From NCBI GenBank assembly GCA_009391195.1, contig VEXB01000007.1, forward strand, positions 1-60,021: a stretch of DNA of 60,021 nt, in the 5' to 3' direction. This document shows positions 1 through 60,021 of the stretch, one piece after another (the first letter of the stretch is position 1; every line of letters starts with the position of its first letter). The position numbers were made by a program, and so were the translations under genes. Under the pieces are notes generated by a model. The model was not told where the DNA came from, did no database searches, and saw only the letters and a program-made list of their open reading frames with translations. The stretch comes from SAR202 cluster bacterium AC-647-P02_OGT_505m (GTDB taxonomy: Bacteria > Chloroflexota > Dehalococcoidia > Lucifugimonadales > UBA826).

Positions 1-106
1 TAAACTGATGGGAGGAAGTTGGCGCATCCAGAATTGAGCTTTAGGCGATTAATAGAGTGCCTAATGTAGATGTGGGGAAGAACACTTTAACCTATCCGCA
101 AATGGC

Positions 107-143
107 CGGTTAGGATTCGGCTTATCAGAGATGATCCTAACCG
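107..143. repeat. 10-bp inverted repeat over the stop codon of the 97-residue ORF
   Basis: CGGTTAGGAT at 107-116 is the exact reverse complement of ATCCTAACCG at 134-143, with a 17-base loop. The 3' arm as read on the minus strand carries the TAG stop (137-139) of the 97-residue ORF. There is no T-run on either side, so it is not a classical intrinsic terminator; it may protect the 3' end of the transcript or slow polymerase. Bases 1-106 show no recognisable gene. Confidence 0.5.
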
Positions 144-430
144 TAACTCATGGATGGTTCGACTCTAAAATTCAGACTGATACCTATCATTGGGTCTAGT
201 ATGTCTGCGTATTTTTTGACCCAGTTTGAACCGTAGGTTTTCCGTAATTCTGAAGCCCATTCTATTTCTATATCGCCCATTTTTTGTGCAATTAAAAATA
301 TGCTGCGGGAGATGTCTAAATTTGGCAAGTTTCTTGGAGATATGACCTGTAATTTGTTGTCTTTTAGGACATGATCTTTCCAGCGTATCCTGGAATTAAC
401 AGGGCCTGTAGCTTGATTTTCTTCACACAT
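137..430 (-). CDS. Uncharacterised 97-residue protein downstream of a SAM riboswitch
   Basis: I do not recognise a family. The protein is short, soluble and mixed in charge, with no signal peptide, membrane segment or metal-binding cysteine pattern; the only cysteine is residue 2. The C-terminal half has a helical look around WASELRKTYGSNWVKKYADI. The ATG lies after a good AAAGGAG, although the spacing (about 14 bases) is long; CTG or ATT codons slightly upstream are in frame. Its importance comes from context: it is the first gene after a SAM-IV-type riboswitch and terminator on the same strand, so it probably belongs to methionine, SAM or sulfur metabolism. It could also be a spurious ORF in a longer leader whose real target lies beyond base 1. 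Confidence 0.5.
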   Translation of the reverse strand: MCEENQATGPVNSRIRWKDHVLKDNKLQVISPRNLPNLDISRSIFLIAQKMGDIEIEWASELRKTYGSNWVKKYADILDPMIGISLNFRVEPSMSYG

Positions 431-490
431 AATTGTCAGAACATCTCCTTTGACATCCCGACGGGTAGGAAGAAATTATTGAGGGGCAAT

Positions 491-518
491 AAAAAAAGCC
501 CTCCGGTGTACGGAGAGC
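491..518 (-). terminator. Intrinsic terminator of the SAM riboswitch
   Basis: On the minus strand GCTCTCCG (518-511), a 5-base loop and CGGAGGGC (505-498) form an 8-bp stem with one G-U pair, followed by seven T (497-491). It directly follows the riboswitch aptamer and precedes the start of the 97-residue ORF by about 60 bases. This is the layout of a transcription-attenuating expression platform. Confidence 0.85.
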
Positions 519-630
519 CCGTACCCTTTGTCCATTTAGGACCTCGTCTTCTTCCCCAGGGGCACCTTGAGAGTTAAGGTTGCCGGACAGGGTCAAAGGA
601 CTGGGGCCTCGCCTGCCACTCGGGACGAAC
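519..630 (-). ncRNA. SAM-IV-like (SAM-I/IV family) riboswitch aptamer
   Basis: Read on the minus strand, P1 is TCGTC (628-624) with GACGA (548-544). Inside it are the conserved blocks CGAGTGGCAG, GGCCCC, CCGGCAACC and GGTGCCCCTGGGG, in the same order as in the mycobacterial SAM-IV riboswitch. After P1 comes a small hairpin (GTCC, loop, GGAC). A pseudoknot is possible between CCTTTG (599-594) and CAAAGG (530-525), as expected for SAM-IV, where an internal loop pairs with sequence 3' of P1. The family binds S-adenosylmethionine and shuts off sulfur or methionine genes. I could not run a covariance model; SAM-I/IV variant is the main alternative. Confidence 0.82.
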
Positions 631-699
631 TATTTAATTACACAACTAATATAACATGACCTGTCGAGTGATACTTTCTGTGTGATGAGGATAATTTTT

Positions 700-1554
700 C
701 TATCCAGCTCTAGAACTCGCTAGTTTGATAGCTCGTTCGGTAAACACAGTGACGAGGTGTGCTCTATATTCACCAGATGCATGGACATCGTCGTTAAACT
801 CAACCCCCTCTCCAGCTTTTGAAGAGGCCTTTTCTACATCAGCGTTGTCAAGATTTGATCCAATCAGATCAGACACAGAGGCGCTGGCCTGGTAAGCTGC
901 TGGCCCAGCTCCTGTAACACCAATGCTAGCCTCTGTACATTTCCCCCCGGCAATTGTGACCGATGCAGCGACACCGACTATCGCGTAATGAGAAGCCTTA
1001 TTGGCAAATTTTACGTATGCGGAGCCGGTTCCGCTAGATTCACTGGGAATAAAAATCTCACTGATAATTTCGTCTTCTCTCAGTGAAGTAGTGAAGAGAT
1101 CCTGAAAGAATTCATTTGATTCAATAGTTCTGTGCTCACCCGTAGAGCTGGTTATTATCTGGCCTTTAAGTGCGATAAGAGCAGCAGGTAAGTCAGCCGC
1201 TGGGTCACTGTGGGCAAGACTTCCTCCAATGGTCCCTCTATTTCTGACTTGGACGTCAGCAACCTGAGCTGCGGCTTCCGAAAGAGCTGTTGGCACAATT
1301 GAAGAATTTGCTATGTCAACGTAGTGGGTTGTACCGCCCACTGCAGTTCCTCCGTCTCGTTCCTGTACGTAGGACATGGATTCTATAGATCCAATGTCTA
1401 TAATCACTTCCGGCTGTGCAAGTCTTAACTTCATCAAAGGAATAAGACTGTGCCCACCGGCTAGTATCTTTGCATCGGAGCCATGCTTTTTTAGAAGCTC
1501 AGCCGCCTCGGCAACAGAAGCGGGTTTGTGGTACTGGAACGGTGCGGGGATCAT
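700..1554 (-). CDS. coxM: CoxM-like FAD-binding subunit of a molybdenum hydroxylase (CO dehydrogenase family)
   Basis: This is the medium, FAD-carrying subunit of a xanthine dehydrogenase/aerobic CO dehydrogenase-type enzyme, which passes electrons from the Fe-S subunit to the acceptor. The 284 residues match the family length. The FAD-binding motifs are AGGHSLIPLMKLRLAQP (about residues 32-48) and TIGGSLAHSDPAADLPAAL (about 108-126), followed by the C-terminal CO_deh_flav_C region (RAHLVTVFTERAI). The start has the usual M-I-P-x-x-F-x-Y-x-x-P opening. It follows the CoxS-like gene by 50 bases, so the two form one transcript. No large molybdopterin subunit (CoxL) is in the window, so the substrate cannot be assigned; coxM is a family-level symbol. 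Confidence 0.88.
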   Translation of the reverse strand: MIPAPFQYHKPASVAEAAELLKKHGSDAKILAGGHSLIPLMKLRLAQPEVIIDIGSIESMSYVQERDGGTAVGGTTHYVDIANSSIVPTALSEAAAQVADVQVRNRGTIGGSLAHSDPAADLPAALIALKGQIITSSTGEHRTIESNEFFQDLFTTSLREDEIISEIFIPSESSGTGSAYVKFANKASHYAIVGVAASVTIAGGKCTEASIGVTGAGPAAYQASASVSDLIGSNLDNADVEKASSKAGEGVEFNDDVHASGEYRAHLVTVFTERAIKLASSRAG

Positions 1555-1604
1555 ATACTTCCTCTCATTAAGTTGTTTCTAAGATCTAGTGTTATTGCAT
1601 AGTG

Positions 1605-2087
1605 TTACGACTTCATTTTGTCTGCGGCATATTGCACGGCTAACACTATATTGTGGTACCCGGTACATCTGCAGACGTTTCCAGCAAGTCCGTGCCGTAT
1701 TTCATCCTCTGTGGGGTTTGGGTTCTCATTTAGAAGTGCAACGGATGACATCATCATCCCAGGTGTACAAAATCCACACTGGAGACCATGTTTCTCCCAA
1801 AAGCCTTCCTGTATAGGGTGGAGGTTATCACCATCGGCCAATCCCTCCACAGTCGTTATCTCAGATCCGTTAGCCTGTACGGCCAGTATGGTGCAGGACT
1901 TTGCAGACCCACCATCAATTATCACTGTGCAGGCACCGCAGCTCGTTGTGTCACACCCAATGTGCGTCCCTGTCATGCTTAAGTTTTCTCGTAAAAACTG
2001 TGCAAGCAAGAGGCGTGGTTCTACTTCCGCTGAGTGTTGTTTTCCATTCACAGTTAAGGTAATTGGAACAGTAACAGTTTGGCCCAT
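1605..2087 (-). CDS. coxS: CoxS-like [2Fe-2S] subunit of a molybdenum hydroxylase
   Basis: This 160-residue small subunit carries two [2Fe-2S] clusters that relay electrons from the Mo site to FAD. The N-terminal plant-ferredoxin-type cluster uses C45, C50, C53 and C65 (CDTTSCGAC). The C-terminal helical cluster uses C104, C107, C139 and C141 ([11 protein letters not shown] and CRCTGY), the hallmark of the xanthine dehydrogenase/CODH family. A GGAGA ribosome site lies just upstream of the ATG. It is first in a two-gene minus-strand unit with the CoxM-like gene and diverges from the nuo operon. Without the large subunit it could serve CO, nicotinate, aldehyde or another N-heterocycle oxidase. 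Confidence 0.92.
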
Positions 2088-2411
2088 ATCTATTCTCCCT
2101 AGTCTGGAGTCCGCTTAGGAGATCCCTGAGAGCAGAAACTGTCTGCAAATCCTCTGCATTATAGGCATCGCCTAGGGTGATAATTGAAATGTGGCGCGAT
2201 TATAACAACATCGTTGAAAAAAGTCCCACACTAGAGACGGAAGCCCTCTGTCAGCCGTCACATCTCGCAAATATCGAGTAATGATGGTGTGTGTTGAGCT
2301 GCTCATATTTTCCGGTATATTCCTTCCTCAAGCCATGAACTAGGGTTCATTTGTGGTAAGATTTTATAGCTATATTTTGTGACTGCGATACGAGACGCGG
2401 CGTAGGGTGGC
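2088..2411. other. Divergent intergenic region between coxS and nuoA
   Basis: This 324-base gap must hold the promoters for coxSM (minus) and nuo (plus). On the plus strand a weak sigma-70-like pair is visible, TTGTGG at 2351-2356 and TATTTT at 2373-2378 with a 16-base spacer, about 35 bases before nuoA. No ORF, RNA gene or strong hairpin is evident in the rest. Confidence 0.4.
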
Positions 2412-2783
2412 TTGTTGTCTGAAGGTTACGTCTTAAACTGGATTGCGGTCCTCGTGGTTGCGGCAGTTGGCTTGGTGGCAATCCTATTAATGTTTGCCGC
2501 TTCAAGGCTGCTTGCTCCGCGTAGGCCGACAGAAGCTAAGGATTCACCGTATGAATGCGGGATACCGGCTGCCCCCTACCATTGGTCGCAAATACAGATT
2601 AGGTATTATGTTTTCGCGATCATATTTATTATTTTTGACGTTGAGGCAGTTTTCCTTTTTCCCTGGGCTCTGATTTTCGTTGAATCAGTACCTATAGTTT
2701 TCTATGAGATGCTGATTTTTATAGGGGTACTTTTCTTCGGAGTCATTTACGGCTGGCGTAAGGGAGTTCTTCAATGGCGGTAA
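2412..2783 (+). CDS. nuoA: NADH-quinone oxidoreductase (complex I) subunit A
   Basis: NuoA is a small membrane subunit of the proton-pumping arm near the quinone site. The 123 residues show three membrane segments (about 8-30, 62-84 and 90-112) and the family signature [10 protein letters not shown]. The loop region carries [22 protein letters not shown], which contains the conserved acidic pair D-x-E within helix 2 (motif split here as [10 protein letters not shown] and [10 protein letters not shown]). The start is TTG; no ATG is available upstream of the family-conserved part. It opens an 11-gene operon and overlaps nuoB by 10 bases. Confidence 0.95.
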
Positions 2784-3400
2784 ACGGAGATGATCAGTCG
2801 ATACCTTTAGAAAACTCAGACCGTGATAATTTGTCTGATCAGGTTTTCGGACGTATTAGTGACGGGTATAAGGTTGGTGAGGGCAATAGTGTTCCCGACA
2901 GTGTATTTAACAGGGTTTTACCTAATGCCGTCACAGCAAAGTCTGATCAATTGTTTTCGCTGGCCCGAAAGTCATCTCTCTGGACCTTATCTTTCGGTTT
3001 AGCTTGTTGTGCGATAGAGATGATTAGCACTCACATGTCTCACCATGATCTTGATCGATTTGGAGTCGTGACTTGGCCGTCTCCTCGTCAAGCTGACGTG
3101 ATGATAGTCGCAGGAACTGTAGTCAAGAAAATGGCTGACCCAATAAAACTACTCTATGAACAAATGCCCGATCCGAAATGGGTAATTGCGATGGGTAGCT
3201 GTGCTACAAATGGTGGGCCGTATTATAAGTCCTATTCTGTCGTCATGGGCGTTGACCATCTGATTCCGGTCGACGTATATGTTCCTGGCTGTCCTCCTAG
3301 GCCGGAAGCCTTGATGCATGGCATTATGCAGCTCCAAGAAAAAATCCAGCTAGATGCTAAGAACCCAAATCCTTCCTCGCAAGCGCAAGACGGTGAATAA
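2774..3400 (+). CDS. nuoB: NADH-quinone oxidoreductase subunit B
   Basis: NuoB carries the terminal [4Fe-4S] cluster N2 that reduces quinone. The cluster ligands are visible: the unusual adjacent pair C78-C79 in [10 protein letters not shown]143 in MGSCA and C173 in [10 protein letters not shown]. At 208 residues it is longer than many homologues because of a roughly 45-residue polar N-terminal extension. The ATG lies inside the end of nuoA, which points to translational coupling. Confidence 0.96.
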
Positions 3401-3929
3401 GAAACCCTCACCAAGTAGGCGTGCTCGTGAGATACCAATTGCTCCGCCTCGTTTGGACCCTCGTGGCGAAGAGCTTTTTGAGGTTTTGAAAGGAGTTTTC
3501 CCTTCTGGTCTTAAATGTGAAATAGGGATTTGTATAGATATTGTCACCATAACGGTTCCTAAGGAATCCTTAGTCCAGGTTTGTCAGCTTTTGAAGGATG
3601 CCCAAAACCTATCATTTGATTACCTCTGTTCAATTTCAGTTGTTGATTATGAAGAGAGTGAACAAAGATTCGAGATCGTTTACCACATGGTTTCTTTATC
3701 CACTTACTACAAAGTTGCCGTTAAAACTTCTGTAGTATCAGCTGATCCAGTTCTTCCCACAGTGACTTCTGTATGGCGGTCAGCCGAATGGTTTGAACGC
3801 GAAGGACATGATTTATTCGGGGTCATATTTCTCGGTCACAGTAATCTTTCTCCACTTTTGCTTTATGAAGGATTTGATGGCTTTCCTGGGAGAAAGAGCT
3901 TTCCGTTCCACGATTATCAGGAGTGGTAA
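3354..3929 (+). CDS. nuoC: NADH-quinone oxidoreductase subunit C
   Basis: NuoC is a peripheral-arm structural subunit (30-kDa family) that packs against NuoD near the quinone channel. The conserved C-terminal region [17 protein letters not shown] and the FHDYQEW ending identify it. The ATG at 3354 overlaps nuoB by 47 bases and adds a basic N-terminus. A GTG at 3393, overlapping nuoB by only 8 bases, would give 178 residues and is equally plausible. Neither has a clear ribosome site, consistent with coupled translation. NuoC and NuoD are separate here, not fused. Confidence 0.94.
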
Positions 3930-3944
3930 TACTGCTCGAAGGAA

Positions 3945-5084
3945 ATGGAAATTAAATACATGCAGATTCACGAAACAGAAAATGAAACTGATGGATCAAT
4001 AGATCTCATGATCAACATGGGTCCTCAGCACCCAAGTACCCATGGCGTTTTTCGGTTGGTTATCTGGGTAGATGGGGAAAGAATCATTAAGTCTGAACCA
4101 CATATTGGTTACCTACACAGGGGATCGGAAAAAATTTGCGAAAGTGAACACTACAGTCAAATTGTGACCTTATTTGACCGGATGGACTATGTCGGAAATC
4201 TCAATTCGGAACTAGCATTTTGTCTTGCAACTGAAAAGATTATGGACGTATGTGTGCCTGAGCGTGCCGAATATATAAGGGTAATTTTATGTGAACTAAA
4301 TCGTGTTGCTAGCCACATGCTTTTTTATGGTGTTTACGGCTTGGATGCAGGGGCAATGACTCCTATTCTCTACGCCTTCCGAGAACGCGAGAAGATTCAG
4401 AATTTATTTGAAAGCGTGACTGGGGCTAGGATGATGCATAATTACATCCGGATAGGTGGGGTTAAGGAAAATCTACCTAGAGATTTTCAACAACGTCTAC
4501 ATGAGGTGCTTGAGCATTTAAAACGTGGGATTGAGGAGTGCGACGCTCTAATTTCAAAAAATGAGATGTTCCTTGCTAGAACTAAAGGTGTAGGTGCTAT
4601 CAGTGGCGCAGACGCTATAGATTTCGGTGTTACTGGTCCGGCTCTTAGGGCCTCTGGGGTAGTGGAGGACATCCGTGTCACTGACCCTTATTCAATCTAC
4701 GATCGTTTTGACTTTAATATTCCTGTTGGGACATATGGCGACTGTTGGGATAGATTTTATGTGCGTGTTGAAGAAATGCGTGAATCTGTCAAAATCATTG
4801 AACAGGCGGCCCGCGACCTGCCCGAGGGGGATATTTCAGCGGCAGTGAGAAGGATAGTGCGTCCTCCTAAAGGTGAAGTGTTTGTTCGAACTGAGTCACC
4901 AAGAGGAGATCTTGCAGTTTTTCTGGTTAGTGACGGTACTGATACCCCGTACCGCGTAAAAGTTCGTGCTCCTTCTTTTGCGAATCTTCAAGCTTTGGAA
5001 CAGATGCTTCAAGGTGCTTATCTTGCAGATGCAGTTTTGATACTTGGGTCCATCGACTTAATAATGGGAGAAGTCGATAGATGA
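3945..5084 (+). CDS. nuoD: NADH-quinone oxidoreductase subunit D
   Basis: NuoD is the 49-kDa subunit that forms most of the quinone-binding cavity. The 379 residues include the signature MGPQHPSTHGVFRLV near the N-terminus, HIGYLHRG and ERAEYIRVILCELNRVASHML, and end in the conserved SIDLIMGEVDR. The ATG at 3945 is preceded immediately by AAGGA; an in-frame ATG at 3960 is an alternative. The stop overlaps the nuoH start (ATGA). Confidence 0.97.
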   Translation: MEIKYMQIHETENETDGSIDLMINMGPQHPSTHGVFRLVIWVDGERIIKSEPHIGYLHRGSEKICESEHYSQIVTLFDRMDYVGNLNSELAFCLATEKIMDVCVPERAEYIRVILCELNRVASHMLFYGVYGLDAGAMTPILYAFREREKIQNLFESVTGARMMHNYIRIGGVKENLPRDFQQRLHEVLEHLKRGIEECDALISKNEMFLARTKGVGAISGADAIDFGVTGPALRASGVVEDIRVTDPYSIYDRFDFNIPVGTYGDCWDRFYVRVEEMRESVKIIEQAARDLPEGDISAAVRRIVRPPKGEVFVRTESPRGDLAVFLVSDGTDTPYRVKVRAPSFANLQALEQMLQGAYLADAVLILGSIDLIMGEVDR

Positions 5085-6238
5085 GTCTGTCTGAAGTCTT
5101 CATTATTTTGGCAAAAGCCGTTATCTTGATGTTATCGGTGTCGCTTGTGGTTTTAGTTCTCACTTACGCAGAGAGGAAAGCTTTAGCCAGAATACAGCAG
5201 AGAATGGGACCGACAAGGGTTGGATTCAAGGGTATTTTGCAGCCTGTAGCGGACTCTTTGAAGCTGATAACCAAGGAGGACATATTGCCCACGTGGGCAG
5301 ATAGGGGAGTTTATTGGTTAGCGCCTATTGCCGTATTTGTTCCTGCTTTTCTTATGTGGGTCACGATACCTGTCACTCGTCAAATCGTAGTTGAGAACCT
5401 GGATTTAGGTCTTTTTTATATAACCGCTGTTTCAGTTTTGTCTGTGCTGGGTCTCCTAATGGCGGGATGGGGCTCAGCAAGTAAGTGGGCCGTTATGGGA
5501 GGCCTCAGGGCTGCAGGACAACTCATTAGTTATGAAATTCCTTTTATAATGGCCATATTGGGTGTGGCAATGTTGGCTCAATCCTTGGACCTCACCGAGA
5601 TTGTCGCCCAACAGCATTCGGTTTCATTTGCGTTGGTTCAACCGCTGGGATTATTTATATTCCTTACTTCAGCTTTGGCAGAACTTGGTAGAACTCCTTT
5701 TGACATTCATCATGCAGAATCTGAAGTTATAGGTGGCCCTTTTGTAGAATACAGTGGGGCACACTGGTCGATCTTTTTCTTGGCAGAGTATATGAATACT
5801 TTCACTATCGCTGTGCTGACCGTACTGCTTTTTCTCGGGGGATGGTCTTGGCCAACCATGCCTTTTGAAGGATTTTTGCACGCTACCCTATCTCTGATTT
5901 GGTTGTTAATAAAAACTTCTGCTGTGTTATGGCTAATATTTTGGATAAGAGGAACTTATCCAAGGCTCAGGATAGATCAGCTTATGGCGTTTGGGTGGAA
6001 GTTGCTTGTGCCTCTCTCGTTTTTAAATATCGTAATAACCGCCATCGTTCTTTTTTATGGTTTGCCTCTATGGGTATTAACTTGCTTGTCCGGAATATTA
6101 CTCGTAGGTGCCGTTTGCATAATTCGTCTTAATTCAAGTAGCTCTATGGAACGGGATACCGTTAGGCTGGTATCTGCAAAAGATGTGCGATCCAAAGCCA
6201 AGTTTTCTCCTCTAGAGACGAGTGGAGGAGCCGAATGA
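5081..6238 (+). CDS. nuoH: NADH-quinone oxidoreductase subunit H
   Basis: NuoH is the membrane subunit that, with NuoB and NuoD, lines the quinone chamber and starts proton translocation. The 385 residues have about eight membrane helices. Family landmarks are YAERKALARIQQRMGPTRVG near residue 30 and, in the middle, FDIHHAESEVIGGPFVEYSG followed by FFLAEYMNTF. The usual FDxPEAE reads FDIHHAE here, a small deviation. The polar C-terminal tail of about 35 residues is longer than in many homologues. It overlaps both nuoD and nuoI by 4 bases. Confidence 0.96.
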   Translation: MSLSEVFIILAKAVILMLSVSLVVLVLTYAERKALARIQQRMGPTRVGFKGILQPVADSLKLITKEDILPTWADRGVYWLAPIAVFVPAFLMWVTIPVTRQIVVENLDLGLFYITAVSVLSVLGLLMAGWGSASKWAVMGGLRAAGQLISYEIPFIMAILGVAMLAQSLDLTEIVAQQHSVSFALVQPLGLFIFLTSALAELGRTPFDIHHAESEVIGGPFVEYSGAHWSIFFLAEYMNTFTIAVLTVLLFLGGWSWPTMPFEGFLHATLSLIWLLIKTSAVLWLIFWIRGTYPRLRIDQLMAFGWKLLVPLSFLNIVITAIVLFYGLPLWVLTCLSGILLVGAVCIIRLNSSSSMERDTVRLVSAKDVRSKAKFSPLETSGGAE

Positions 6239-6831
6239 TTGGCGATATTATTGGTTTTATCGGTGGTTTAGCTGTTACGTTAAAATCAACTTGGCGTGAA
6301 CCCGTTACGGCTGAGTACCCCGAGTCTGATAAGCGGTTGAACTTAGAAGAAAGGTATATGGGATTTCCTGCCTTAACCTGGGACGGGGACGTAGAGGAGC
6401 CGTATTGCACCGGCTGCATGGTTTGCATCAGAGAATGTCCTACACAGTGTATGACTGCTGAAATGAAAGATAATCCCCTTTACCCAGAGGAAAGCCGACG
6501 CAGGAAAATTGTGGATACATTTGAGATCAATCTAGGGCGTTGCATAATTTGCGGCATTTGTGTGGATGTATGTAGTTTCGATGCGATTGAGATGTCTCAT
6601 GAACATGAGTTAAGTAAGTACGAGCGTAATGGGAATCGAGTCGATTTGCAGTCGTTGATTTCGATGGGCAGAAGCTACCAACAAAAAGTTGGATGGGAGC
6701 CCAAAAATCCTGGGAAAAATAGAGGTACCCCTCAGGTTGAGGAAAATTCACAATCGGCTATAAATGATGCCGAGGTAACTGACAGCAGGTCTGGTGAGCC
6801 TATGGAGGGAGACGAGTGCCCGGATCTTTAA
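6235..6831 (+). CDS. nuoI: NADH-quinone oxidoreductase subunit I
   Basis: NuoI is the ferredoxin-like subunit that carries clusters N6a and N6b. Two [4Fe-4S] motifs are intact: C58, C61, C64 and C68 (CTGCMVCIRECP) and C103, C106, C109 and C113 (CIICGICVDVC). The 198 residues include a polar C-terminal tail of about 50 residues rich in N, E and S that is not part of the core fold. It overlaps nuoH by 4 bases (ATGA) and nuoJ by 16. Confidence 0.96.
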   Translation: MIGDIIGFIGGLAVTLKSTWREPVTAEYPESDKRLNLEERYMGFPALTWDGDVEEPYCTGCMVCIRECPTQCMTAEMKDNPLYPEESRRRKIVDTFEINLGRCIICGICVDVCSFDAIEMSHEHELSKYERNGNRVDLQSLISMGRSYQQKVGWEPKNPGKNRGTPQVEENSQSAINDAEVTDSRSGEPMEGDECPDL

Positions 6832-7328
6832 TTCTGTTCTACGTTGCGGCTGCTTTTGTTCTTTCAGGGGGAATTGGCGTAGTAGTTTCGAAGAATATTG
6901 TTTACTGTGCGTTCTCTTTGCTTGTTTCAATGATAGGAATAGCCGGTGTATTTTTACTGGCATTTGCTGAGTTCCTCGCTCTCGTGCAGATTCTTATATA
7001 CGGCGGCGCTGTTGTGATAGTTATATTGTTTGCCCTTATGCTAACTCGCATCGAGGATTTCCGTGATATTTCGGATAACCGCAATCGTCCGTTGGCTTTA
7101 GTTATTTCTCTTGGTTTGCTTGCTATGCTTATCGCTTCACTAGTAAGAACTCCCACACCTCAGGGAGATCAGTCTGCAGTGAGCATGGTTGAACTGGGAG
7201 AAAGCCTTTTTACTGACTGGGCCATTCCTTTTGAAGTGGCATCGCTTGTTCTGCTGGTGGCGCTTGTAGGTGCCATCGTAATAGTACGGCGCGATGCTGG
7301 TGATGAGGAGCAAGGGGACCCAAGTTGA
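6816..7328 (+). CDS. nuoJ: NADH-quinone oxidoreductase subunit J
   Basis: NuoJ is a five-helix membrane subunit whose TM3 pi-bulge takes part in coupling. The 170-residue hydrophobic protein contains EFLALVQILIYGGAVVIVIL, the family's conserved TM3. The start is GTG at 6816 behind GGAGGGA (6804-6810). The stop overlaps the TTG start of nuoK. Confidence 0.94.
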   Translation: MPGSLILFYVAAAFVLSGGIGVVVSKNIVYCAFSLLVSMIGIAGVFLLAFAEFLALVQILIYGGAVVIVILFALMLTRIEDFRDISDNRNRPLALVISLGLLAMLIASLVRTPTPQGDQSAVSMVELGESLFTDWAIPFEVASLVLLVALVGAIVIVRRDAGDEEQGDPS

Positions 7329-7642
7329 TATCTTTAGCTCACTTCCAGGTGTTGGCTTATATTTTGTTTTGCCTTGGTATCTATGGGGTACTTGCTCGGA
7401 AGAGTACAGTGCTGGTTCTTATGTCTATTGAACTGATGCTCAATGCCGTAAATATAAATCTTATTGGTTACTCGGCGTTTGGGTCGTTTGGTGGATCACA
7501 TACCGCTCTAGGTCAAGTGATTATAGTTTTTGTTATAACCATTGCGGCGGCGGAACTTGCACTGGCCATAGCGATTATTCTCAGACTTTATAGAGAGCGC
7601 CGTAGTGTCAATGTTGATGAAATAGATTTGCTCAAGGGGTGA
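7325..7642 (+). CDS. nuoK: NADH-quinone oxidoreductase subunit K
   Basis: NuoK is a three-helix, Mrp/MnhC-like subunit whose buried glutamates are part of the proton path. The 105 residues show SIELMLNAVNINLIGYS, with the conserved Glu in TM2, and a second Glu in TM3 (AAAELALAIAIIL). The TTG start sits in the TTGA overlap with nuoJ. This length is typical of the family. Confidence 0.95.
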   Translation: MISLAHFQVLAYILFCLGIYGVLARKSTVLVLMSIELMLNAVNINLIGYSAFGSFGGSHTALGQVIIVFVITIAAAELALAIAIILRLYRERRSVNVDEIDLLKG

Positions 7643-7647
7643 GTGCA

Positions 7648-9522
7648 ATGAGCATTGATATTTTTGCAGGTTCTAATGCGGCGTGGCTGATCCCAGCACT
7701 GTCTGTCCTTGCCTTTCCAATAACATTATTCTTGGGTAGGTTTCTACCCGGTAAGGGTTCTTTTATACCGATAGTCGCGATTGCAGCAGGCTTTATTTTG
7801 TTCTGGTTTGTATTGTCGGATTTCTTATCGGGTGGTTCTGTTCCTTTGCACGTCGATATTGAATGGATAAACATAGGATTCTGGGAAATCACTTGGGGAT
7901 TTCTGGTAGATAGAATATCCGTAGTTATGTTGGGCTTAATAACTTTTGTTGCCCTTTTGGTTCAAGTCTATTCTCTGCAGTATATGAAGGGGGATAGCCG
8001 TTATGGATGGTATTTTTCTTTACATGCCCTTTTTGCCGGTTCTATGTTGTTGGTCGTACTAGCGGATAATCTTCTATTTCTTTATTTTGCTTGGGAACTT
8101 GTGGGGCTGGGTTCTTATCTTTTAATTGGTTTTTGGTTCGATAGGCGCTCTGCAGCAGAAGCCGCCAAGAAAGCTTTTATAACAACAAGGATCGGGGATG
8201 TGGGTCTCCTGATCGGGATAATAATTCTATTCAAGGCTACTGGTACTTTTCATATTTCCTCCATCATTCACGTCGCACAAAATGGCGGTATATCGGATTC
8301 GACGATTATGTGGTCTTCCTTGTTGATTTTCCTTGGAGCTATGGGTAAATCCGGTCAGTTTCCCCTTCATGTTTGGCTTCCGGATGCGATGGAAGGCCCT
8401 ACTCCTGTGTCAGCGTTGATTCACGCTGCCACTATGGTCGCGGCTGGTGTTTACTTGGTAGCAAGGATGATGCCTTTGTTTGCTCTAGTTCCAGAAATGC
8501 AGCTTATCGTTGTGATAACAGGCCTATTTACATTCATTTTTGCTGGTTTTATTGCCTTGGTGATGACAGATATGAAACGTATTTTGGCTTATTCAACGAT
8601 TAGTCATTTGGGCTTGATGATGTTATCAATTGGGACTGGAGCTGTGGGTGCTGCGTTATTTCATCTTGTAGTGCATGGAATAAGTAAAGCACTTCTTTTC
8701 TTGGGAGCCGGAAACGTCATGCACAGCACGAACGATGAGACAGACTGCTGGAGGTTGGGGGGACTCAAAAGCAAAATGCCAATAACAGCAGGAATTTTTC
8801 TAATTGGGTCATTATCTTTAGCAGGAATAGCACCATTATCTGGATTCTTCAGTAAAGATGAGATACTCAACTCTGTCTACCAAGAAATGGGATTAGGGTT
8901 TTTGATAGTGACATTAGCGGGGGGATTTATCAGCGCTCTCTATATAGCTAGACTTTTTCTCATTACTTTTACTGGAACTTCTCGGACTGATGCTGCTAAG
9001 AATGCCCACGAGTCGCCCGTTCTTATGCTTTTTCCTGTGGTAATGCTTACGATCGTTGCGATTTTTCTTGGAATGGTTGCGATTCCAATGGGAGAATTTA
9101 AGGGATTTACTTCTTTTGTTGAACAAGAAAGCAAATTTCACATAATCCCTTGGTTGTTAGTAGTTTCCCTTTCAATCACCATTCTTGGAGTGGTAGTGGG
9201 TTGGCTTTATTACGGCAAGTCACGCCTATCTCATAAATCAATGGCATTGCGCCTAGGGTTTATGTACAAAGGGGCATTAAAGGGATTTTGGATAGATGCT
9301 ATCTACCAGTTTGTTATTGACAGGATAGTTCTGGAATCAGGAAGACTTATAGCAACGTTTGACCGCATCGTGATAAACGATACCGGCATCGATGGATCAG
9401 CGAAATCAGTCTTGTTATCAGCTTTAAAAGTTAGATTAATTCAGACGGGCAAGATATATAACTATGGTACTGCTATGGCATTCGGGGTATTTTTAGCGGT
9501 AATAGTTTGGTGGGTGTTTTAG
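7648..9522 (+). CDS. nuoL: NADH-quinone oxidoreductase subunit L
   Basis: NuoL is the distal antiporter-like proton-pumping subunit with the long lateral helix. The 624 residues contain the N-terminal Proton_antipo_N region, then the antiporter core with LLFLYFAWELVGLGSYLLIG, GKSGQFPLHVWLPDAMEGPTP (first 20 at about 235-254) and SALIHAATMVAAGVYL. A C-terminal extension matches the lateral helix and TM16. I prefer ATG 7648 because AAGGGG lies 8 bases upstream; GTG at 7639, overlapping the nuoK stop, is the alternative. Confidence 0.96.
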   Translation: MSIDIFAGSNAAWLIPALSVLAFPITLFLGRFLPGKGSFIPIVAIAAGFILFWFVLSDFLSGGSVPLHVDIEWINIGFWEITWGFLVDRISVVMLGLITFVALLVQVYSLQYMKGDSRYGWYFSLHALFAGSMLLVVLADNLLFLYFAWELVGLGSYLLIGFWFDRRSAAEAAKKAFITTRIGDVGLLIGIIILFKATGTFHISSIIHVAQNGGISDSTIMWSSLLIFLGAMGKSGQFPLHVWLPDAMEGPTPVSALIHAATMVAAGVYLVARMMPLFALVPEMQLIVVITGLFTFIFAGFIALVMTDMKRILAYSTISHLGLMMLSIGTGAVGAALFHLVVHGISKALLFLGAGNVMHSTNDETDCWRLGGLKSKMPITAGIFLIGSLSLAGIAPLSGFFSKDEILNSVYQEMGLGFLIVTLAGGFISALYIARLFLITFTGTSRTDAAKNAHESPVLMLFPVVMLTIVAIFLGMVAIPMGEFKGFTSFVEQESKFHIIPWLLVVSLSITILGVVVGWLYYGKSRLSHKSMALRLGFMYKGALKGFWIDAIYQFVIDRIVLESGRLIATFDRIVINDTGIDGSAKSVLLSALKVRLIQTGKIYNYGTAMAFGVFLAVIVWWVF

Positions 9523-9536
9523 TAGTGTTAGAAGGA

Positions 9537-11075
9537 ATGGATTCATTTGTCCTTTTATGCCTGCTTGGATTGCCTATGTTGGGTGCGGTAATCTTACTTT
9601 TTGTTCCCGCGGGTGCCCTGAAAGTCGTTAAAGTCGTAGCTGTCACAGTCTCCTTTGTTGTAGCTGTTTTGGCGATTTATATTTTCGTGTCATTTGACGA
9701 AACTGCAGGAGCCGTTCAATTTCAGAAAATTTATAGGTGGTTGCCTCTTCCTGGGCCATGGGGTGCTGGAGACAATGCGATCACTTTATCTTTAGGGGTT
9801 GATGGGGTTGGGGCTACGATGGTTCTGCTTACTGGAATTGTGATGTTGACGGGCACACTAATTTCTTGGAATGTATCGGAAGCTACCAAAGACTTTTTTA
9901 TTCTCTATTTCGTCTTGCTGGCTGGGGTTTTCGGGGTTTTTATTACTTTCGATCTATTCTTTTTCTTCTTATTCTACGAGCTTTCGGTACTTCCAATGTA
10001 CTTGCTCATTGGGAAGTGGGGTAGCACTAGTCAGTTCAAGGGTTTTGCTAGAACTAAAGAATATAGTGCAATGAAACTTACCCTCGTATTGGTGGCTGGG
10101 AGTGTTTTAATTTGGATAGCCATAATAGCTATTTTCTTCCAGGCCGGTATTGGCACATTTAGTATTCTGGAAATTCAGGAAGTATCTAATAGCGCGTTTT
10201 CTCCGACTTTTCAGAACATTTTCTTTCCCCTGCTTATGGTTGGGTTTGGGATTTTAGCGGGTCTCTGGCCGTTTCATACTTGGTCCCCTGATGGTCATGT
10301 TGCTGCCCCAACAGCGGTAAGTATGGTGCATGCCGGCGTGTTAATGAAACTGGGAGCCTTTGGGATTATCAGGGTTGGTCTTGTACTCATGCCTATAGGG
10401 GCTGAAACATGGATGCCTCTCCTAATAGTTCTTGGTGCTGTGAATGTTATATATGGTGCAGTATCGGCCATGGGGCAGACGGATCTGAAATACGTTATTG
10501 GATATTCATCTGTAAGTCACATGGGCTATGTATTAATGGGTATAGCAACATTGAATGTTTTGGGGATGAGTGGAGCGGTATTGCAGATGTTTTCGCACGG
10601 CATAATGACAGCGCTATTTTTCGCGGTTGCTGGAATGATTTACGACAGGACCCACACAAGAGACACGCTTGTTTTGGAAGGAATGGCAAAAAGAATGGGT
10701 GTGATATCTGTCTTGTTCACCGTAGCCGGCTTAACATCCCTAGGACTTCCAGGAATGAGCGGATTTGTGGCGGAACTTCTTGTTTTCTTAGGAGTATTCC
10801 AAAGTTATGGAATCTTGGGCACAGTCTTGGGAAGTCTAGCAGTGGTGGGGGCTGCTCTAACTGCAATTTACATTTTGAGGTTACTTTCCAAGGTTTTCTT
10901 TGGCCCGACCCCGGCAATGTGGGAAAGTCAGACAGACTCCGGATCTCGGGAACTACTAGCAGCTGGGATATTGGTAGCTATTATATTTTCGGTTGGTCTT
11001 TGGCCTTTCCCATACATTGAGGTTATAGAAAGCGGAGTGAACCCCATACTTGCGATGATACCGGGGGCGAGATGA
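9537..11075 (+). CDS. nuoM: NADH-quinone oxidoreductase subunit M
   Basis: NuoM is the second antiporter-like proton-pumping subunit. The 512 residues carry FLFYELSVLPMYLLIGKWG, GLWPFHTWSPDGHVAAPTAV and SMVHAGVLMKLGAFGIIR, where the Lys is one of the proton-path residues. Several in-frame starts exist (TTG 9507, GTG 9525, ATG 9537). I chose the ATG because residues before it do not resemble family N-termini and would overlap nuoL, but the spacing to GAAGGA is very short. Confidence 0.95.
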   Translation: MDSFVLLCLLGLPMLGAVILLFVPAGALKVVKVVAVTVSFVVAVLAIYIFVSFDETAGAVQFQKIYRWLPLPGPWGAGDNAITLSLGVDGVGATMVLLTGIVMLTGTLISWNVSEATKDFFILYFVLLAGVFGVFITFDLFFFFLFYELSVLPMYLLIGKWGSTSQFKGFARTKEYSAMKLTLVLVAGSVLIWIAIIAIFFQAGIGTFSILEIQEVSNSAFSPTFQNIFFPLLMVGFGILAGLWPFHTWSPDGHVAAPTAVSMVHAGVLMKLGAFGIIRVGLVLMPIGAETWMPLLIVLGAVNVIYGAVSAMGQTDLKYVIGYSSVSHMGYVLMGIATLNVLGMSGAVLQMFSHGIMTALFFAVAGMIYDRTHTRDTLVLEGMAKRMGVISVLFTVAGLTSLGLPGMSGFVAELLVFLGVFQSYGILGTVLGSLAVVGAALTAIYILRLLSKVFFGPTPAMWESQTDSGSRELLAAGILVAIIFSVGLWPFPYIEVIESGVNPILAMIPGAR

Positions 11076-12559
11076 ACGATTTTGCTCTCTTAATTCCCGA
11101 GTTTCTAGTGGCCGGGCTTGCGTTCTTCATTCTCGCCTTGGACTTATTCTTGAAAGAAAATTGGAAGCAGTACCTAGCATGGGTTGGATTCGTTGGTGTG
11201 GTAGCCATTCTCGTTATCAGTTTGTTCGTTGAGTCCGAAGGTCAACTTTATGATGGATTGCTTGAATTTGATGAATTCACTAAATTTTTCAGAATATTTT
11301 TCCTCGTTATAGCTGCTGTAGCTGTAGTAATTTCCAGGGAATATGTTGAGTCCAAACTAAAATATCCGGGTGAGTATTATGGGATTCTTCTTTTTACCTT
11401 ACTGGGGGCGATGCTTCTAGCATCTTCTGCGGAGCTACTCACTGCTTATATCAATCTCGAGTTGCTAAGCTTCGGACTATATGTTCTGGTTGGTTATGAA
11501 AGATACAATGCAAAATCTAATGAAGCTGCTGTTAAATATATTCTCCTTGGGGCTTTTTCCTCGGCCCTGATACTTTTTGGAATCAGTCAAATATATGGAA
11601 TCCTAGGGACCACGAGATTTGACGAAATGTCCGTTGCTTTTAGTGCCCTTCCATCAATATATCCTGGGTTAGCTGTGGGATTCGTTTTGATAGTGAGTGG
11701 TCTGGGATTCAAGTTAGCCGCGGTACCCTTTCATATGTGGGCTCCGGACGTCTATGAGGGAGCTCCACTGCCTATCACTGCGTGGTTATCAGTGGCATCT
11801 AAGGCTGCTGCATTAGCACTGGCAATGAGATTGTTTGCCGAGGGATTTTTTACAGTATTTGGAGAGTGGCAACCTATAATCATAGTAATTGCTGCAAGTA
11901 CCATGGTAGTCGGAAATTTGCTGGCCCTTGTTCAAAAGAATATGAAGCGGCTTCTGGCATATTCAAGTATTGGGCATATGGGTTATCTTTTAATGGGTCT
12001 AGCTGCTCTTGTTCCGATTGTGGGTGATGGGACCACAACTGAGAAGTTCTCTAATTTGGTTTCCAACGGACTTCTATTTCACATGGTTTCGTACGGGTTC
12101 ACTAGTATGGCAGCGTTCCTTTGTGTAATAGTCGTGTATAACAAGACTGGTAGGGATGATATATCTGGTCTTGCTGGTCTTTCAAAAAGGCAACCACTGG
12201 TTTCTTTGGTGCTGGTTAGCGCTCTTTTTTCAATGGCAGGTCTTCCAGTTTTTGTGGGATTTGCGAGTAAGTTTTACCTATTTAACGCGGTCGGCGGCCA
12301 GGGTCTTTTGTGGTTAGTGGGTCTGGCCATAGTCATGAGTCTAATATCTCTTTATTATTACTTGATGGTCGCCCGACAGTTATATATTGAAAGTTCGGAA
12401 GATGGCTCCCCCATTTCGGTCTCTTTTCCCACGAAAGTGGTTTTGGGAGGATTGTTCGGGGTAATGATTGTTTTGGGTGTATATCCCGCCCCGCTCATGG
12501 CTGCTATTCAACGGGCGACCGATGCTATCGTATCTGGTAACCTATTAAGTCTTGTATGA
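11072..12559 (+). CDS. nuoN: NADH-quinone oxidoreductase subunit N
   Basis: NuoN is the third antiporter-like subunit and the last gene of the operon. The 495 residues include AYINLELLSFGLYVLVGY, GFKLAAVPFHMWAPDVYEGA and KRLLAYSSIGHMGYLLMGLA. Its ATG overlaps the nuoM stop (ATGA). No further complex I gene follows, so nuoE, nuoF and nuoG are absent from this locus. Confidence 0.96.
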   Translation: MNDFALLIPEFLVAGLAFFILALDLFLKENWKQYLAWVGFVGVVAILVISLFVESEGQLYDGLLEFDEFTKFFRIFFLVIAAVAVVISREYVESKLKYPGEYYGILLFTLLGAMLLASSAELLTAYINLELLSFGLYVLVGYERYNAKSNEAAVKYILLGAFSSALILFGISQIYGILGTTRFDEMSVAFSALPSIYPGLAVGFVLIVSGLGFKLAAVPFHMWAPDVYEGAPLPITAWLSVASKAAALALAMRLFAEGFFTVFGEWQPIIIVIAASTMVVGNLLALVQKNMKRLLAYSSIGHMGYLLMGLAALVPIVGDGTTTEKFSNLVSNGLLFHMVSYGFTSMAAFLCVIVVYNKTGRDDISGLAGLSKRQPLVSLVLVSALFSMAGLPVFVGFASKFYLFNAVGGQGLLWLVGLAIVMSLISLYYYLMVARQLYIESSEDGSPISVSFPTKVVLGGLFGVMIVLGVYPAPLMAAIQRATDAIVSGNLLSLV

Positions 12560-12648
12560 CTGACGAACTTTGCTTCTAACTAGTTATCCAATTCAGAAAA
12601 ATAATGTTTTTCGGACGTTGTTTGCAATAAAACTAAGAGGAGATTTAC

Positions 12649-13380
12649 TTGGCACACTCCAGTGATTGGCCTGAAGAATATAGACGAGGACTTGTCGTTG
12701 TTGCCCATGCGGACGATGCTGAGTATGGTTGCTCCGGTACCGTTGCACGCCTAGTTTCTGAAGGATGGGATTTTGCATATGTTTTGTGCACAGATGGAAG
12801 TAAAGGGAGTAGCGAACCAGGAATGACGGAGGAAAAACTTTCAGGGATACGGAAAAAAGAGCAACAGGAAGCCGGGAAAGCTCTGGGTCTCTCGAACGTT
12901 ACATTTCTTGGTTATCCTGACAGTTATTTAACTCCTAGCCTTGATATAAGAAAGGATATTGCAAGAGAGATTCGTCGACAGAAGCCCGACATAGTTATCT
13001 GCCAGTACCCAATGCGTATCTTGGATGGCGGGTTTGGTTCAGGTCATCCAGACCACATTGCCGCAGGGGAGAACACCCTAGCTGCTATATTTCCCACGGC
13101 TAGGGATCACATGACCTTTCCGGAGTTGTTGGAGGAAGGTTTTGAGCCTCATAAAGTTGCCGAAGCATGGATTATGGGCCATCCAGAGCCCGATTTATGG
13201 ATTGATATTAGCGATCATATGAAAACGTCAATTAAGGCATTAACGAGTCATAAATCGCAGATGAGTGGACAGAGCTTCCAGGAGGTTTATGATCGTATGA
13301 TTGAGTGGAGGGGGGAAAGAGGTAAAGGCCATGGCATGCCCCAAGCGGATGCCTTCAGGCGAATTTACTACAGGCGGTGA
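12649..13380 (+). CDS. PIG-L/LmbE family zinc-dependent deacetylase
   Basis: This family removes N-acetyl groups from GlcNAc-type substrates (GlcNAc-PI, MshB and BshB-like) or related sugars. The zinc site reads AHADDAEYG (His20, Asp22, Asp23) in place of the more common AHPDDxE, and GHPDHIAAG supplies the second His. The 243 residues match the family. The start is TTG, 7 bases after AGGAG; no ATG or GTG is better placed. It is followed by a cupin gene in the same direction. The substrate is unknown; there is no thiol-cofactor gene nearby to argue for MshB or BshB. Confidence 0.9.
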   Translation: MAHSSDWPEEYRRGLVVVAHADDAEYGCSGTVARLVSEGWDFAYVLCTDGSKGSSEPGMTEEKLSGIRKKEQQEAGKALGLSNVTFLGYPDSYLTPSLDIRKDIAREIRRQKPDIVICQYPMRILDGGFGSGHPDHIAAGENTLAAIFPTARDHMTFPELLEEGFEPHKVAEAWIMGHPEPDLWIDISDHMKTSIKALTSHKSQMSGQSFQEVYDRMIEWRGERGKGHGMPQADAFRRIYYRR

Positions 13381-13420
13381 GTCCATGGTAAAAACAAATT
13401 AATATCAGGTGAGGTGAGTA

Positions 13421-13732
13421 ATGGAGCCGGTAATAAAAAACTATAGAGATAATGAAAATCCTGTTTTAGGTAAAGAGGATGGAGTCCCTAATTATGTAAT
13501 GCTTTACGTGCAACATGCTCCTGGGGAATCATCCCCATTTCATACTCATCCATGGGAGCACCAAGCATTTATCACAGAGGGAAGCGGAGTTCTACTTTTT
13601 GGTGGAAAAGAATACGCTATCCGTCAGGGTGATTGTGTTCATGTTCCTGGTGGTGTTGAGCATCAATTCCAGAATACAGGTGATGTTCCCATGAATAGGG
13701 TAACGGTCAATCCCATAAGCTCTGTTGAGTAA
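13421..13732 (+). CDS. Single-domain cupin protein
   Basis: This 103-residue beta-barrel protein has both cupin motifs. Motif 1 is FHTHPWEHQAFITEGSG with two His and a Glu-His pair, and motif 2 is GDCVHVPGGVEHQFQN with the last metal His. A metal site is therefore likely. It lies 40 bases after the PIG-L gene with a GGTGAGG-like ribosome site, so co-transcription is likely. Small cupins of this type are isomerases, dioxygenases or ligand sensors, and the sequence alone does not decide. Confidence 0.88.
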   Translation: MEPVIKNYRDNENPVLGKEDGVPNYVMLYVQHAPGESSPFHTHPWEHQAFITEGSGVLLFGGKEYAIRQGDCVHVPGGVEHQFQNTGDVPMNRVTVNPISSVE

Positions 13733-13803
13733 CTTTCACTTACCGTATTTCAAACACAAAATGTGTAGTGATTCCTTTTGAATAGCTTTGACTGAGGCGT
13801 TTT

Positions 13804-14694
13804 TTACTCGAGGCCTACACGCTTAATTACGGCTTCTAGCTCGCTACGGGTTTCGTGTGCCAGCTGGCCGGCCGGTGCACGTACCGTAGGGAATTTTATT
13901 AGTCCTCTGTGGTGCAATCCGGACTTTCGTATTGCGAGCCCAATTCCTTCCTGTTGTTCGAATTGTATCAACGGAAGGTGTCTGTAAAATAGCTCTTCCG
14001 CTTCGGATATTTCTCCCATCTTCATGTGTTGGCAAATATCTACCAGTACCTCCGGGTATGCGAATCCCGTCATTGCTCCTATAGATCCTCTACGCAATTC
14101 GTCAAGTAAGAACACACCTCCAAGTCCTCCAAAAATTCCCAATCGATCTCCAATCCTAGACTTGATCGAACTTATCTTTGTTGGTGTCGGAGGGTCCTCT
14201 AGTTTTAGGTATTTGACCTGTGGTATTTCATTAGCCACCCGGGTAATAAAATCCACCGGCATCTCCACCCCTGATGTTTGTGGATAGTCCTGCATCACTA
14301 TTGGAATTGATATTTCTTTTGCCAGCCTGTCGTAGTGGGAAAATAAAGTCTCAAGGTTGGTCTTAGCCATAGTTGGAGCAGATACCATCACAGCTGAGGC
14401 TCCCAACCTTTCAGCTTCCTTGCTGTAGTGAATGGCCGCAATAGTGGAATTTGCAGTCGTACCAAGGGTGACTGGAACTCCATCTGAAGACGATATTATT
14501 TTTTCAGCTATAAGCGATCTTTCATCATCGGTTAACCGCGCCACCTCGCCCATAACACCGAGCCCCACCACCCCTGTGCAACCTGTCTCTTTGGCTTTTC
14601 GTATGATGTGTGGAATTGATTCGTAATCAACCTGTTCATTTTCCATGAATGGAGTTGCCAGCATCCAGTGCATACCGTAAAAAGCATCAACCAT
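13804..14694 (-). CDS. DapA/dihydrodipicolinate synthase-family aldolase or dehydratase
   Basis: This is a class I (Schiff-base) TIM-barrel enzyme of 296 residues. The catalytic Tyr is in MQDYPQTSG (about residue 137) and the Schiff-base Lys in KYLKLEDPP (about 165). The N-terminal GVMGEVARLTDDER block replaces the family's G-T-T-G-E. Probable roles are KDG-type aldolase, 5-dehydro-4-deoxyglucarate dehydratase or another 2-oxoacid lyase, which would fit the enolase-superfamily dehydratases elsewhere in the window. True DapA is less likely because no lysine genes are near. AAGGAAA precedes the ATG. Confidence 0.85.
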   Translation of the reverse strand: MVDAFYGMHWMLATPFMENEQVDYESIPHIIRKAKETGCTGVVGLGVMGEVARLTDDERSLIAEKIISSSDGVPVTLGTTANSTIAAIHYSKEAERLGASAVMVSAPTMAKTNLETLFSHYDRLAKEISIPIVMQDYPQTSGVEMPVDFITRVANEIPQVKYLKLEDPPTPTKISSIKSRIGDRLGIFGGLGGVFLLDELRRGSIGAMTGFAYPEVLVDICQHMKMGEISEAEELFYRHLPLIQFEQQEGIGLAIRKSGLHHRGLIKFPTVRAPAGQLAHETRSELEAVIKRVGLE

Positions 14695-14754
14695 AAATTG
14701 TTTCCTTTCTATTAATCGATTTTATTTAAGCAACGTCGAATCAACCAACGATAT

Positions 14755-15780
14755 CTAGTTTTGTTTGATTATACGAATCCGGTGATTTTCACTGTCAGCG
14801 ATGTAAATTTCGTTGTCTGGTCCTACAACCACTCCGTGAGGTCGAGCCATTCCTGCCTTTATTGGGTCGTTGCCGTCACCGTGTGGGCCTTCTACTCCAC
14901 CACCGATAGTCTTGATAAGGCCATCATTTACTGAAATTAAACGTATGCTGTGATTTTCGGTGTCCACGACTACGATGTTTCCGTCATTATCGCAACGTAT
15001 GGCTTTAGGCCCATTGAGAGTCGCAGTGATAGCTAGTTTTCCATCTCCTGTGTAACCCTTATCACCTGTCCCAGCTATCGTGGTTATTATTCCGTTGGTA
15101 TCTATTTGCCTGATCGTATTACCACCTCTTTCGCAGAGATATGTGTTACCTCTCTTGTCGACACAAATGGCTCTTGCCCCAAATATGCTGGCGGTAGTTG
15201 CCATTCCACCGTCACCGCTATGTTCCATTTCGCCAGTTCCTGCAAAAGCATGTATTAAACCGGTTGTAAGATCGAGTCTTCTTATCTTCTGGTCCTGAAC
15301 ATCTGCAATAAGTAATCCACCTTTGCCGTCTAATACGCAGTCGTTCGGTTCTATCATGGAGGATTCAGTCGCAGGTATGTCGTCTTTCCCTGACCCTGTC
15401 TGTCCAGTTCCGGCAACTGTTGTTATTGTTCTGGTTTTGGCATCAATTTTTCGTATAGTCGGGTTAAATCTCTGGCATATATATACGTCGCCGTTGGTAT
15501 CTACTTGTATGGCATATATTTCTTCGATAGCCGCTTCTAAAGCCGCTCCCCCATCGCCTGAATGTCCCTTTATCCCTGTCCCAGCAAAGTTTTCGATGGT
15601 GTTTTGAGATAGGTCTATCCTTCTCACGCGATAGTTAAAACAATCTGCGAAGTATAGATAGCGTCTAGTTACGTCGATATCTACATGGAACGGGTTGTCC
15701 ATCTCGGCATTAATGGCTTTCCCACCGTCTCCTGAATATCCTTGATTACCATTGCCGGCAATGGTCTCAATAGTAGTCAT
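14755..15780 (-). CDS. NHL-repeat beta-propeller protein
   Basis: The 341 residues are built of about six repeats of the form AGTGxxGxSGDGGxA followed by P-x-x-V-x-V-D, the NHL propeller pattern, starting right at residue 5. There is no signal peptide or membrane segment, which is unusual because many relatives are exported. Such propellers act as binding scaffolds or lyases/lactonases on sugar acids; no catalytic assignment is possible. GGGGGAAA precedes the ATG. It is upstream of the DapA-like gene on the same strand with a 60-base gap, so they may share a transcript. Confidence 0.85.
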   Translation of the reverse strand: MTTIETIAGNGNQGYSGDGGKAINAEMDNPFHVDIDVTRRYLYFADCFNYRVRRIDLSQNTIENFAGTGIKGHSGDGGAALEAAIEEIYAIQVDTNGDVYICQRFNPTIRKIDAKTRTITTVAGTGQTGSGKDDIPATESSMIEPNDCVLDGKGGLLIADVQDQKIRRLDLTTGLIHAFAGTGEMEHSGDGGMATTASIFGARAICVDKRGNTYLCERGGNTIRQIDTNGIITTIAGTGDKGYTGDGKLAITATLNGPKAIRCDNDGNIVVVDTENHSIRLISVNDGLIKTIGGGVEGPHGDGNDPIKAGMARPHGVVVGPDNEIYIADSENHRIRIIKQN

Positions 15781-16056
15781 AGTTTTCCCCCGATCAAGTA
15801 TTTAAAGTGAAGTTATATTTTCGCACGAGAACTATTAAAACTGGTTGAGTCAATTAGGCTTGTTAATCGCCAACGTCTATTTTAGGCCTTAGGCTCAGAA
15901 ATTTTTTTGAGTATTTTTTAGGGAAATAAGGATAGCTAGGATTAACAACAAAATGCACACATTGAAAGATATAATTTAGTTGATGATTTAAAATGATTTC
16001 GTTCGTTTTTTTGCTCGCTTTATATTGTAGATTTAAATACAGAGGAGGAGTGTGTT

Positions 16057-17514
16057 TTGGTTGGACTGAATTTTAATGTCATGCTACTCGTCAGCCTAGT
16101 GGCTGTGATTTGCATGTTAGGCTGTTCTGAAGAACCAAATTCCAATCTGGCAAGTCAGGAAGTTGGTGATGTAAGTACTCCCATTCCAACTTTTACGATA
16201 AGTTCGAATTTATCAGAGACTCCTGAATCAACATTGTCTCAAGCACAGCCACCCGTGTTGACACCAACTTCTGTGATCTCTAAATCTGAGCCAGTGCCTG
16301 AAACACCGGTCAAACTCGATACGATAGAGGCGTCAGGTATTTTTAAGTTGTGGGATGAGGCACTCGCGGACCCTTATTCCTACTCCAGTGAAATGGAAAT
16401 TGACATCGTTGCCACGATACAAGGGAATCAGGAAGTGCTCAAAATTAAAGTTGCTGGGGTCTCCGAGGGTGCTAATCAGGATGTTACAGCTGTGATTAAT
16501 GACACACATGAGATGGGTCTTCTGAAGAAGGGAGAACGAAGTTTCTTGAAAGAGCGAGGTATATCGGATGCTTGGAGGGAGCTACCAGATGGGCAAACTT
16601 TGCTAAGCGCTGGTGAACTTGTAGTAGAGGTGAGAAAGCATATTGATGATGTTTCCGTTGTTGGTTCTGACACGATGGGCGGAATTTCGGCTTACCATGT
16701 GAAAGGTGTCTTAGATGCTAGCCACATTGGTTCTTTCATAGGGCTTCTTTTTAACTCCAGTGGCGCATTGGAATGTGATTTATGGATTGAGACATCCACC
16801 GGAAGACTGATAAGACTAGATGCGGTTGGACAAGCGGAAGGCGAGGAAGGGTCTGACATTTCATTCGATATGGATTTAACTTTGTCAGCCTGGAACTTCG
16901 GGACCGAGGTAAATATCGTTTTACCCCCTCTTCCACCTTCAGTAGTGAGTATGCAATGGAATACTCCCCCAGAGATGGGTTTGGAAAAAGAAGCTGACTA
17001 TAAAGCGGTGATTAAAGTCTACAAACGAGGCGAGATATTAATAGATCTCTATGAAGACAAAGCTCCGATGACTGTTAATAATTTCGTGTTCCTTGCAGAA
17101 GAAGGGTTTTATGACGGGATAATATTCCATAGAGTTATATCTGACTTTATGGCCCAGACAGGTGACCAATTGGGGACGGGAGCGGGTGGCCCTGGTTATG
17201 AATTCGCAAATGAATTTCATCCTGACGCAAGGCATGATTCTCCGGGAGTGGTATCTATGGCAAATTCTGGGACACCTAATGGTGAAGGCACTAATGGCAG
17301 TCAGTTCTTTATCACCTATAAAGACACATCTTTTCTGGATGGCCTGAACGCAGACACGTCCCCTAAAGATTGTTCTACTCAGGGGGTTTCATGTCATTCT
17401 GTTTTTGGGAAAGTGATATCAGGGATGGATGTACTTCAGGCCATTGAGCCCCGAGATCCTTCAGTGGGAGGTTATGCGGACGTTATTGAGAGCATAACAA
17501 TTCTAATAGAATAA
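16057..17514 (+). CDS. Cyclophilin-type peptidyl-prolyl isomerase lipoprotein
   Basis: The 485-residue protein starts with a lipoprotein signal (hydrophobic residues 8-21, lipobox MLGC with Cys23) and a low-complexity Ser/Thr/Pro linker to about residue 100. The middle (about 105-290) is a beta-rich domain with WRELPDGQ and HVKGVLD that resembles LppX/LprG-type lipoprotein domains, a tentative match. The C-terminal third is a cyclophilin with FHRVISDFMAQTGD, GTGAGGPGYEFANEF and GSQFFITYKDTSFLDG. It probably folds exported proteins at the cell surface. The TTG start lies 6 bases after GAGGAGGAG. A perfect TATAAT (15970-15975) sits in the 276-base upstream gap. Confidence 0.88.
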   Translation: MVGLNFNVMLLVSLVAVICMLGCSEEPNSNLASQEVGDVSTPIPTFTISSNLSETPESTLSQAQPPVLTPTSVISKSEPVPETPVKLDTIEASGIFKLWDEALADPYSYSSEMEIDIVATIQGNQEVLKIKVAGVSEGANQDVTAVINDTHEMGLLKKGERSFLKERGISDAWRELPDGQTLLSAGELVVEVRKHIDDVSVVGSDTMGGISAYHVKGVLDASHIGSFIGLLFNSSGALECDLWIETSTGRLIRLDAVGQAEGEEGSDISFDMDLTLSAWNFGTEVNIVLPPLPPSVVSMQWNTPPEMGLEKEADYKAVIKVYKRGEILIDLYEDKAPMTVNNFVFLAEEGFYDGIIFHRVISDFMAQTGDQLGTGAGGPGYEFANEFHPDARHDSPGVVSMANSGTPNGEGTNGSQFFITYKDTSFLDGLNADTSPKDCSTQGVSCHSVFGKVISGMDVLQAIEPRDPSVGGYADVIESITILIE

Positions 17515-17536
17515 CTTTATAGACAGGCTATTATCT

Positions 17537-18139
17537 CTAAATTTTTAACCGGATTTGTCCTTTCATTAAAGCCACGGCTAAATCATTATTTTTTCCTTGG
17601 CCGAGATCAGATATTTTTAACGGGGTTTCTGGTTGCTCCGGCGGCTTGTCAAGTTGTTTCCACCACATCCCAACGTCATACCAGGTACCGTTTTTATAGC
17701 CTGCAGAGGGTAATATCCCATCTCGTTTAAAACCCAGTTTTTCGTGGAGTACAACGCTTTTATGGTTGGGCAGTGCTATAACACCAACAGCTGACACATA
17801 CCCTTGCAACCTAAGACACTCAAGTAGACTTGTGTATAAGGCAGATCCAATACCCAGTCCATGGGCTGCCTCCCTTACATAGACCGTAGTTTCTACGGAC
17901 CAATCATATGCCTCCCGAGTGCGGAACTGGCTGCCATATGCGTAACCCATTACTTCATCATCATGAACACACACAATCCATGGGTATGAAGTTAAAACAC
18001 TCTCCATGCGAGAGGACATTTCATTTCCGTCTGGAGGTTCAGATTCGAAGGTGATAGGTGTATTTATTACGTACGGATAGTAAATAGCCGCCACCTGGCG
18101 AGCGTCTCTTTTAGGATCGGCTAACCTGATGACGGCCAT
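17537..18139 (-). CDS. GNAT N-acetyltransferase, phosphinothricin/methionine sulfone acetyltransferase-like
   Basis: This 200-residue acetyl-CoA-dependent N-acetyltransferase belongs to the Pat/MnaT branch. It has the N-terminal IYYPYVINTPITFESEPP block and the acetyl-CoA motif A REAAHGLGIGSALYTSLLE. The C-terminal signature is GVIALPNHKSVVLHEKLGFK followed by a Tyr-Lys-Asn-Gly-Thr-Trp-Tyr-Asp-Val segment. Known relatives acetylate phosphinothricin or methionine sulfone/sulfoximine. It ends convergently with the lipoprotein gene and is downstream of two SDR genes. Confidence 0.88.
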   Translation of the reverse strand: MAVIRLADPKRDARQVAAIYYPYVINTPITFESEPPDGNEMSSRMESVLTSYPWIVCVHDDEVMGYAYGSQFRTREAYDWSVETTVYVREAAHGLGIGSALYTSLLECLRLQGYVSAVGVIALPNHKSVVLHEKLGFKRDGILPSAGYKNGTWYDVGMWWKQLDKPPEQPETPLKISDLGQGKNNDLAVALMKGQIRLKI

Positions 18140-18162
18140 ATTTAATTTTCCTCTTACGTCCC

Positions 18163-19092
18163 CTATTCTCTAGGAGCTTGAGGTGGAGCGGGATTTGCCA
18201 TGTCCATACCGATGGTACCTGAGAACATGGCATCTATTTCCTCAACAGTCCACCTTCCTTTTTTACGGAGGGTTCGTTCTTCTGTTGGGTTGCTCATCAA
18301 GGAGATTTGTCCACCCTGGCAGTGGAATACATGACCGTTGACTTCGCTTGCTTCCTCGGATGCTAGCCAAGCTACCATTGGTGCAACGTCTTCTGGGTCA
18401 CGATTCAATTCTAGAGGAGTTACTGCTTGGTTGGCCTGGATTCCGCTTGATGCTCTTATATCCCTCGCGGCTTGAGGAACTGTCTCGGTCATACGAGAGT
18501 TTGCTCCTGGAGAAATACTGTTAACAGTGACGCCGTACCTTCCCAAATCTCTTGCTACCGCTCTTGTAAATCCTGCAATTCCATCTTTGGCAGCCCCATA
18601 GTTAGCCTGGCCCGAGTTTCCATAAAGACCTGAAGTGGATGAAAAGGTAATTATTCGGCCACTCCTCTGTTGCCTAAACAGAATGCTCGCTGCTTTTGAA
18701 ACCGTGAAAGTCCCTTTTAAATGGACCGCTATAACAGCATCCCATTCTTCCTCCGTCATGTTGAATAACATGCGGTCACGGAGAATTCCGGCTACAGCTA
18801 CAACAATGTCTAGCCTTCCGAAATTATCCAAGGCGGTTTTTATGATGTTTTCCCCGCCGTCCATAGTTGTAACCGAATCGTAATTGGCTGCTGCCTCGCC
18901 ACCTGCCGCTTTTATCTCATTCACCACCTCATCAGCCGGAGTGGCTGAGTCTCCTGTCCCATCGACAGCTCCACCGAGGTCGTTTACCACAACTTTTGCA
19001 CCCTCATCCGCAAGTTTTAGTGCTATACCCCTTCCGATGCCTCTACCAGAGCCTGTTACGACTGCTACTTTATCTTTTAAAAGATCACCCAT
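18163..19092 (-). CDS. Short-chain dehydrogenase/reductase (HSD17B4-like), copy A
   Basis: This NAD(P)-dependent Rossmann oxidoreductase of 309 residues has the cofactor motif TGSGRGIGRG (residues 14-23), an N-D-L-G acidic site that suggests NAD, and a catalytic Ser-Tyr-Lys set in FSSTSGLYGNSGQANYGAAK. It resembles the dehydrogenase domain of peroxisomal multifunctional enzyme type 2 and FabG-like 3-hydroxyacyl-CoA dehydrogenases. The C-terminal extension (KKGRWTVEEIDAMF) is shared with its neighbour. The paralogue directly upstream has the same length and architecture. Confidence 0.9.
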   Translation of the reverse strand: MGDLLKDKVAVVTGSGRGIGRGIALKLADEGAKVVVNDLGGAVDGTGDSATPADEVVNEIKAAGGEAAANYDSVTTMDGGENIIKTALDNFGRLDIVVAVAGILRDRMLFNMTEEEWDAVIAVHLKGTFTVSKAASILFRQQRSGRIITFSSTSGLYGNSGQANYGAAKDGIAGFTRAVARDLGRYGVTVNSISPGANSRMTETVPQAARDIRASSGIQANQAVTPLELNRDPEDVAPMVAWLASEEASEVNGHVFHCQGGQISLMSNPTEERTLRKKGRWTVEEIDAMFSGTIGMDMANPAPPQAPRE

Positions 19093-19139
19093 CTTTCCAT
19101 ACTCCTAAATTTATTGGCTATCCGCCGACTTAAATTGAT

Positions 19140-20063
19140 TTATTGTCGTGGTGCCTGGGGCGGTGAGGGATTGACTAAGCCCTGTGTCAGGTTCTGAGGA
19201 ACCATTTCTAAAAGCTCCTCTGTTGTCCATCTGCCCTGCTTGAATATCGTACGAACTCTCCTTGGTAGGGAGAGTTTTGTTATTACTCCGTCGTAGACGA
19301 GAAACGTTTGCCCATTGATACTGGCTGCTTGATCGCTTGATAAGTAAGCTACAAAAGGTCCAATGTCCTCTGGATGCATGGCCAATTCCTGAGGTGTTTC
19401 TTCCCGGTCTTGCGGTCTGTCCGCTCGAAGTTGTCGAGCTGCATCTGGGACGGACTGTGTCATGCGTGTGTTTGCCCGTGGGCAAATTGAGTTGGCAGTG
19501 ACACCGTAGCGTCCTAGGTCTTTAGCCGCCACCTTAGTAAAACCTGCGATTCCTGATTTAGCTGCAGCATAATTGCCTTGCCCTGTGTTTCCAAAGAGGC
19601 CTGATTCAGAAGCGAAGGTGACAATTCTGCCGCTTCTCTGTTGCCTGTAAAGAATTGCTGCGTGTTTGCAGACCGTGAAAGTTCCCTTCAGATGCACCCG
19701 AACCACATCGTCCCATTCTTCTTCCGTCATGTTGAAAATCATTCGGTCTCTAAGAATTCCTGCGACGGTAACAACTATGTCCAGTTGACCGTAGGTGTCC
19801 ACAGCCGTTTGTACAACGGATTCTCCACCTGCCATAGTGGAGATGTCTGTGTAGTTCGGAACAGCTTCTCCCCCAGAACTTTTTATCTCATCTACCACCT
19901 GCTCTGCTGGTGTGTTTGAAAGACCTTCTCCGTCGAGGGCTGCGCCAATGTCGTTAACGATAACCTTGGCACCTTCATTTGCAAGAGCTTTTGCTACTCC
20001 TGCACCGATTCCTCTACCAGATCCTGTGACAATAGCCACCTTACCGTCTAGGTAATTAGCCAT
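19140..20063 (-). CDS. Short-chain dehydrogenase/reductase (HSD17B4-like), copy B
   Basis: This 307-residue SDR is clearly paralogous to the one downstream: TGSGRGIGAG, the VAGILRDRM and FNMTEEEWD blocks, and FASESGLFGNTGQGNYAAAK with the catalytic Tyr and Lys. The active-site region reads SICPRANTRMTQSVPD where copy A has SISPGANSRMTETVPQ. The start is ATG 20063 because AGGAGGAG lies 4 bases upstream; a longer reading frame adds 21 basic residues without support. The gap to copy A is 47 bases. Expected substrates are 3-hydroxyacyl-CoA or steroid-like alcohols. Confidence 0.9.
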   Translation of the reverse strand: MANYLDGKVAIVTGSGRGIGAGVAKALANEGAKVIVNDIGAALDGEGLSNTPAEQVVDEIKSSGGEAVPNYTDISTMAGGESVVQTAVDTYGQLDIVVTVAGILRDRMIFNMTEEEWDDVVRVHLKGTFTVCKHAAILYRQQRSGRIVTFASESGLFGNTGQGNYAAAKSGIAGFTKVAAKDLGRYGVTANSICPRANTRMTQSVPDAARQLRADRPQDREETPQELAMHPEDIGPFVAYLSSDQAASINGQTFLVYDGVITKLSLPRRVRTIFKQGRWTTEELLEMVPQNLTQGLVNPSPPQAPRQ

Positions 20064-20400
20064 GATTCTCCTCCTAAAATTAAGTACTTGTGTCCATCTT
20101 AAAGCTCTAGTCTTAGTTTTGCCCAAAACATAGGCTTAATTCATAAACTTCTAAAAGAGCGCAGGGCTCATTCTCCCATATGACGTGTGCCTTGCGCCAC
20201 AGCGAGAGTGAATTAGGGATCTTCTTAGTGTTGTTTCGTGAATACTATTATCAGGAGCGCATTCATGGAGCGGAGCGATAAGAGCTTTGCCATTGTAGAT
20301 GTAAGGGTTCAATGGTCCATTCTAAAATTTTTTCTGTTTGGTTGTAGCTGCTAAATCAGGAAATTCAGTCAGTAAAAGTCCAAATCGGTATCGCATATGC
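20064..20400. other. Gene-free region between SDR copy B and the solute-binding protein
   Basis: About 340 bases without a supported gene separate two divergent transcription units. An in-frame extension of the downstream ORF begins at 20338, but the promoter at 20401-20428 and the ribosome site at 20459 lie inside that extension, so it is not translated as part of the protein. No RNA structure was recognised. Confidence 0.45.
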
Positions 20401-20428
20401 TTGACATCTGCTCAAGAGTCTCTATCAT
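20401..20428 (+). promoter_or_regulatory. Strong sigma-70-type promoter for the solute-binding protein
   Basis: A perfect -35 TTGACA (20401-20406), a 16-base spacer and -10 TATCAT (20423-20428, 5 of 6 matches) lie 45 bases before the ATG at 20473. An AGGAGG ribosome site (20459-20464) is 8 bases from the ATG. The near-consensus promoter and ribosome site agree with a highly expressed transport protein. Confidence 0.72.
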
Positions 20429-20472
20429 GGCTTGCAATTGTGAGTGATAGAAGAACTCAGGAGGAATTCTCT

Positions 20473-22476
20473 ATGGTCCATAAATCTAGATATATAACGT
20501 TATTGTTCATGTTGGCCGCCTTGGTGGCTCTCGTGTCCGTGGCGTGTGGCGATGATGCCGAAGAGGAAGCAGCACCTGCTGCTGCTCCCGCTCCTGCAGC
20601 TGCACCAGCAGCAGCAGCACCGGCACCAGCAGCTGCACCGCCGGCAGCCCCTCAGGCTTCCAGCGATGTCACCATCACGATGGCTATCCGTGAAGTGTCG
20701 GAGCAGTTCGGAGACTTCGAAGTGCAGACATACGGCGGTTCCCCAGGTGAAATCAATATGGGTTACTACGATCAGCTGCTCGTCCACGACGGCGTTGATC
20801 CTCTGTCCCCGTTTGCTGCTTCTGCCTGGGCTTTAAACAGCGCTGGTGACACACTTTCCATGACGATCAGAGATGATCTAAAGTGCAACACCCCTGAAGC
20901 ATTTGCAGGGAAAGACTTTGGCTACATTAAAGCTGAAGACGTTGCATGGAATATGGATAGGCAGAATGCCGTTGTGAACCCAAGCCTTGGTGCCGCTATC
21001 GGTGCCCAGCTCGGTGGAACATTCGGACCTGCTGTTGTTACAGGTGAATACACGCTTGACGTGCCAGTTGTTACCAAACTTACCTGGGGTGTCCCCCTAA
21101 GTGAGTTCGATATCAATGACACCACGGTGAGGCTTGACTGTAAGGCTGCCTATGACCAAATAGGAGCAGAAGACATCAAGTTTGTGCCTGTTGGTTCAGG
21201 CCCGTTCACCATTGGTGAATGGCTGCCGAACAACAGAGGTGATGTGCACGCTGTTACTGATCACTGGATTGAGCCTCCCCATATAGGGACGTTCACGGTG
21301 ATTCAGGTTCCTGACACATCCAGCCGATTGGCTATGATGCAGACAGGAGAGGCTGACATCGGAGAAGTTGACTTTGGTAAGCTGAGAGAGCTTGAAGGCA
21401 AAGGGTTAAAGTTCATAACGACTATGTCGGATAAGGACACTATGACCCTCAGCGCGATCTGGCCAGGAAACCTCTGGACAGACCTCAACGCCAAGACAGA
21501 AGAGGGAATAGAGCCTTGGCTCTCTCCCGTATACGCTGAAGACCATGCACACCTAGGATGCCCATGGGGTGACAAGTGCCCATACGAGGACACTAACAAC
21601 CCTGATGGCGTAAGCGATATGGAGCAGGCCAGGCTCGTCCGATGGGCGCTTGGCATGGCGATAGATCGCGAAGGTATCGTAGAAGTGTTGCAGGGTGGTC
21701 TTGGAACTCCAATTTACTTGGAGCTCATGGGACCGAAGTTCCCTGGTTGGGATCCCAACAGAACCGTGAATCAGGCCAGCATAAATAGCTATCACGAAAA
21801 GTATGGCGATAACGAATTGTTGGGCCCTGGTACTGACTGGATCGAATACGATGTTCCAGCTGTCGAGCCTGACTACGAATGGCCATGGGAGATTAACACT
21901 GACCTTGAGGAAGCCGGAAGACTTTTGGACCTTGCTGGTTATCCAGTTGGTTCTGATGGCGTCCGCTTTGAGATCAGTTTGAACAAGTACGCTTGTGAGA
22001 CTGGTGACGTCTGCTTAGAGCAGGCCGATGCAGTTGCAGCTAGCTGGGAGCAGCTTGGTGTTAGAACCACACTGCTAACAGAAGAGTATGGAGCAGTTGT
22101 TGTTCCTCGTATGAGGGACCGCACGCAGCCCTGGCCTGTAGTTAAGAACTGCAGCGTTGAGACTGCTAACTACCCACTCGACTGGCCGCCTCCTCCTTCG
22201 GACAGCACGTTCAGCCGCCCAGGCTGGGGCTGTGCGTTCGAGAGCAAGTTCCTTGACTACATGTACATAACCATTAATGGTGAGGAAAGCAAGTCCGCGC
22301 GCGAAGCTATGCACATGGACATGGTTGACTACTACTACTACTGGCAGTTGTACGGTGGCATGGTTCAGCCCCCAAGGGGTGTCGCCGCTAACCCTGAGAC
22401 AGTCGACTCATGGAGCTCCCGCTCCTCGGCCGCTGGTTTCTGGGGTAGGCCACAGCATATAATCCCTGCTAAGTAG
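20473..22476 (+). CDS. ABC transporter substrate-binding lipoprotein, family 5 (peptide/oligopeptide type)
   Basis: This 667-residue extracytoplasmic binding protein captures peptides or similar solutes. It has a lipoprotein signal (residues 7-24, Cys25 in VSVACGDD), a 35-residue Ala/Pro linker, then the SBP_bac_5 fold. Visible landmarks are YDQLLVHDG, an RDDLKCNTPEAFAGKDFG stretch, a VGSGPFTIGEWLPNN block and ALGMAIDREGIVEVL. Base and codon use differ from neighbours: many C-ending Asn, Asp and Tyr codons and a higher GC content (37 of 60 bases at 22201-22260), typical of a highly expressed gene. It is followed by a terminator and then by its permeases. Confidence 0.93.
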   Translation: MVHKSRYITLLFMLAALVALVSVACGDDAEEEAAPAAAPAPAAAPAAAAPAPAAAPPAAPQASSDVTITMAIREVSEQFGDFEVQTYGGSPGEINMGYYDQLLVHDGVDPLSPFAASAWALNSAGDTLSMTIRDDLKCNTPEAFAGKDFGYIKAEDVAWNMDRQNAVVNPSLGAAIGAQLGGTFGPAVVTGEYTLDVPVVTKLTWGVPLSEFDINDTTVRLDCKAAYDQIGAEDIKFVPVGSGPFTIGEWLPNNRGDVHAVTDHWIEPPHIGTFTVIQVPDTSSRLAMMQTGEADIGEVDFGKLRELEGKGLKFITTMSDKDTMTLSAIWPGNLWTDLNAKTEEGIEPWLSPVYAEDHAHLGCPWGDKCPYEDTNNPDGVSDMEQARLVRWALGMAIDREGIVEVLQGGLGTPIYLELMGPKFPGWDPNRTVNQASINSYHEKYGDNELLGPGTDWIEYDVPAVEPDYEWPWEINTDLEEAGRLLDLAGYPVGSDGVRFEISLNKYACETGDVCLEQADAVAASWEQLGVRTTLLTEEYGAVVVPRMRDRTQPWPVVKNCSVETANYPLDWPPPPSDSTFSRPGWGCAFESKFLDYMYITINGEESKSAREAMHMDMVDYYYYWQLYGGMVQPPRGVAANPETVDSWSSRSSAAGFWGRPQHIIPAK

Positions 22477-22500
22477 GGAAATTGAACGATAGGTGTGGGG

Positions 22501-22514
22501 CTCGTAGGTACGAG
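22501..22514 (+). other. Small perfect hairpin upstream of the terminator
   Basis: CTCGTA and TACGAG form a 6-bp stem with a 2-base loop between the binding-protein stop and the intrinsic terminator. It may help to stabilise the 3' end of the transcript; nothing else can be said. Confidence 0.3.
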
Positions 22515-22538
22515 TCCCTTACCTGACAATGAATTTTG

Positions 22539-22572
22539 ATCGCGGGGGGCTCTTCCCCCCCGCGATTGTTTC
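22539..22572 (+). terminator. GC-rich terminator between the binding protein and the permease genes
   Basis: An 11-bp stem (22539-22549 with 22556-22566, five A-T/G-C pairs then six G-C pairs) with a 6-base loop is followed by TGTTTCT. The T-run is short, so read-through to the permeases is likely. This would give more binding protein than permease from one promoter. Confidence 0.7.
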
Positions 22573-22658
22573 TAAGATCGTTAGGGTGCCCGCCTGGTTA
22601 CGGCGTAGCGAATTGTGTCTCTTTAATCTTTGTTATATAGAGGAGTTGTGATCTTAAA

Positions 22659-23618
22659 ATGGCACGCTTTCTAGTAAGAAGATTATTTTCAATCTTTATA
22701 TCTATAATAGGCGCCACCTTGGTCATTTTTATCCTGACAAGACTAGGGCCGGACCCCATTGATTTATACCTTGGTGACTCCCAGGTTGAAGTTACTGAGG
22801 AATTTATTGAGATGTTAAGGGCTGAACTTGGGTTGGATAAGTCTCTTCCCGAGCAATACGGGATCTGGGTTTGGAACATCGCGCAGTTGGATATGGGCTA
22901 TTCCATAGGTACTCAACGTCTTGTGAAAGACATAATAGCCATCCACATTGGTACAACTCTCAAATTGGCTGCAGGGGCCTGGATATTTGCTGTATCTGTT
23001 GGTGTATCTGTTGGTGTGTTAGCCGCTGTTAAGCGTGCCACGGTTTGGGACTATATTGGGCGTATCTTTGCGCTTTTTGGGCAGGCAACTCCCCAGTTTT
23101 GGACTGGGGTTATGGCAATTTTGATATTTGCGGTTATTTTGGGTTGGTTCCCAGCTGGTACCTTAGGAAGACAGGAAGGAAACTTTTTCCTATGGAAGAA
23201 TTTACAGCACTGGATTCTCCCGTGGATAGTATTGGGCTGGCCTGCTGCTGCTGGGATAATGAGGCTTACACGGTCGTCCATGCTGGAGATACTTGACTCA
23301 GAATACATCAAACTTGGTAGGGCGAAAGGGGTTTCTCCTCAGAAGATTATTTGGAAACATGCATTGCGCAACGCGCTTATCCCACCGTTGACTTCATCTC
23401 TTGTTCTCCTAGCTGACTATTTGAACGGTGCCCTTGTTATTGAAATTATATTCTCTCTCCCAGGGATAGGGACCGTCGCTTTAAACCAGGCTGTTTATGA
23501 TAATGACTGGCCTCTGTTAGCGGGGACTGTTTTCTGCTTTATCGGAATATACGTTTCCTTTGCTTTTCTGGCAGATATCCTTTACGCGATAATCGATCCG
23601 AGGATTAGGTATGGGTAA
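22659..23618 (+). CDS. ABC transporter permease, DppB/OppB type
   Basis: This inner-membrane permease of 319 residues has six predicted helices and the family N-terminus (RFLVRRLFSIFISIIGATLV). The cytoplasmic EAA loop reads EYIKLGRAKGVSPQKIIWKH and contacts the ATPase. It follows the binding protein after a terminator and precedes the DppC-type partner by 4 bases. Known relatives import di- and oligopeptides or nickel. The substrate is unknown. Confidence 0.93.
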   Translation: MARFLVRRLFSIFISIIGATLVIFILTRLGPDPIDLYLGDSQVEVTEEFIEMLRAELGLDKSLPEQYGIWVWNIAQLDMGYSIGTQRLVKDIIAIHIGTTLKLAAGAWIFAVSVGVSVGVLAAVKRATVWDYIGRIFALFGQATPQFWTGVMAILIFAVILGWFPAGTLGRQEGNFFLWKNLQHWILPWIVLGWPAAAGIMRLTRSSMLEILDSEYIKLGRAKGVSPQKIIWKHALRNALIPPLTSSLVLLADYLNGALVIEIIFSLPGIGTVALNQAVYDNDWPLLAGTVFCFIGIYVSFAFLADILYAIIDPRIRYG

Positions 23619-23622
23619 ATAG

Positions 23623-24543
23623 ATGAGTCAACTTGGCCAAATAGAAAAGGATCTTCTTGGAATCAAAGACTATCGTCCTGGGATCAGTCATCTATACGAG
23701 GGATGGCGTTTCTTTCGGCGCTACCCTATTATTCCGGTAACAGTACTTGCTCTGTTAGTGTTTTTCGCTTTGGCCGCTAATATCCTGGCTGAGCATGATC
23801 CGCGATCTGGTGGGATCAGGGATAGACACATACCACCGGCCTGGACCGAAGAAGGAACTACGAATCACCTTCTTGGAACCGATCATTCTGGACGCGATGT
23901 GTTTTCACGAATGCTTTATGGCGCCCGTATTTCATTAGTAGTTGCTGCTATTGCTCTATTTAGCGGAGGAACTATCGGAACCGCCTTGGGAATCTTCAGT
24001 GGATACTACGGTGGGATAATTGATGAAGTAATCACCAGGGCGGTGGACATCTGGCAGGCTTTACCGTTTTTAATGGTGGCCTTGGTGTGTGTTTTGCTGT
24101 TTGAACAGAGTTTGACGTTACTTTTGTTCCTGATGGTGGCTTTGGCATGGGTGCCCTTTGTCAGGGTAATTCGAAGTGTCACATTGGTTATAAAAAACGA
24201 ACCCTATGTCGATTTGGCCCGTGTTGCTGGTGCCTCGACTGTTAGAGTCCTCCTAAGGCATATTCTACCCGGTGTGATAAATACTGCTGTTGTAATTTCA
24301 ACCCTCAGCGTGGGCTCGCTTATCATGGCTGAAGCGGCTCTTAGCTTTCTGGGAGCAGGAGTACCTTCACCTACACCCACATGGGGAAGCATGGTAGCAG
24401 ATGGCCGTAGTTATCTGGCAACAGCCTGGTGGCCAACGGTATTCCCCGGATTAGCTATATTTATGGTTGTTATGTCGCTCAACTTTACGGGAGACTGGCT
24501 CAGGGACAGGTTAGATCCTAGGTTGAGACAACTCGCAGACTAG
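23623..24543 (+). CDS. ABC transporter permease, DppC/OppC type
   Basis: The second permease half, 306 residues, has the OppC-type cytoplasmic N-terminus, the periplasmic LGTDHSGRDVFSRMLYGARI signature and the EAA loop EPYVDLARVAGASTVRVLLR. The C-terminal WLRDRLDPRLR is the family's usual ending. No DppD or DppF ATPase follows; the next gene is trmL, so the ATPases must come from elsewhere. Confidence 0.93.
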   Translation: MSQLGQIEKDLLGIKDYRPGISHLYEGWRFFRRYPIIPVTVLALLVFFALAANILAEHDPRSGGIRDRHIPPAWTEEGTTNHLLGTDHSGRDVFSRMLYGARISLVVAAIALFSGGTIGTALGIFSGYYGGIIDEVITRAVDIWQALPFLMVALVCVLLFEQSLTLLLFLMVALAWVPFVRVIRSVTLVIKNEPYVDLARVAGASTVRVLLRHILPGVINTAVVISTLSVGSLIMAEAALSFLGAGVPSPTPTWGSMVADGRSYLATAWWPTVFPGLAIFMVVMSLNFTGDWLRDRLDPRLRQLAD

Positions 24544-24580
24544 GTATCAGATTTTTTCTTGAAGGCATTTTTCTTTCTCG

Positions 24581-25069
24581 ATGGTTGAAGACTTGGTGCA
24601 TATTGTTTTATACAGGCCTGAAATTCCCTACAACACTGGTAACATAATTAGGCTCTGTGCAAATGTTGGAGCTCAGTTACATTTAATTCACCCTCTCGGA
24701 TTTGATCTTTCAGAGTCCAAGTTGCGCCGTGCTGCACTGGATTATTCTGATTTGGCTGTGGTGACGGAACATGAAGATTACCAAGCCTACTTGAATAAGT
24801 TTCCCAACCGTAGGATATTCGCTACGTCTGCTTGGTCAAAGAACTTTTATACGGAACATGAGTATGGAGATAACGATTCGTTTCTCTTTGGCCCGGAATC
24901 AGCAGGACTACCAGTGGACATTGTTGAAACCATTCCAGAGGAAAGAAGAATACTAGTTCCTATGGCTCCCGGTAATAGAAGTTTGAATATTGCTAACTCC
25001 GTTTCTGTAATTGCCTATGAATCATGGCGTCAACGTGGATTCGAGGGAGCAGGACCACCGAGGGAGTAG
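24581..25069 (+). CDS. trmL: tRNA (cytidine/uridine-34 2'-O)-methyltransferase TrmL
   Basis: This SPOUT-class, SAM-dependent enzyme methylates the wobble ribose of tRNA-Leu. The 162 residues carry the three SPOUT motifs: PEIPYNTGNIIRLCANVGAQ near the N-terminus, LFGPESAGLP in the middle and NRSLNIANSVSVIAYE at the end, which form the trefoil knot and cofactor site. Its length is typical of TrmL (YibK). The ribosome site is weak. Confidence 0.93.
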   Translation: MVEDLVHIVLYRPEIPYNTGNIIRLCANVGAQLHLIHPLGFDLSESKLRRAALDYSDLAVVTEHEDYQAYLNKFPNRRIFATSAWSKNFYTEHEYGDNDSFLFGPESAGLPVDIVETIPEERRILVPMAPGNRSLNIANSVSVIAYESWRQRGFEGAGPPRE

Positions 25070-25140
25070 ATCAAAATATTTTACCTCCTTGCTAGAATAG
25101 AAGAATACGAAATGCAAATTTTCAGGGGAGGGCGAAAACT

Positions 25141-25284
25141 ATGGGAAGGGCAAATTGGCATTATGACCATCCGCCTGCCTGCACATGCGCAGATTGCGCC
25201 CGGGAGAGGCTTCGCAAGCCAAGGTCACTGTTCGGCATTATTAAAGAGATGATATTCAGGGTCTTTAGAAGGACTCCAAGATAG
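25141..25284 (+). CDS. 47-residue Cys-rich, basic small protein
   Basis: This short gene starts with ATG behind GGGGAGGG and runs to TAG at 25284. The N-terminal half reads HYDHPPACTCADCARERLRK, with three cysteines in a C-x-C-x-x-C arrangement and two His just before, a plausible small zinc site. The C-terminal half is basic with a hydrophobic patch (LFGIIKEMIF). It lies 30 bases before the JAMM protease gene in the same direction, so they may be co-expressed. I know no function. The good ribosome site and the compositional sense of the peptide argue for a real gene. Confidence 0.62.
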   Translation: MGRANWHYDHPPACTCADCARERLRKPRSLFGIIKEMIFRVFRRTPR

Positions 25285-25314
25285 GTGTCATCAGGTTTAT
25301 TATTGGAGTAATAA

Positions 25315-25734
25315 GTGATTTCTATACCCAGTAACCTAATTGATGAAATAATTGATCATTCCATTCAAGAAAATCCCAACGAGTGTTGTGGAATTTTGGC
25401 GGGCAATGGAGAAGCTATTTCTGCCGTCTATCGTGTGAAAAACAGTACTCCCAGTCCCTTTAGATACGTGATGGATCCGAAGGACCAGATGAATGTTATG
25501 AGAGAGACAGATGATTTGGGACTAGACCTCATAGCTTTTTATCATTCACATACACATAGCCCTGCATATCCGTCAGAAACCGATACCAGGATGGCAGTGG
25601 AATCGGGATGGGTAGATTTTTGCTATGTTTTAGTCTCACTTGAGAGAGAGGATCCGGAAGTTAAATTTTATATTGTCGATGAGAACGGAAACATTACTGA
25701 CGAAGAGTTTGAAGTTACTTCCGCGACGAGTTGA
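25315..25734 (+). CDS. JAMM/MPN metalloprotease (Mec/RadC-like, JAB domain)
   Basis: A 139-residue zinc isopeptidase-like domain. The JAMM motif is complete: Glu in NECCGILAG, then HSHTHSPAYPSETD, which gives H-x-H followed by S-x-x-D. Bacterial stand-alone members such as Mec of mycobacteria trim the C-terminus of ThiS/MoaD/CysO-type sulfur carriers. No carrier or E1-like gene is adjacent, but a CysM-like cysteine synthase is at 43091. The start is GTG with GGAG upstream. Confidence 0.88.
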   Translation: MISIPSNLIDEIIDHSIQENPNECCGILAGNGEAISAVYRVKNSTPSPFRYVMDPKDQMNVMRETDDLGLDLIAFYHSHTHSPAYPSETDTRMAVESGWVDFCYVLVSLEREDPEVKFYIVDENGNITDEEFEVTSATS

Positions 25735-25813
25735 TTCAGAACTTTTTTATTTATCGTTGGGACGGGTGTTACGCAGATTAATGTAGATAGTCATAACTAG
25801 TTTGTCCTGAGTA

Positions 25814-26413
25814 TTACTTGGGTAGTAATACATCTCCTTTGCTAGCGACGACTATGCCTTCCTCCATCTCTAAATATAAGCGACTTCCAGGATTTGGGCT
25901 TCCTGGAGTTTCTCCAAGGGGGAATATATCAACCTTTAATTTTTGAGATTCTATTTCTAAAATCCCCACAGTGCCCAGTCGTACCTCTTTATGTTGCGGA
26001 AATGTGATGCTCCCGGAATTTATTAAAACAACCCCTTCTCTATACTCGAGTCTCTCCTGATGAGTGTGACCAGAAATCATTATATTTACTGGCTTTGGAA
26101 ATAGTTTCTGCAAATCTTTAATGGGACGAAACTGGCCTTCCAAACTATGGATCATACCTATAGTCCATCCTTCAGTCTCGAGGATTTGAACTTCCTTCAT
26201 ACGTGGATCTGGAATCGGGTCATTATTGCCTGTGGAACAGATGACAGGGGCAAATTGTTCACACCAGTCCAGTACGATTGGGGATGTTAGATCGCCACCA
26301 TGCATAATGAGGTCGACACTGGATAAAAATTCTTGGGGCAACTGCCCAAGTTCGCCCAAGTCCCGTATTTGTCCGGGTAGATGTGTGTCAGTAATCAGTC
26401 CGATGCGCATCAT
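25814..26413 (-). CDS. YfcE/MJ0936-type metallophosphoesterase
   Basis: A 199-residue calcineurin-like phosphodiesterase with the dimetal-site blocks in order: ITDTHLPG near residue 7, MHGGDLTS near 38, GNND near 63, MIHS and SGHTH near 115. Relatives hydrolyse bis-pNPP and cyclic nucleotides; the natural substrate is unknown. The third block is GNND where GNCD is common, which keeps the metal ligands. An alternative ATG one codon downstream exists. Confidence 0.9.
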   Translation of the reverse strand: MMRIGLITDTHLPGQIRDLGELGQLPQEFLSSVDLIMHGGDLTSPIVLDWCEQFAPVICSTGNNDPIPDPRMKEVQILETEGWTIGMIHSLEGQFRPIKDLQKLFPKPVNIMISGHTHQERLEYREGVVLINSGSITFPQHKEVRLGTVGILEIESQKLKVDIFPLGETPGSPNPGSRLYLEMEEGIVVASKGDVLLPK

Positions 26414-26482
26414 GAAAATGTATTCTTTGTAAGATAGTTATTCAATATCAACCTGAACGCGTTTTTTAGCTAGTTAATGTAC

Positions 26483-27658
26483 CTATTTTATGACTATCTG
26501 GTCGAATTGAAATTTATTTATTCCTGACCAGTCATACTCCACGCCTAGACCGGGTCCTTGAGGAACATCAACGCAGCCATTTTCGTCCACTGAGTCGAGT
26601 TGATCGGAATATCCGCAGGCGTATACCGGTGGATTAGCTATGTTTGATAATTTTGGGTGAACGAGGCCCATTTCATAGAAATTTGAATTTCTCATAGCGG
26701 CCATACAGTGTCTCTGGGCAGGTCCCGCAATGTGCAATTCGAGATCCATACCAAAGCCCTCTGCAGCATGTGCGACTTTCATGGTTCCCGTTATGCCACC
26801 GTCATATTCAGGGTCGGCCCTCCAGAAATCAGTAGCTTCTGCAATGGCCATGTCGGTATGTGCTTCTACCAGGTGTATGTGTTCACCTTGCAAAAGCGGA
26901 GTTTTGATCATTTTCTTAAGCTGCTTGTGTGCGTAGAGAGACACGCCTCCATCCCTCATGGGATCTTCGTACCAGAAGAAATTTTCCTCATCACATGCTC
27001 GTCCTACAGCGAGTGTGTCCGCAAAAGTGTCATATACACAGCACGGATCTATCATTAGAGCCATCTTTCCGCCTACCCGGGATCCTACTGCGTGGATGGT
27101 ATCTATTTCCCTCTGTATATTTGCATCTGCCCAGGAATGTATTTTGAACCCTTTGTATCCCATTTGAAGACATTGCTCTGCAAAGTCAGCATATGCTTCT
27201 GGGCTGTTAAGCCCTCCTTTTGTTTTATCGGCATGATAAGTACTTGCATAAGCTGGCAATTTTTCTCGATGTCCGCCCAACATCCTGTATATGGGGGTAT
27301 TTTGCATTTTCCCAGCCAGATCCCATAGGGCTATGTCAATCGGACCGATTCCCATTCTGTCCTGTTTCCGCAGAAGTGTTTTTGCCTGGTTGTAAAATAG
27401 TTCTCGATGGGTAGCATCTTTTCCAATAAGAAATCCCCCGAAACTTTGAATCTGCTCGAAAGTTCCTGGGGCTATACTCATATACTCCCCAGAGATTCCT
27501 ATAGCTGTTTCAATTTTTATGCCAAGTACTGTTCGGGAACCTGTACTTCCTGGCTCATAGAAAGGGCCCATTGCGAAACCAAGGTCATGCCCCACATTTT
27601 CAAACGGGAACCTATATTTTGTTAGTGTGATGCTGCGAATTAATGCTTTGCTGCTCAT
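26483..27658 (-). CDS. Enolase-superfamily (mandelate racemase/muconate lactonizing) enzyme
   Basis: The 391 residues have the N-terminal capping domain and the TIM barrel. Metal ligands are Asp in MIDPCC, Glu in WYEDPM and Glu in LLQGEHIH. The second-strand acid/base position reads KGFKIHSW (K-x-H) and a C-terminal His is in LELHIAGPAQRH. This pattern fits acid-sugar dehydratases or racemases of the MR subgroup; the exact sugar acid cannot be read from sequence. AAAGG precedes the ATG. It stands alone between a phosphoesterase and a membrane protease. Confidence 0.88.
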   Translation of the reverse strand: MSSKALIRSITLTKYRFPFENVGHDLGFAMGPFYEPGSTGSRTVLGIKIETAIGISGEYMSIAPGTFEQIQSFGGFLIGKDATHRELFYNQAKTLLRKQDRMGIGPIDIALWDLAGKMQNTPIYRMLGGHREKLPAYASTYHADKTKGGLNSPEAYADFAEQCLQMGYKGFKIHSWADANIQREIDTIHAVGSRVGGKMALMIDPCCVYDTFADTLAVGRACDEENFFWYEDPMRDGGVSLYAHKQLKKMIKTPLLQGEHIHLVEAHTDMAIAEATDFWRADPEYDGGITGTMKVAHAAEGFGMDLELHIAGPAQRHCMAAMRNSNFYEMGLVHPKLSNIANPPVYACGYSDQLDSVDENGCVDVPQGPGLGVEYDWSGINKFQFDQIVIK

Positions 27659-27703
27659 GTGTATTGCCTTTCTTCATTAGTTTTGGGGTCTTTAAATGAT
27701 ACG

Positions 27704-28780
27704 TTAGCTGCCTTCTGTGAACGAAATTTTCTTGTTGAACCATTTATAGCGCCAGCTAAATATGCCAAATAGCAGTGCAAACTGAACGATGCCGGGGATT
27801 ATAGCGTTGACTGTGTCTAAAGATGCCACATTTAACGTAAATAAAGTAGTGGTCGGTATCACTGCTTTTTCTAGGCCAAGAATCAAAAATGACCATAAAT
27901 TGTTCATAGTGTGAAAGCCTATAGCTAACTCGAGCCCACCATCGAATAGAGTTATCAGAGACATAAATAAGGACATTAAAAATATGCTGATAATGTAGGC
28001 AGACACTCCGTATTCCCATGGCTCCGGGTTTGCGATGTGCACGCTTGTGAATATAAGGGAAGTAACCCAAGCTAGAAACAGACGATTTTTGGTAAGTCGA
28101 GTTAAGCCTTGTAGCACATATCCTCTAAAGAACAGTTCCTCAGTACCTGCCTGAATCGGGACAAGCACAATGGCGGCTACGGAGAGAAATATCCAGTCAA
28201 TGCCCACTGAGTTTCTTGTAATTTGTCCGCCTAAGACATCACTGTCACCAATTGTAAGCCCAGCTAAAAGCGACAGAAAGGAAAATGCAAAAACCACGAT
28301 GGAAGAAAAGAAAAATCGGTTTAGGTCAAATTGACTTCTTCCTGTGAGAACTTGGAGTAAACCTCTTTTATGGATCCATTTTATAGTCCACTTAAGTCCT
28401 ATCAGTCCTATTATGAATGTCAGCATCGTAAGCGAAAATCCTGGGACTAGCGAAGGTCCAGTAATGGACATATGACTGAGGTCACAGTTAAACCCCAATA
28501 TTTCCACTCTACTTAGAGCTCCGCAGGCTCCGAGAAATGGAAGTGGTCCTATCAACTGCCAGATTAGCAATGCCAATAAAATTCCAACGAGGTATCGCCA
28601 GGACTCGCTTCTTCCCTGACTAGCGGCGTTTATAAAGGATTGAGTTGCGCTGATTGAATAGTCGATTACTTCATTACCGCATGAAGGACAGTATTTATAT
28701 GTTTCGTTGTTAAGTTCTGTGCCACATAAGTCACATAGCTTTGATGAGTAGGTTATAGAATTCTTAGGGATATTTTTCAT
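27704..28780 (-). CDS. CPBP-family intramembrane metalloprotease with N-terminal zinc ribbon
   Basis: The first 40 residues form a zinc ribbon (C16, C19, C31, C34). Then come about eight membrane helices with the CPBP/CAAX protease motifs: EELFFRGYVLQGL (E-E-x-x-x-R), FTSVHIANP (F-x-x-x-H) and IGFHTMNNLW (H-x-x-x-N). The family includes Rce1-like prenyl-protein proteases and bacterial immunity proteins. The ribbon-protease fusion suggests regulated or protein-guided proteolysis. The substrate is unknown. AGGGT precedes the ATG. Confidence 0.87.
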   Translation of the reverse strand: MKNIPKNSITYSSKLCDLCGTELNNETYKYCPSCGNEVIDYSISATQSFINAASQGRSESWRYLVGILLALLIWQLIGPLPFLGACGALSRVEILGFNCDLSHMSITGPSLVPGFSLTMLTFIIGLIGLKWTIKWIHKRGLLQVLTGRSQFDLNRFFFSSIVVFAFSFLSLLAGLTIGDSDVLGGQITRNSVGIDWIFLSVAAIVLVPIQAGTEELFFRGYVLQGLTRLTKNRLFLAWVTSLIFTSVHIANPEPWEYGVSAYIISIFLMSLFMSLITLFDGGLELAIGFHTMNNLWSFLILGLEKAVIPTTTLFTLNVASLDTVNAIIPGIVQFALLFGIFSWRYKWFNKKISFTEGS

Positions 28781-28922
28781 ATTTACCCTATTGTACGTAT
28801 AGACTTGCGCCAGTGATTTATTCTCGTAATTGACGCTCTGATATCCCTGTGCTAACTTGCATTCCTAGAGTCACAGAATGGCGTAATTTTTATCATTTGA
28901 ACATTAGTCGAAGGAGATCCAT

Positions 28923-30113
28923 ATGTCCCAGAGGCGCGAAGCGGCAATTGTCGGAATTCACGAATATCCATTGAGAGTAGCACCCGGGGTAAGTTCCTTG
29001 CAGATTAAAGCGGCATCCGCTGCCAAGGCTCTCTCGGATGCGGGTCTTAACTGGCAAGATGTAGACGCAGTTTATGACACAGGGACCCATCAGAATATTG
29101 GGGGTTTAGGTATTTCTGAATACTTAGGCTTGAAGCCTGACCTCATAGACACCACATCTGTAGGTGGTTCTTCATACGAGTTTCAGGCTAATCATGCAGC
29201 CACTATGATAGCTTCCGGAAAGGCTAATGTTGCTTTACTGACTTACGGATCTACCGCGCACTCAGATCGACGTGCAATTGGTACAGGTGGAGCAACGGGA
29301 CAAGGATCACCAACTCCATTTAATAATATGGAAGATCCATGGGGAATGACCCTGATTTCTAACTATGGAATGGTAAAAGCCCGTCACATGCACCAGTATG
29401 GAACGACTGATGAACAGTTCGCTAACATATCAGTGGCCACCCGTTACCATGCGATGAGAAATCCAGAGGCTGTCAAAGCTATGACGGATTTGGAATTCGT
29501 CGGGGTTAATGAAATAACCACTCAGGATGTAATGGATTCGCGACTCATTGCATGGCCACTTCATCTTCTGGAGTGTTGCATGGTATCTGACGGAGGTGGT
29601 GCAGTGGTAATAGCATCCAAGGAAGTAGCTGCTAATTGTACTAAGAAACCGGTTTGGATTATTGGGGGTGGTGAGGCGACAAAATACAGAGAAAATGGTG
29701 GAGACATAACTGTAAGTGCTGGTGCACAGTCTGGGCCCAGGGCTTTTGCAGATGCGGGGGTAACACCGGATGAGATAGATATTCTCATGGCGTATGATTC
29801 CTTCTCAATTACTGTGATGTGCATGATTGAAGATTTAGGTTTTTGTTCCAAGGGGGAAGGAGGAGATTACGTCAGTTCTGGTATTTTGAAGTTTGATCAG
29901 TCTGGCGGTCCAGCTTTGAACACGGACGGTGGCGGTCTTTCCTCTAATCATCCTGGAGAAAGAGGAATATTTCTTCTTCTGGAGTCTGCTCGTCAGTTGA
30001 GGGGAGAATCTACAGCTCAGGTAAATGATGCAAAGCTGGCAGTTGCTGTGGGTAATGGGGGCCAACTAGGGTCCCGGCATTCTACGTCAGCGACAATACT
30101 TGCAGCTGACTAA
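28923..30113 (+). CDS. Thiolase-fold protein lacking the nucleophilic Cys (Ltp2/SCP-x-like aldolase candidate)
   Basis: This 396-residue thiolase-superfamily protein resembles SCP-x/Ltp2. At the place of the acyl-accepting Cys it reads TTSVGGSSYEFQ (residues 77-88), with no cysteine. The C-terminal C-x-G loop reads VGNGGQLGSRHS, again without Cys. The His motif NTDGGGLSSNHPGERG is kept, and AYDSFSITVMCMIEDLGF is the family's Tyr-containing block. Ltp2-type retro-aldolases of steroid side-chain breakdown also lack thiolase cysteines and need a DUF35 partner, and a DUF35 gene follows at once. An aldolase or acyl-CoA C-C lyase is therefore more likely than a true thiolase. A strong GAAGGAGA site precedes the ATG. 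Confidence 0.85.
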   Translation: MSQRREAAIVGIHEYPLRVAPGVSSLQIKAASAAKALSDAGLNWQDVDAVYDTGTHQNIGGLGISEYLGLKPDLIDTTSVGGSSYEFQANHAATMIASGKANVALLTYGSTAHSDRRAIGTGGATGQGSPTPFNNMEDPWGMTLISNYGMVKARHMHQYGTTDEQFANISVATRYHAMRNPEAVKAMTDLEFVGVNEITTQDVMDSRLIAWPLHLLECCMVSDGGGAVVIASKEVAANCTKKPVWIIGGGEATKYRENGGDITVSAGAQSGPRAFADAGVTPDEIDILMAYDSFSITVMCMIEDLGFCSKGEGGDYVSSGILKFDQSGGPALNTDGGGLSSNHPGERGIFLLLESARQLRGESTAQVNDAKLAVAVGNGGQLGSRHSTSATILAAD

Positions 30114-30160
30114 ATGTAACTCATGACGAACGTAACACTATTAATAAATGGAGTAACAGA

Positions 30161-30586
30161 ATGACACAGAATTCACCACTCAGACCACAGCCAAGATTTC
30201 CGGAGCCTGACACAGAACCTTTTTGGGAGGCTACAAAAAACAGGGAACTGAAATACCAGACGTGTAACAGTTGTTCTGAGGTTATATTTTACCCTAGGGC
30301 TCATTGTCCCTCTTGCGGTTCATTGGAAACGAGTTGGAATACCTCAAAGGGGGATGGTGCGGTATATACATACAGCGTTATCCTGCAGAGTAGACATCCT
30401 GCTTTCAAGGATCTTGGACCCTATGCTTTGGCATACGTTGATTTAGATGAAGGTTTTAGGATTATGAGCAATATTGTTAATGTTGCGGATCCTGTAAATG
30501 ATATATCGTGTGGTATGCGTGTTAAGTTGAATTGGCACGATCAAGGAGAGGGTGAAATAGCCCTTCCCATGTTCGAGCCGGCGTGA
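30161..30586 (+). CDS. DUF35 zinc-ribbon/OB-fold acyl-CoA-associated protein
   Basis: A 141-residue partner protein with an N-terminal helix region (EPFWEATKNRELKYQ), a rubredoxin-like zinc ribbon with C35, C38, C49 and C52 (CNSC and CPSC) and a C-terminal OB fold (DGAVYTYSVI). DUF35 proteins bind thiolase-fold partners and position acyl-CoA substrates, as in ChsH2-Ltp2 and BbsA-BbsB. GGAG precedes the ATG. Its stop overlaps the GTG start of the kinase gene, so the two are translationally coupled. Confidence 0.92.
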   Translation: MTQNSPLRPQPRFPEPDTEPFWEATKNRELKYQTCNSCSEVIFYPRAHCPSCGSLETSWNTSKGDGAVYTYSVILQSRHPAFKDLGPYALAYVDLDEGFRIMSNIVNVADPVNDISCGMRVKLNWHDQGEGEIALPMFEPA

Positions 30587-32013
30587 GTGAATCTTTTTCA
30601 ATACCGGCTGTAGTTCCGCTGAAGGAAACTCTCGCGTCACTTCCTGAGCCATGGAGCTATGACCTGATTCCGGAGATTAGGAAGGAAATTGAGGCCAATC
30701 CGACCCAGGTTTTTGTTTTAGATGATGACCCGACGGGTTCCCAGACGGTGCGTGATGTATCGCTTTTAACGGATTGGTCGGTTGAGTCTATTGTCAATGA
30801 ATTCAGCATGCCTGAAGAGGCTTCGTTTCTCCTTATAAACAGCCGTGCTCTAACTCTGTCTGAGGCAGTGGATACGAATAGGTTAGTGGGAAAGAATCTG
30901 TTGCAGGCTTCCGGCGAACTTGGGGAAAAATTCTCAGTTATATCTCGTTCTGATTCAACCCTTAGGGGTTATTTTCCCGAAGAAGTAGAGGCTTTGGCAG
31001 ATGCTATACACGAACAAGGAATGCAAGGATTTGATTCCTTGTTATTTGTCCCATTTTTTATTCAAGGTGGCCGATACACCATTAATGACGTTCAATACGT
31101 GTCAGATGGAGAGAATCTAGTTCCTGCAGGGCAGACTCCATTTGCTGAAGACACGGCGTTTGGATACAAAGCTTCCAACTTGAAGGAGTGGATTGAGGAA
31201 AAATACAAGGGTCGTTTGTCTGCAGGCGAGGTTGTGTCTATTTCAATAGAAGATATAAGAGAAGGTGGTCCTGACAAGGTTGAGAGCATACTGACTAACC
31301 TTGAGAAAGGGAAAGTATGTATCGTTAATTCAGCGGCGATGAGTGATTTGAACGTCCTGACGCTTGCAATTTTGCGGGCAGAAGCTAAAGGAAAAAATTT
31401 TTTATGTAGAACTTCGGCTTCGTTTGTAAGGTCTAGAATTGGCCAGGGCTCCCACAATATGTTATCGAAGGAACAGATTGTCAATTCGGACGAAGGGGGC
31501 GCCCTTATACTAGTTGGGTCCCACGTTCCCGGTAGTACTTTTCAACTAGAAAATGTGCTGAAAATTCCGGGTATGGTAGGGATAGAACTAGAAGTTGAGT
31601 CGGTGCTTTCGGAAAAACCTGATGTAGTCGATTCAATAGTGACGAAAGTAAACGACGCACTTAGAAACTCTCAAGATGTCACAGTATTCACTAGTAGAGA
31701 AGTAGTGACGGGTTCATCCCCGGAAGACTATTTGCGCATTGGGGCTAAAGTTACCGATGCGATGACAGAGATTGTAAAATTTATAGATATTACACCTCGC
31801 TACATCATTTCCAAGGGAGGGATGACATCTTCAAATGTCACAACCAATGGTCTTGGAATGGTTCGGGCAATAGTTCCAGGTCAAATACAACCAGGGGTTT
31901 TAGTCCTCAGACTTGGAGAGGAGACCAAATTTCCTGGAACTCATTTAGTTCTATATCCGGGAAATGTTGGAGGTCCTGAGTCAATAGCCGACGTTGTGCG
32001 TAAGCTTTCTTGA
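30583..32013 (+). CDS. Four-carbon acid sugar kinase family protein (DUF1537)
   Basis: This 476-residue kinase has the two-domain DUF1537 layout. The N-terminal substrate domain carries VLDDDPTGSQTVRDV, LLINSRALT and SRSDSTLRGYFP. The C-terminal nucleotide domain carries ALILVGSHVPGST and ISKGGMTSSNV, near the end GNVGGPESIADVVRKL. Family members (OtnK, DtnK, DenK) phosphorylate D-erythronate, D-threonate or 3-oxo-tetronates at O4. The GTG start overlaps the DUF35 stop (GTGA). It is followed by a class II aldolase, a recurring partner arrangement. Confidence 0.92.
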   Translation: MSESFSIPAVVPLKETLASLPEPWSYDLIPEIRKEIEANPTQVFVLDDDPTGSQTVRDVSLLTDWSVESIVNEFSMPEEASFLLINSRALTLSEAVDTNRLVGKNLLQASGELGEKFSVISRSDSTLRGYFPEEVEALADAIHEQGMQGFDSLLFVPFFIQGGRYTINDVQYVSDGENLVPAGQTPFAEDTAFGYKASNLKEWIEEKYKGRLSAGEVVSISIEDIREGGPDKVESILTNLEKGKVCIVNSAAMSDLNVLTLAILRAEAKGKNFLCRTSASFVRSRIGQGSHNMLSKEQIVNSDEGGALILVGSHVPGSTFQLENVLKIPGMVGIELEVESVLSEKPDVVDSIVTKVNDALRNSQDVTVFTSREVVTGSSPEDYLRIGAKVTDAMTEIVKFIDITPRYIISKGGMTSSNVTTNGLGMVRAIVPGQIQPGVLVLRLGEETKFPGTHLVLYPGNVGGPESIADVVRKLS

Positions 32014-32034
32014 TGATTTGGGTTTAGGAATCCT

Positions 32035-32871
32035 ATGTTAGCTTCAACAAGGGACATTATTGATATTGCCGAAAGGGAACGCTTCGCTGTCGGTGCCTTC
32101 AATGTATACAACCTTGAGGGAGCTGTTGCTGTAATCCGATCCTCTGAACTAGAAAGCCTTCCTGTGATATTACAAATTTCGCCTACTTCATTGGAATCTG
32201 TTGGAGTACCTTTGGTCGCATCGATTGTGGCACTCGCGCAGAAGTCCTCATTACCCACTTCCGTTCATGTTGATCACTGTGGGAAACAAGCGGAAATTGA
32301 TAGTGCCGTTTCTCTCGGTTTGCGATCTATCATGGCTGATGGATCGCGTCTCTCCTATCAGGGAAATATAGACTTTACTCTTGAAGCAGTTAACAAAATA
32401 CGTGAATTTGGAGGATTTACGGAGGGAGAACTGGGTCGTCTCACGGGAACGGAAGATGGCTTGACCATACCAGAATATGAATCTTTGTTAACTGACCCTG
32501 ACCAGGCTGCGGATTATTGTCGTATTACTCATATAGATGCTCTGGCGGTGTGTGTGGGCAATATACATGGTAAATACCACGAAGAACCTAAATTGGATTT
32601 TGACAGACTTTCTGAGATACATAGCTCTGTTTCTGTCCCTCTAGTATTGCATGGAGCTTCGGGACTACCGGAGTGGATGATATCTCGTGCCATCGATTTA
32701 GGAGTGAGAAAATTTAATGTAAACACGGAGGTACGAGGTGCCTTCATTAGTTCAGTTTCCTCCAGTTTGGATAATACGGATTTAGACCTTGGTCAAATAA
32801 TGGATATCTCTATAGACTCGATGTCACAGGTAGTGACAAGTAAAATTAGGCAATTTTCAGGTCGATCGTGA
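32035..32871 (+). CDS. Class II (zinc) fructose/tagatose-bisphosphate aldolase-family protein
   Basis: A 278-residue zinc aldolase of the FbaA/GatY/KbaY family. Zinc ligands are seen in HVDHCGK, in VGNIHGKYHEEPKLDFDRL and in LHGASGLP. The phosphate-binding end is KFNVNTEVR. Directly downstream of the DUF1537 kinase with a 21-base gap, it probably cleaves the phosphorylated acid sugar, or the phosphorylated oxo-intermediate, into a triose phosphate and a small carbonyl product. Plain glycolytic aldolase is less likely from this context. Confidence 0.9.
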   Translation: MLASTRDIIDIAERERFAVGAFNVYNLEGAVAVIRSSELESLPVILQISPTSLESVGVPLVASIVALAQKSSLPTSVHVDHCGKQAEIDSAVSLGLRSIMADGSRLSYQGNIDFTLEAVNKIREFGGFTEGELGRLTGTEDGLTIPEYESLLTDPDQAADYCRITHIDALAVCVGNIHGKYHEEPKLDFDRLSEIHSSVSVPLVLHGASGLPEWMISRAIDLGVRKFNVNTEVRGAFISSVSSSLDNTDLDLGQIMDISIDSMSQVVTSKIRQFSGRS

Positions 32872-32899
32872 AAAATTGTATTAAAAAGGATAGGAAAAT

Positions 32900-33970
32900 A
32901 TGAAAGCGGGATTTTTTACGATGCCTCTGCATCCCCCGGGTTCAAATATTACAGAAACCTTGGAGAGTGATCTTAAACAGCTAGTGAAGTTAGATGAGCT
33001 TGGATTTTCTGAAGCATACATAGGGGAACACTTCACCTTTGAATGGGAAAATATTCCTGTCCCTGACTTGCTGATAGCACAGGCGTTAGGAATGACAGAA
33101 AACATTAGATTAGGAACCGGTGTTCACTGTATGCCTAATCATAATCCAATGATGCTGGCCCACCGGGTGGCTCAGCTTGATCATATGGCTCAGGGAAGAT
33201 TCATTTGGGGTGTTGGCTCTAGTTCCACTCGAGGCGATTATGAAATGTTTGGATTTGACCCTGATTCCGATGACAGAAGAGCTTATACGGGTGAAACGCT
33301 GAAGGCTATTTTGGAGGTTTGGGATAATCCGGAACCTGGTTTTTATCAATCAGATCACTGGAGTTTTCGAATCCCGGAACCGGAAGATAATATCGGTCTA
33401 CGGTTTCATCTTAAGCCATATACGAAACCTCATCCGCCTATTGCACTCGGCGGCGGCTCTCCATATTCAGGAACTCTTGTTATCGCTGGGCAGAACGGTT
33501 GGATTCCTATCAGTCTTAATCTTTTGCATAACCGAGTTATTAAAACCCATTGGGATGCTGTTACTGATGGTGCTAAGAAGTCGAATCTAGTGCCAGACAG
33601 GAAGGAGTGGCGTATTGCTCGTGAAGTCTACATAGCGGACACGACAGAGGAGGCGCGGAAACATGTGATGGAAGGGGTATTGAAAAGGGATTACGAAAAA
33701 TACTGGTTTAATTTGCTTTCGACAAAAGAAAACATGAAATCCGATATCAACTTGCCGGATTCAGATGTAGATGTCGAGTATCTAATGGACAATTTATGGA
33801 TTGTCGGTAGCCCCGATGATGCACTTGAGCAGATCAAAGAACTTTATGATGATGTAGGAGGATTCGGCGTTCTTCTGGCTATGGGACATGAGTGGGAACC
33901 CAAAGAACACTGGATAAACTCTATGACTTTGCTGGCAGATGAGGTGATGCCAAAGTTAGCACATATATAA
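32900..33970 (+). CDS. LLM-class flavin-dependent oxidoreductase (luciferase-like)
   Basis: A 356-residue TIM-barrel enzyme of the bacterial luciferase superfamily, with GFFTMPLHPPG at the N-terminus, the EHFTFEWENIPVPD block and RLGTGVHCMPNHNPMMLAHR, and a GGGSPYSG segment later. The GEHFxxxW-type block and a long insertion match FMNH2-dependent group A monooxygenases related to alkanal, limonene or long-chain monooxygenases. This expanded family is characteristic of SAR202 genomes. AAGGATAGG precedes the ATG. It is probably the last gene of the cluster starting with the thiolase-like protein. The substrate is unknown. Confidence 0.88.
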   Translation: MKAGFFTMPLHPPGSNITETLESDLKQLVKLDELGFSEAYIGEHFTFEWENIPVPDLLIAQALGMTENIRLGTGVHCMPNHNPMMLAHRVAQLDHMAQGRFIWGVGSSSTRGDYEMFGFDPDSDDRRAYTGETLKAILEVWDNPEPGFYQSDHWSFRIPEPEDNIGLRFHLKPYTKPHPPIALGGGSPYSGTLVIAGQNGWIPISLNLLHNRVIKTHWDAVTDGAKKSNLVPDRKEWRIAREVYIADTTEEARKHVMEGVLKRDYEKYWFNLLSTKENMKSDINLPDSDVDVEYLMDNLWIVGSPDDALEQIKELYDDVGGFGVLLAMGHEWEPKEHWINSMTLLADEVMPKLAHI

Positions 33971-33979
33971 GGCAGGATT

Positions 33980-35557
33980 TTATCCCCCTTCTGCTATGAA
34001 GTCTGCAGTTCTTTCACCTATTAACATGGCTGCTATATTTGTATTTGCCCTTGGGCATTCCGGTACTATGGAGACGTCTGATACCCGGAGGTTTTTGATG
34101 CCGTGCACTCTTCCGAACTGATCAACAACGGAGGATTCATCTGTCCCTGGTCCCATCTTGCATGTGCCTGATATGTGATGCATTGTGAGAACATTCTGCA
34201 ACATCCAACTATCAAGCTTGGAGTCATCATTTAGCGTATCGTTATCTGGCTCAACACGCTTTTCAACTAGATCTTTGAAAGCCTGGGATGATCCGATACG
34301 GTCAGAAAGTCTAACTCCATCTCTAAGCCTTTTCATGTCGAATTCAGAACTCAGCATGTTGTAGTCTAAATAGGGCTGAATATTTATGTCTGGAGACTGT
34401 AGTTTTAATTCTCCTGTACTTTCTGCGAGATATATTCCTACAGACATTACGAGAGGACCATACTCCACAGATTGTCTTGATTCATCTAGACCATTCTCCC
34501 GTCCTATCTCCCTGCCTATGTCATGGTTATATCGCATCACCATAATCATGTCATTGATATATGGGGAATTGTCGGCAGTGTACCTAAGTGCCACCTTTTG
34601 TGGTCCTATAGATTCTTCGGGTAGTTCAAAGTTGGGATTTGGTTTCCACCTGGTATGGACTGTTGGATGGTCACGCAGATTTTTTCCCACTCCTGGAACA
34701 TTCTTAATGACGCTAATATTCTGCTGTTCAAGTTGGTCAGCCGGTCCTATACCTGAAAGCATTAGTAACTGCGGGGAGGCGATTGCTCCGGCACTTAGAA
34801 TTACTTGATTGGCTTCTAATGTGTAGGTGTCATTTCCACTGAATACCTCTACTCCTACAGCTTTGTCACCATCAAAAATCACTCGATTTGTTATGCAGTT
34901 CGGTCGTATTGTTAGATTGAGTCGATGCCTTGACTCACTTAAGTATCCCAGCGCAGTGCTGAATCTTATGCCGTTGGGATTGTTTAAGGGATAAGGCCCG
35001 ACTCCCGTCGAGTCAGGTAGATTATGGTCATAATTATCAGGAAATCCCATTTCTCTGCATGCTTTATAGAAAGCCAATTGATCATCGGTGAGAGTATCAA
35101 GTTTATGTCTGTGAACTAAAATGGGACCTTCCTTTCCATGGAAATCTCCACTGTAGTCAAGATCAGTCTCGATTTTAATCAAATAAGGTAAGGATTTTTC
35201 GTATGTCCACTCGGAATTGCCGAAGTTGACCCAGCGATCAAAGTCGTCGGGCACTGGCCTGAGAAATACCTGCCCGTTTATAGCGCTCGTTCCTCCAGTG
35301 ACTTTTCCTCTTGGGACCTCCATTTTTTCGGCCATGGATGAGGCTCTCCCGTGGAGTTGCCAGTCGTGTTCTCCGCCTACAGCCAGATCCGCTCCCGTGG
35401 CCCATCCTGTTTTTAAATCGTTGGGGAGAGTTTCGAAGTCCGGATAGTCAGGACCTGCTTCCAGCAAAAGTACCGATTTATTGGGATCCTCGGACAATCT
35501 TGAGGCGACCACAGAACCCGCAGAACCAGCACCAACAACGATGAAGTCATATCGCAT
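33980..35557 (-). CDS. GMC-family FAD-dependent oxidoreductase (choline dehydrogenase-like)
   Basis: This 525-residue flavoprotein oxidises alcohols. The dinucleotide motif GAGSAGSVVASRLSED is at residues 9-24, and PRGKVTGGTSAINGQVFLR and LSAGAIASPQLLMLSGIGP are the two GMC signatures. The catalytic region is MHHISGTCKMG with the His, and PRANTNIAAMLIGER ends the protein. ATG 35557 has AGGG 8 bases upstream; a TTG at 35575 would add six residues. It is convergent with the LLM gene and follows the small membrane protein gene. Confidence 0.93.
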   Translation of the reverse strand: MRYDFIVVGAGSAGSVVASRLSEDPNKSVLLLEAGPDYPDFETLPNDLKTGWATGADLAVGGEHDWQLHGRASSMAEKMEVPRGKVTGGTSAINGQVFLRPVPDDFDRWVNFGNSEWTYEKSLPYLIKIETDLDYSGDFHGKEGPILVHRHKLDTLTDDQLAFYKACREMGFPDNYDHNLPDSTGVGPYPLNNPNGIRFSTALGYLSESRHRLNLTIRPNCITNRVIFDGDKAVGVEVFSGNDTYTLEANQVILSAGAIASPQLLMLSGIGPADQLEQQNISVIKNVPGVGKNLRDHPTVHTRWKPNPNFELPEESIGPQKVALRYTADNSPYINDMIMVMRYNHDIGREIGRENGLDESRQSVEYGPLVMSVGIYLAESTGELKLQSPDINIQPYLDYNMLSSEFDMKRLRDGVRLSDRIGSSQAFKDLVEKRVEPDNDTLNDDSKLDSWMLQNVLTMHHISGTCKMGPGTDESSVVDQFGRVHGIKNLRVSDVSIVPECPRANTNIAAMLIGERTADFIAEGG

Positions 35558-35581
35558 AATATTGTTCCCTATCAATTTACG

Positions 35582-35995
35582 TTATTTATTGAAAATCGCA
35601 GCACCTATAGTTAGTGCTAATGCCGGAATGTAGAAAATACCTAAGGTTGTGAAGCTTAGTGCGACAAAGAAGGCCATGACGATAGCGGCACCCCAGGAAT
35701 AAGACCTCCATCGCCACAGTACCTTTTTTGCTTCCTTTCTTTCTGGAGCACCCATAATTGTTGACACAACAGATAAGCCTGTTACAACCCAAGGGAAAAT
35801 GAGTGTCAGTATGGCTCCTGTGCCATTCATCTCAATCAGGGTTAATTTTGTTTCAGATAGTTGGTTTAAGCCTCCCGACTGAGCGATTATTTCAGTTCCA
35901 GCAAATAGAGGTATAAACATTAGTATCACAGCCGAAATTACCGATGATATATGGCTGAGTCCGGCCAGAACCGTTGCCGGTTTAATTCCGTCCAT
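35582..35995 (-). CDS. Four-helix membrane protein of unknown function
   Basis: A 137-residue hydrophobic protein with four predicted membrane segments (about 15-35, 60-82, 100-118 and 118-135) and a basic cytoplasmic loop (ERKEAKKVLWRWRSYS). I recognise no family. Its ATG overlaps the last base of the Sir2 gene stop, so it is probably co-translated with the deacylase. No functional statement is justified. Confidence 0.72.
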   Translation of the reverse strand: MDGIKPATVLAGLSHISSVISAVILMFIPLFAGTEIIAQSGGLNQLSETKLTLIEMNGTGAILTLIFPWVVTGLSVVSTIMGAPERKEAKKVLWRWRSYSWGAAIVMAFFVALSFTTLGIFYIPALALTIGAAIFNK

Positions 35996-36834
35996 TATCT
36001 TGATTCGGCCTTTATGAGGTTCACTGTTTCTACCAGGGCGGGAAGGGTTATTGCTGTGGGTCCTCGAAGTGTTATGTCGGCGATGCCCGTCAGAGGTGTT
36101 TCATTTGGATTAGCTTCTATTAAGATGCCACCAGCTGCCTGTATATCTTGTGGAAAACTTGCTGCTGGATATACGGTGGCGGATGTCCCTATAACGATTA
36201 TGCAAGTGGCTTTTGAGCTTTGTAGGAAACATGAATCTAAGGTGCCGCGAGGTATCGGTTCTCCAAACATCACCGTATCTGATTTTACTGGGGACCCACA
36301 ATCGGGGCACATTGGCGGGAAATTGTTCGATGGACCTGTGATACTTGGTACGATTTCTCCAGTTGGGAATCCACTCCTATGCCATCGTGTTTCACATCCG
36401 ATGCATCTAAGCATTGTCCGATTCCCATGAATTTCAGTCACTGATTTAGAGCCAGCCTTGAAATGAAGATCGTCAACATTTTGGGTAATTTGATGTTGTA
36501 ACTCACCCATTTTCTCTAGGTCAACCAGAGCATAATGGCCTTTGTTTGGTGTTGCTTTATCGATAGCTTCTCTAAATTTTGTTCTTTCCGGGTCGGCCTG
36601 TTGATCTAGATTTTGTAACCACCAGGATTCAGGATTTTTCAGAAAATCTTCATACCCGTTTCCAGAAGGTTCTCCTAGTTTTGTCCATAATCCTCCGGGG
36701 CCACGGAAAGTTGGGATTCCACTCTCGACAGAGATTCCTGCCCCTACAAGAGCTATCGTGTAGGGCGAGTTAAACAAGGATTGTGCTGCAGCTTGGACTG
36801 CGGATTCATCAATATTAAAGTTATCGTTGATCAT
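35995..36834 (-). CDS. Sir2-family NAD+-dependent protein deacylase
   Basis: A 279-residue sirtuin. GAGISVESGIPTFRGPGGLW is the NAD-binding signature, TQNVDDLHFKAGS and HGN include the catalytic His, and the four-Cys zinc site reads CIGC and CPDC. It removes acyl groups from lysine side chains. The chosen ATG at 36834 fits the usual sirtuin N-terminus. A longer frame from 36930 adds 32 Lys-rich residues and overlaps recF by 23 bases. It sits directly downstream of recF. Confidence 0.91.
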   Translation of the reverse strand: MINDNFNIDESAVQAAAQSLFNSPYTIALVGAGISVESGIPTFRGPGGLWTKLGEPSGNGYEDFLKNPESWWLQNLDQQADPERTKFREAIDKATPNKGHYALVDLEKMGELQHQITQNVDDLHFKAGSKSVTEIHGNRTMLRCIGCETRWHRSGFPTGEIVPSITGPSNNFPPMCPDCGSPVKSDTVMFGEPIPRGTLDSCFLQSSKATCIIVIGTSATVYPAASFPQDIQAAGGILIEANPNETPLTGIADITLRGPTAITLPALVETVNLIKAESR

Positions 36835-36907
36835 CAGAATGGACTTAAAATGTATGTTTTTTTTACTTTGTTTGATTCTACTATCAGTCGAAAACTTTTT
36901 CGGGTGT

Positions 36908-38062
36908 TTAGGCCGGAGTAATTTTTCCATTATCGACGAGAAGGTTGTTGGCTGCTGAGACGAACAGATTTGGAACTGAGTCGAGTTCGGCAGCCGTTAC
37001 AATGCATTGCTGGTACTGGGTGACATGCTCCATAATCTGGCGTCGCCTCGTGGTATCGAGTTCTGACAACAGGTCATCCAATAATAGTAGTGGTTCACTG
37101 CCACGACGCTCTTTGAGATAGGTTGATTCTGCCAGTTTTAAGGCTAATACTGCTGTCCTCGCCTGTCCTCTTGACGCATATCGGCTTGCGTCGTTCTGAT
37201 TTATCAATACAGACATATCATCACGGTGGGGACCAACTGATGTTGAACCCTGCGCTATATCCTTAGCTCTGGATTTCTCTAGTGCTAATACTATCGAACT
37301 GGTTGTTGGGTTCTCTTCGCTCATAGGTATTGTGGGACGATACAATAGCTGCAGCGATTCTTTGTCGGTGTCAAATTGCATGTGAAAAGGCTTCAATAAC
37401 TCGGATAATCTATTAACTACTTCCATCCTGGTTTTTATGATTTCACAGCCATGTAGTGCCAATTGGTCATCCCAAAACTGTAGTTCGTCTTGTGAAGATA
37501 CTCCTTCCCTAATAGATCTCAGTAGATGATTTCGATGTCTGTTTGATTCTTGATAACTTTTTAATGCATCAAGGTAGTGTTTATCTATCTGGGATATAAG
37601 AATGTCGAGATAGCGACGTCTTACGGACGGGTTACCAAATACAATATCTAGATCATCCACTGTAAAAAGTACAGCGTTTAGCGTTCCTATCAGGTCTGAT
37701 GACCTTTTTGGGCTACCGTTGATCCGTATGTATTTTTGTGTTGCAAAGCCGTCTTTATTTTCTGAGAACAAGCACCTGTAATGGATTTCTATTTTGTTTG
37801 ATAACTCGCCATTATGGGTGTTTGCACTCACTTTGGCGTAGGTCAGGTCTTGTTCAGAGGTAGGGGCAGAATTATGGTTGATTAATTCCCGTTCTATCGA
37901 GGCTCTTGCAGATCTGGCCATAGCGAGCATATATAAGGCCTCTAAGAGATTGCTTTTTCCATGTCCGTTTTTCCCAGTTAGCAGGGTTAAGCCTTCTGGT
38001 AGATCCAACTCCAGTTGAGTGTAGTTCCGAAAATTTGATATAGAGATGTTGGAGATGTGTAT
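36908..38062 (-). CDS. recF: DNA replication and repair protein RecF, with a non-canonical start
   Basis: This SMC-like ATPase loads RecA at gaps. It has Walker A GKNGHGKS, and near the end GQARTAVLALKLAE and the Walker B region LLLLDDLLSELD. The first standard start, TTG 38008, removes the conserved first strand. In the same frame upstream, HISNISISNFRNYTQLELD matches the RecF N-terminus, but the frame has no ATG, GTG or TTG before the TAA at 38068-38066. An ATA at 38062, 8 bases after GGAG, would give 384 residues and fits best; ATC or a CTG further in are alternatives. Gene identity is certain, the start is not. Confidence 0.9.
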   Translation of the reverse strand: MHISNISISNFRNYTQLELDLPEGLTLLTGKNGHGKSNLLEALYMLAMARSARASIERELINHNSAPTSEQDLTYAKVSANTHNGELSNKIEIHYRCLFSENKDGFATQKYIRINGSPKRSSDLIGTLNAVLFTVDDLDIVFGNPSVRRRYLDILISQIDKHYLDALKSYQESNRHRNHLLRSIREGVSSQDELQFWDDQLALHGCEIIKTRMEVVNRLSELLKPFHMQFDTDKESLQLLYRPTIPMSEENPTTSSIVLALEKSRAKDIAQGSTSVGPHRDDMSVLINQNDASRYASRGQARTAVLALKLAESTYLKERRGSEPLLLLDDLLSELDTTRRRQIMEHVTQYQQCIVTAAELDSVPNLFVSAANNLLVDNGKITPA

Positions 38063-38256
38063 TGTTTATTCTCCAAGTTGATATTTGGTCCGATTAAACG
38101 ATGGAATATCATAAGCGAACCATTTCGATTCTAGCACGAGGAAAAAAGCTACCCTAATAAATATAAAACAGATGATTTGGCGCTGTTGAGTTTTACTGTG
38201 AGATACTTTTGAGAGTATTAGCTGCGAGCCCGATTTATAGTGGAGGGAGTTGATAA

Positions 38257-39192
38257 TTGGAGAACTCAAAAGTACTTGCTCTTGCAGGAGGCGTTGGAGG
38301 AGCGAAGTTAGCATTAGGTTTAAGAGACATCCTCGATGAGGAAAGTCTCGCGATCGTTGTTAATACCGGAGACGATGAAGAATTCTTCGGTTTGCATGTC
38401 TCCCCTGATTTGGACACAGTTATGTATACACTTGGAGGCATCGCGAACCCTGACACAGGCTGGGGAATAAGCGGAGAAACTTTCAGATCTTTAAATAGAC
38501 TACGGCAATACGGGGCTGATACTTGGTTCAATTTAGGCGATTTAGATATGGCGACTCATATCAGAAGGACACAATTATTAGGTCAGGGCAACACACTCTC
38601 TGAGGTTACCAATAGTCTGTGTTCTTCACTTGGTATAGCTCATTCTATATTTCCAATGACTGATGACACACTCAGGACGGTTGTCATTACTGAAATAAGT
38701 GAAATGTCATTTCAGGAGTATTTCGTAAAAAACAGATGTGATCCTCGAGTAATATCACTCCGGTTTGATTCACCCTCAGAATGTAGCCCTTCTCCTGGTT
38801 TTGTCACAGCTCTAAATGAGAGTGACTTGTTAGTGTTTTGTCCTTCAAATCCTTTTTTAAGTGTTGATCCTATTCTTGCTGTGCCTGGCGTGAGGAAGAA
38901 AATTGAAAATTTTCGTGGTGCACGAGTAGCCGTAAGTCCCATTGTGGGGGGAGAGGCTATAAAGGGACCAGCAGGGAAAATATTGAGAGAGCTTGGACAC
39001 GAGGTTTCCTGTGTTGGTGTAGCAAAACGCTATGTTGATTTGTGTGATGTTTTCATCATAGATAACGTTGACGCTGACTTAGCGTCAACGATTGAAAAAC
39101 TTGGTATGAGAGTTGTCGTTACTAACACCATAATGAACAATGATCAAGAAAAGAGGACTCTCGCCCGAGAAATATTGAGTTTGGATTATTAA
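38257..39192 (+). CDS. cofD: 2-phospho-L-lactate (phosphoenolpyruvate) transferase CofD
   Basis: CofD joins the guanylylated phosphoacid made by CofC to the deazaflavin Fo, giving F420-0 or dehydro-F420-0. The 311 residues show LALAGGVGGAKLALGLRD at the N-terminus, NTGDDEEFFGLHVSPDLDTV for Fo and substrate binding, and NPFLSVDPILAVPG. The TTG start is preceded by GGAGGG. cofC follows with a 3-base gap, so the F420 genes form an operon. Confidence 0.94.
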   Translation: MENSKVLALAGGVGGAKLALGLRDILDEESLAIVVNTGDDEEFFGLHVSPDLDTVMYTLGGIANPDTGWGISGETFRSLNRLRQYGADTWFNLGDLDMATHIRRTQLLGQGNTLSEVTNSLCSSLGIAHSIFPMTDDTLRTVVITEISEMSFQEYFVKNRCDPRVISLRFDSPSECSPSPGFVTALNESDLLVFCPSNPFLSVDPILAVPGVRKKIENFRGARVAVSPIVGGEAIKGPAGKILRELGHEVSCVGVAKRYVDLCDVFIIDNVDADLASTIEKLGMRVVVTNTIMNNDQEKRTLAREILSLDY

Positions 39193-39195
39193 TCG

Positions 39196-39846
39196 ATGCT
39201 TCCAGTTACCATTTTGATTCCCGTAAAGGATCCCTACCAATCTAAGACTCGATTGTCAGGACTCCTTAGTTCTTCAGAACGGTCAACTCTTGCAGCGAAC
39301 ATGTTAATGCGTGTGATCCAAGCGGCGGTTCGTTCAGAAGTTGACGATATTGTGGTTGCCGGTAGTCAGCTTAATTCTTTAAAGCAGTTGATAGAGGTAC
39401 AGGAATTTGGATCTGTGAGATGGGTGGATGTATTGGGTCAGGATCTAAATGGTGATGTAGAGATAGCCTCAGCTGGCATAAAAAATTCTGGAAGGGCGTA
39501 TATCTATATCCCCAGTGATGTTCCATTCGTCACCAGCAATGATATTGAAGATGTAATTAGATCTTCAGAAGATGGTGGAATCTTTGTGTTTGTTCCATCC
39601 GAGTCTGATGGTGGAACCAATGCTATGTTGATTCCTCAGTCATCTACTTTCAGTCCACTTCTGGGTGTAGACAGTTTTAGAAGACACTGTGAGTACGCTG
39701 AACGTAATGGGTTGGATTATAGAATTGTAAGACCATCGGGATTAACTTTAGATCTGGATACTGAAGAGGATCTTGCGCATTGTGAGGAAATTGAACCTGG
39801 ATTTACAGACAGGTTAGCAGCGTTTCCTGTGGATAGATTGGAGTAG
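39196..39846 (+). CDS. cofC: 2-phospho-L-lactate/PEP guanylyltransferase CofC
   Basis: CofC activates a phosphoacid with GTP for F420 synthesis. The 216-residue nucleotidyltransferase opens with ILIPVKDPYQSKTRLSGLLS, has the IPSDVPFV metal-binding motif and SDGGTNAMLIP, and ends with LTLDLDTEEDL. All are family landmarks. It is coupled to cofD upstream and followed by an LLM oxidoreductase that probably uses the product. Confidence 0.92.
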   Translation: MLPVTILIPVKDPYQSKTRLSGLLSSSERSTLAANMLMRVIQAAVRSEVDDIVVAGSQLNSLKQLIEVQEFGSVRWVDVLGQDLNGDVEIASAGIKNSGRAYIYIPSDVPFVTSNDIEDVIRSSEDGGIFVFVPSESDGGTNAMLIPQSSTFSPLLGVDSFRRHCEYAERNGLDYRIVRPSGLTLDLDTEEDLAHCEEIEPGFTDRLAAFPVDRLE

Positions 39847-39852
39847 ATGTAA

Positions 39853-40809
39853 ATGACAGATAAACTTAATATTGGGATCTTATTGCCCACCAGAGGATTG
39901 CTGATGCAGGGAGATCAGCCCGACGATATTGAGCAATTAATCTCTATGGCGGTAACTTCTGAGGAAGCTGGTGTGGATTCAGTATGGGTGGGTGATAGTC
40001 TCACAGCAAAGCCAAGACTTGAGCCTCTAACCACCCTTTCGGCAATTGCATCTCGAACTTCTTTAGTGCGACTAGGAACTGCTGTCATGCTAGGCCCATT
40101 AAGGCATCCCGTTTCACTTGCTCACGCTGCCACTACTGCCGACTTAATTTCCAGGGGACGTATCATTCTTGGTATGGGAGTTGGTGGGGCTTTTAATGAG
40201 GCCCAAAGGTCTGAATGGATGAATGCGGGAATAGACCCGAAGTATAGAGGTGGTCGGTTTGAAGAGCTGTTGAAAATATTTAAACCTCTGACGCGAGGTG
40301 AAAACGTTACGTTTCATGGACGTCATTTTGATGTGGATAACGTGTCTATAAAGCCAGTTTCCCCGCAACCGAATGGGGTACCAGTGTTGGTAGCGGCGCA
40401 TGGGCGGTCCAAGTTGGAACGGCAATTCCAAAGGGTTACGTTGGGTGATGGGTCCATATCAATATCAGATTATCCTGAAGAATACTCGCTAGCTTTGACT
40501 AGAATAAGAGATCATGCAGATAAGCAGGGAATTGATAACGCGGGTCTCGAGAAAGCTTTTTATATGACTATTAATTTGCATAAGGATAGAGTGCATGCAG
40601 CTGAGGAGGCGGATAAATTTCTTAAACTTTACTATGGGATTAACATTTGGCAGGACCGATGGGGACCATGGGGACCTGCTGAGGAGGCCATAAGCAGAAT
40701 CGGCAGTTATGAGGATTCTGGAGCCGGAACCATCATAATCAGATTCGCCTCTTTCGAACAGGAAAGACAGTTAGACATTTTCCTGAGTGAAGTTCTACCC
40801 TATTTATAA
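39853..40809 (+). CDS. LLM-class oxidoreductase, probably F420-dependent
   Basis: This 318-residue luciferase-like TIM-barrel protein has GILLPTRGLLM at the N-terminus, DSVWVGDSLTAKPRLEPLT and LGMGVGGAFNE. The layout resembles F420-dependent enzymes such as methylene-H4MPT reductase, FGD and Phd-like proteins. It is the third gene of the cofD-cofC operon, with a GGAG site upstream, which favours F420 over FMN as cofactor. The substrate is unknown. Confidence 0.87.
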   Translation: MTDKLNIGILLPTRGLLMQGDQPDDIEQLISMAVTSEEAGVDSVWVGDSLTAKPRLEPLTTLSAIASRTSLVRLGTAVMLGPLRHPVSLAHAATTADLISRGRIILGMGVGGAFNEAQRSEWMNAGIDPKYRGGRFEELLKIFKPLTRGENVTFHGRHFDVDNVSIKPVSPQPNGVPVLVAAHGRSKLERQFQRVTLGDGSISISDYPEEYSLALTRIRDHADKQGIDNAGLEKAFYMTINLHKDRVHAAEEADKFLKLYYGINIWQDRWGPWGPAEEAISRIGSYEDSGAGTIIIRFASFEQERQLDIFLSEVLPYL

Positions 40810-40821
40810 GTAGCTAGATTT

Positions 40822-42876
<2,055 letters not shown>

Positions 42877-43090
42877 CTATTCCGATTGCATCATGTTATA
42901 CACCTAAACGTTGGTGCTCAATAGCTTATTGTGTACTTCATATGGGTTGGATTCAGTGTAGTTGCTAGACTGTTGGCAAACTGAAATATATACTCGAATA
43001 TATGCTAGGCGTGTTTTGTAACATGCTAGGAAGTGTTTGCTTTGCCTAAAGGTGATTCAAAACAATATTTTTGAAAGTGACGTCAGATAA

Positions 43091-44020
43091 GTGCCATACG
43101 CTGCAAAGATCCAGGATTTCATAAATAGATACCCAGCTTTAAAAGCTATTGGGAACACCCCTTTGGTAGAGCTGGACATTCCCCAGGATATAGCTGATAT
43201 AGGAGAAGCTTCAATATATGCAAAGTTTGAACATCTAAATCCTGGTGGCTCAATCAAAGATAGACCGGTTCTCCGTATGCTTGCTAAGGCAATAATTGAT
43301 GGAGCGTTGACTCCTGATAAAACTATACTGGATGCGACTTCTGGTAACGCAGGGATTGCTTATGCGATGATCGGGGCTATTCTTGGATATTCCGTTGAAC
43401 TTGTTATGCCAGAGAATGCCAGCGAGGAACGGAAAAAGCGTTTGGTCGCTCACGGTGCCAATTTGGTTTTCACAGATGCTCAGAAAGGCTACGATGAGGC
43501 TTTATACGAGGTGAAACGGAGGTTCCAGAGGAACCCTGACAAATACTTTTATTGTGATCAGTACAGCAATGTAAATAATCCGTTGGCGCATTATGAGACT
43601 ACTGCAGTAGAACTGTTAGACCAGGCACCCTTTATCACACATTTCGTTGCGGGAGTAGGTACTGGGGGAACAATTAGTGGGATAGGCCGACGCCTGAAGG
43701 AAACTAATCCTGATATAGAGGTTATCTGCATCGATTTTGAGGAATGGCCAGGGGTTGAGGGTCTCAAACCCTTGGGAGAGGGGCATATCATTCCTGAAAC
43801 ATTTGATAGTTCAGTAGTTGACCAGATGCTACACATAGATACCCTTAAGGCCTATGAGGTTTCTAGCTCAATGGCAGGAAAAGGTATATTTGCCGGACAA
43901 TCCTCTGGAGCTTATCTCTTGGGAGCGATTGAGGTTGCGAGGTTATCAAAATCTGGAAATATAGTCACAATATTCAATGATATTGGTGAACGTTATTTTT
44001 CAACTTCTATGTGGGACTAA
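43091..44020 (+). CDS. PLP-dependent cysteine synthase (CysK/CysM family)
   Basis: This enzyme makes cysteine from an activated serine and a sulfide donor. The 309 residues carry the PLP Lys in GGSIKDRPVLRM, the substrate loop TSGNAGIAYAM and the phosphate-binding GVGTGGTISGIGRRLKE. The Asn of TSGN is as in the family. Some features, such as the PENASEERKKRL segment, recall CysM, which uses O-phosphoserine and thiocarboxylated CysO in actinobacteria; the JAMM protein at 25315 would fit such a route. The start is GTG with a weak ribosome site. The 226 bases upstream contain no gene. Confidence 0.89.
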   Translation: MPYAAKIQDFINRYPALKAIGNTPLVELDIPQDIADIGEASIYAKFEHLNPGGSIKDRPVLRMLAKAIIDGALTPDKTILDATSGNAGIAYAMIGAILGYSVELVMPENASEERKKRLVAHGANLVFTDAQKGYDEALYEVKRRFQRNPDKYFYCDQYSNVNNPLAHYETTAVELLDQAPFITHFVAGVGTGGTISGIGRRLKETNPDIEVICIDFEEWPGVEGLKPLGEGHIIPETFDSSVVDQMLHIDTLKAYEVSSSMAGKGIFAGQSSGAYLLGAIEVARLSKSGNIVTIFNDIGERYFSTSMWD

Positions 44021-44068
44021 TGCATATTTCTTAATCAAACAGAGTACTGAGATAAGGGGTGAAATGTC

Positions 44069-44743
44069 GTGCAACTTTTAACAGAAGATCAAATAAGATC
44101 GCTTAGAGATATCGATACACCCACGATAGCCAATGCCGTGGAAACTCATCCTACAAGATTGAACACCGAAGGCTTTATGGGTTGGAATATCCGTTGTCAG
44201 TTCCCAGATCTCGGGGTAATGGTTGGACAGGCTGTGACAGCCACCTTCAACACAACTACCACCGGTAAACCGCGCAGTAGGAGTTTGTGGTATGAGTGCT
44301 TACAGGCCATAGATGATATGCCTGTTCCAGTGGTTATTGTTGCCAAGGATGTTGGGCCAAGGCCTTTCCATGGATGTCATTTTGGAGATGGCATGGCCAA
44401 CGTAGCAAAAAGAGTTGGGGCTGTAGGTCTAGTTACAGATGGTGGTGTGAGAGACGTAGAAACGGTTCATGACATGGGGTTTCAGATGTTTTCAGTTGGC
44501 TTGGTGCCAGCACACGGCAATTTTGGACTCGACGAAACTATGGTTCCTGTAGAAGTCGGTGGTGTCTTAGTCAATCATGGGGATGTGGTGCACGCCGACA
44601 TGAACGGGGTGGTGGTTTTCCCTGTAGATCTTACAGATTATGTGATAGATGAGGCAGCAAAAGTTACCAAGCGAGAATCTGATCAATTCAACTGGGTTAA
44701 CAGTGATGATTTTTCGTTAGAGGAAATGATTAAGAAAGGTTAA
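44069..44743 (+). CDS. RraA-family protein, 4-hydroxy-4-methyl-2-oxoglutarate aldolase-like
   Basis: A 224-residue protein with the RraA/HMG aldolase fold. The family block GDGMANVAKRVGAVGLVTDGGVRDVE supplies the metal and substrate ligands (quoted in part: AVGLVTDGGVRD, with Asp and Arg). The C-terminal GDVVHADMNGVVVFP is also typical. Two activities are known: class II pyruvate aldolase/oxaloacetate decarboxylase and, in enterobacteria, RNase E inhibition. No rne context is seen, so an aldolase role is more likely. The start is GTG after GGGGTG. Confidence 0.87.
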   Translation: MQLLTEDQIRSLRDIDTPTIANAVETHPTRLNTEGFMGWNIRCQFPDLGVMVGQAVTATFNTTTTGKPRSRSLWYECLQAIDDMPVPVVIVAKDVGPRPFHGCHFGDGMANVAKRVGAVGLVTDGGVRDVETVHDMGFQMFSVGLVPAHGNFGLDETMVPVEVGGVLVNHGDVVHADMNGVVVFPVDLTDYVIDEAAKVTKRESDQFNWVNSDDFSLEEMIKKG

Positions 44744-44773
44744 GTCCCTTACAACTGATCTCAGTTAACTACC

Positions 44774-46747
<1,974 letters not shown>

Positions 46748-47118
46748 TCAATGACACTCCCGATTTTCTTAAAAAAGACAATCTATTTATGATCTCAACA
46801 GGGCATAATTTTCCATTTGCTGTAAAACTCGGCCCCATGGTTACTGCTATTTTGTTTACCTATACCCTTGTTATTTCGGTTGGTAAAGTGACTCTGATAA
46901 CTTGATTTCATTTATATGAGTCATTGAGGGCAAGAAGCCCCTCTTTATCGTGATTCGAAGGGGTACAAAACACAAGCATTTTCAGTGCCAAAATTATAGC
47001 AAATTTACTGTATTCTCACAAGAACAAATCACGCCTGTAAAAAGCTTAAGTTTTGGCAACATTTCAGCCGGAGATTTTGCTATTATTTTTTTTCAGAATT
47101 AACGTCAGATGTCAGACA
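46748..47118. other. Divergent promoter region between gyrB and the pantothenate operon
   Basis: There is no gene here. An imperfect hairpin, GAGGGC with GCCCCTC at about 46926-46943, lies within the presumed gyrB leader on the minus strand. The remainder is AT-rich and must contain both divergent promoters; I could not pick one with confidence. Confidence 0.35.
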
Positions 47119-47231
47119 CTGATAGAATGTTCGCCCGCAGCCAATCCAAGTATGTGGATGGTGAGCTTAGTTGAGGATTTATTTTTGGAGCCGACCTGTT
47201 CGGTTATCAGAGATTATTTGGATCAGAAGAG
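47119..47231 (+). ncRNA. Structured leader RNA, candidate pan motif
   Basis: A closing stem pairs CTGATA (47119-47124) with TATCAG (47215-47220). Inside it is a hairpin with ATCCA (47144-47148) and TGGAT (47155-47159) around a 6-base loop. The stem continues through C-G, C-G and G-U pairs, with bulged A at 47143 and a second bulged A at 47139. A hairpin with two bulged adenosines upstream of panB genes is how the pan motif is described, and that motif is known in Chloroflexi. The leader precedes an operon with panB and panC. This is a structural resemblance only; no covariance search was run. Confidence 0.45.
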
Positions 47232-47267
47232 CTCCCTATTTCACAGAAGGATTTAGGGAGTTTTTTT
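47232..47267 (+). terminator. Leader terminator/attenuator before the pantothenate operon
   Basis: CTCCCTA (47232-47238) and TAGGGAG (47254-47260) form a 7-bp stem followed by TTTTTTT (47261-47267). It ends only 12 bases before the ATG of the P1 peptidase gene, and no gene lies upstream on this strand, so it must act on a leader transcript. This implies attenuation control of the operon. Confidence 0.75.
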
Positions 47268-47279
47268 ATTTGGTTAGAG

Positions 47280-48290
47280 ATGTGTAGTGAAAATATAACG
47301 GATGTTCCGGGAATAAAAGTAGGTCATTGGACTCACGAGAGTGCTTTGACTGGTTGTACTGTGGTTTTGTGTGGGGAAAAGGCAGTGGGAGGAGTCGATG
47401 TAAGAGGATCCTCACCAGGAACTCGAGAGACGGATATTCTTGGTTCAGATAAGCGTGTTGAAATAGTTAATGCTTTCATGTTGAGTGGTGGTAGTGCTTA
47501 TGGTCTTGCTGCTGCTGATGGTGCTATGAAGTACTTGGAAGAACATGGCATGGGTTTCAAAGTAGGTCAGAACATCGTACCGATTGTCCCATCTGCCATA
47601 ATTTATGATTTAGCTGTAGGGGATCCGTCCATAAGACCTGGAAGTGACTCTGGATATGAGGCCTGTAAATCAGCCAGTACGGGTATTTTCGCTCAAGGAA
47701 CCGTGGGTGCTGGTACGGGAGCGACCGTCGGGAAAGTGCTGGGCTCTAACAGATCTGTAAAAGGTGGTTTGGGTTCCGACTCTATAAGACTTTCAAATGG
47801 ATTGACTGTCGGAGCTCTGGTAGTTGTTAATGCTATCGGCAGTATTCATGATCCTCATACTGGGGATCTTATTGCGGGGCCAAGGAGTTCTGATGGAAGT
47901 ATGGTCAGTGCGTCTGAGATTTTAATTGCTGGTGACGATATTGATGAGCAACGTTTGGGAGCCAATACCACAATAGGTGTGATTGCTACTGACGCAAGGT
48001 TAACTAACTCGCAAGCCAATCGACTTGCTTCTTCTGCTCATGACGGTTTGGCCCTATCAATCAGACCTTCACACTTAATAGGAGATGGGGACACTATTTT
48101 TGCTGTTGGAACAGGAGGTGCATCTCATCCTGATCAGGAGATTGCAGATACACACACTTTTAACAGAATAATTGCCGCCGCTGTACAGTGCACATCTCAA
48201 GCGATTGTGAATGCCGTTCGGTCAGCAACCGGTGTTTCTGGTGTTCCTTCTGTTGATGAAGTACATACATCTGGAAGTTTGGGAAATTGA
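47280..48290 (+). CDS. P1-family (DmpA/BapA/NylC-type) self-processing aminopeptidase
   Basis: This 336-residue N-terminal nucleophile hydrolase shows VPGIKVGHWTHE, DVRGSSPGTRETDIL, LSGGSAYGLAAADG and GTVGAGTGATVGK, all family landmarks. The expected autocleavage site is in GANTTIGVIATDA (about residue 225), with Thr as the new N-terminal nucleophile. DmpA and BapA act on beta-alanyl and other N-terminal amide bonds; NylC acts on nylon oligomers. It is the first gene of an operon leading to panB and panC, so release of beta-alanine, the PanC co-substrate, is an attractive inferred role. Confidence 0.9.
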   Translation: MCSENITDVPGIKVGHWTHESALTGCTVVLCGEKAVGGVDVRGSSPGTRETDILGSDKRVEIVNAFMLSGGSAYGLAAADGAMKYLEEHGMGFKVGQNIVPIVPSAIIYDLAVGDPSIRPGSDSGYEACKSASTGIFAQGTVGAGTGATVGKVLGSNRSVKGGLGSDSIRLSNGLTVGALVVVNAIGSIHDPHTGDLIAGPRSSDGSMVSASEILIAGDDIDEQRLGANTTIGVIATDARLTNSQANRLASSAHDGLALSIRPSHLIGDGDTIFAVGTGGASHPDQEIADTHTFNRIIAAAVQCTSQAIVNAVRSATGVSGVPSVDEVHTSGSLGN

Positions 48291-48294
48291 AGCT

Positions 48295-49218
48295 ATGACA
48301 TTTGATAAGGGTTCCAGAATCGGGATTATCGGATCAGGCTTTGTTGGAGGCTCTCTGGCGGTTGCCCTTTCAAGAGTGGGTTACAGTGTTGTTGCGGCGG
48401 CGAGCCGAAGATTCGCTTCAGCAGAATCACTTGCCTTACGTATAAAAGGCTGTAAAGCATTTCCCGACTCACAGGATGTTATTGATGTTTCGGACGTTGT
48501 ATTTCTCACAACCCCGGACGATCTAATTAAATCCATATCTGAACGTCTGAAGTGGAGAAGTAAACAAGCTGCCATTCACTGCTCGGGTGCCGCTAGTCTA
48601 GATGTACTCGACCATCTCTTGGAACATAATGTGATTCCAGGGGCCTTTCATCCTCTCCAGGCCTTTATGTCGGTTGATGAAGGGGCTGACAGTTTGTCGG
48701 GTATAACCATTGGTATAGAAGGTGGAGAAGTTATAGAACCTTTTCTTGAGGAAATGGCGAAGGTTCTTGGGGCACATCCGGTGTTTTTGTCGGCGGAAGA
48801 CAAAGCCCTGTACCACATGTCTGGCGTAATGTTAGGAGGATTGCTTACTGAGTATGCGGCCATCACAACCCAGTTATGGGAGCATATTGGACGATCTCGC
48901 TCTGATGGGATACGTGCATTGCTGCCCATGATGAGACAAGTGGCAAATAATCTCGAACGGTTTGGTCTTCCTGAGGCTGTCGCTGGGCCCTATGCAAGAG
49001 GTGATGTAGGGACGATTCGTAAGCATTTGGATGCCCTGCAAGAAAGAAAGCCGGAACTTTTGGCATTTTATTGCGAATTAGCACTTGCAGGTATGGGCTC
49101 TGTAGAAGAAAAACAGGTTTTGGATGAGACGACCCGTATCGAAATAATCAACGTTCTTAAGGATGGGTTACTTGTGGCACGAAACATGGAGGCTACAGAG
49201 GAAGGGAAAGAGGAATAA
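48295..49218 (+). CDS. Rossmann-fold/DUF2520 protein, possible ketopantoate reductase-like
   Basis: A 307-residue protein with an N-terminal NAD(P)-binding motif IGIIGSGFVGGSLAVAL (residues 9-25) and a C-terminal helical DUF2520 domain. The domains are joined by the HCSGAASLDVLDHL and GAFHPLQAF blocks seen across this family. ATG 48295, just after the stop of the peptidase gene, fits the domain start; the longer frame from 48211 overlaps that gene by 80 bases. DUF2520 genes are often next to panB, and the fold is related to PanE and F420-dependent NADP reductases. A ketopantoate reductase role is an inference. Confidence 0.87.
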   Translation: MTFDKGSRIGIIGSGFVGGSLAVALSRVGYSVVAAASRRFASAESLALRIKGCKAFPDSQDVIDVSDVVFLTTPDDLIKSISERLKWRSKQAAIHCSGAASLDVLDHLLEHNVIPGAFHPLQAFMSVDEGADSLSGITIGIEGGEVIEPFLEEMAKVLGAHPVFLSAEDKALYHMSGVMLGGLLTEYAAITTQLWEHIGRSRSDGIRALLPMMRQVANNLERFGLPEAVAGPYARGDVGTIRKHLDALQERKPELLAFYCELALAGMGSVEEKQVLDETTRIEIINVLKDGLLVARNMEATEEGKEE

Positions 49219-49220
49219 AT

Positions 49221-50015
49221 ATGAGGTATTCGATTAGAAGATTCCAAAAAATGCGAGATGACGGAAAACCGATACCAATGATGACAGCATACGACTACAC
49301 ATCTGCCTATGCCGTTGAAAAAGCTGGAGTACCAATAATACTGGTTGGGGATAGTCTAGGTCAGGTTGTGCTAGGACATGACTCTACGGTGCCTGTGACG
49401 ATGGATGACATGATTAGACATATTCAGATGGTAGTTAGGAGCACAGAAAAGGCACATATTATCGGTGACTTGCCTTTTATGAGCTATCAAATTTCAAATG
49501 AGGATGCAATCCGTAATGCAGGGAGACTATTAAAGGAAGGCGGGTGTCAGTCAGTTAAGTTGGAAGGGGGCTCATCTGTAGCAAAGACAATTAAAAAGAT
49601 GGTTCAAGTTGGCATTCCTGTAATGGGTCATTTGGGATTAACACCTCAGTCTGTAAACCAGATAGGCGGATACAGGGTTCAAGGGCGTTCGTCTAGTGAG
49701 GCGAAAACATTATTAGATGATGCTTTAGAGATTCAAGAAGCAGGTGCCTACGCCATCGTGTTAGAGCTTGTGTCGGCTGAAGTTGCTGAAATGGTTACTG
49801 ACAAACTGTCTGTACCAGTTATTGGCATTGGATCTGGTGTTGGATGTAGTGGGCAGGTTCAAGTATTTCACGACATTCTCGGTCTGATTCCAAACTTTTC
49901 TCCTAAACACGCACGTCGCTATGCCGAGGTAGGAACCATTATTCAAAATGCAGTTGAGTCATATGTGTCAGATGTGATGGATAGAAGGTTCCCCTCTCCT
50001 GAGGAGAGTTTTTGA
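49221..50015 (+). CDS. panB: 3-methyl-2-oxobutanoate hydroxymethyltransferase PanB
   Basis: PanB transfers a hydroxymethyl group from methylene-tetrahydrofolate to 2-oxoisovalerate, giving ketopantoate. The 264 residues contain MTAYDYTSAYAVEKAG, VGDSLGQVVLGHDSTVPVTM with the metal Asp, PVMGHLGLTPQSVNQIGGYR and VIGIGSGVGCSGQVQVFHD. It starts 2 bases after the DUF2520 gene, which implies coupling. Length and motifs are standard. Confidence 0.97.
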   Translation: MRYSIRRFQKMRDDGKPIPMMTAYDYTSAYAVEKAGVPIILVGDSLGQVVLGHDSTVPVTMDDMIRHIQMVVRSTEKAHIIGDLPFMSYQISNEDAIRNAGRLLKEGGCQSVKLEGGSSVAKTIKKMVQVGIPVMGHLGLTPQSVNQIGGYRVQGRSSSEAKTLLDDALEIQEAGAYAIVLELVSAEVAEMVTDKLSVPVIGIGSGVGCSGQVQVFHDILGLIPNFSPKHARRYAEVGTIIQNAVESYVSDVMDRRFPSPEESF

Positions 50016-50045
50016 CTATCTAAGTAAGTTGGTCAGGTTACTAGA

Positions 50046-50906
50046 ATGAAAATTATTGAAACGGCTACTGCGTTCCGACAGGAATGGGCGAATGTTAATG
50101 AGTCTGCTAAATTGTCTCTTGGGTTAGTGCCTACTATGGGATTTTTACATGAGGGACATACCTCTCTCGTAAAAAAATCTGTCTCACAAAACGACGTGAC
50201 GGCCGCAACGATTTTTATAAATCCAACTCAGTTTGGCGAAAATGAAGACTATGAAGACTATCCTAGAGATATGAGGTCGGATCTAGAGATACTTGATCAT
50301 GAAGGTGTTGATCTTGTCTTTGTCCCTTCTCTTGATGAAATGTATCCGGAAGGGTTCGAAACTTTTATCGATGTTGGGTCAGTTGCTTCCCGTTTGGAAG
50401 GAGAATACAGGCCAGGACATTTTCGTGGCGTAGCAACTGTGGTTTGCAAATTGTTATCTATCTGTCGTCCAGATAGAGCTTATTTTGGTCAAAAGGACGC
50501 GCAACAATGTGCCGTAATTACGGCTCTTAATAAAGATCTGTCGCTCGGAAGTGAAATTATCGTTGGAGATACCGTTAGGTCAGCAGATGGTCTTGCTTTA
50601 AGTAGTCGGAATGCATATCTCTCAAATAGAGAGAGGGGCAAAGCATTGTCCATAAGTAGGGGATTGTTTGCCGCAAGAGAGTTATGGCAATCAGGGGAGA
50701 AAGCGGCAGAGAAGTTGAAATCTGTAGTCGTAGATGAGATCTTAACTGGGGACCCAGATATTTCTGTTCAAATTGATTATGTCAGCGTTTCGGATCGAAG
50801 TAGTTTTATCGAAGTTGGTCTTGTCGAAGACTCAGGGAATGCCATCATTCTTGTAGCAGCTGAGGTCGGTACTACACGGTTAATTGATAATGTTCTTCTT
50901 GTCTAA
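50046..50906 (+). CDS. panC: Pantothenate synthetase (pantoate-beta-alanine ligase) PanC
   Basis: PanC condenses pantoate with beta-alanine using ATP. The 286 residues show PTMGFLHEGHTSLVKKS (HIGH-like signature), INPTQFGENEDYEDYPR, VCKLLSICRPDRAYFGQKDA and SSRNAYLSNRER (KMSKS-like loop). The gap to panB is 30 bases. No panD, the usual source of beta-alanine, is in the window. Confidence 0.97.
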   Translation: MKIIETATAFRQEWANVNESAKLSLGLVPTMGFLHEGHTSLVKKSVSQNDVTAATIFINPTQFGENEDYEDYPRDMRSDLEILDHEGVDLVFVPSLDEMYPEGFETFIDVGSVASRLEGEYRPGHFRGVATVVCKLLSICRPDRAYFGQKDAQQCAVITALNKDLSLGSEIIVGDTVRSADGLALSSRNAYLSNRERGKALSISRGLFAARELWQSGEKAAEKLKSVVVDEILTGDPDISVQIDYVSVSDRSSFIEVGLVEDSGNAIILVAAEVGTTRLIDNVLLV

Positions 50907-51036
50907 GATCATAGGATTGATACATTAAATAGAATGTCGAGTTATTAATGTTTATTAGGACACAACGACTTTAGAAAGTAGTATCGTTATGTGCCTTGAG
51001 TTTCGTAAATTTATTGAGTGAGTAACGGAGTCTCCA

Positions 51037-51831
51037 TTGAACATAGTTTTAACCAACGATGACGGAATAAATTCTCCTGGGTTGTGGGAGATTGCTGATT
51101 GCCTTTCAGAGATATGCAATTTGACAGTCGTTGTTCCTGATCGTGATCAGAGTGGAAAAGGGGTTTCTTTAACATTACTCCGGCCATTGTCTATTGAGAG
51201 GGTTCAGTCACGTGTTAAAGGTGTAGACAATGTGTACACAGTTGATGGGACTCCCGCTGATTGCGTGATAATGGCTGCAGGATATATCTGTTCCGAGAAA
51301 ATAGACTTGGTTGTTTCCGGTATCAACCAGGGTGCTAATCTTGGATTAGATGTTTTCCATTCGGGTACCTTCGGTGCTGCTTTACAAGCCTATAACAAAG
51401 GGATAGAGGCCATAGCTTTATCCGTATTGTATAAGGAAGGCATTTACAATCGTCCGGCGGCTGAAATAGGGGCTAAATTGGCTGAAGTCTTGATGAATAC
51501 TTCGGAAGATAGAGAAAATCCTCTCCTCTTGAATGTTAACTTCCCCCATGCAGAACTTGAAGATATAAAAGGTGTTGATTTGACAACACTTGGTCCGAGG
51601 GGGTTTTCAGAACGTGTAGAGCAAGTCGTTAATGGCCGTAGAGAATTTTACTGGATCAAATTCGACAGGCCTGCGGATGAAGACCCGCTTGGAGGCACTG
51701 ACGTTTGGGCAGTACGAAATAACAGAGTTTCTATAACATCTGTTAATCCATTTATGTCTGACCTAAATCAGAGCACTGATGTGTTATCTATAACTGAATC
51801 TATTCGAAAATCGATACCAGGCCAGAAATGA
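51037..51831 (+). CDS. surE: 5'/3'-nucleotidase SurE
   Basis: This stationary-phase survival phosphatase hydrolyses nucleoside monophosphates. The 264 residues start with the metal site LTNDDGINSPG and include DRDQSGKGVSLT, DGTPADCVIMA and SGINQGANLGLDVFHSGTFG, all diagnostic. The start is TTG with ACGGAG upstream. It lies 130 bases after panC, and the region between shows no structure that I recognise. Confidence 0.95.
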   Translation: MNIVLTNDDGINSPGLWEIADCLSEICNLTVVVPDRDQSGKGVSLTLLRPLSIERVQSRVKGVDNVYTVDGTPADCVIMAAGYICSEKIDLVVSGINQGANLGLDVFHSGTFGAALQAYNKGIEAIALSVLYKEGIYNRPAAEIGAKLAEVLMNTSEDRENPLLLNVNFPHAELEDIKGVDLTTLGPRGFSERVEQVVNGRREFYWIKFDRPADEDPLGGTDVWAVRNNRVSITSVNPFMSDLNQSTDVLSITESIRKSIPGQK

Positions 51832-51835
51832 TCAC

Positions 51836-52123
51836 TTAATCATTTCCGTATCCTGGGACGGCATGAGCCCTGAGAAATTCTTCGTCCAAGTTTATTCCCA
51901 GTCCCGGTTTTTCAGATAAGTACAGATGTCCCTTCCTGATATCCAAGGGAACGTCTATTAACGGGTTGTATCCACTTAGGTCATATCGCATTGTTTCAAG
52001 TTTATAGAAGTTTGGGATCGTAGCTGAGACGTGAGCTCCCGCCATTATGTTTATAGGTCCGCTGGCATCATGAGGTGATACTGGGATGTAGTAAGCTTCT
52101 GCCATTGTGGAGATCTTCTTCAA
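51836..52123 (-). pseudogene. C-terminal fragment of an enolase-superfamily dehydratase, frameshifted
   Basis: These 95 residues continue the barrel of the upstream fragment: STMAEAYYIPVSPHDASGPI carries the C-terminal catalytic His of the D-galactonate dehydratase/mandelate racemase group. A fresh start codon is present only by chance. With one G removed from the G8 run at 52133-52140 the frame reads TWTGGITELKKISTMAEA, exactly as in intact relatives. It is therefore part of one gene with 52125-53021, about 394 residues in total. Confidence 0.85.
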
Positions 52124-52124
52124 T

Positions 52125-53021
52125 TCAGTTATCCCCCCCCGTCCAAGTTACATCAGGCATAACGTAATCAGCTAGGTTATTCTCAAAAATTGGAACAAAT
52201 TCGAACCTTGTGTGCAATCGTTCGCCAACACTGATTCGTACTCCAGTGCTATCCCGGACCTGTTGCAATGCGTGATAGCTCTCTACAGGAACAGGTTCTT
52301 CAAACCAATGGATTCCGTATGGCTCCAGCCGGTTGGCTAAGTCAATGGCTGTTGGCACATTGAATCTACCGTGTGCATCTATGAGGATTTCTATACTGGG
52401 ACCAACAGCATCACGGACTTCCGCCGTAATTTGTTCTGCTCTTTCAGCGCCTTCCGCGGAAATTTCACCGTCTAAAAATCCTACATTTCCCCCATCCAAT
52501 GAGTGCATCATAGGGTCCATTTTGAAGGCCATATGACCAGATGCCACAATTTCTTTTGCATCTCTTATAGCAAGTTCAATATCTGGTCCAGGCTCTGGTG
52601 GATGTGTATAAAGAGGTATGTTCTCTCTGACTGCTCCACCTAACAGTTTGTATATCGGTAAATTTAATGATTTGCCGAAAATATCCCATAGAGCAATGTC
52701 AATTCCGCTCATTGCCGCCGTGGTTGCCCCTCGCGTCCCGGTATACGTAAAAAGACGAAAAGTTCTTGCCCATATTTCTTCAATACGGGTGGGATCTTTT
52801 CCAACTAGGAAATCTTTGATTTCCGATGTGTATTTTTGTATGGCACGATTGCCTATGTTACCCGGGTAATTTGTAATCTCACCCCAGCCGGTTATTCCTT
52901 CATCTGTATCGATCTGCACAAACACGAATTCACGTTTAACGGTGTTTTTTGGCTCACTTCCGCCGGTACGATCGTCCCAATCCATCTGGATAAGGTAGCT
53001 TTTCAAATCTGTGATTTTCAT
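52125..53021 (-). pseudogene. N-terminal three quarters of an enolase-superfamily dehydratase, frameshifted
   Basis: The 298 residues hold the capping domain and most of the TIM barrel of a mandelate racemase-group enzyme. The acid/base region is AFKMDPMMH (K-x-D), and metal ligands are Asp in IDAHGRF, Glu in WFEEPVPVE and Glu in SVGERLH. It resembles D-galactonate dehydratases. The frame ends early as VTWTGGDN because of an eight-G run (52133-52140). A read error, a phase-variable tract or a recent mutation are all possible; conservation up to the slip point favours an error or very recent loss. The ATG follows AAGAGGAG. Confidence 0.88.
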
Positions 53022-53154
53022 TAGTGACTCCTCTTGAGGGGGAATGTTGATATTCTATACCGTTAGAAAGCGTCTCGGGGGCTTTCTTTAGAAAAACATA
53101 ATCCCTTGCGGAATAAACTCTTTAAGTTGATGATTGGCGCAGGATGAATCTCGC

Positions 53155-54465
53155 ATGAAATATAAAGGCTTTAGTTTCCCGGACACCTCAAACTGGATAA
53201 AATCTCTTTCTTTCTACTACGGCTGGGTTATTGTCGCTGTTGCAGGATTAGCACACTTTTCATCCGCTCCAGGACAGACTTATGTATCTTCAATTTTTCT
53301 AGAGCCTATGATTGAAGACTTGAACTGGTCTCGAACTTTGTTCTCAGGTATGTATACGGCTGGTTCTTTAACTGCGGCTCTGTTTATGGTTTTAGTTGGT
53401 AAAGCATTAGATAGATTTGGTTCTAGAAAGATGCTTGTGGTCTTGTGTGTATTAATGGGGTTCTCCTGTATTTGGATGAGCGGGGTCAATACAGAATGGC
53501 AACTATTAATAGGGTTTGCAGCTCTGCGGACAATAGGTCAAGGTTCGTTCGGCCTTGTATCTTCGACGATGATATCGATTTGGTTTATACGCATCAGGGG
53601 TAGGGCAACAGCAGTAGCGTCGTTCGGCGGTGCTGCGAGTATGGCTATATTTCCAGTTATAGTACATTTTTTCATCACTCAGTTCGACTGGCGAGTAACG
53701 TGGGTAATCCTCGGTGTTTCTGTGTGGTGTATTTTGCTCATACCTTCTGCCTTGTTAGTAAGACGGAGTCCTGAATCTGTAGGACTACTTCCAGATGGTG
53801 TAGTGGGTGATCAAGATATAAAAGGGAGTACTTCAGCGCCTAGTGGAAATTCTGAAGTGGATAAAGAACTGGGCTATTCTCTTGGTGAGGCACTAAAGAC
53901 TCGTGCTCTATGGATGCTAGCCCTTTCAAGTCTTGCTGTTCCACTTGTTATGACTGGCTTGATGTTTCATCACGTCTCCATACTGGGTGCCCAAGGAATA
54001 TCTCCCCAAATGGCCGCTGCTACTCTTGGACTATTTGGTCCTTTAATGCTGATTTCTAGTGTTATATCCGGCCTATTAGCTGATCGGTTTCCGGGGCGCT
54101 ATCTACTAGCGGGAGGGCAAGCAATATTAGTGGTCGCCATGATTTGGGTTTTTGCCATAGCTTCGTCATGGCAGGCAATTGTCTACGTAGTTATAAGTGC
54201 CGCCGCCGTGGGTCTTGTTAATACAACAGGTACAGTAATTTGGGCAAATTACTTTGGGCGTGCACATCTCGGGTCTATTAGAGGGTTTGCCACTACGGTA
54301 ATGGTGGCTTTCTCAGCCCTGGGTGCACTGCCTTTCGGACTTATTTATGATTGGACAGGTAGCTATGATATGGCTCTGTGGATACTTATGGCACTGCCGC
54401 TAGTCGCACTCTTATTTTCTCTTTTTGCTTTGCCGCCTAAAAATAATAGTAATAAGAGTATTTGA
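53155..54465 (+). CDS. MFS transporter, monocarboxylate/oxalate-formate antiporter-like
   Basis: A 12-helix transporter of 436 residues with the MFS loop 2-3 motif GKALDRFGSRKML and its weaker repeat ADRFPGRYLLAGG after helix 8. The N-terminal YYGWVIVAVAGLAHF and the DLNWSRTLFSGMYTAGSL region resemble the OFA and monocarboxylate groups. It lies beside a sugar-acid dehydratase gene in divergent orientation, so uptake of an organic acid is a reasonable guess. ATG 53155 follows AGGA; a TTG at 53134 would add seven residues. Confidence 0.87.
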   Translation: MKYKGFSFPDTSNWIKSLSFYYGWVIVAVAGLAHFSSAPGQTYVSSIFLEPMIEDLNWSRTLFSGMYTAGSLTAALFMVLVGKALDRFGSRKMLVVLCVLMGFSCIWMSGVNTEWQLLIGFAALRTIGQGSFGLVSSTMISIWFIRIRGRATAVASFGGAASMAIFPVIVHFFITQFDWRVTWVILGVSVWCILLIPSALLVRRSPESVGLLPDGVVGDQDIKGSTSAPSGNSEVDKELGYSLGEALKTRALWMLALSSLAVPLVMTGLMFHHVSILGAQGISPQMAAATLGLFGPLMLISSVISGLLADRFPGRYLLAGGQAILVVAMIWVFAIASSWQAIVYVVISAAAVGLVNTTGTVIWANYFGRAHLGSIRGFATTVMVAFSALGALPFGLIYDWTGSYDMALWILMALPLVALLFSLFALPPKNNSNKSI

Positions 54466-54470
54466 AGCTA

Positions 54471-55433
54471 TTAAATCTCACCTAACGCCCAAGATTTCAC
54501 CAGGTGATGTGCAATAGCAAGCTTCATGGGAATTCTCAGGATATTTGTATCGCCGTCCAATGCCTGTAACACTTCCTCCCGGGAGAACCACTTCACATCT
54601 GTCATCTCTTCAGGGTCCATGTTGATTTCTGTTGTTTCTGCCTCGGCATGACAGCCTATCATTAGTGAATACGGTAATGGCCAAGGTTGGGAAGAATGGT
54701 AACTGACGTTTTTTACTTTTATTCCGGCCTCTTCCATTACTTCTCGGGCAACAGCCTCTTCTATTGACTCACCCTGATCCACAAAACCAGCCAAAGCAGA
54801 GTATGTGTTGGTTTGCTGCAGGCGTCCCCTTGATTGTCCTAGTAAACACCGGTCAGCGTCGTGTACAACAACGATAATGACGGGATCTGTCCTTGGAAAG
54901 TGTTGGGTTTCACAATTAGCACAGCTTCTAACCTGTCCTCCTCGCTTCATGGTTGTCTCGGATCCACATGAAGAGCAGTATCTGTACTTTTGGTGCCAGT
55001 TGGTTTGGATTCGTGCCTGTGCGGCTAGTCCTGCGTCTTCAGGGCCCAATAGCTCACCGCAAGTGCGGACATCTATAAATTTAAGGTGGGGATCTAGTGT
55101 TCTGAGGTACTGATCCTGAAAATGTTCTCCGGTTACGTCAATTGCAAATCTGTATTTCCCTTCGAGAATGCCCAAAAAAACTGGAGCGTTTGTTACATTT
55201 CTTTTCTGGAGTTCTTCTAGCTCGATCCATTTCAAACTAGGCGACTCACCTGATTCAGATGTGTCCACAAGTAGATCTAAGTTCCGTAGTGGTAGAAATA
55301 AGCTGTCAGGTGACTCTGCCATTGTGGAAATTTTGTTTTCGTCTCTTCGTTCCTTCTCACCCCTGTCTATGGGATTTCGTGAAAAAACGTGACCGTAGCC
55401 TTGGATCGCTGCATCTCTCTGGGATTTGCTCAT
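54471..55433 (-). CDS. nudC: NAD+ diphosphatase NudC (Nudix hydrolase)
   Basis: NudC cleaves NAD(H) and NAD-capped RNA to NMN and AMP. The 320 residues have the N-terminal FSRNPIDRGEKERRD block, a zinc ribbon (CSSC and CANC) and the Nudix box GFVDQGESIEEAVAREVMEE, completed by AGI. The NudC signature SQPWPLPYSLMIG follows. CAGGAG lies before the ATG, which supports the long form. Confidence 0.94.
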   Translation of the reverse strand: MSKSQRDAAIQGYGHVFSRNPIDRGEKERRDENKISTMAESPDSLFLPLRNLDLLVDTSESGESPSLKWIELEELQKRNVTNAPVFLGILEGKYRFAIDVTGEHFQDQYLRTLDPHLKFIDVRTCGELLGPEDAGLAAQARIQTNWHQKYRYCSSCGSETTMKRGGQVRSCANCETQHFPRTDPVIIVVVHDADRCLLGQSRGRLQQTNTYSALAGFVDQGESIEEAVAREVMEEAGIKVKNVSYHSSQPWPLPYSLMIGCHAEAETTEINMDPEEMTDVKWFSREEVLQALDGDTNILRIPMKLAIAHHLVKSWALGEI

Positions 55434-55594
55434 AAAGCACTCCTGTAATTTGAGTTAGATGTAATTAGAACACATTTATAAGACAGTACTACCTGAACAT
55501 TGCTCTATATGCCACATTGACAGTTGAATGCACCGGTCTCAGAATTGCTCCACACTAGTAATAATTACTTTGTTTGTCTTTAGGAGGATTGGTC

Positions 55595-55921
55595 ATGATT
55601 TATGAGACTAGGATCTACGAAACTCATCCTGGCCGGTTACCAGCATTGAATGCTAGGTTTAGAAACCATACGATGAAGATTTTTGAGCGTCATGGGATTA
55701 AAAACATTGGGTACTGGACGTCGGATGTGGGAGAGTACAGCGATCGGCTCACATATATTCTTGCTTTCGAAGATGCGGGATCGCGAGAGAGGGCATGGGA
55801 GTCATTTAGGAACGATCCTGAATGGAATAAAGTGAGGGAAGACTCAGAGAAGGACGGGCCAATAGTAAAGCGTGTTTTTAACAATCTTTTGACTCCTACC
55901 GACTATTCTCCACTTCAATAA
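55595..55921 (+). CDS. NIPSNAP-family protein
   Basis: A 108-residue dimeric alpha/beta-barrel (ferredoxin-like) protein starting MIYETRIYETHPGRLPALN and containing HGIKNIGYWTSDVGEYSDRL and the WNKVREDSEKDGPIV region, the NIPSNAP pattern. AGGAGG at 55582-55587 fixes the ATG at 55595, with the upstream extension rejected. The molecular role of bacterial members is not established. Confidence 0.9.
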   Translation: MIYETRIYETHPGRLPALNARFRNHTMKIFERHGIKNIGYWTSDVGEYSDRLTYILAFEDAGSRERAWESFRNDPEWNKVREDSEKDGPIVKRVFNNLLTPTDYSPLQ

Positions 55922-55941
55922 CTGCTGCGGAACTATAGTTA

Positions 55942-57162
55942 TTGAATTCTTCTGTTAGAAGCAGACTGGGATCTGCGTTAGCTTATAGAGATTTCCGATT
56001 TCTATGGGTGGCTACAGTGTGCCAATCCGCGGGATTTGGTATGGACAATGTCGCTCTAGGTTGGCTTGTTTACGAGCTAACAGGCGACCCTTTCATGGTT
56101 GGTGTGGCTGCAGGGTTGAGGATGATACCTTTATTTCTCCTTGGAATTGTTTCGGGCGCCGTCGCGGACAGGGTTAATAGGAGAATCTTGTTAAGAATCG
56201 TAACTTTTACAGGTGCGATCAACATGTTTGTTCTTGGTGGCCTATTGGTTTCCGGTATTGACAGTGTTTGGATGGTAATTGCTTTAGCAACACTTATCGG
56301 GGTCTCATTTTCTTTTCTCTTAACCCTTAGGCAAGCCTATACTTATGACATAGTAGGTCCACACAACTCTCTAAATGGCTTATCTATGTTACAAATCGCT
56401 TCGCAAGGCGGCGCAATTTTTGGTTCACTCATTGCTGGGTTTCTAATTGAAAGTATTGGTGTAGGCTGGCAGTTTATTGTTGTTGGCGGTACATATTTTC
56501 TTTCAGTTCTGGTTTTGCTGGGCGCAGGTGGATCTGGTCAGTCAGCATCTCAAGAGAGATCGTCGGTTCTTTCAAACTTAGTTGGATATGTTAGTTTGCT
56601 AAGAGACTATCCAATTCTTTTTACACTTATGTGTCTTGCGGCAACTACGGAAATTTTTGGATTTACGCATATGAGCCTTGTTCCCGTATTTTCAAAGGAT
56701 GTTTTGGGTGTTGGTGCCGGGGCATTGGGTGTCCTAACTGCTGTAAGGCAGTTAGGAGGTTTTTTGGGGTTGGCTGCGCTTGCATCGCTGGGAAATTATC
56801 GAGGTAAAGGCAAGCTGATGTTTGCTTTTACAATCTGTTTCGGCTTGGGTCAAATATTGTTCTTTGCAGTGGACGGGGTCGTCTTTTTTGCACTTGTACT
56901 TCTGGTCGTCAATGCCTGTGCAATGGCAGTCGACACTCTCTATAAAACACTAATGCAAGAGAATGTTCCGAACAGAGATAGAGGTAGAGCTATGGGTGCT
57001 TGGGTTCTCAGTATTGGGACTGCCCCAATTGGTCATCTGGGCATTGGTGCTATAGCGGGCTCTTTTGGGGCCCCAATAGCGTTACTTTTCAATGGAGTGG
57101 TTTTGGCGTCAGCTGGGGTAGTGACTTCCTTATCCTTGGGGAAAGTACGAAGACTACCTTAA
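55942..57162 (+). CDS. MFS transporter of the MFS_3/EntS-like group
   Basis: A 406-residue transporter with about 12 helices. It opens with ALAYRDFRFLWVATVCQSAG and has VSGAVADRVNRRILLRI as loop 2-3 motif, followed by a RQAYTYDIVGPHNSLNGLSM block seen in EntS-like exporters. NVPNRDRGRAMGAWVLSIG is the usual late signature. These proteins export siderophores or drugs; the substrate is unknown here. The TTG start has a weak ribosome site, and the gap to the NIPSNAP gene is 20 bases. Confidence 0.87.
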   Translation: MNSSVRSRLGSALAYRDFRFLWVATVCQSAGFGMDNVALGWLVYELTGDPFMVGVAAGLRMIPLFLLGIVSGAVADRVNRRILLRIVTFTGAINMFVLGGLLVSGIDSVWMVIALATLIGVSFSFLLTLRQAYTYDIVGPHNSLNGLSMLQIASQGGAIFGSLIAGFLIESIGVGWQFIVVGGTYFLSVLVLLGAGGSGQSASQERSSVLSNLVGYVSLLRDYPILFTLMCLAATTEIFGFTHMSLVPVFSKDVLGVGAGALGVLTAVRQLGGFLGLAALASLGNYRGKGKLMFAFTICFGLGQILFFAVDGVVFFALVLLVVNACAMAVDTLYKTLMQENVPNRDRGRAMGAWVLSIGTAPIGHLGIGAIAGSFGAPIALLFNGVVLASAGVVTSLSLGKVRRLP

Positions 57163-57172
57163 TACTAAATGG

Positions 57173-58495
57173 CTAAACGACTAGTCCCATTGGATTTTCA
57201 AGGAGTCGCTTGACTTCGATCAGAAATTCAGCCCCCTCTACTCCGTCTACAATTCTGTGGTCCGCCGATATTGTAGCGTTCATGATCTTACCTATCGCTA
57301 GCTCACCATCCCTTACTACTGGCCTGTCCGAAACGGTTCCAACTGCCAATACGGCACTTTGAGGTGGATGAATAATCGCAAGGAAACTGGTTATATCGAA
57401 CATTCCGAGGTTACTTATGGCGAAGGTTCCACCAGTATATTCTTGGGTGTTTAACGTTCCACTCGCTGACCTTTGGGCGAGATCTTTAACCATTTGAGAC
57501 AAATCTCTAAGCGTCTTTCCGCCGCAGTCGAGGATGGCGGGAACTATTAAACCCTCTTCCTCAGCAATCGCTACTGCGATGTTTATTGTGCTGTTGAATT
57601 GAATACCGTCGTCTTGATAGTAGGCATTAAACTTAGGATATTTTTTGAGAGATTCGATACAAGCTTTTACGATCAAGTCATTGACTGTTATCCGAACTCC
57701 TTCATCTGATAATTGGTCATTAATCTGACTACGCAAAGCCATTGCTTTGGTCATATCTATTTCCGCAGATACATAGAAATGCGGTTTTTCTGTTTTGCTT
57801 TTTACCGTTACTCTAGCAATCTGTTGCCTCATTCGACTGAGAGGCTCTTTGTCGCTAGACATTGGTTTTGCTGAAGGACTTATTGTTTCAGGATCAGCTT
57901 GACTAACATTAATAGTAGATTGTTCAGAGTTTTCTGTAGGATCCATTTCGAAACTTATTTCTTGGACGGTAGTACTAGAGGATGGATCAAAGGTCTCGAC
58001 ATCTTTTTTTGTGATTCTCCCCCCAGGCCCGGACCCAGCCACCTGACTCAAGTCTATACCCATCTCATCCGCTATTCTGCGAGCTACTGGAGTTGCCAAT
58101 ATCCGTGTGGTAGGCGTATTAGATACAGGTTCCTGCGGGACGATTACGGCAGTCTCCTGAGTCCCTTGCAACTCTGGGGTCTCGTTTGATTCATTTTCGA
58201 TGCCTGAATCGGATGACTCAGCTGGGTTCGTTGAGGAAATCAGGTCAGTAGCCTCTTCCTCCAATCCCACCACTGCTATAGTTTCCCCAACAGGTACTAT
58301 AGATCCTTCACTGGCCACAATCCTGAGTAGGACGCCTTCAGCCTCTGATTCAAATTCCACTACAGCTTTGTCAGTCTCAATTTCTGCGACGGGTTCGTTT
58401 CGACCGACTGTTGAACCTTCTTCCTTCAGCCAACGCACCACAGTGCCTTCTTCCATGTCATAGCCCATCTGTGGCATTTTAAGTTCAGTCGCCAT
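57173..58495 (-). CDS. Dihydrolipoamide acyltransferase (E2) of a 2-oxoacid dehydrogenase complex
   Basis: This 440-residue E2 has one lipoyl domain with the modified Lys in EIETDKAVVEFESE (about residue 43) and an acidic, Ser/Thr-rich linker. The E1/E3-binding domain follows (ATPVARRIADEMGIDLSQVA and GSGPGGRITKKDVE, about 135-170), and then the catalytic domain. The active-site motif is ISADHRIVDGVEGAEF. Pyruvate dehydrogenase is the likely role given the E1 type, but branched-chain or acetoin complexes cannot be excluded. GGAGG precedes the ATG. It is the last gene of E1-alpha, E1-beta, E2; no E3 follows. Confidence 0.92.
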   Translation of the reverse strand: MATELKMPQMGYDMEEGTVVRWLKEEGSTVGRNEPVAEIETDKAVVEFESEAEGVLLRIVASEGSIVPVGETIAVVGLEEEATDLISSTNPAESSDSGIENESNETPELQGTQETAVIVPQEPVSNTPTTRILATPVARRIADEMGIDLSQVAGSGPGGRITKKDVETFDPSSSTTVQEISFEMDPTENSEQSTINVSQADPETISPSAKPMSSDKEPLSRMRQQIARVTVKSKTEKPHFYVSAEIDMTKAMALRSQINDQLSDEGVRITVNDLIVKACIESLKKYPKFNAYYQDDGIQFNSTINIAVAIAEEEGLIVPAILDCGGKTLRDLSQMVKDLAQRSASGTLNTQEYTGGTFAISNLGMFDITSFLAIIHPPQSAVLAVGTVSDRPVVRDGELAIGKIMNATISADHRIVDGVEGAEFLIEVKRLLENPMGLVV

Positions 58496-58542
58496 CTTAT
58501 TAACGCCTCCAGCCTAATCCTGTTAACTGATTTAGATGATAG

Positions 58543-59520
58543 CTACAGTCCGAAATTGTAAGTAACCGATTCTACTACCCAGTCTGCGCTGGGGATCATT
58601 GCTTGTTCTATATTTCTTGCATAAGGTGCGGGTACGTCGGGGCCGTTAATTCTTAGAACAGGACCATCCAGGTCATCAAAGGCGGCCTCTTGAATATTAC
58701 TAGCTATAGTCCCGGAGAATCCACCGGTTTTCCACGTTTCTTCAACTACGACAGCACGATTGGTTTTCTTAACTGATTCCACAACCGTCTCCAAATCAAG
58801 AGGGGACAAAGTGCGTAAGTCGATAATCTCTGCTGAAATTCCAAGCTCATCTAATTTTTCGGCAGCTTCCTCCGCCACACGCACCATTCCAGAATATGAC
58901 ACGATGGTTACGTCTTCTCCAGGTCGAGCTATTCGGGCCTTACCCAGTGGTATTTCATAGTATTCGTCCGGAACTTCTCCCCTTACTCGATATAGTAAAG
59001 AGTGCTCAGCAAATATGACTGGATTGTTGTCTTTTCTGCATGTACGAAACAATCCGAGAGCGTCTTGTGGGGTTGCCGGTACAACTACACGTAAACCGGG
59101 AACCGATGCATACCAGTTCTCAAAGCTCTGCGAATGCGTGGCCCCCAATTGTCCTCCTCCTCCTGTTACCGTTCTTATTATCAGTGGGACACTTAATTGC
59201 CCGTCTGACATATAAGAAAGTTTCGCCGCATGGTTGACGATTTGATCGATTGCTACGAGGGAGAAATTAATGGTCATAACTTCCACTATCGGCCTCATCC
59301 CAATCATGGCAGCCCCGGTGCCTGCCCCTACAAACACTGCTTCTGCTATTGGAGTGTCTCTTATTCGATCCTCTCCATAGTCTTCTAGAAACCCTCGGGT
59401 CACAGCGTATGGTCCCCCATAAGCACCAATGTCCTCTCCCATGAGAAAAGTGCGATTGTCTGTGTCCAAAGCTTCTCTAAGAGCTTTGGACATAGCATCT
59501 CTAAGAATCATCTCCGTCAT
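58543..59520 (-). CDS. 2-oxoacid dehydrogenase E1 component, beta subunit
   Basis: The 325-residue beta subunit of heterotetrameric thiamine-diphosphate E1. Landmarks are MGEDIGAYGGPYAVTRGFLE, DTPIAEAVFVGAGTGAAMIG with the Glu that activates thiamine, and GATHSQSFENWYASVPGL. The C-terminal VVEETWKTGGFSGTIAS follows. It sits 3 bases after the alpha subunit stop and 47 bases before E2. The ATG has GGAGG upstream. Confidence 0.94.
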   Translation of the reverse strand: MTEMILRDAMSKALREALDTDNRTFLMGEDIGAYGGPYAVTRGFLEDYGEDRIRDTPIAEAVFVGAGTGAAMIGMRPIVEVMTINFSLVAIDQIVNHAAKLSYMSDGQLSVPLIIRTVTGGGGQLGATHSQSFENWYASVPGLRVVVPATPQDALGLFRTCRKDNNPVIFAEHSLLYRVRGEVPDEYYEIPLGKARIARPGEDVTIVSYSGMVRVAEEAAEKLDELGISAEIIDLRTLSPLDLETVVESVKKTNRAVVVEETWKTGGFSGTIASNIQEAAFDDLDGPVLRINGPDVPAPYARNIEQAMIPSADWVVESVTYNFGL

Positions 59521-59523
59521 AGT

Positions 59524-60021
59524 CTATTGTGCCTCCGGAGCGGCGTATATGTTTGTGTGAAGTGATTCAAGAGATGGCTCCGGACTTTGCTCGGCGAATT
59601 CAACAGCTGTTTGAATCCTAGAGTCTATCTCCTCATCAATGCGAGAAATATCCTCACTTGTAAGTAGTCCTTCATCGAGGCAGAGTGCTTTAAATCTGTC
59701 GATCGGGTCCCGACTTCTTTGCTCTTCAACTTCAGAGTTTTCTCTATAATTTGTTGGGTCTGCCATCGAGTGCCCGTGATATCTATATGCCATGGATTCT
59801 ATGAAGACTGGTCCATTTCCTTCACGTACTTTCTTGATACCTTCTATTACAGTTTCCCTAACCAATAGAATATCCATCCCGTCTATTTGGACGGCGGGAA
59901 TGTTGTAAGGTTCTGCGGCATTGAATATGTTTTCTCCGCCTGCATTAGATCTATTTACTTCCGTGCCCATTCCGTAGAGATTGTTTTCTAACATGAAAAT
60001 GATTGGTAACTTCCAGAGAGA
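59524..60021 (-). CDS. 2-oxoacid dehydrogenase E1 component, alpha subunit (partial, cut by window end)
   Basis: Only the C-terminal 165 residues are inside the window. The frame is open to the last base (SLWKLPIIFMLENNLYGMGT), so the ATG at 59994 is internal, not a start. VENNLYGMGTE-type sequence forms the end of the thiamine diphosphate site, and FIESMAYRYHGHSMADPTNY contains the His and the phosphorylation-loop region of the alpha subunit family. It is first in the E1-alpha, E1-beta, E2 unit. Confidence 0.92.
   Translation of the reverse strand, partial: SLWKLPIIFMLENNLYGMGTEVNRSNAGGENIFNAAEPYNIPAVQIDGMDILLVRETVIEGIKKVREGNGPVFIESMAYRYHGHSMADPTNYRENSEVEEQRSRDPIDRFKALCLDEGLLTSEDISRIDEEIDSRIQTAVEFAEQSPEPSLESLHTNIYAAPEAQ

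Follow-up and report, generated by a model that had tools for sequence, protein, structure and literature searches.

A ThnT-like amidase, a candidate pantetheine hydrolase, heads a conserved pantothenate operon with a putative single-hairpin pan-type leader in a SAR202 order

What does an autoproteolytic amidase do at the head of an operon for vitamin B5 synthesis? This question is raised by a 60,021-nt stretch of DNA from SAR202 cluster bacterium AC-647-P02_OGT_505m (contig VEXB01000007.1), hereafter the window. A first-pass annotation had described a unit consisting of a P1 peptidase, a Rossmann/DUF2520 protein, panB and panC, and all four identities were confirmed with Pfam, TIGR00222 and TIGR00018 models (Table 1). 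It had also proposed that the two extra genes stand in for the missing panD and panE, with P1 releasing beta-alanine and the DUF2520 protein reducing ketopantoate.

Table 1. Features of the pantothenate locus and its leader in the window
Feature	Position	Strand	Basis or remark
Sigma-70-like promoter, TTAACG-18-TAGAAT (predicted)	47099..47128	+	scan count alone no higher than chance
Putative single-hairpin pan-type leader RNA, GCAGCCAAUCC-loop-GGAUGGUGAGC	47137..47166	+	1 match, 0 in shuffles
Predicted intrinsic terminator, GAGCTCCCTA / TAGGGAGTTT plus T run, ending just before the P1 start codon	47229..47267	+	about -15 kcal/mol
P1/S58 autoproteolytic amidase, ThnT/NylC branch (by sequence and model)	47280..48290	+	Peptidase_S58, Pfam E 9.7e-54
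Rossmann-like and DUF2520 protein, candidate PanG-type ketopantoate reductase	48295..49218	+	E 7.7e-25
panB, ketopantoate hydroxymethyltransferase	49221..50015	+	equivalog TIGR00222, 317 bits, cut-off 207.55
panC, pantoate--beta-alanine ligase	50046..50906	+	equivalog TIGR00018, 300.6 bits, cut-off 212.75
surE, conserved downstream neighbour marking the unit boundary	51037..51831	+	same order in relatives

The four genes are separated by gaps of 4, 2 and 30 nt, and gyrB lies divergently upstream of the operon. The reading frame of the DUF2520 ORF is also open from 48211. Neither panD nor panE is present in the four-gene unit. The source genome is only 55.7% complete, and absence in that genome alone means little; presence and absence were therefore examined in 147 genomes of the same order, using raw counts that ignore phylogeny. 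Of the 85 genomes containing both P1 and DUF2520, 83 have them side by side, and P1 lies less than 5 kb from PanC in 67 of 94, so that the grouping is not due to chance. The unit is conserved across this one Dehalococcoidia/SAR202 order, and in genomes where panC has been relocated, P1 remains beside DUF2520 and panB.

The branch of the S58 family to which P1 belongs bears directly on its substrate. A phmmer search with the window P1 returned the nylon hydrolase Nyl50 (242 bits), ThnT (183 bits) and NylC (88 bits), with no match to DmpA or BapA. A profile of the P1 proteins of the order gave the same ranking (Nyl50, 318 bits; ThnT, 271; NylC, 125; DmpA, 39; BapA, 28), and the opposite pattern was obtained for separate, true DmpA/BapA-type paralogues present in the same order. 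Self-cleavage of P1 is predicted between N229 and T230. In a joint alignment, about 70 of the 76 window-type sequences have N-T at this dyad, and 15 of the 16 DmpA-type sequences have G-S. Glu133 of BapA, the aminopeptidase glutamate, holds the amino group of the substrate. The corresponding column contains E in all 16 DmpA-type sequences and A, S, G or T in all 76 window-type sequences, the residue in the window P1 being Ser105. An AlphaFold model of P1 (pLDDT 87.4) matched Nyl50 with a TM score of 0.82, ThnT with 0.78, NylC with about 0.77, and BapA/DmpA with about 0.65. P1 shares with DmpA and BapA the S58 family and the fold, and lacks both their Ser nucleophile after Gly/Asn and Glu133. 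The Asn-Thr dyad and the best profile and fold matches place it, as judged from sequence and predicted structure, in the ThnT/NylC branch and not with DmpA/BapA. The earlier DmpA/BapA-type label does not survive the N-T dyad, the missing Glu133 and the proximity to Nyl50 and ThnT.

Upstream of P1, the leader can be folded into a hairpin with the arms GCAGCCAAUC...GAUGGUGAGC. In its strict form the motif is present at 36 pan units and in each immediately precedes the first gene, which is P1 in 26, DUF2520 in seven lacking P1, and panB in three lacking both. Counted from the RNA motif, A at -11, T at -12 and T at -7 recur in the 36 leaders. A terminator is predicted for 28 of these leaders; in relatives the same terminator element is built from unrelated stem sequence. 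In an alignment of 22 sequences, five base pairs have changed on both sides, giving 18 such cells where shuffles give 7.2 (none of 500 shuffles reached 18), and this covariation test failed when the hairpin alignment was slid. A covariance model (E ≤0.01) searched against about 1.1 Mb of fetched DNA found copies at pan units only, the window's own variant scoring weakly (12 bits). Short ORFs in some leaders showed, by eye, no common leader-peptide feature; no tRNA was found, and the window leader matched no known riboswitch family.

As described in PMC2864571, the pan RNA motif is a stem that carries two bulged A residues, is mostly found in tandem and lies upstream of panB, panC or panD operons in bacteria including Chloroflexi. 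In the window, too, a stem containing bulged A residues precedes a pan operon, but RF01749, the Rfam model of the motif, found nothing in the window at a threshold as loose as E 10, let alone at the gathering score, and the link to pan RNA therefore came solely from relatives. Among relatives with two hairpins, RF01749 was found above the gathering score in L208 (37.4 vs 36.2) and below it in L213 and L194, and in all three its first hairpin occupies the position homologous to the window hairpin. Because this homologous hairpin matches RF01749, the window leader is assigned, by sequence comparison, to a single-hairpin, pan-type RNA. The tandem arrangement typical of the motif is lacking in the window and 35 relatives, which have a single hairpin; a second-hairpin signature is present in 46 related units, and 67 upstream regions showed neither signature by the patterns used. 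Among genomes lacking panB and panC, the hairpin is kept in G062, G089 and G109, and in G129 with one change in the 3' arm. The leaders of G125, G137 and G141 are degenerate, and in G021, G040 and G055 no leader hairpin was seen; P1 may therefore be outside pan control in these six genomes.

A possible substrate for P1 is suggested by ThnT. The title of PDB entry 3tm1 reads 'mature ThnT, a pantetheine hydrolase', and ThnT cleaves a pantetheinyl group to cysteamine, the group being attached to a carbapenem and not free pantetheine (PMC6097109). CoaX was found in 134 of the 147 genomes of the order and CoaA above its cut-off in none (0/147), so that no pantothenate kinase other than CoaX was detected there. 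Kinases of the CoaX class are reported to act selectively on pantothenate, while CoaA accepts pantetheine too (PMC11487621). Salvage by P1 would be natural for this order, since its apparently sole kinase belongs to a class reported to accept pantothenate but not pantetheine.

We hypothesized that the locus is an operon for vitamin B5 supply governed by an RNA leader of the pan type, in which P1 is a ThnT-like amidase, most likely a pantetheine hydrolase, serving CoaX-only salvage. In this scheme, panB and the DUF2520 protein, as a PanG-type ketopantoate reductase, would provide pantoate, which PanC would join to beta-alanine sourced outside the operon. P1 would mature by cutting itself at Asn229-Thr230, and the mature enzyme would most likely hydrolyse the beta-alanyl-cysteamine amide of pantetheine; the resulting pantothenate would feed CoaX, giving a salvage route from CoA debris. 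What the analysis shows are the gene identities, their conservation, the branch and residues of P1, the RNA leader, the kinase pattern and the retention of P1 without panBC; the substrate of P1, the direction and the regulatory ligand are inferred. The ThnT-like profile and fold, the N-T dyad, the CoaX/CoaA pattern, the retention of P1 and the common leader all speak for pantetheine. Against it stand the closer match to Nyl50 than to ThnT, the carbapenem-attached substrate of ThnT, the degenerate or missing leaders of several panBC-less genomes, and the location of related P1 genes outside Dehalococcoidia, mostly not beside pan genes. We assign this reading a probability of roughly 0.45.

The beta-alanine that PanC requires is the starting point of a competing explanation, in which P1 takes the place of PanD by splitting N-terminal beta-alanine off beta-alanyl peptides. 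PanC was detected in 123 of the 147 genomes and PanD, above its cut-off, in 30. PanD is missing from 93 of the 123 PanC-containing genomes and from all 15 genomes of the window's family (seven of these 93–97% complete), and the beta-alanine gap is thus real; the reported absence of panD holds at family level as well as for the unit. A PLP aspartate/glutamate decarboxylase (PF00282), considered as another source, was not found in the family. A different route to beta-alanine, uracil degradation, has been demonstrated in Rhizobium etli (PMC7142369). The gap, the lack of the decarboxylase and the position of P1 as first gene of the operon would suit a PanD replacement, but the distribution of P1 does not. 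P1 and PanD are statistically independent among the 123 PanC-containing genomes (odds ratio 1.02, p = 1.0), with no sign of complementarity, and P1 and panD share one cluster in G013, G049, L150, L152, L181 and L189. Ten genomes at least 90% complete contain PanC and neither PanD nor any P1. A further ten have kept P1 and lost both panB and panC; in five fetched genomes of the g3 genus, the gyrB-P1 block runs directly into surE, except in two where it meets the end of the contig. Between the panBC-less sisters G125 and G137, P1 has a dN/dS of 0.062 at dS 0.81 with an intact dyad, so that purifying selection on P1 continues after the loss of both pan genes. Together with the ThnT/NylC branch and the missing aminopeptidase glutamate, these observations make P1 unlikely as a PanD replacement, and we consider the release of peptide-bound beta-alanine quite improbable. 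A pantetheine hydrolase would be useful with and without panBC, and so fits the retention pattern. A general or broad amidase role is possible, because Nyl50 is nearer to P1 than ThnT is and P1 relatives elsewhere mostly lie away from pan genes. P1 would then be a nylon-hydrolase-like amide or peptide hydrolase for scavenging that merely heads the operon. The nearest solved structure is indeed that of a nylon-66 hydrolase, Nyl50, nearly all related P1 genes outside Dehalococcoidia do not adjoin pan genes, and P1 has an M20 deacylase next to it in L132, L145 and L174. A general scavenger sits less easily with a DUF2520/panB linkage kept over the order even after panC relocation, or with the pan-type leader common to the units. 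Suggestive exceptions in other lineages point the same way: panE touches P1 in Geosporobacter (L153), and a P1-M20-panB arrangement is found in Symbiobacterium (L145). We regard the broad hydrolase as conceivable, if on balance doubtful.

The second gap of the earlier proposal proved not to be real, because the source genome contains both ilvC (C15:19441) and a PanE-family gene (C21; TIGR00745, 156 bits, cut-off 141). The claim that panE is absent holds for the unit and fails genome-wide, and DUF2520 is not needed to close a ketopantoate gap, although its proposed role as a reductase is plausible. The DUF2520 protein could instead be an uncharacterised oxidoreductase, with IlvC or PanE carrying out the ketopantoate step: ilvC is present in 134 and ApbA_C in 129 of the 147 genomes, DUF2520 and ApbA_C are independent among PanC-containing genomes, and DUF2520 is retained without panB and panC in G040 and G017. 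This alternative appears unlikely to us, for DUF2520 and PanC are strongly associated across genomes (odds ratio 15, p 4e-8), and 2i76, the closest relative with a solved structure, is a protein of the same type. In addition, a passage in PMC4572677 ties a DUF2520 protein to the PanG homologues EF1861 and FTT1388, ketopantoate reductases, citing Miller 2013. With its Rossmann and DUF2520 domains and its linkage to panB and panC, the window protein is by analogy likely a ketopantoate reductase, of a kind already known through that PanG link. The PanE-family gene on C21 adjoins 5-oxoprolinase genes and may do something else.

Overall, the observation made in the first-pass annotation stands with a corrected subfamily, and its interpretation was half right: a search for panD and for panE or ilvC bore out the former absence and not the latter, and P1 as the beta-alanine source is unlikely on account of its branch, its independence of PanD, the shared clusters and its persistence without panBC. 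The interest that remains lies in the membership of a ThnT-like amidase in the pan regulon and in a pan RNA of reduced form. The literature searched contained no bacterial enzyme converting pantetheine to pantothenate outside antibiotic synthesis. If the pantetheine reading is true, the ThnT-like amidase of the pan operon is a concrete candidate for such an enzyme, and a function is gained for a large S58 branch whose proteins are mostly unassigned. The PanD counts above expose a beta-alanine gap in the order. For the pan RNA, whose description in 2010 came with neither a known ligand nor a known binding protein (PMC2864571), the gene set widens and a minimal form with one hairpin becomes available for function tests. 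Tentatively, and with the balance somewhat against it, P1 may represent a pantetheine hydrolase of primary metabolism and a new member of the pan-RNA regulon, giving CoaX-only SAR202-type bacteria a route of pantothenate salvage that outlasts de novo synthesis, with a leader belonging to a single-hairpin pan RNA class unrecognised by Rfam.

Among related systems already known, ThnT of the Streptomyces cattleya thienamycin pathway (PDB 3tm1, 3s3u) has the common S58 fold, Asn-Thr self-cleavage and about 40% identity with P1, likewise lacks the aminopeptidase glutamate, and has a pantetheine amide as its substrate. That substrate is a pantetheinyl-carbapenem and the ThnT gene is part of an antibiotic cluster, whereas the window P1 heads a vitamin B5 operon. 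The polyamide hydrolases Nyl50 and NylC (9cxr, 3axg) are the nearest match in sequence and model (Nyl50, 42% identity), but are known for nylon oligomers or polymer and, unlike the window P1, have no known pantothenate link. The beta-aminopeptidases DmpA and BapA (1b65, 3n2w) share the Pfam family and overall fold, and differ in Gly- or Asn-Ser cleavage and Glu133, where the window P1 has Asn-Thr and Ser105. The PanG ketopantoate reductase (Miller 2013, as presented in PMC4572677) is, as here, a DUF2520-type protein linked to panB, a likeness drawn via the literature and not from the FTT1388 or EF1861 sequences. RF01749 (PMC2864571), like the window leader, is a bulged-A hairpin heading panB/panC operons, and its first hairpin in tandem relatives is homologous to that of the window; it usually has two hairpins, whereas the window copy has one, is missed by RF01749 and precedes a P1 gene.

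The single-hairpin pan-type leader upstream of the operon is not recognized by the Rfam pan motif RF01749. It was traced to 36 loci and described by a covariance model (R1). When upstream regions across the order were compared with PanD occurrence, all 36 genomes carrying the single-hairpin leader lacked PanD, and about half of those with the tandem leader contained it. This split possibly reflects phylogeny alone.

Among the 147 genomes of the order, 93 contain PanC and lack PanD, a gap in their beta-alanine supply, and ten that are at least 90% complete contain neither PanD nor any P1. DUF2520 is retained in two genomes (G040 and G017, loci L081 and L106), where it may have another role, because panB and panC were not found in either.

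Coordinates of the leader and of P1 loci in other phyla
Feature	Location	Downstream terminator
Single-hairpin pan-type leader	window 47137-47166	47229-47267
Symbiobacterium P1 locus	L145:4272-10336	
Geosporobacter ferrireducens PanE-P1	L153:5009-6948	

The Symbiobacterium locus, a second case of P1-panB association and one that lies in another phylum, consecutively encodes an ECF ATPase, CbiQ, P1, an M20 deacylase, PanB and a class III aminotransferase; the P1-M20 pairing also occurs at L132 and L174. In G. ferrireducens, a P1 gene of the window's branch starts where the gene for PanE (a strong match, TIGR00745, 280 bits) ends.
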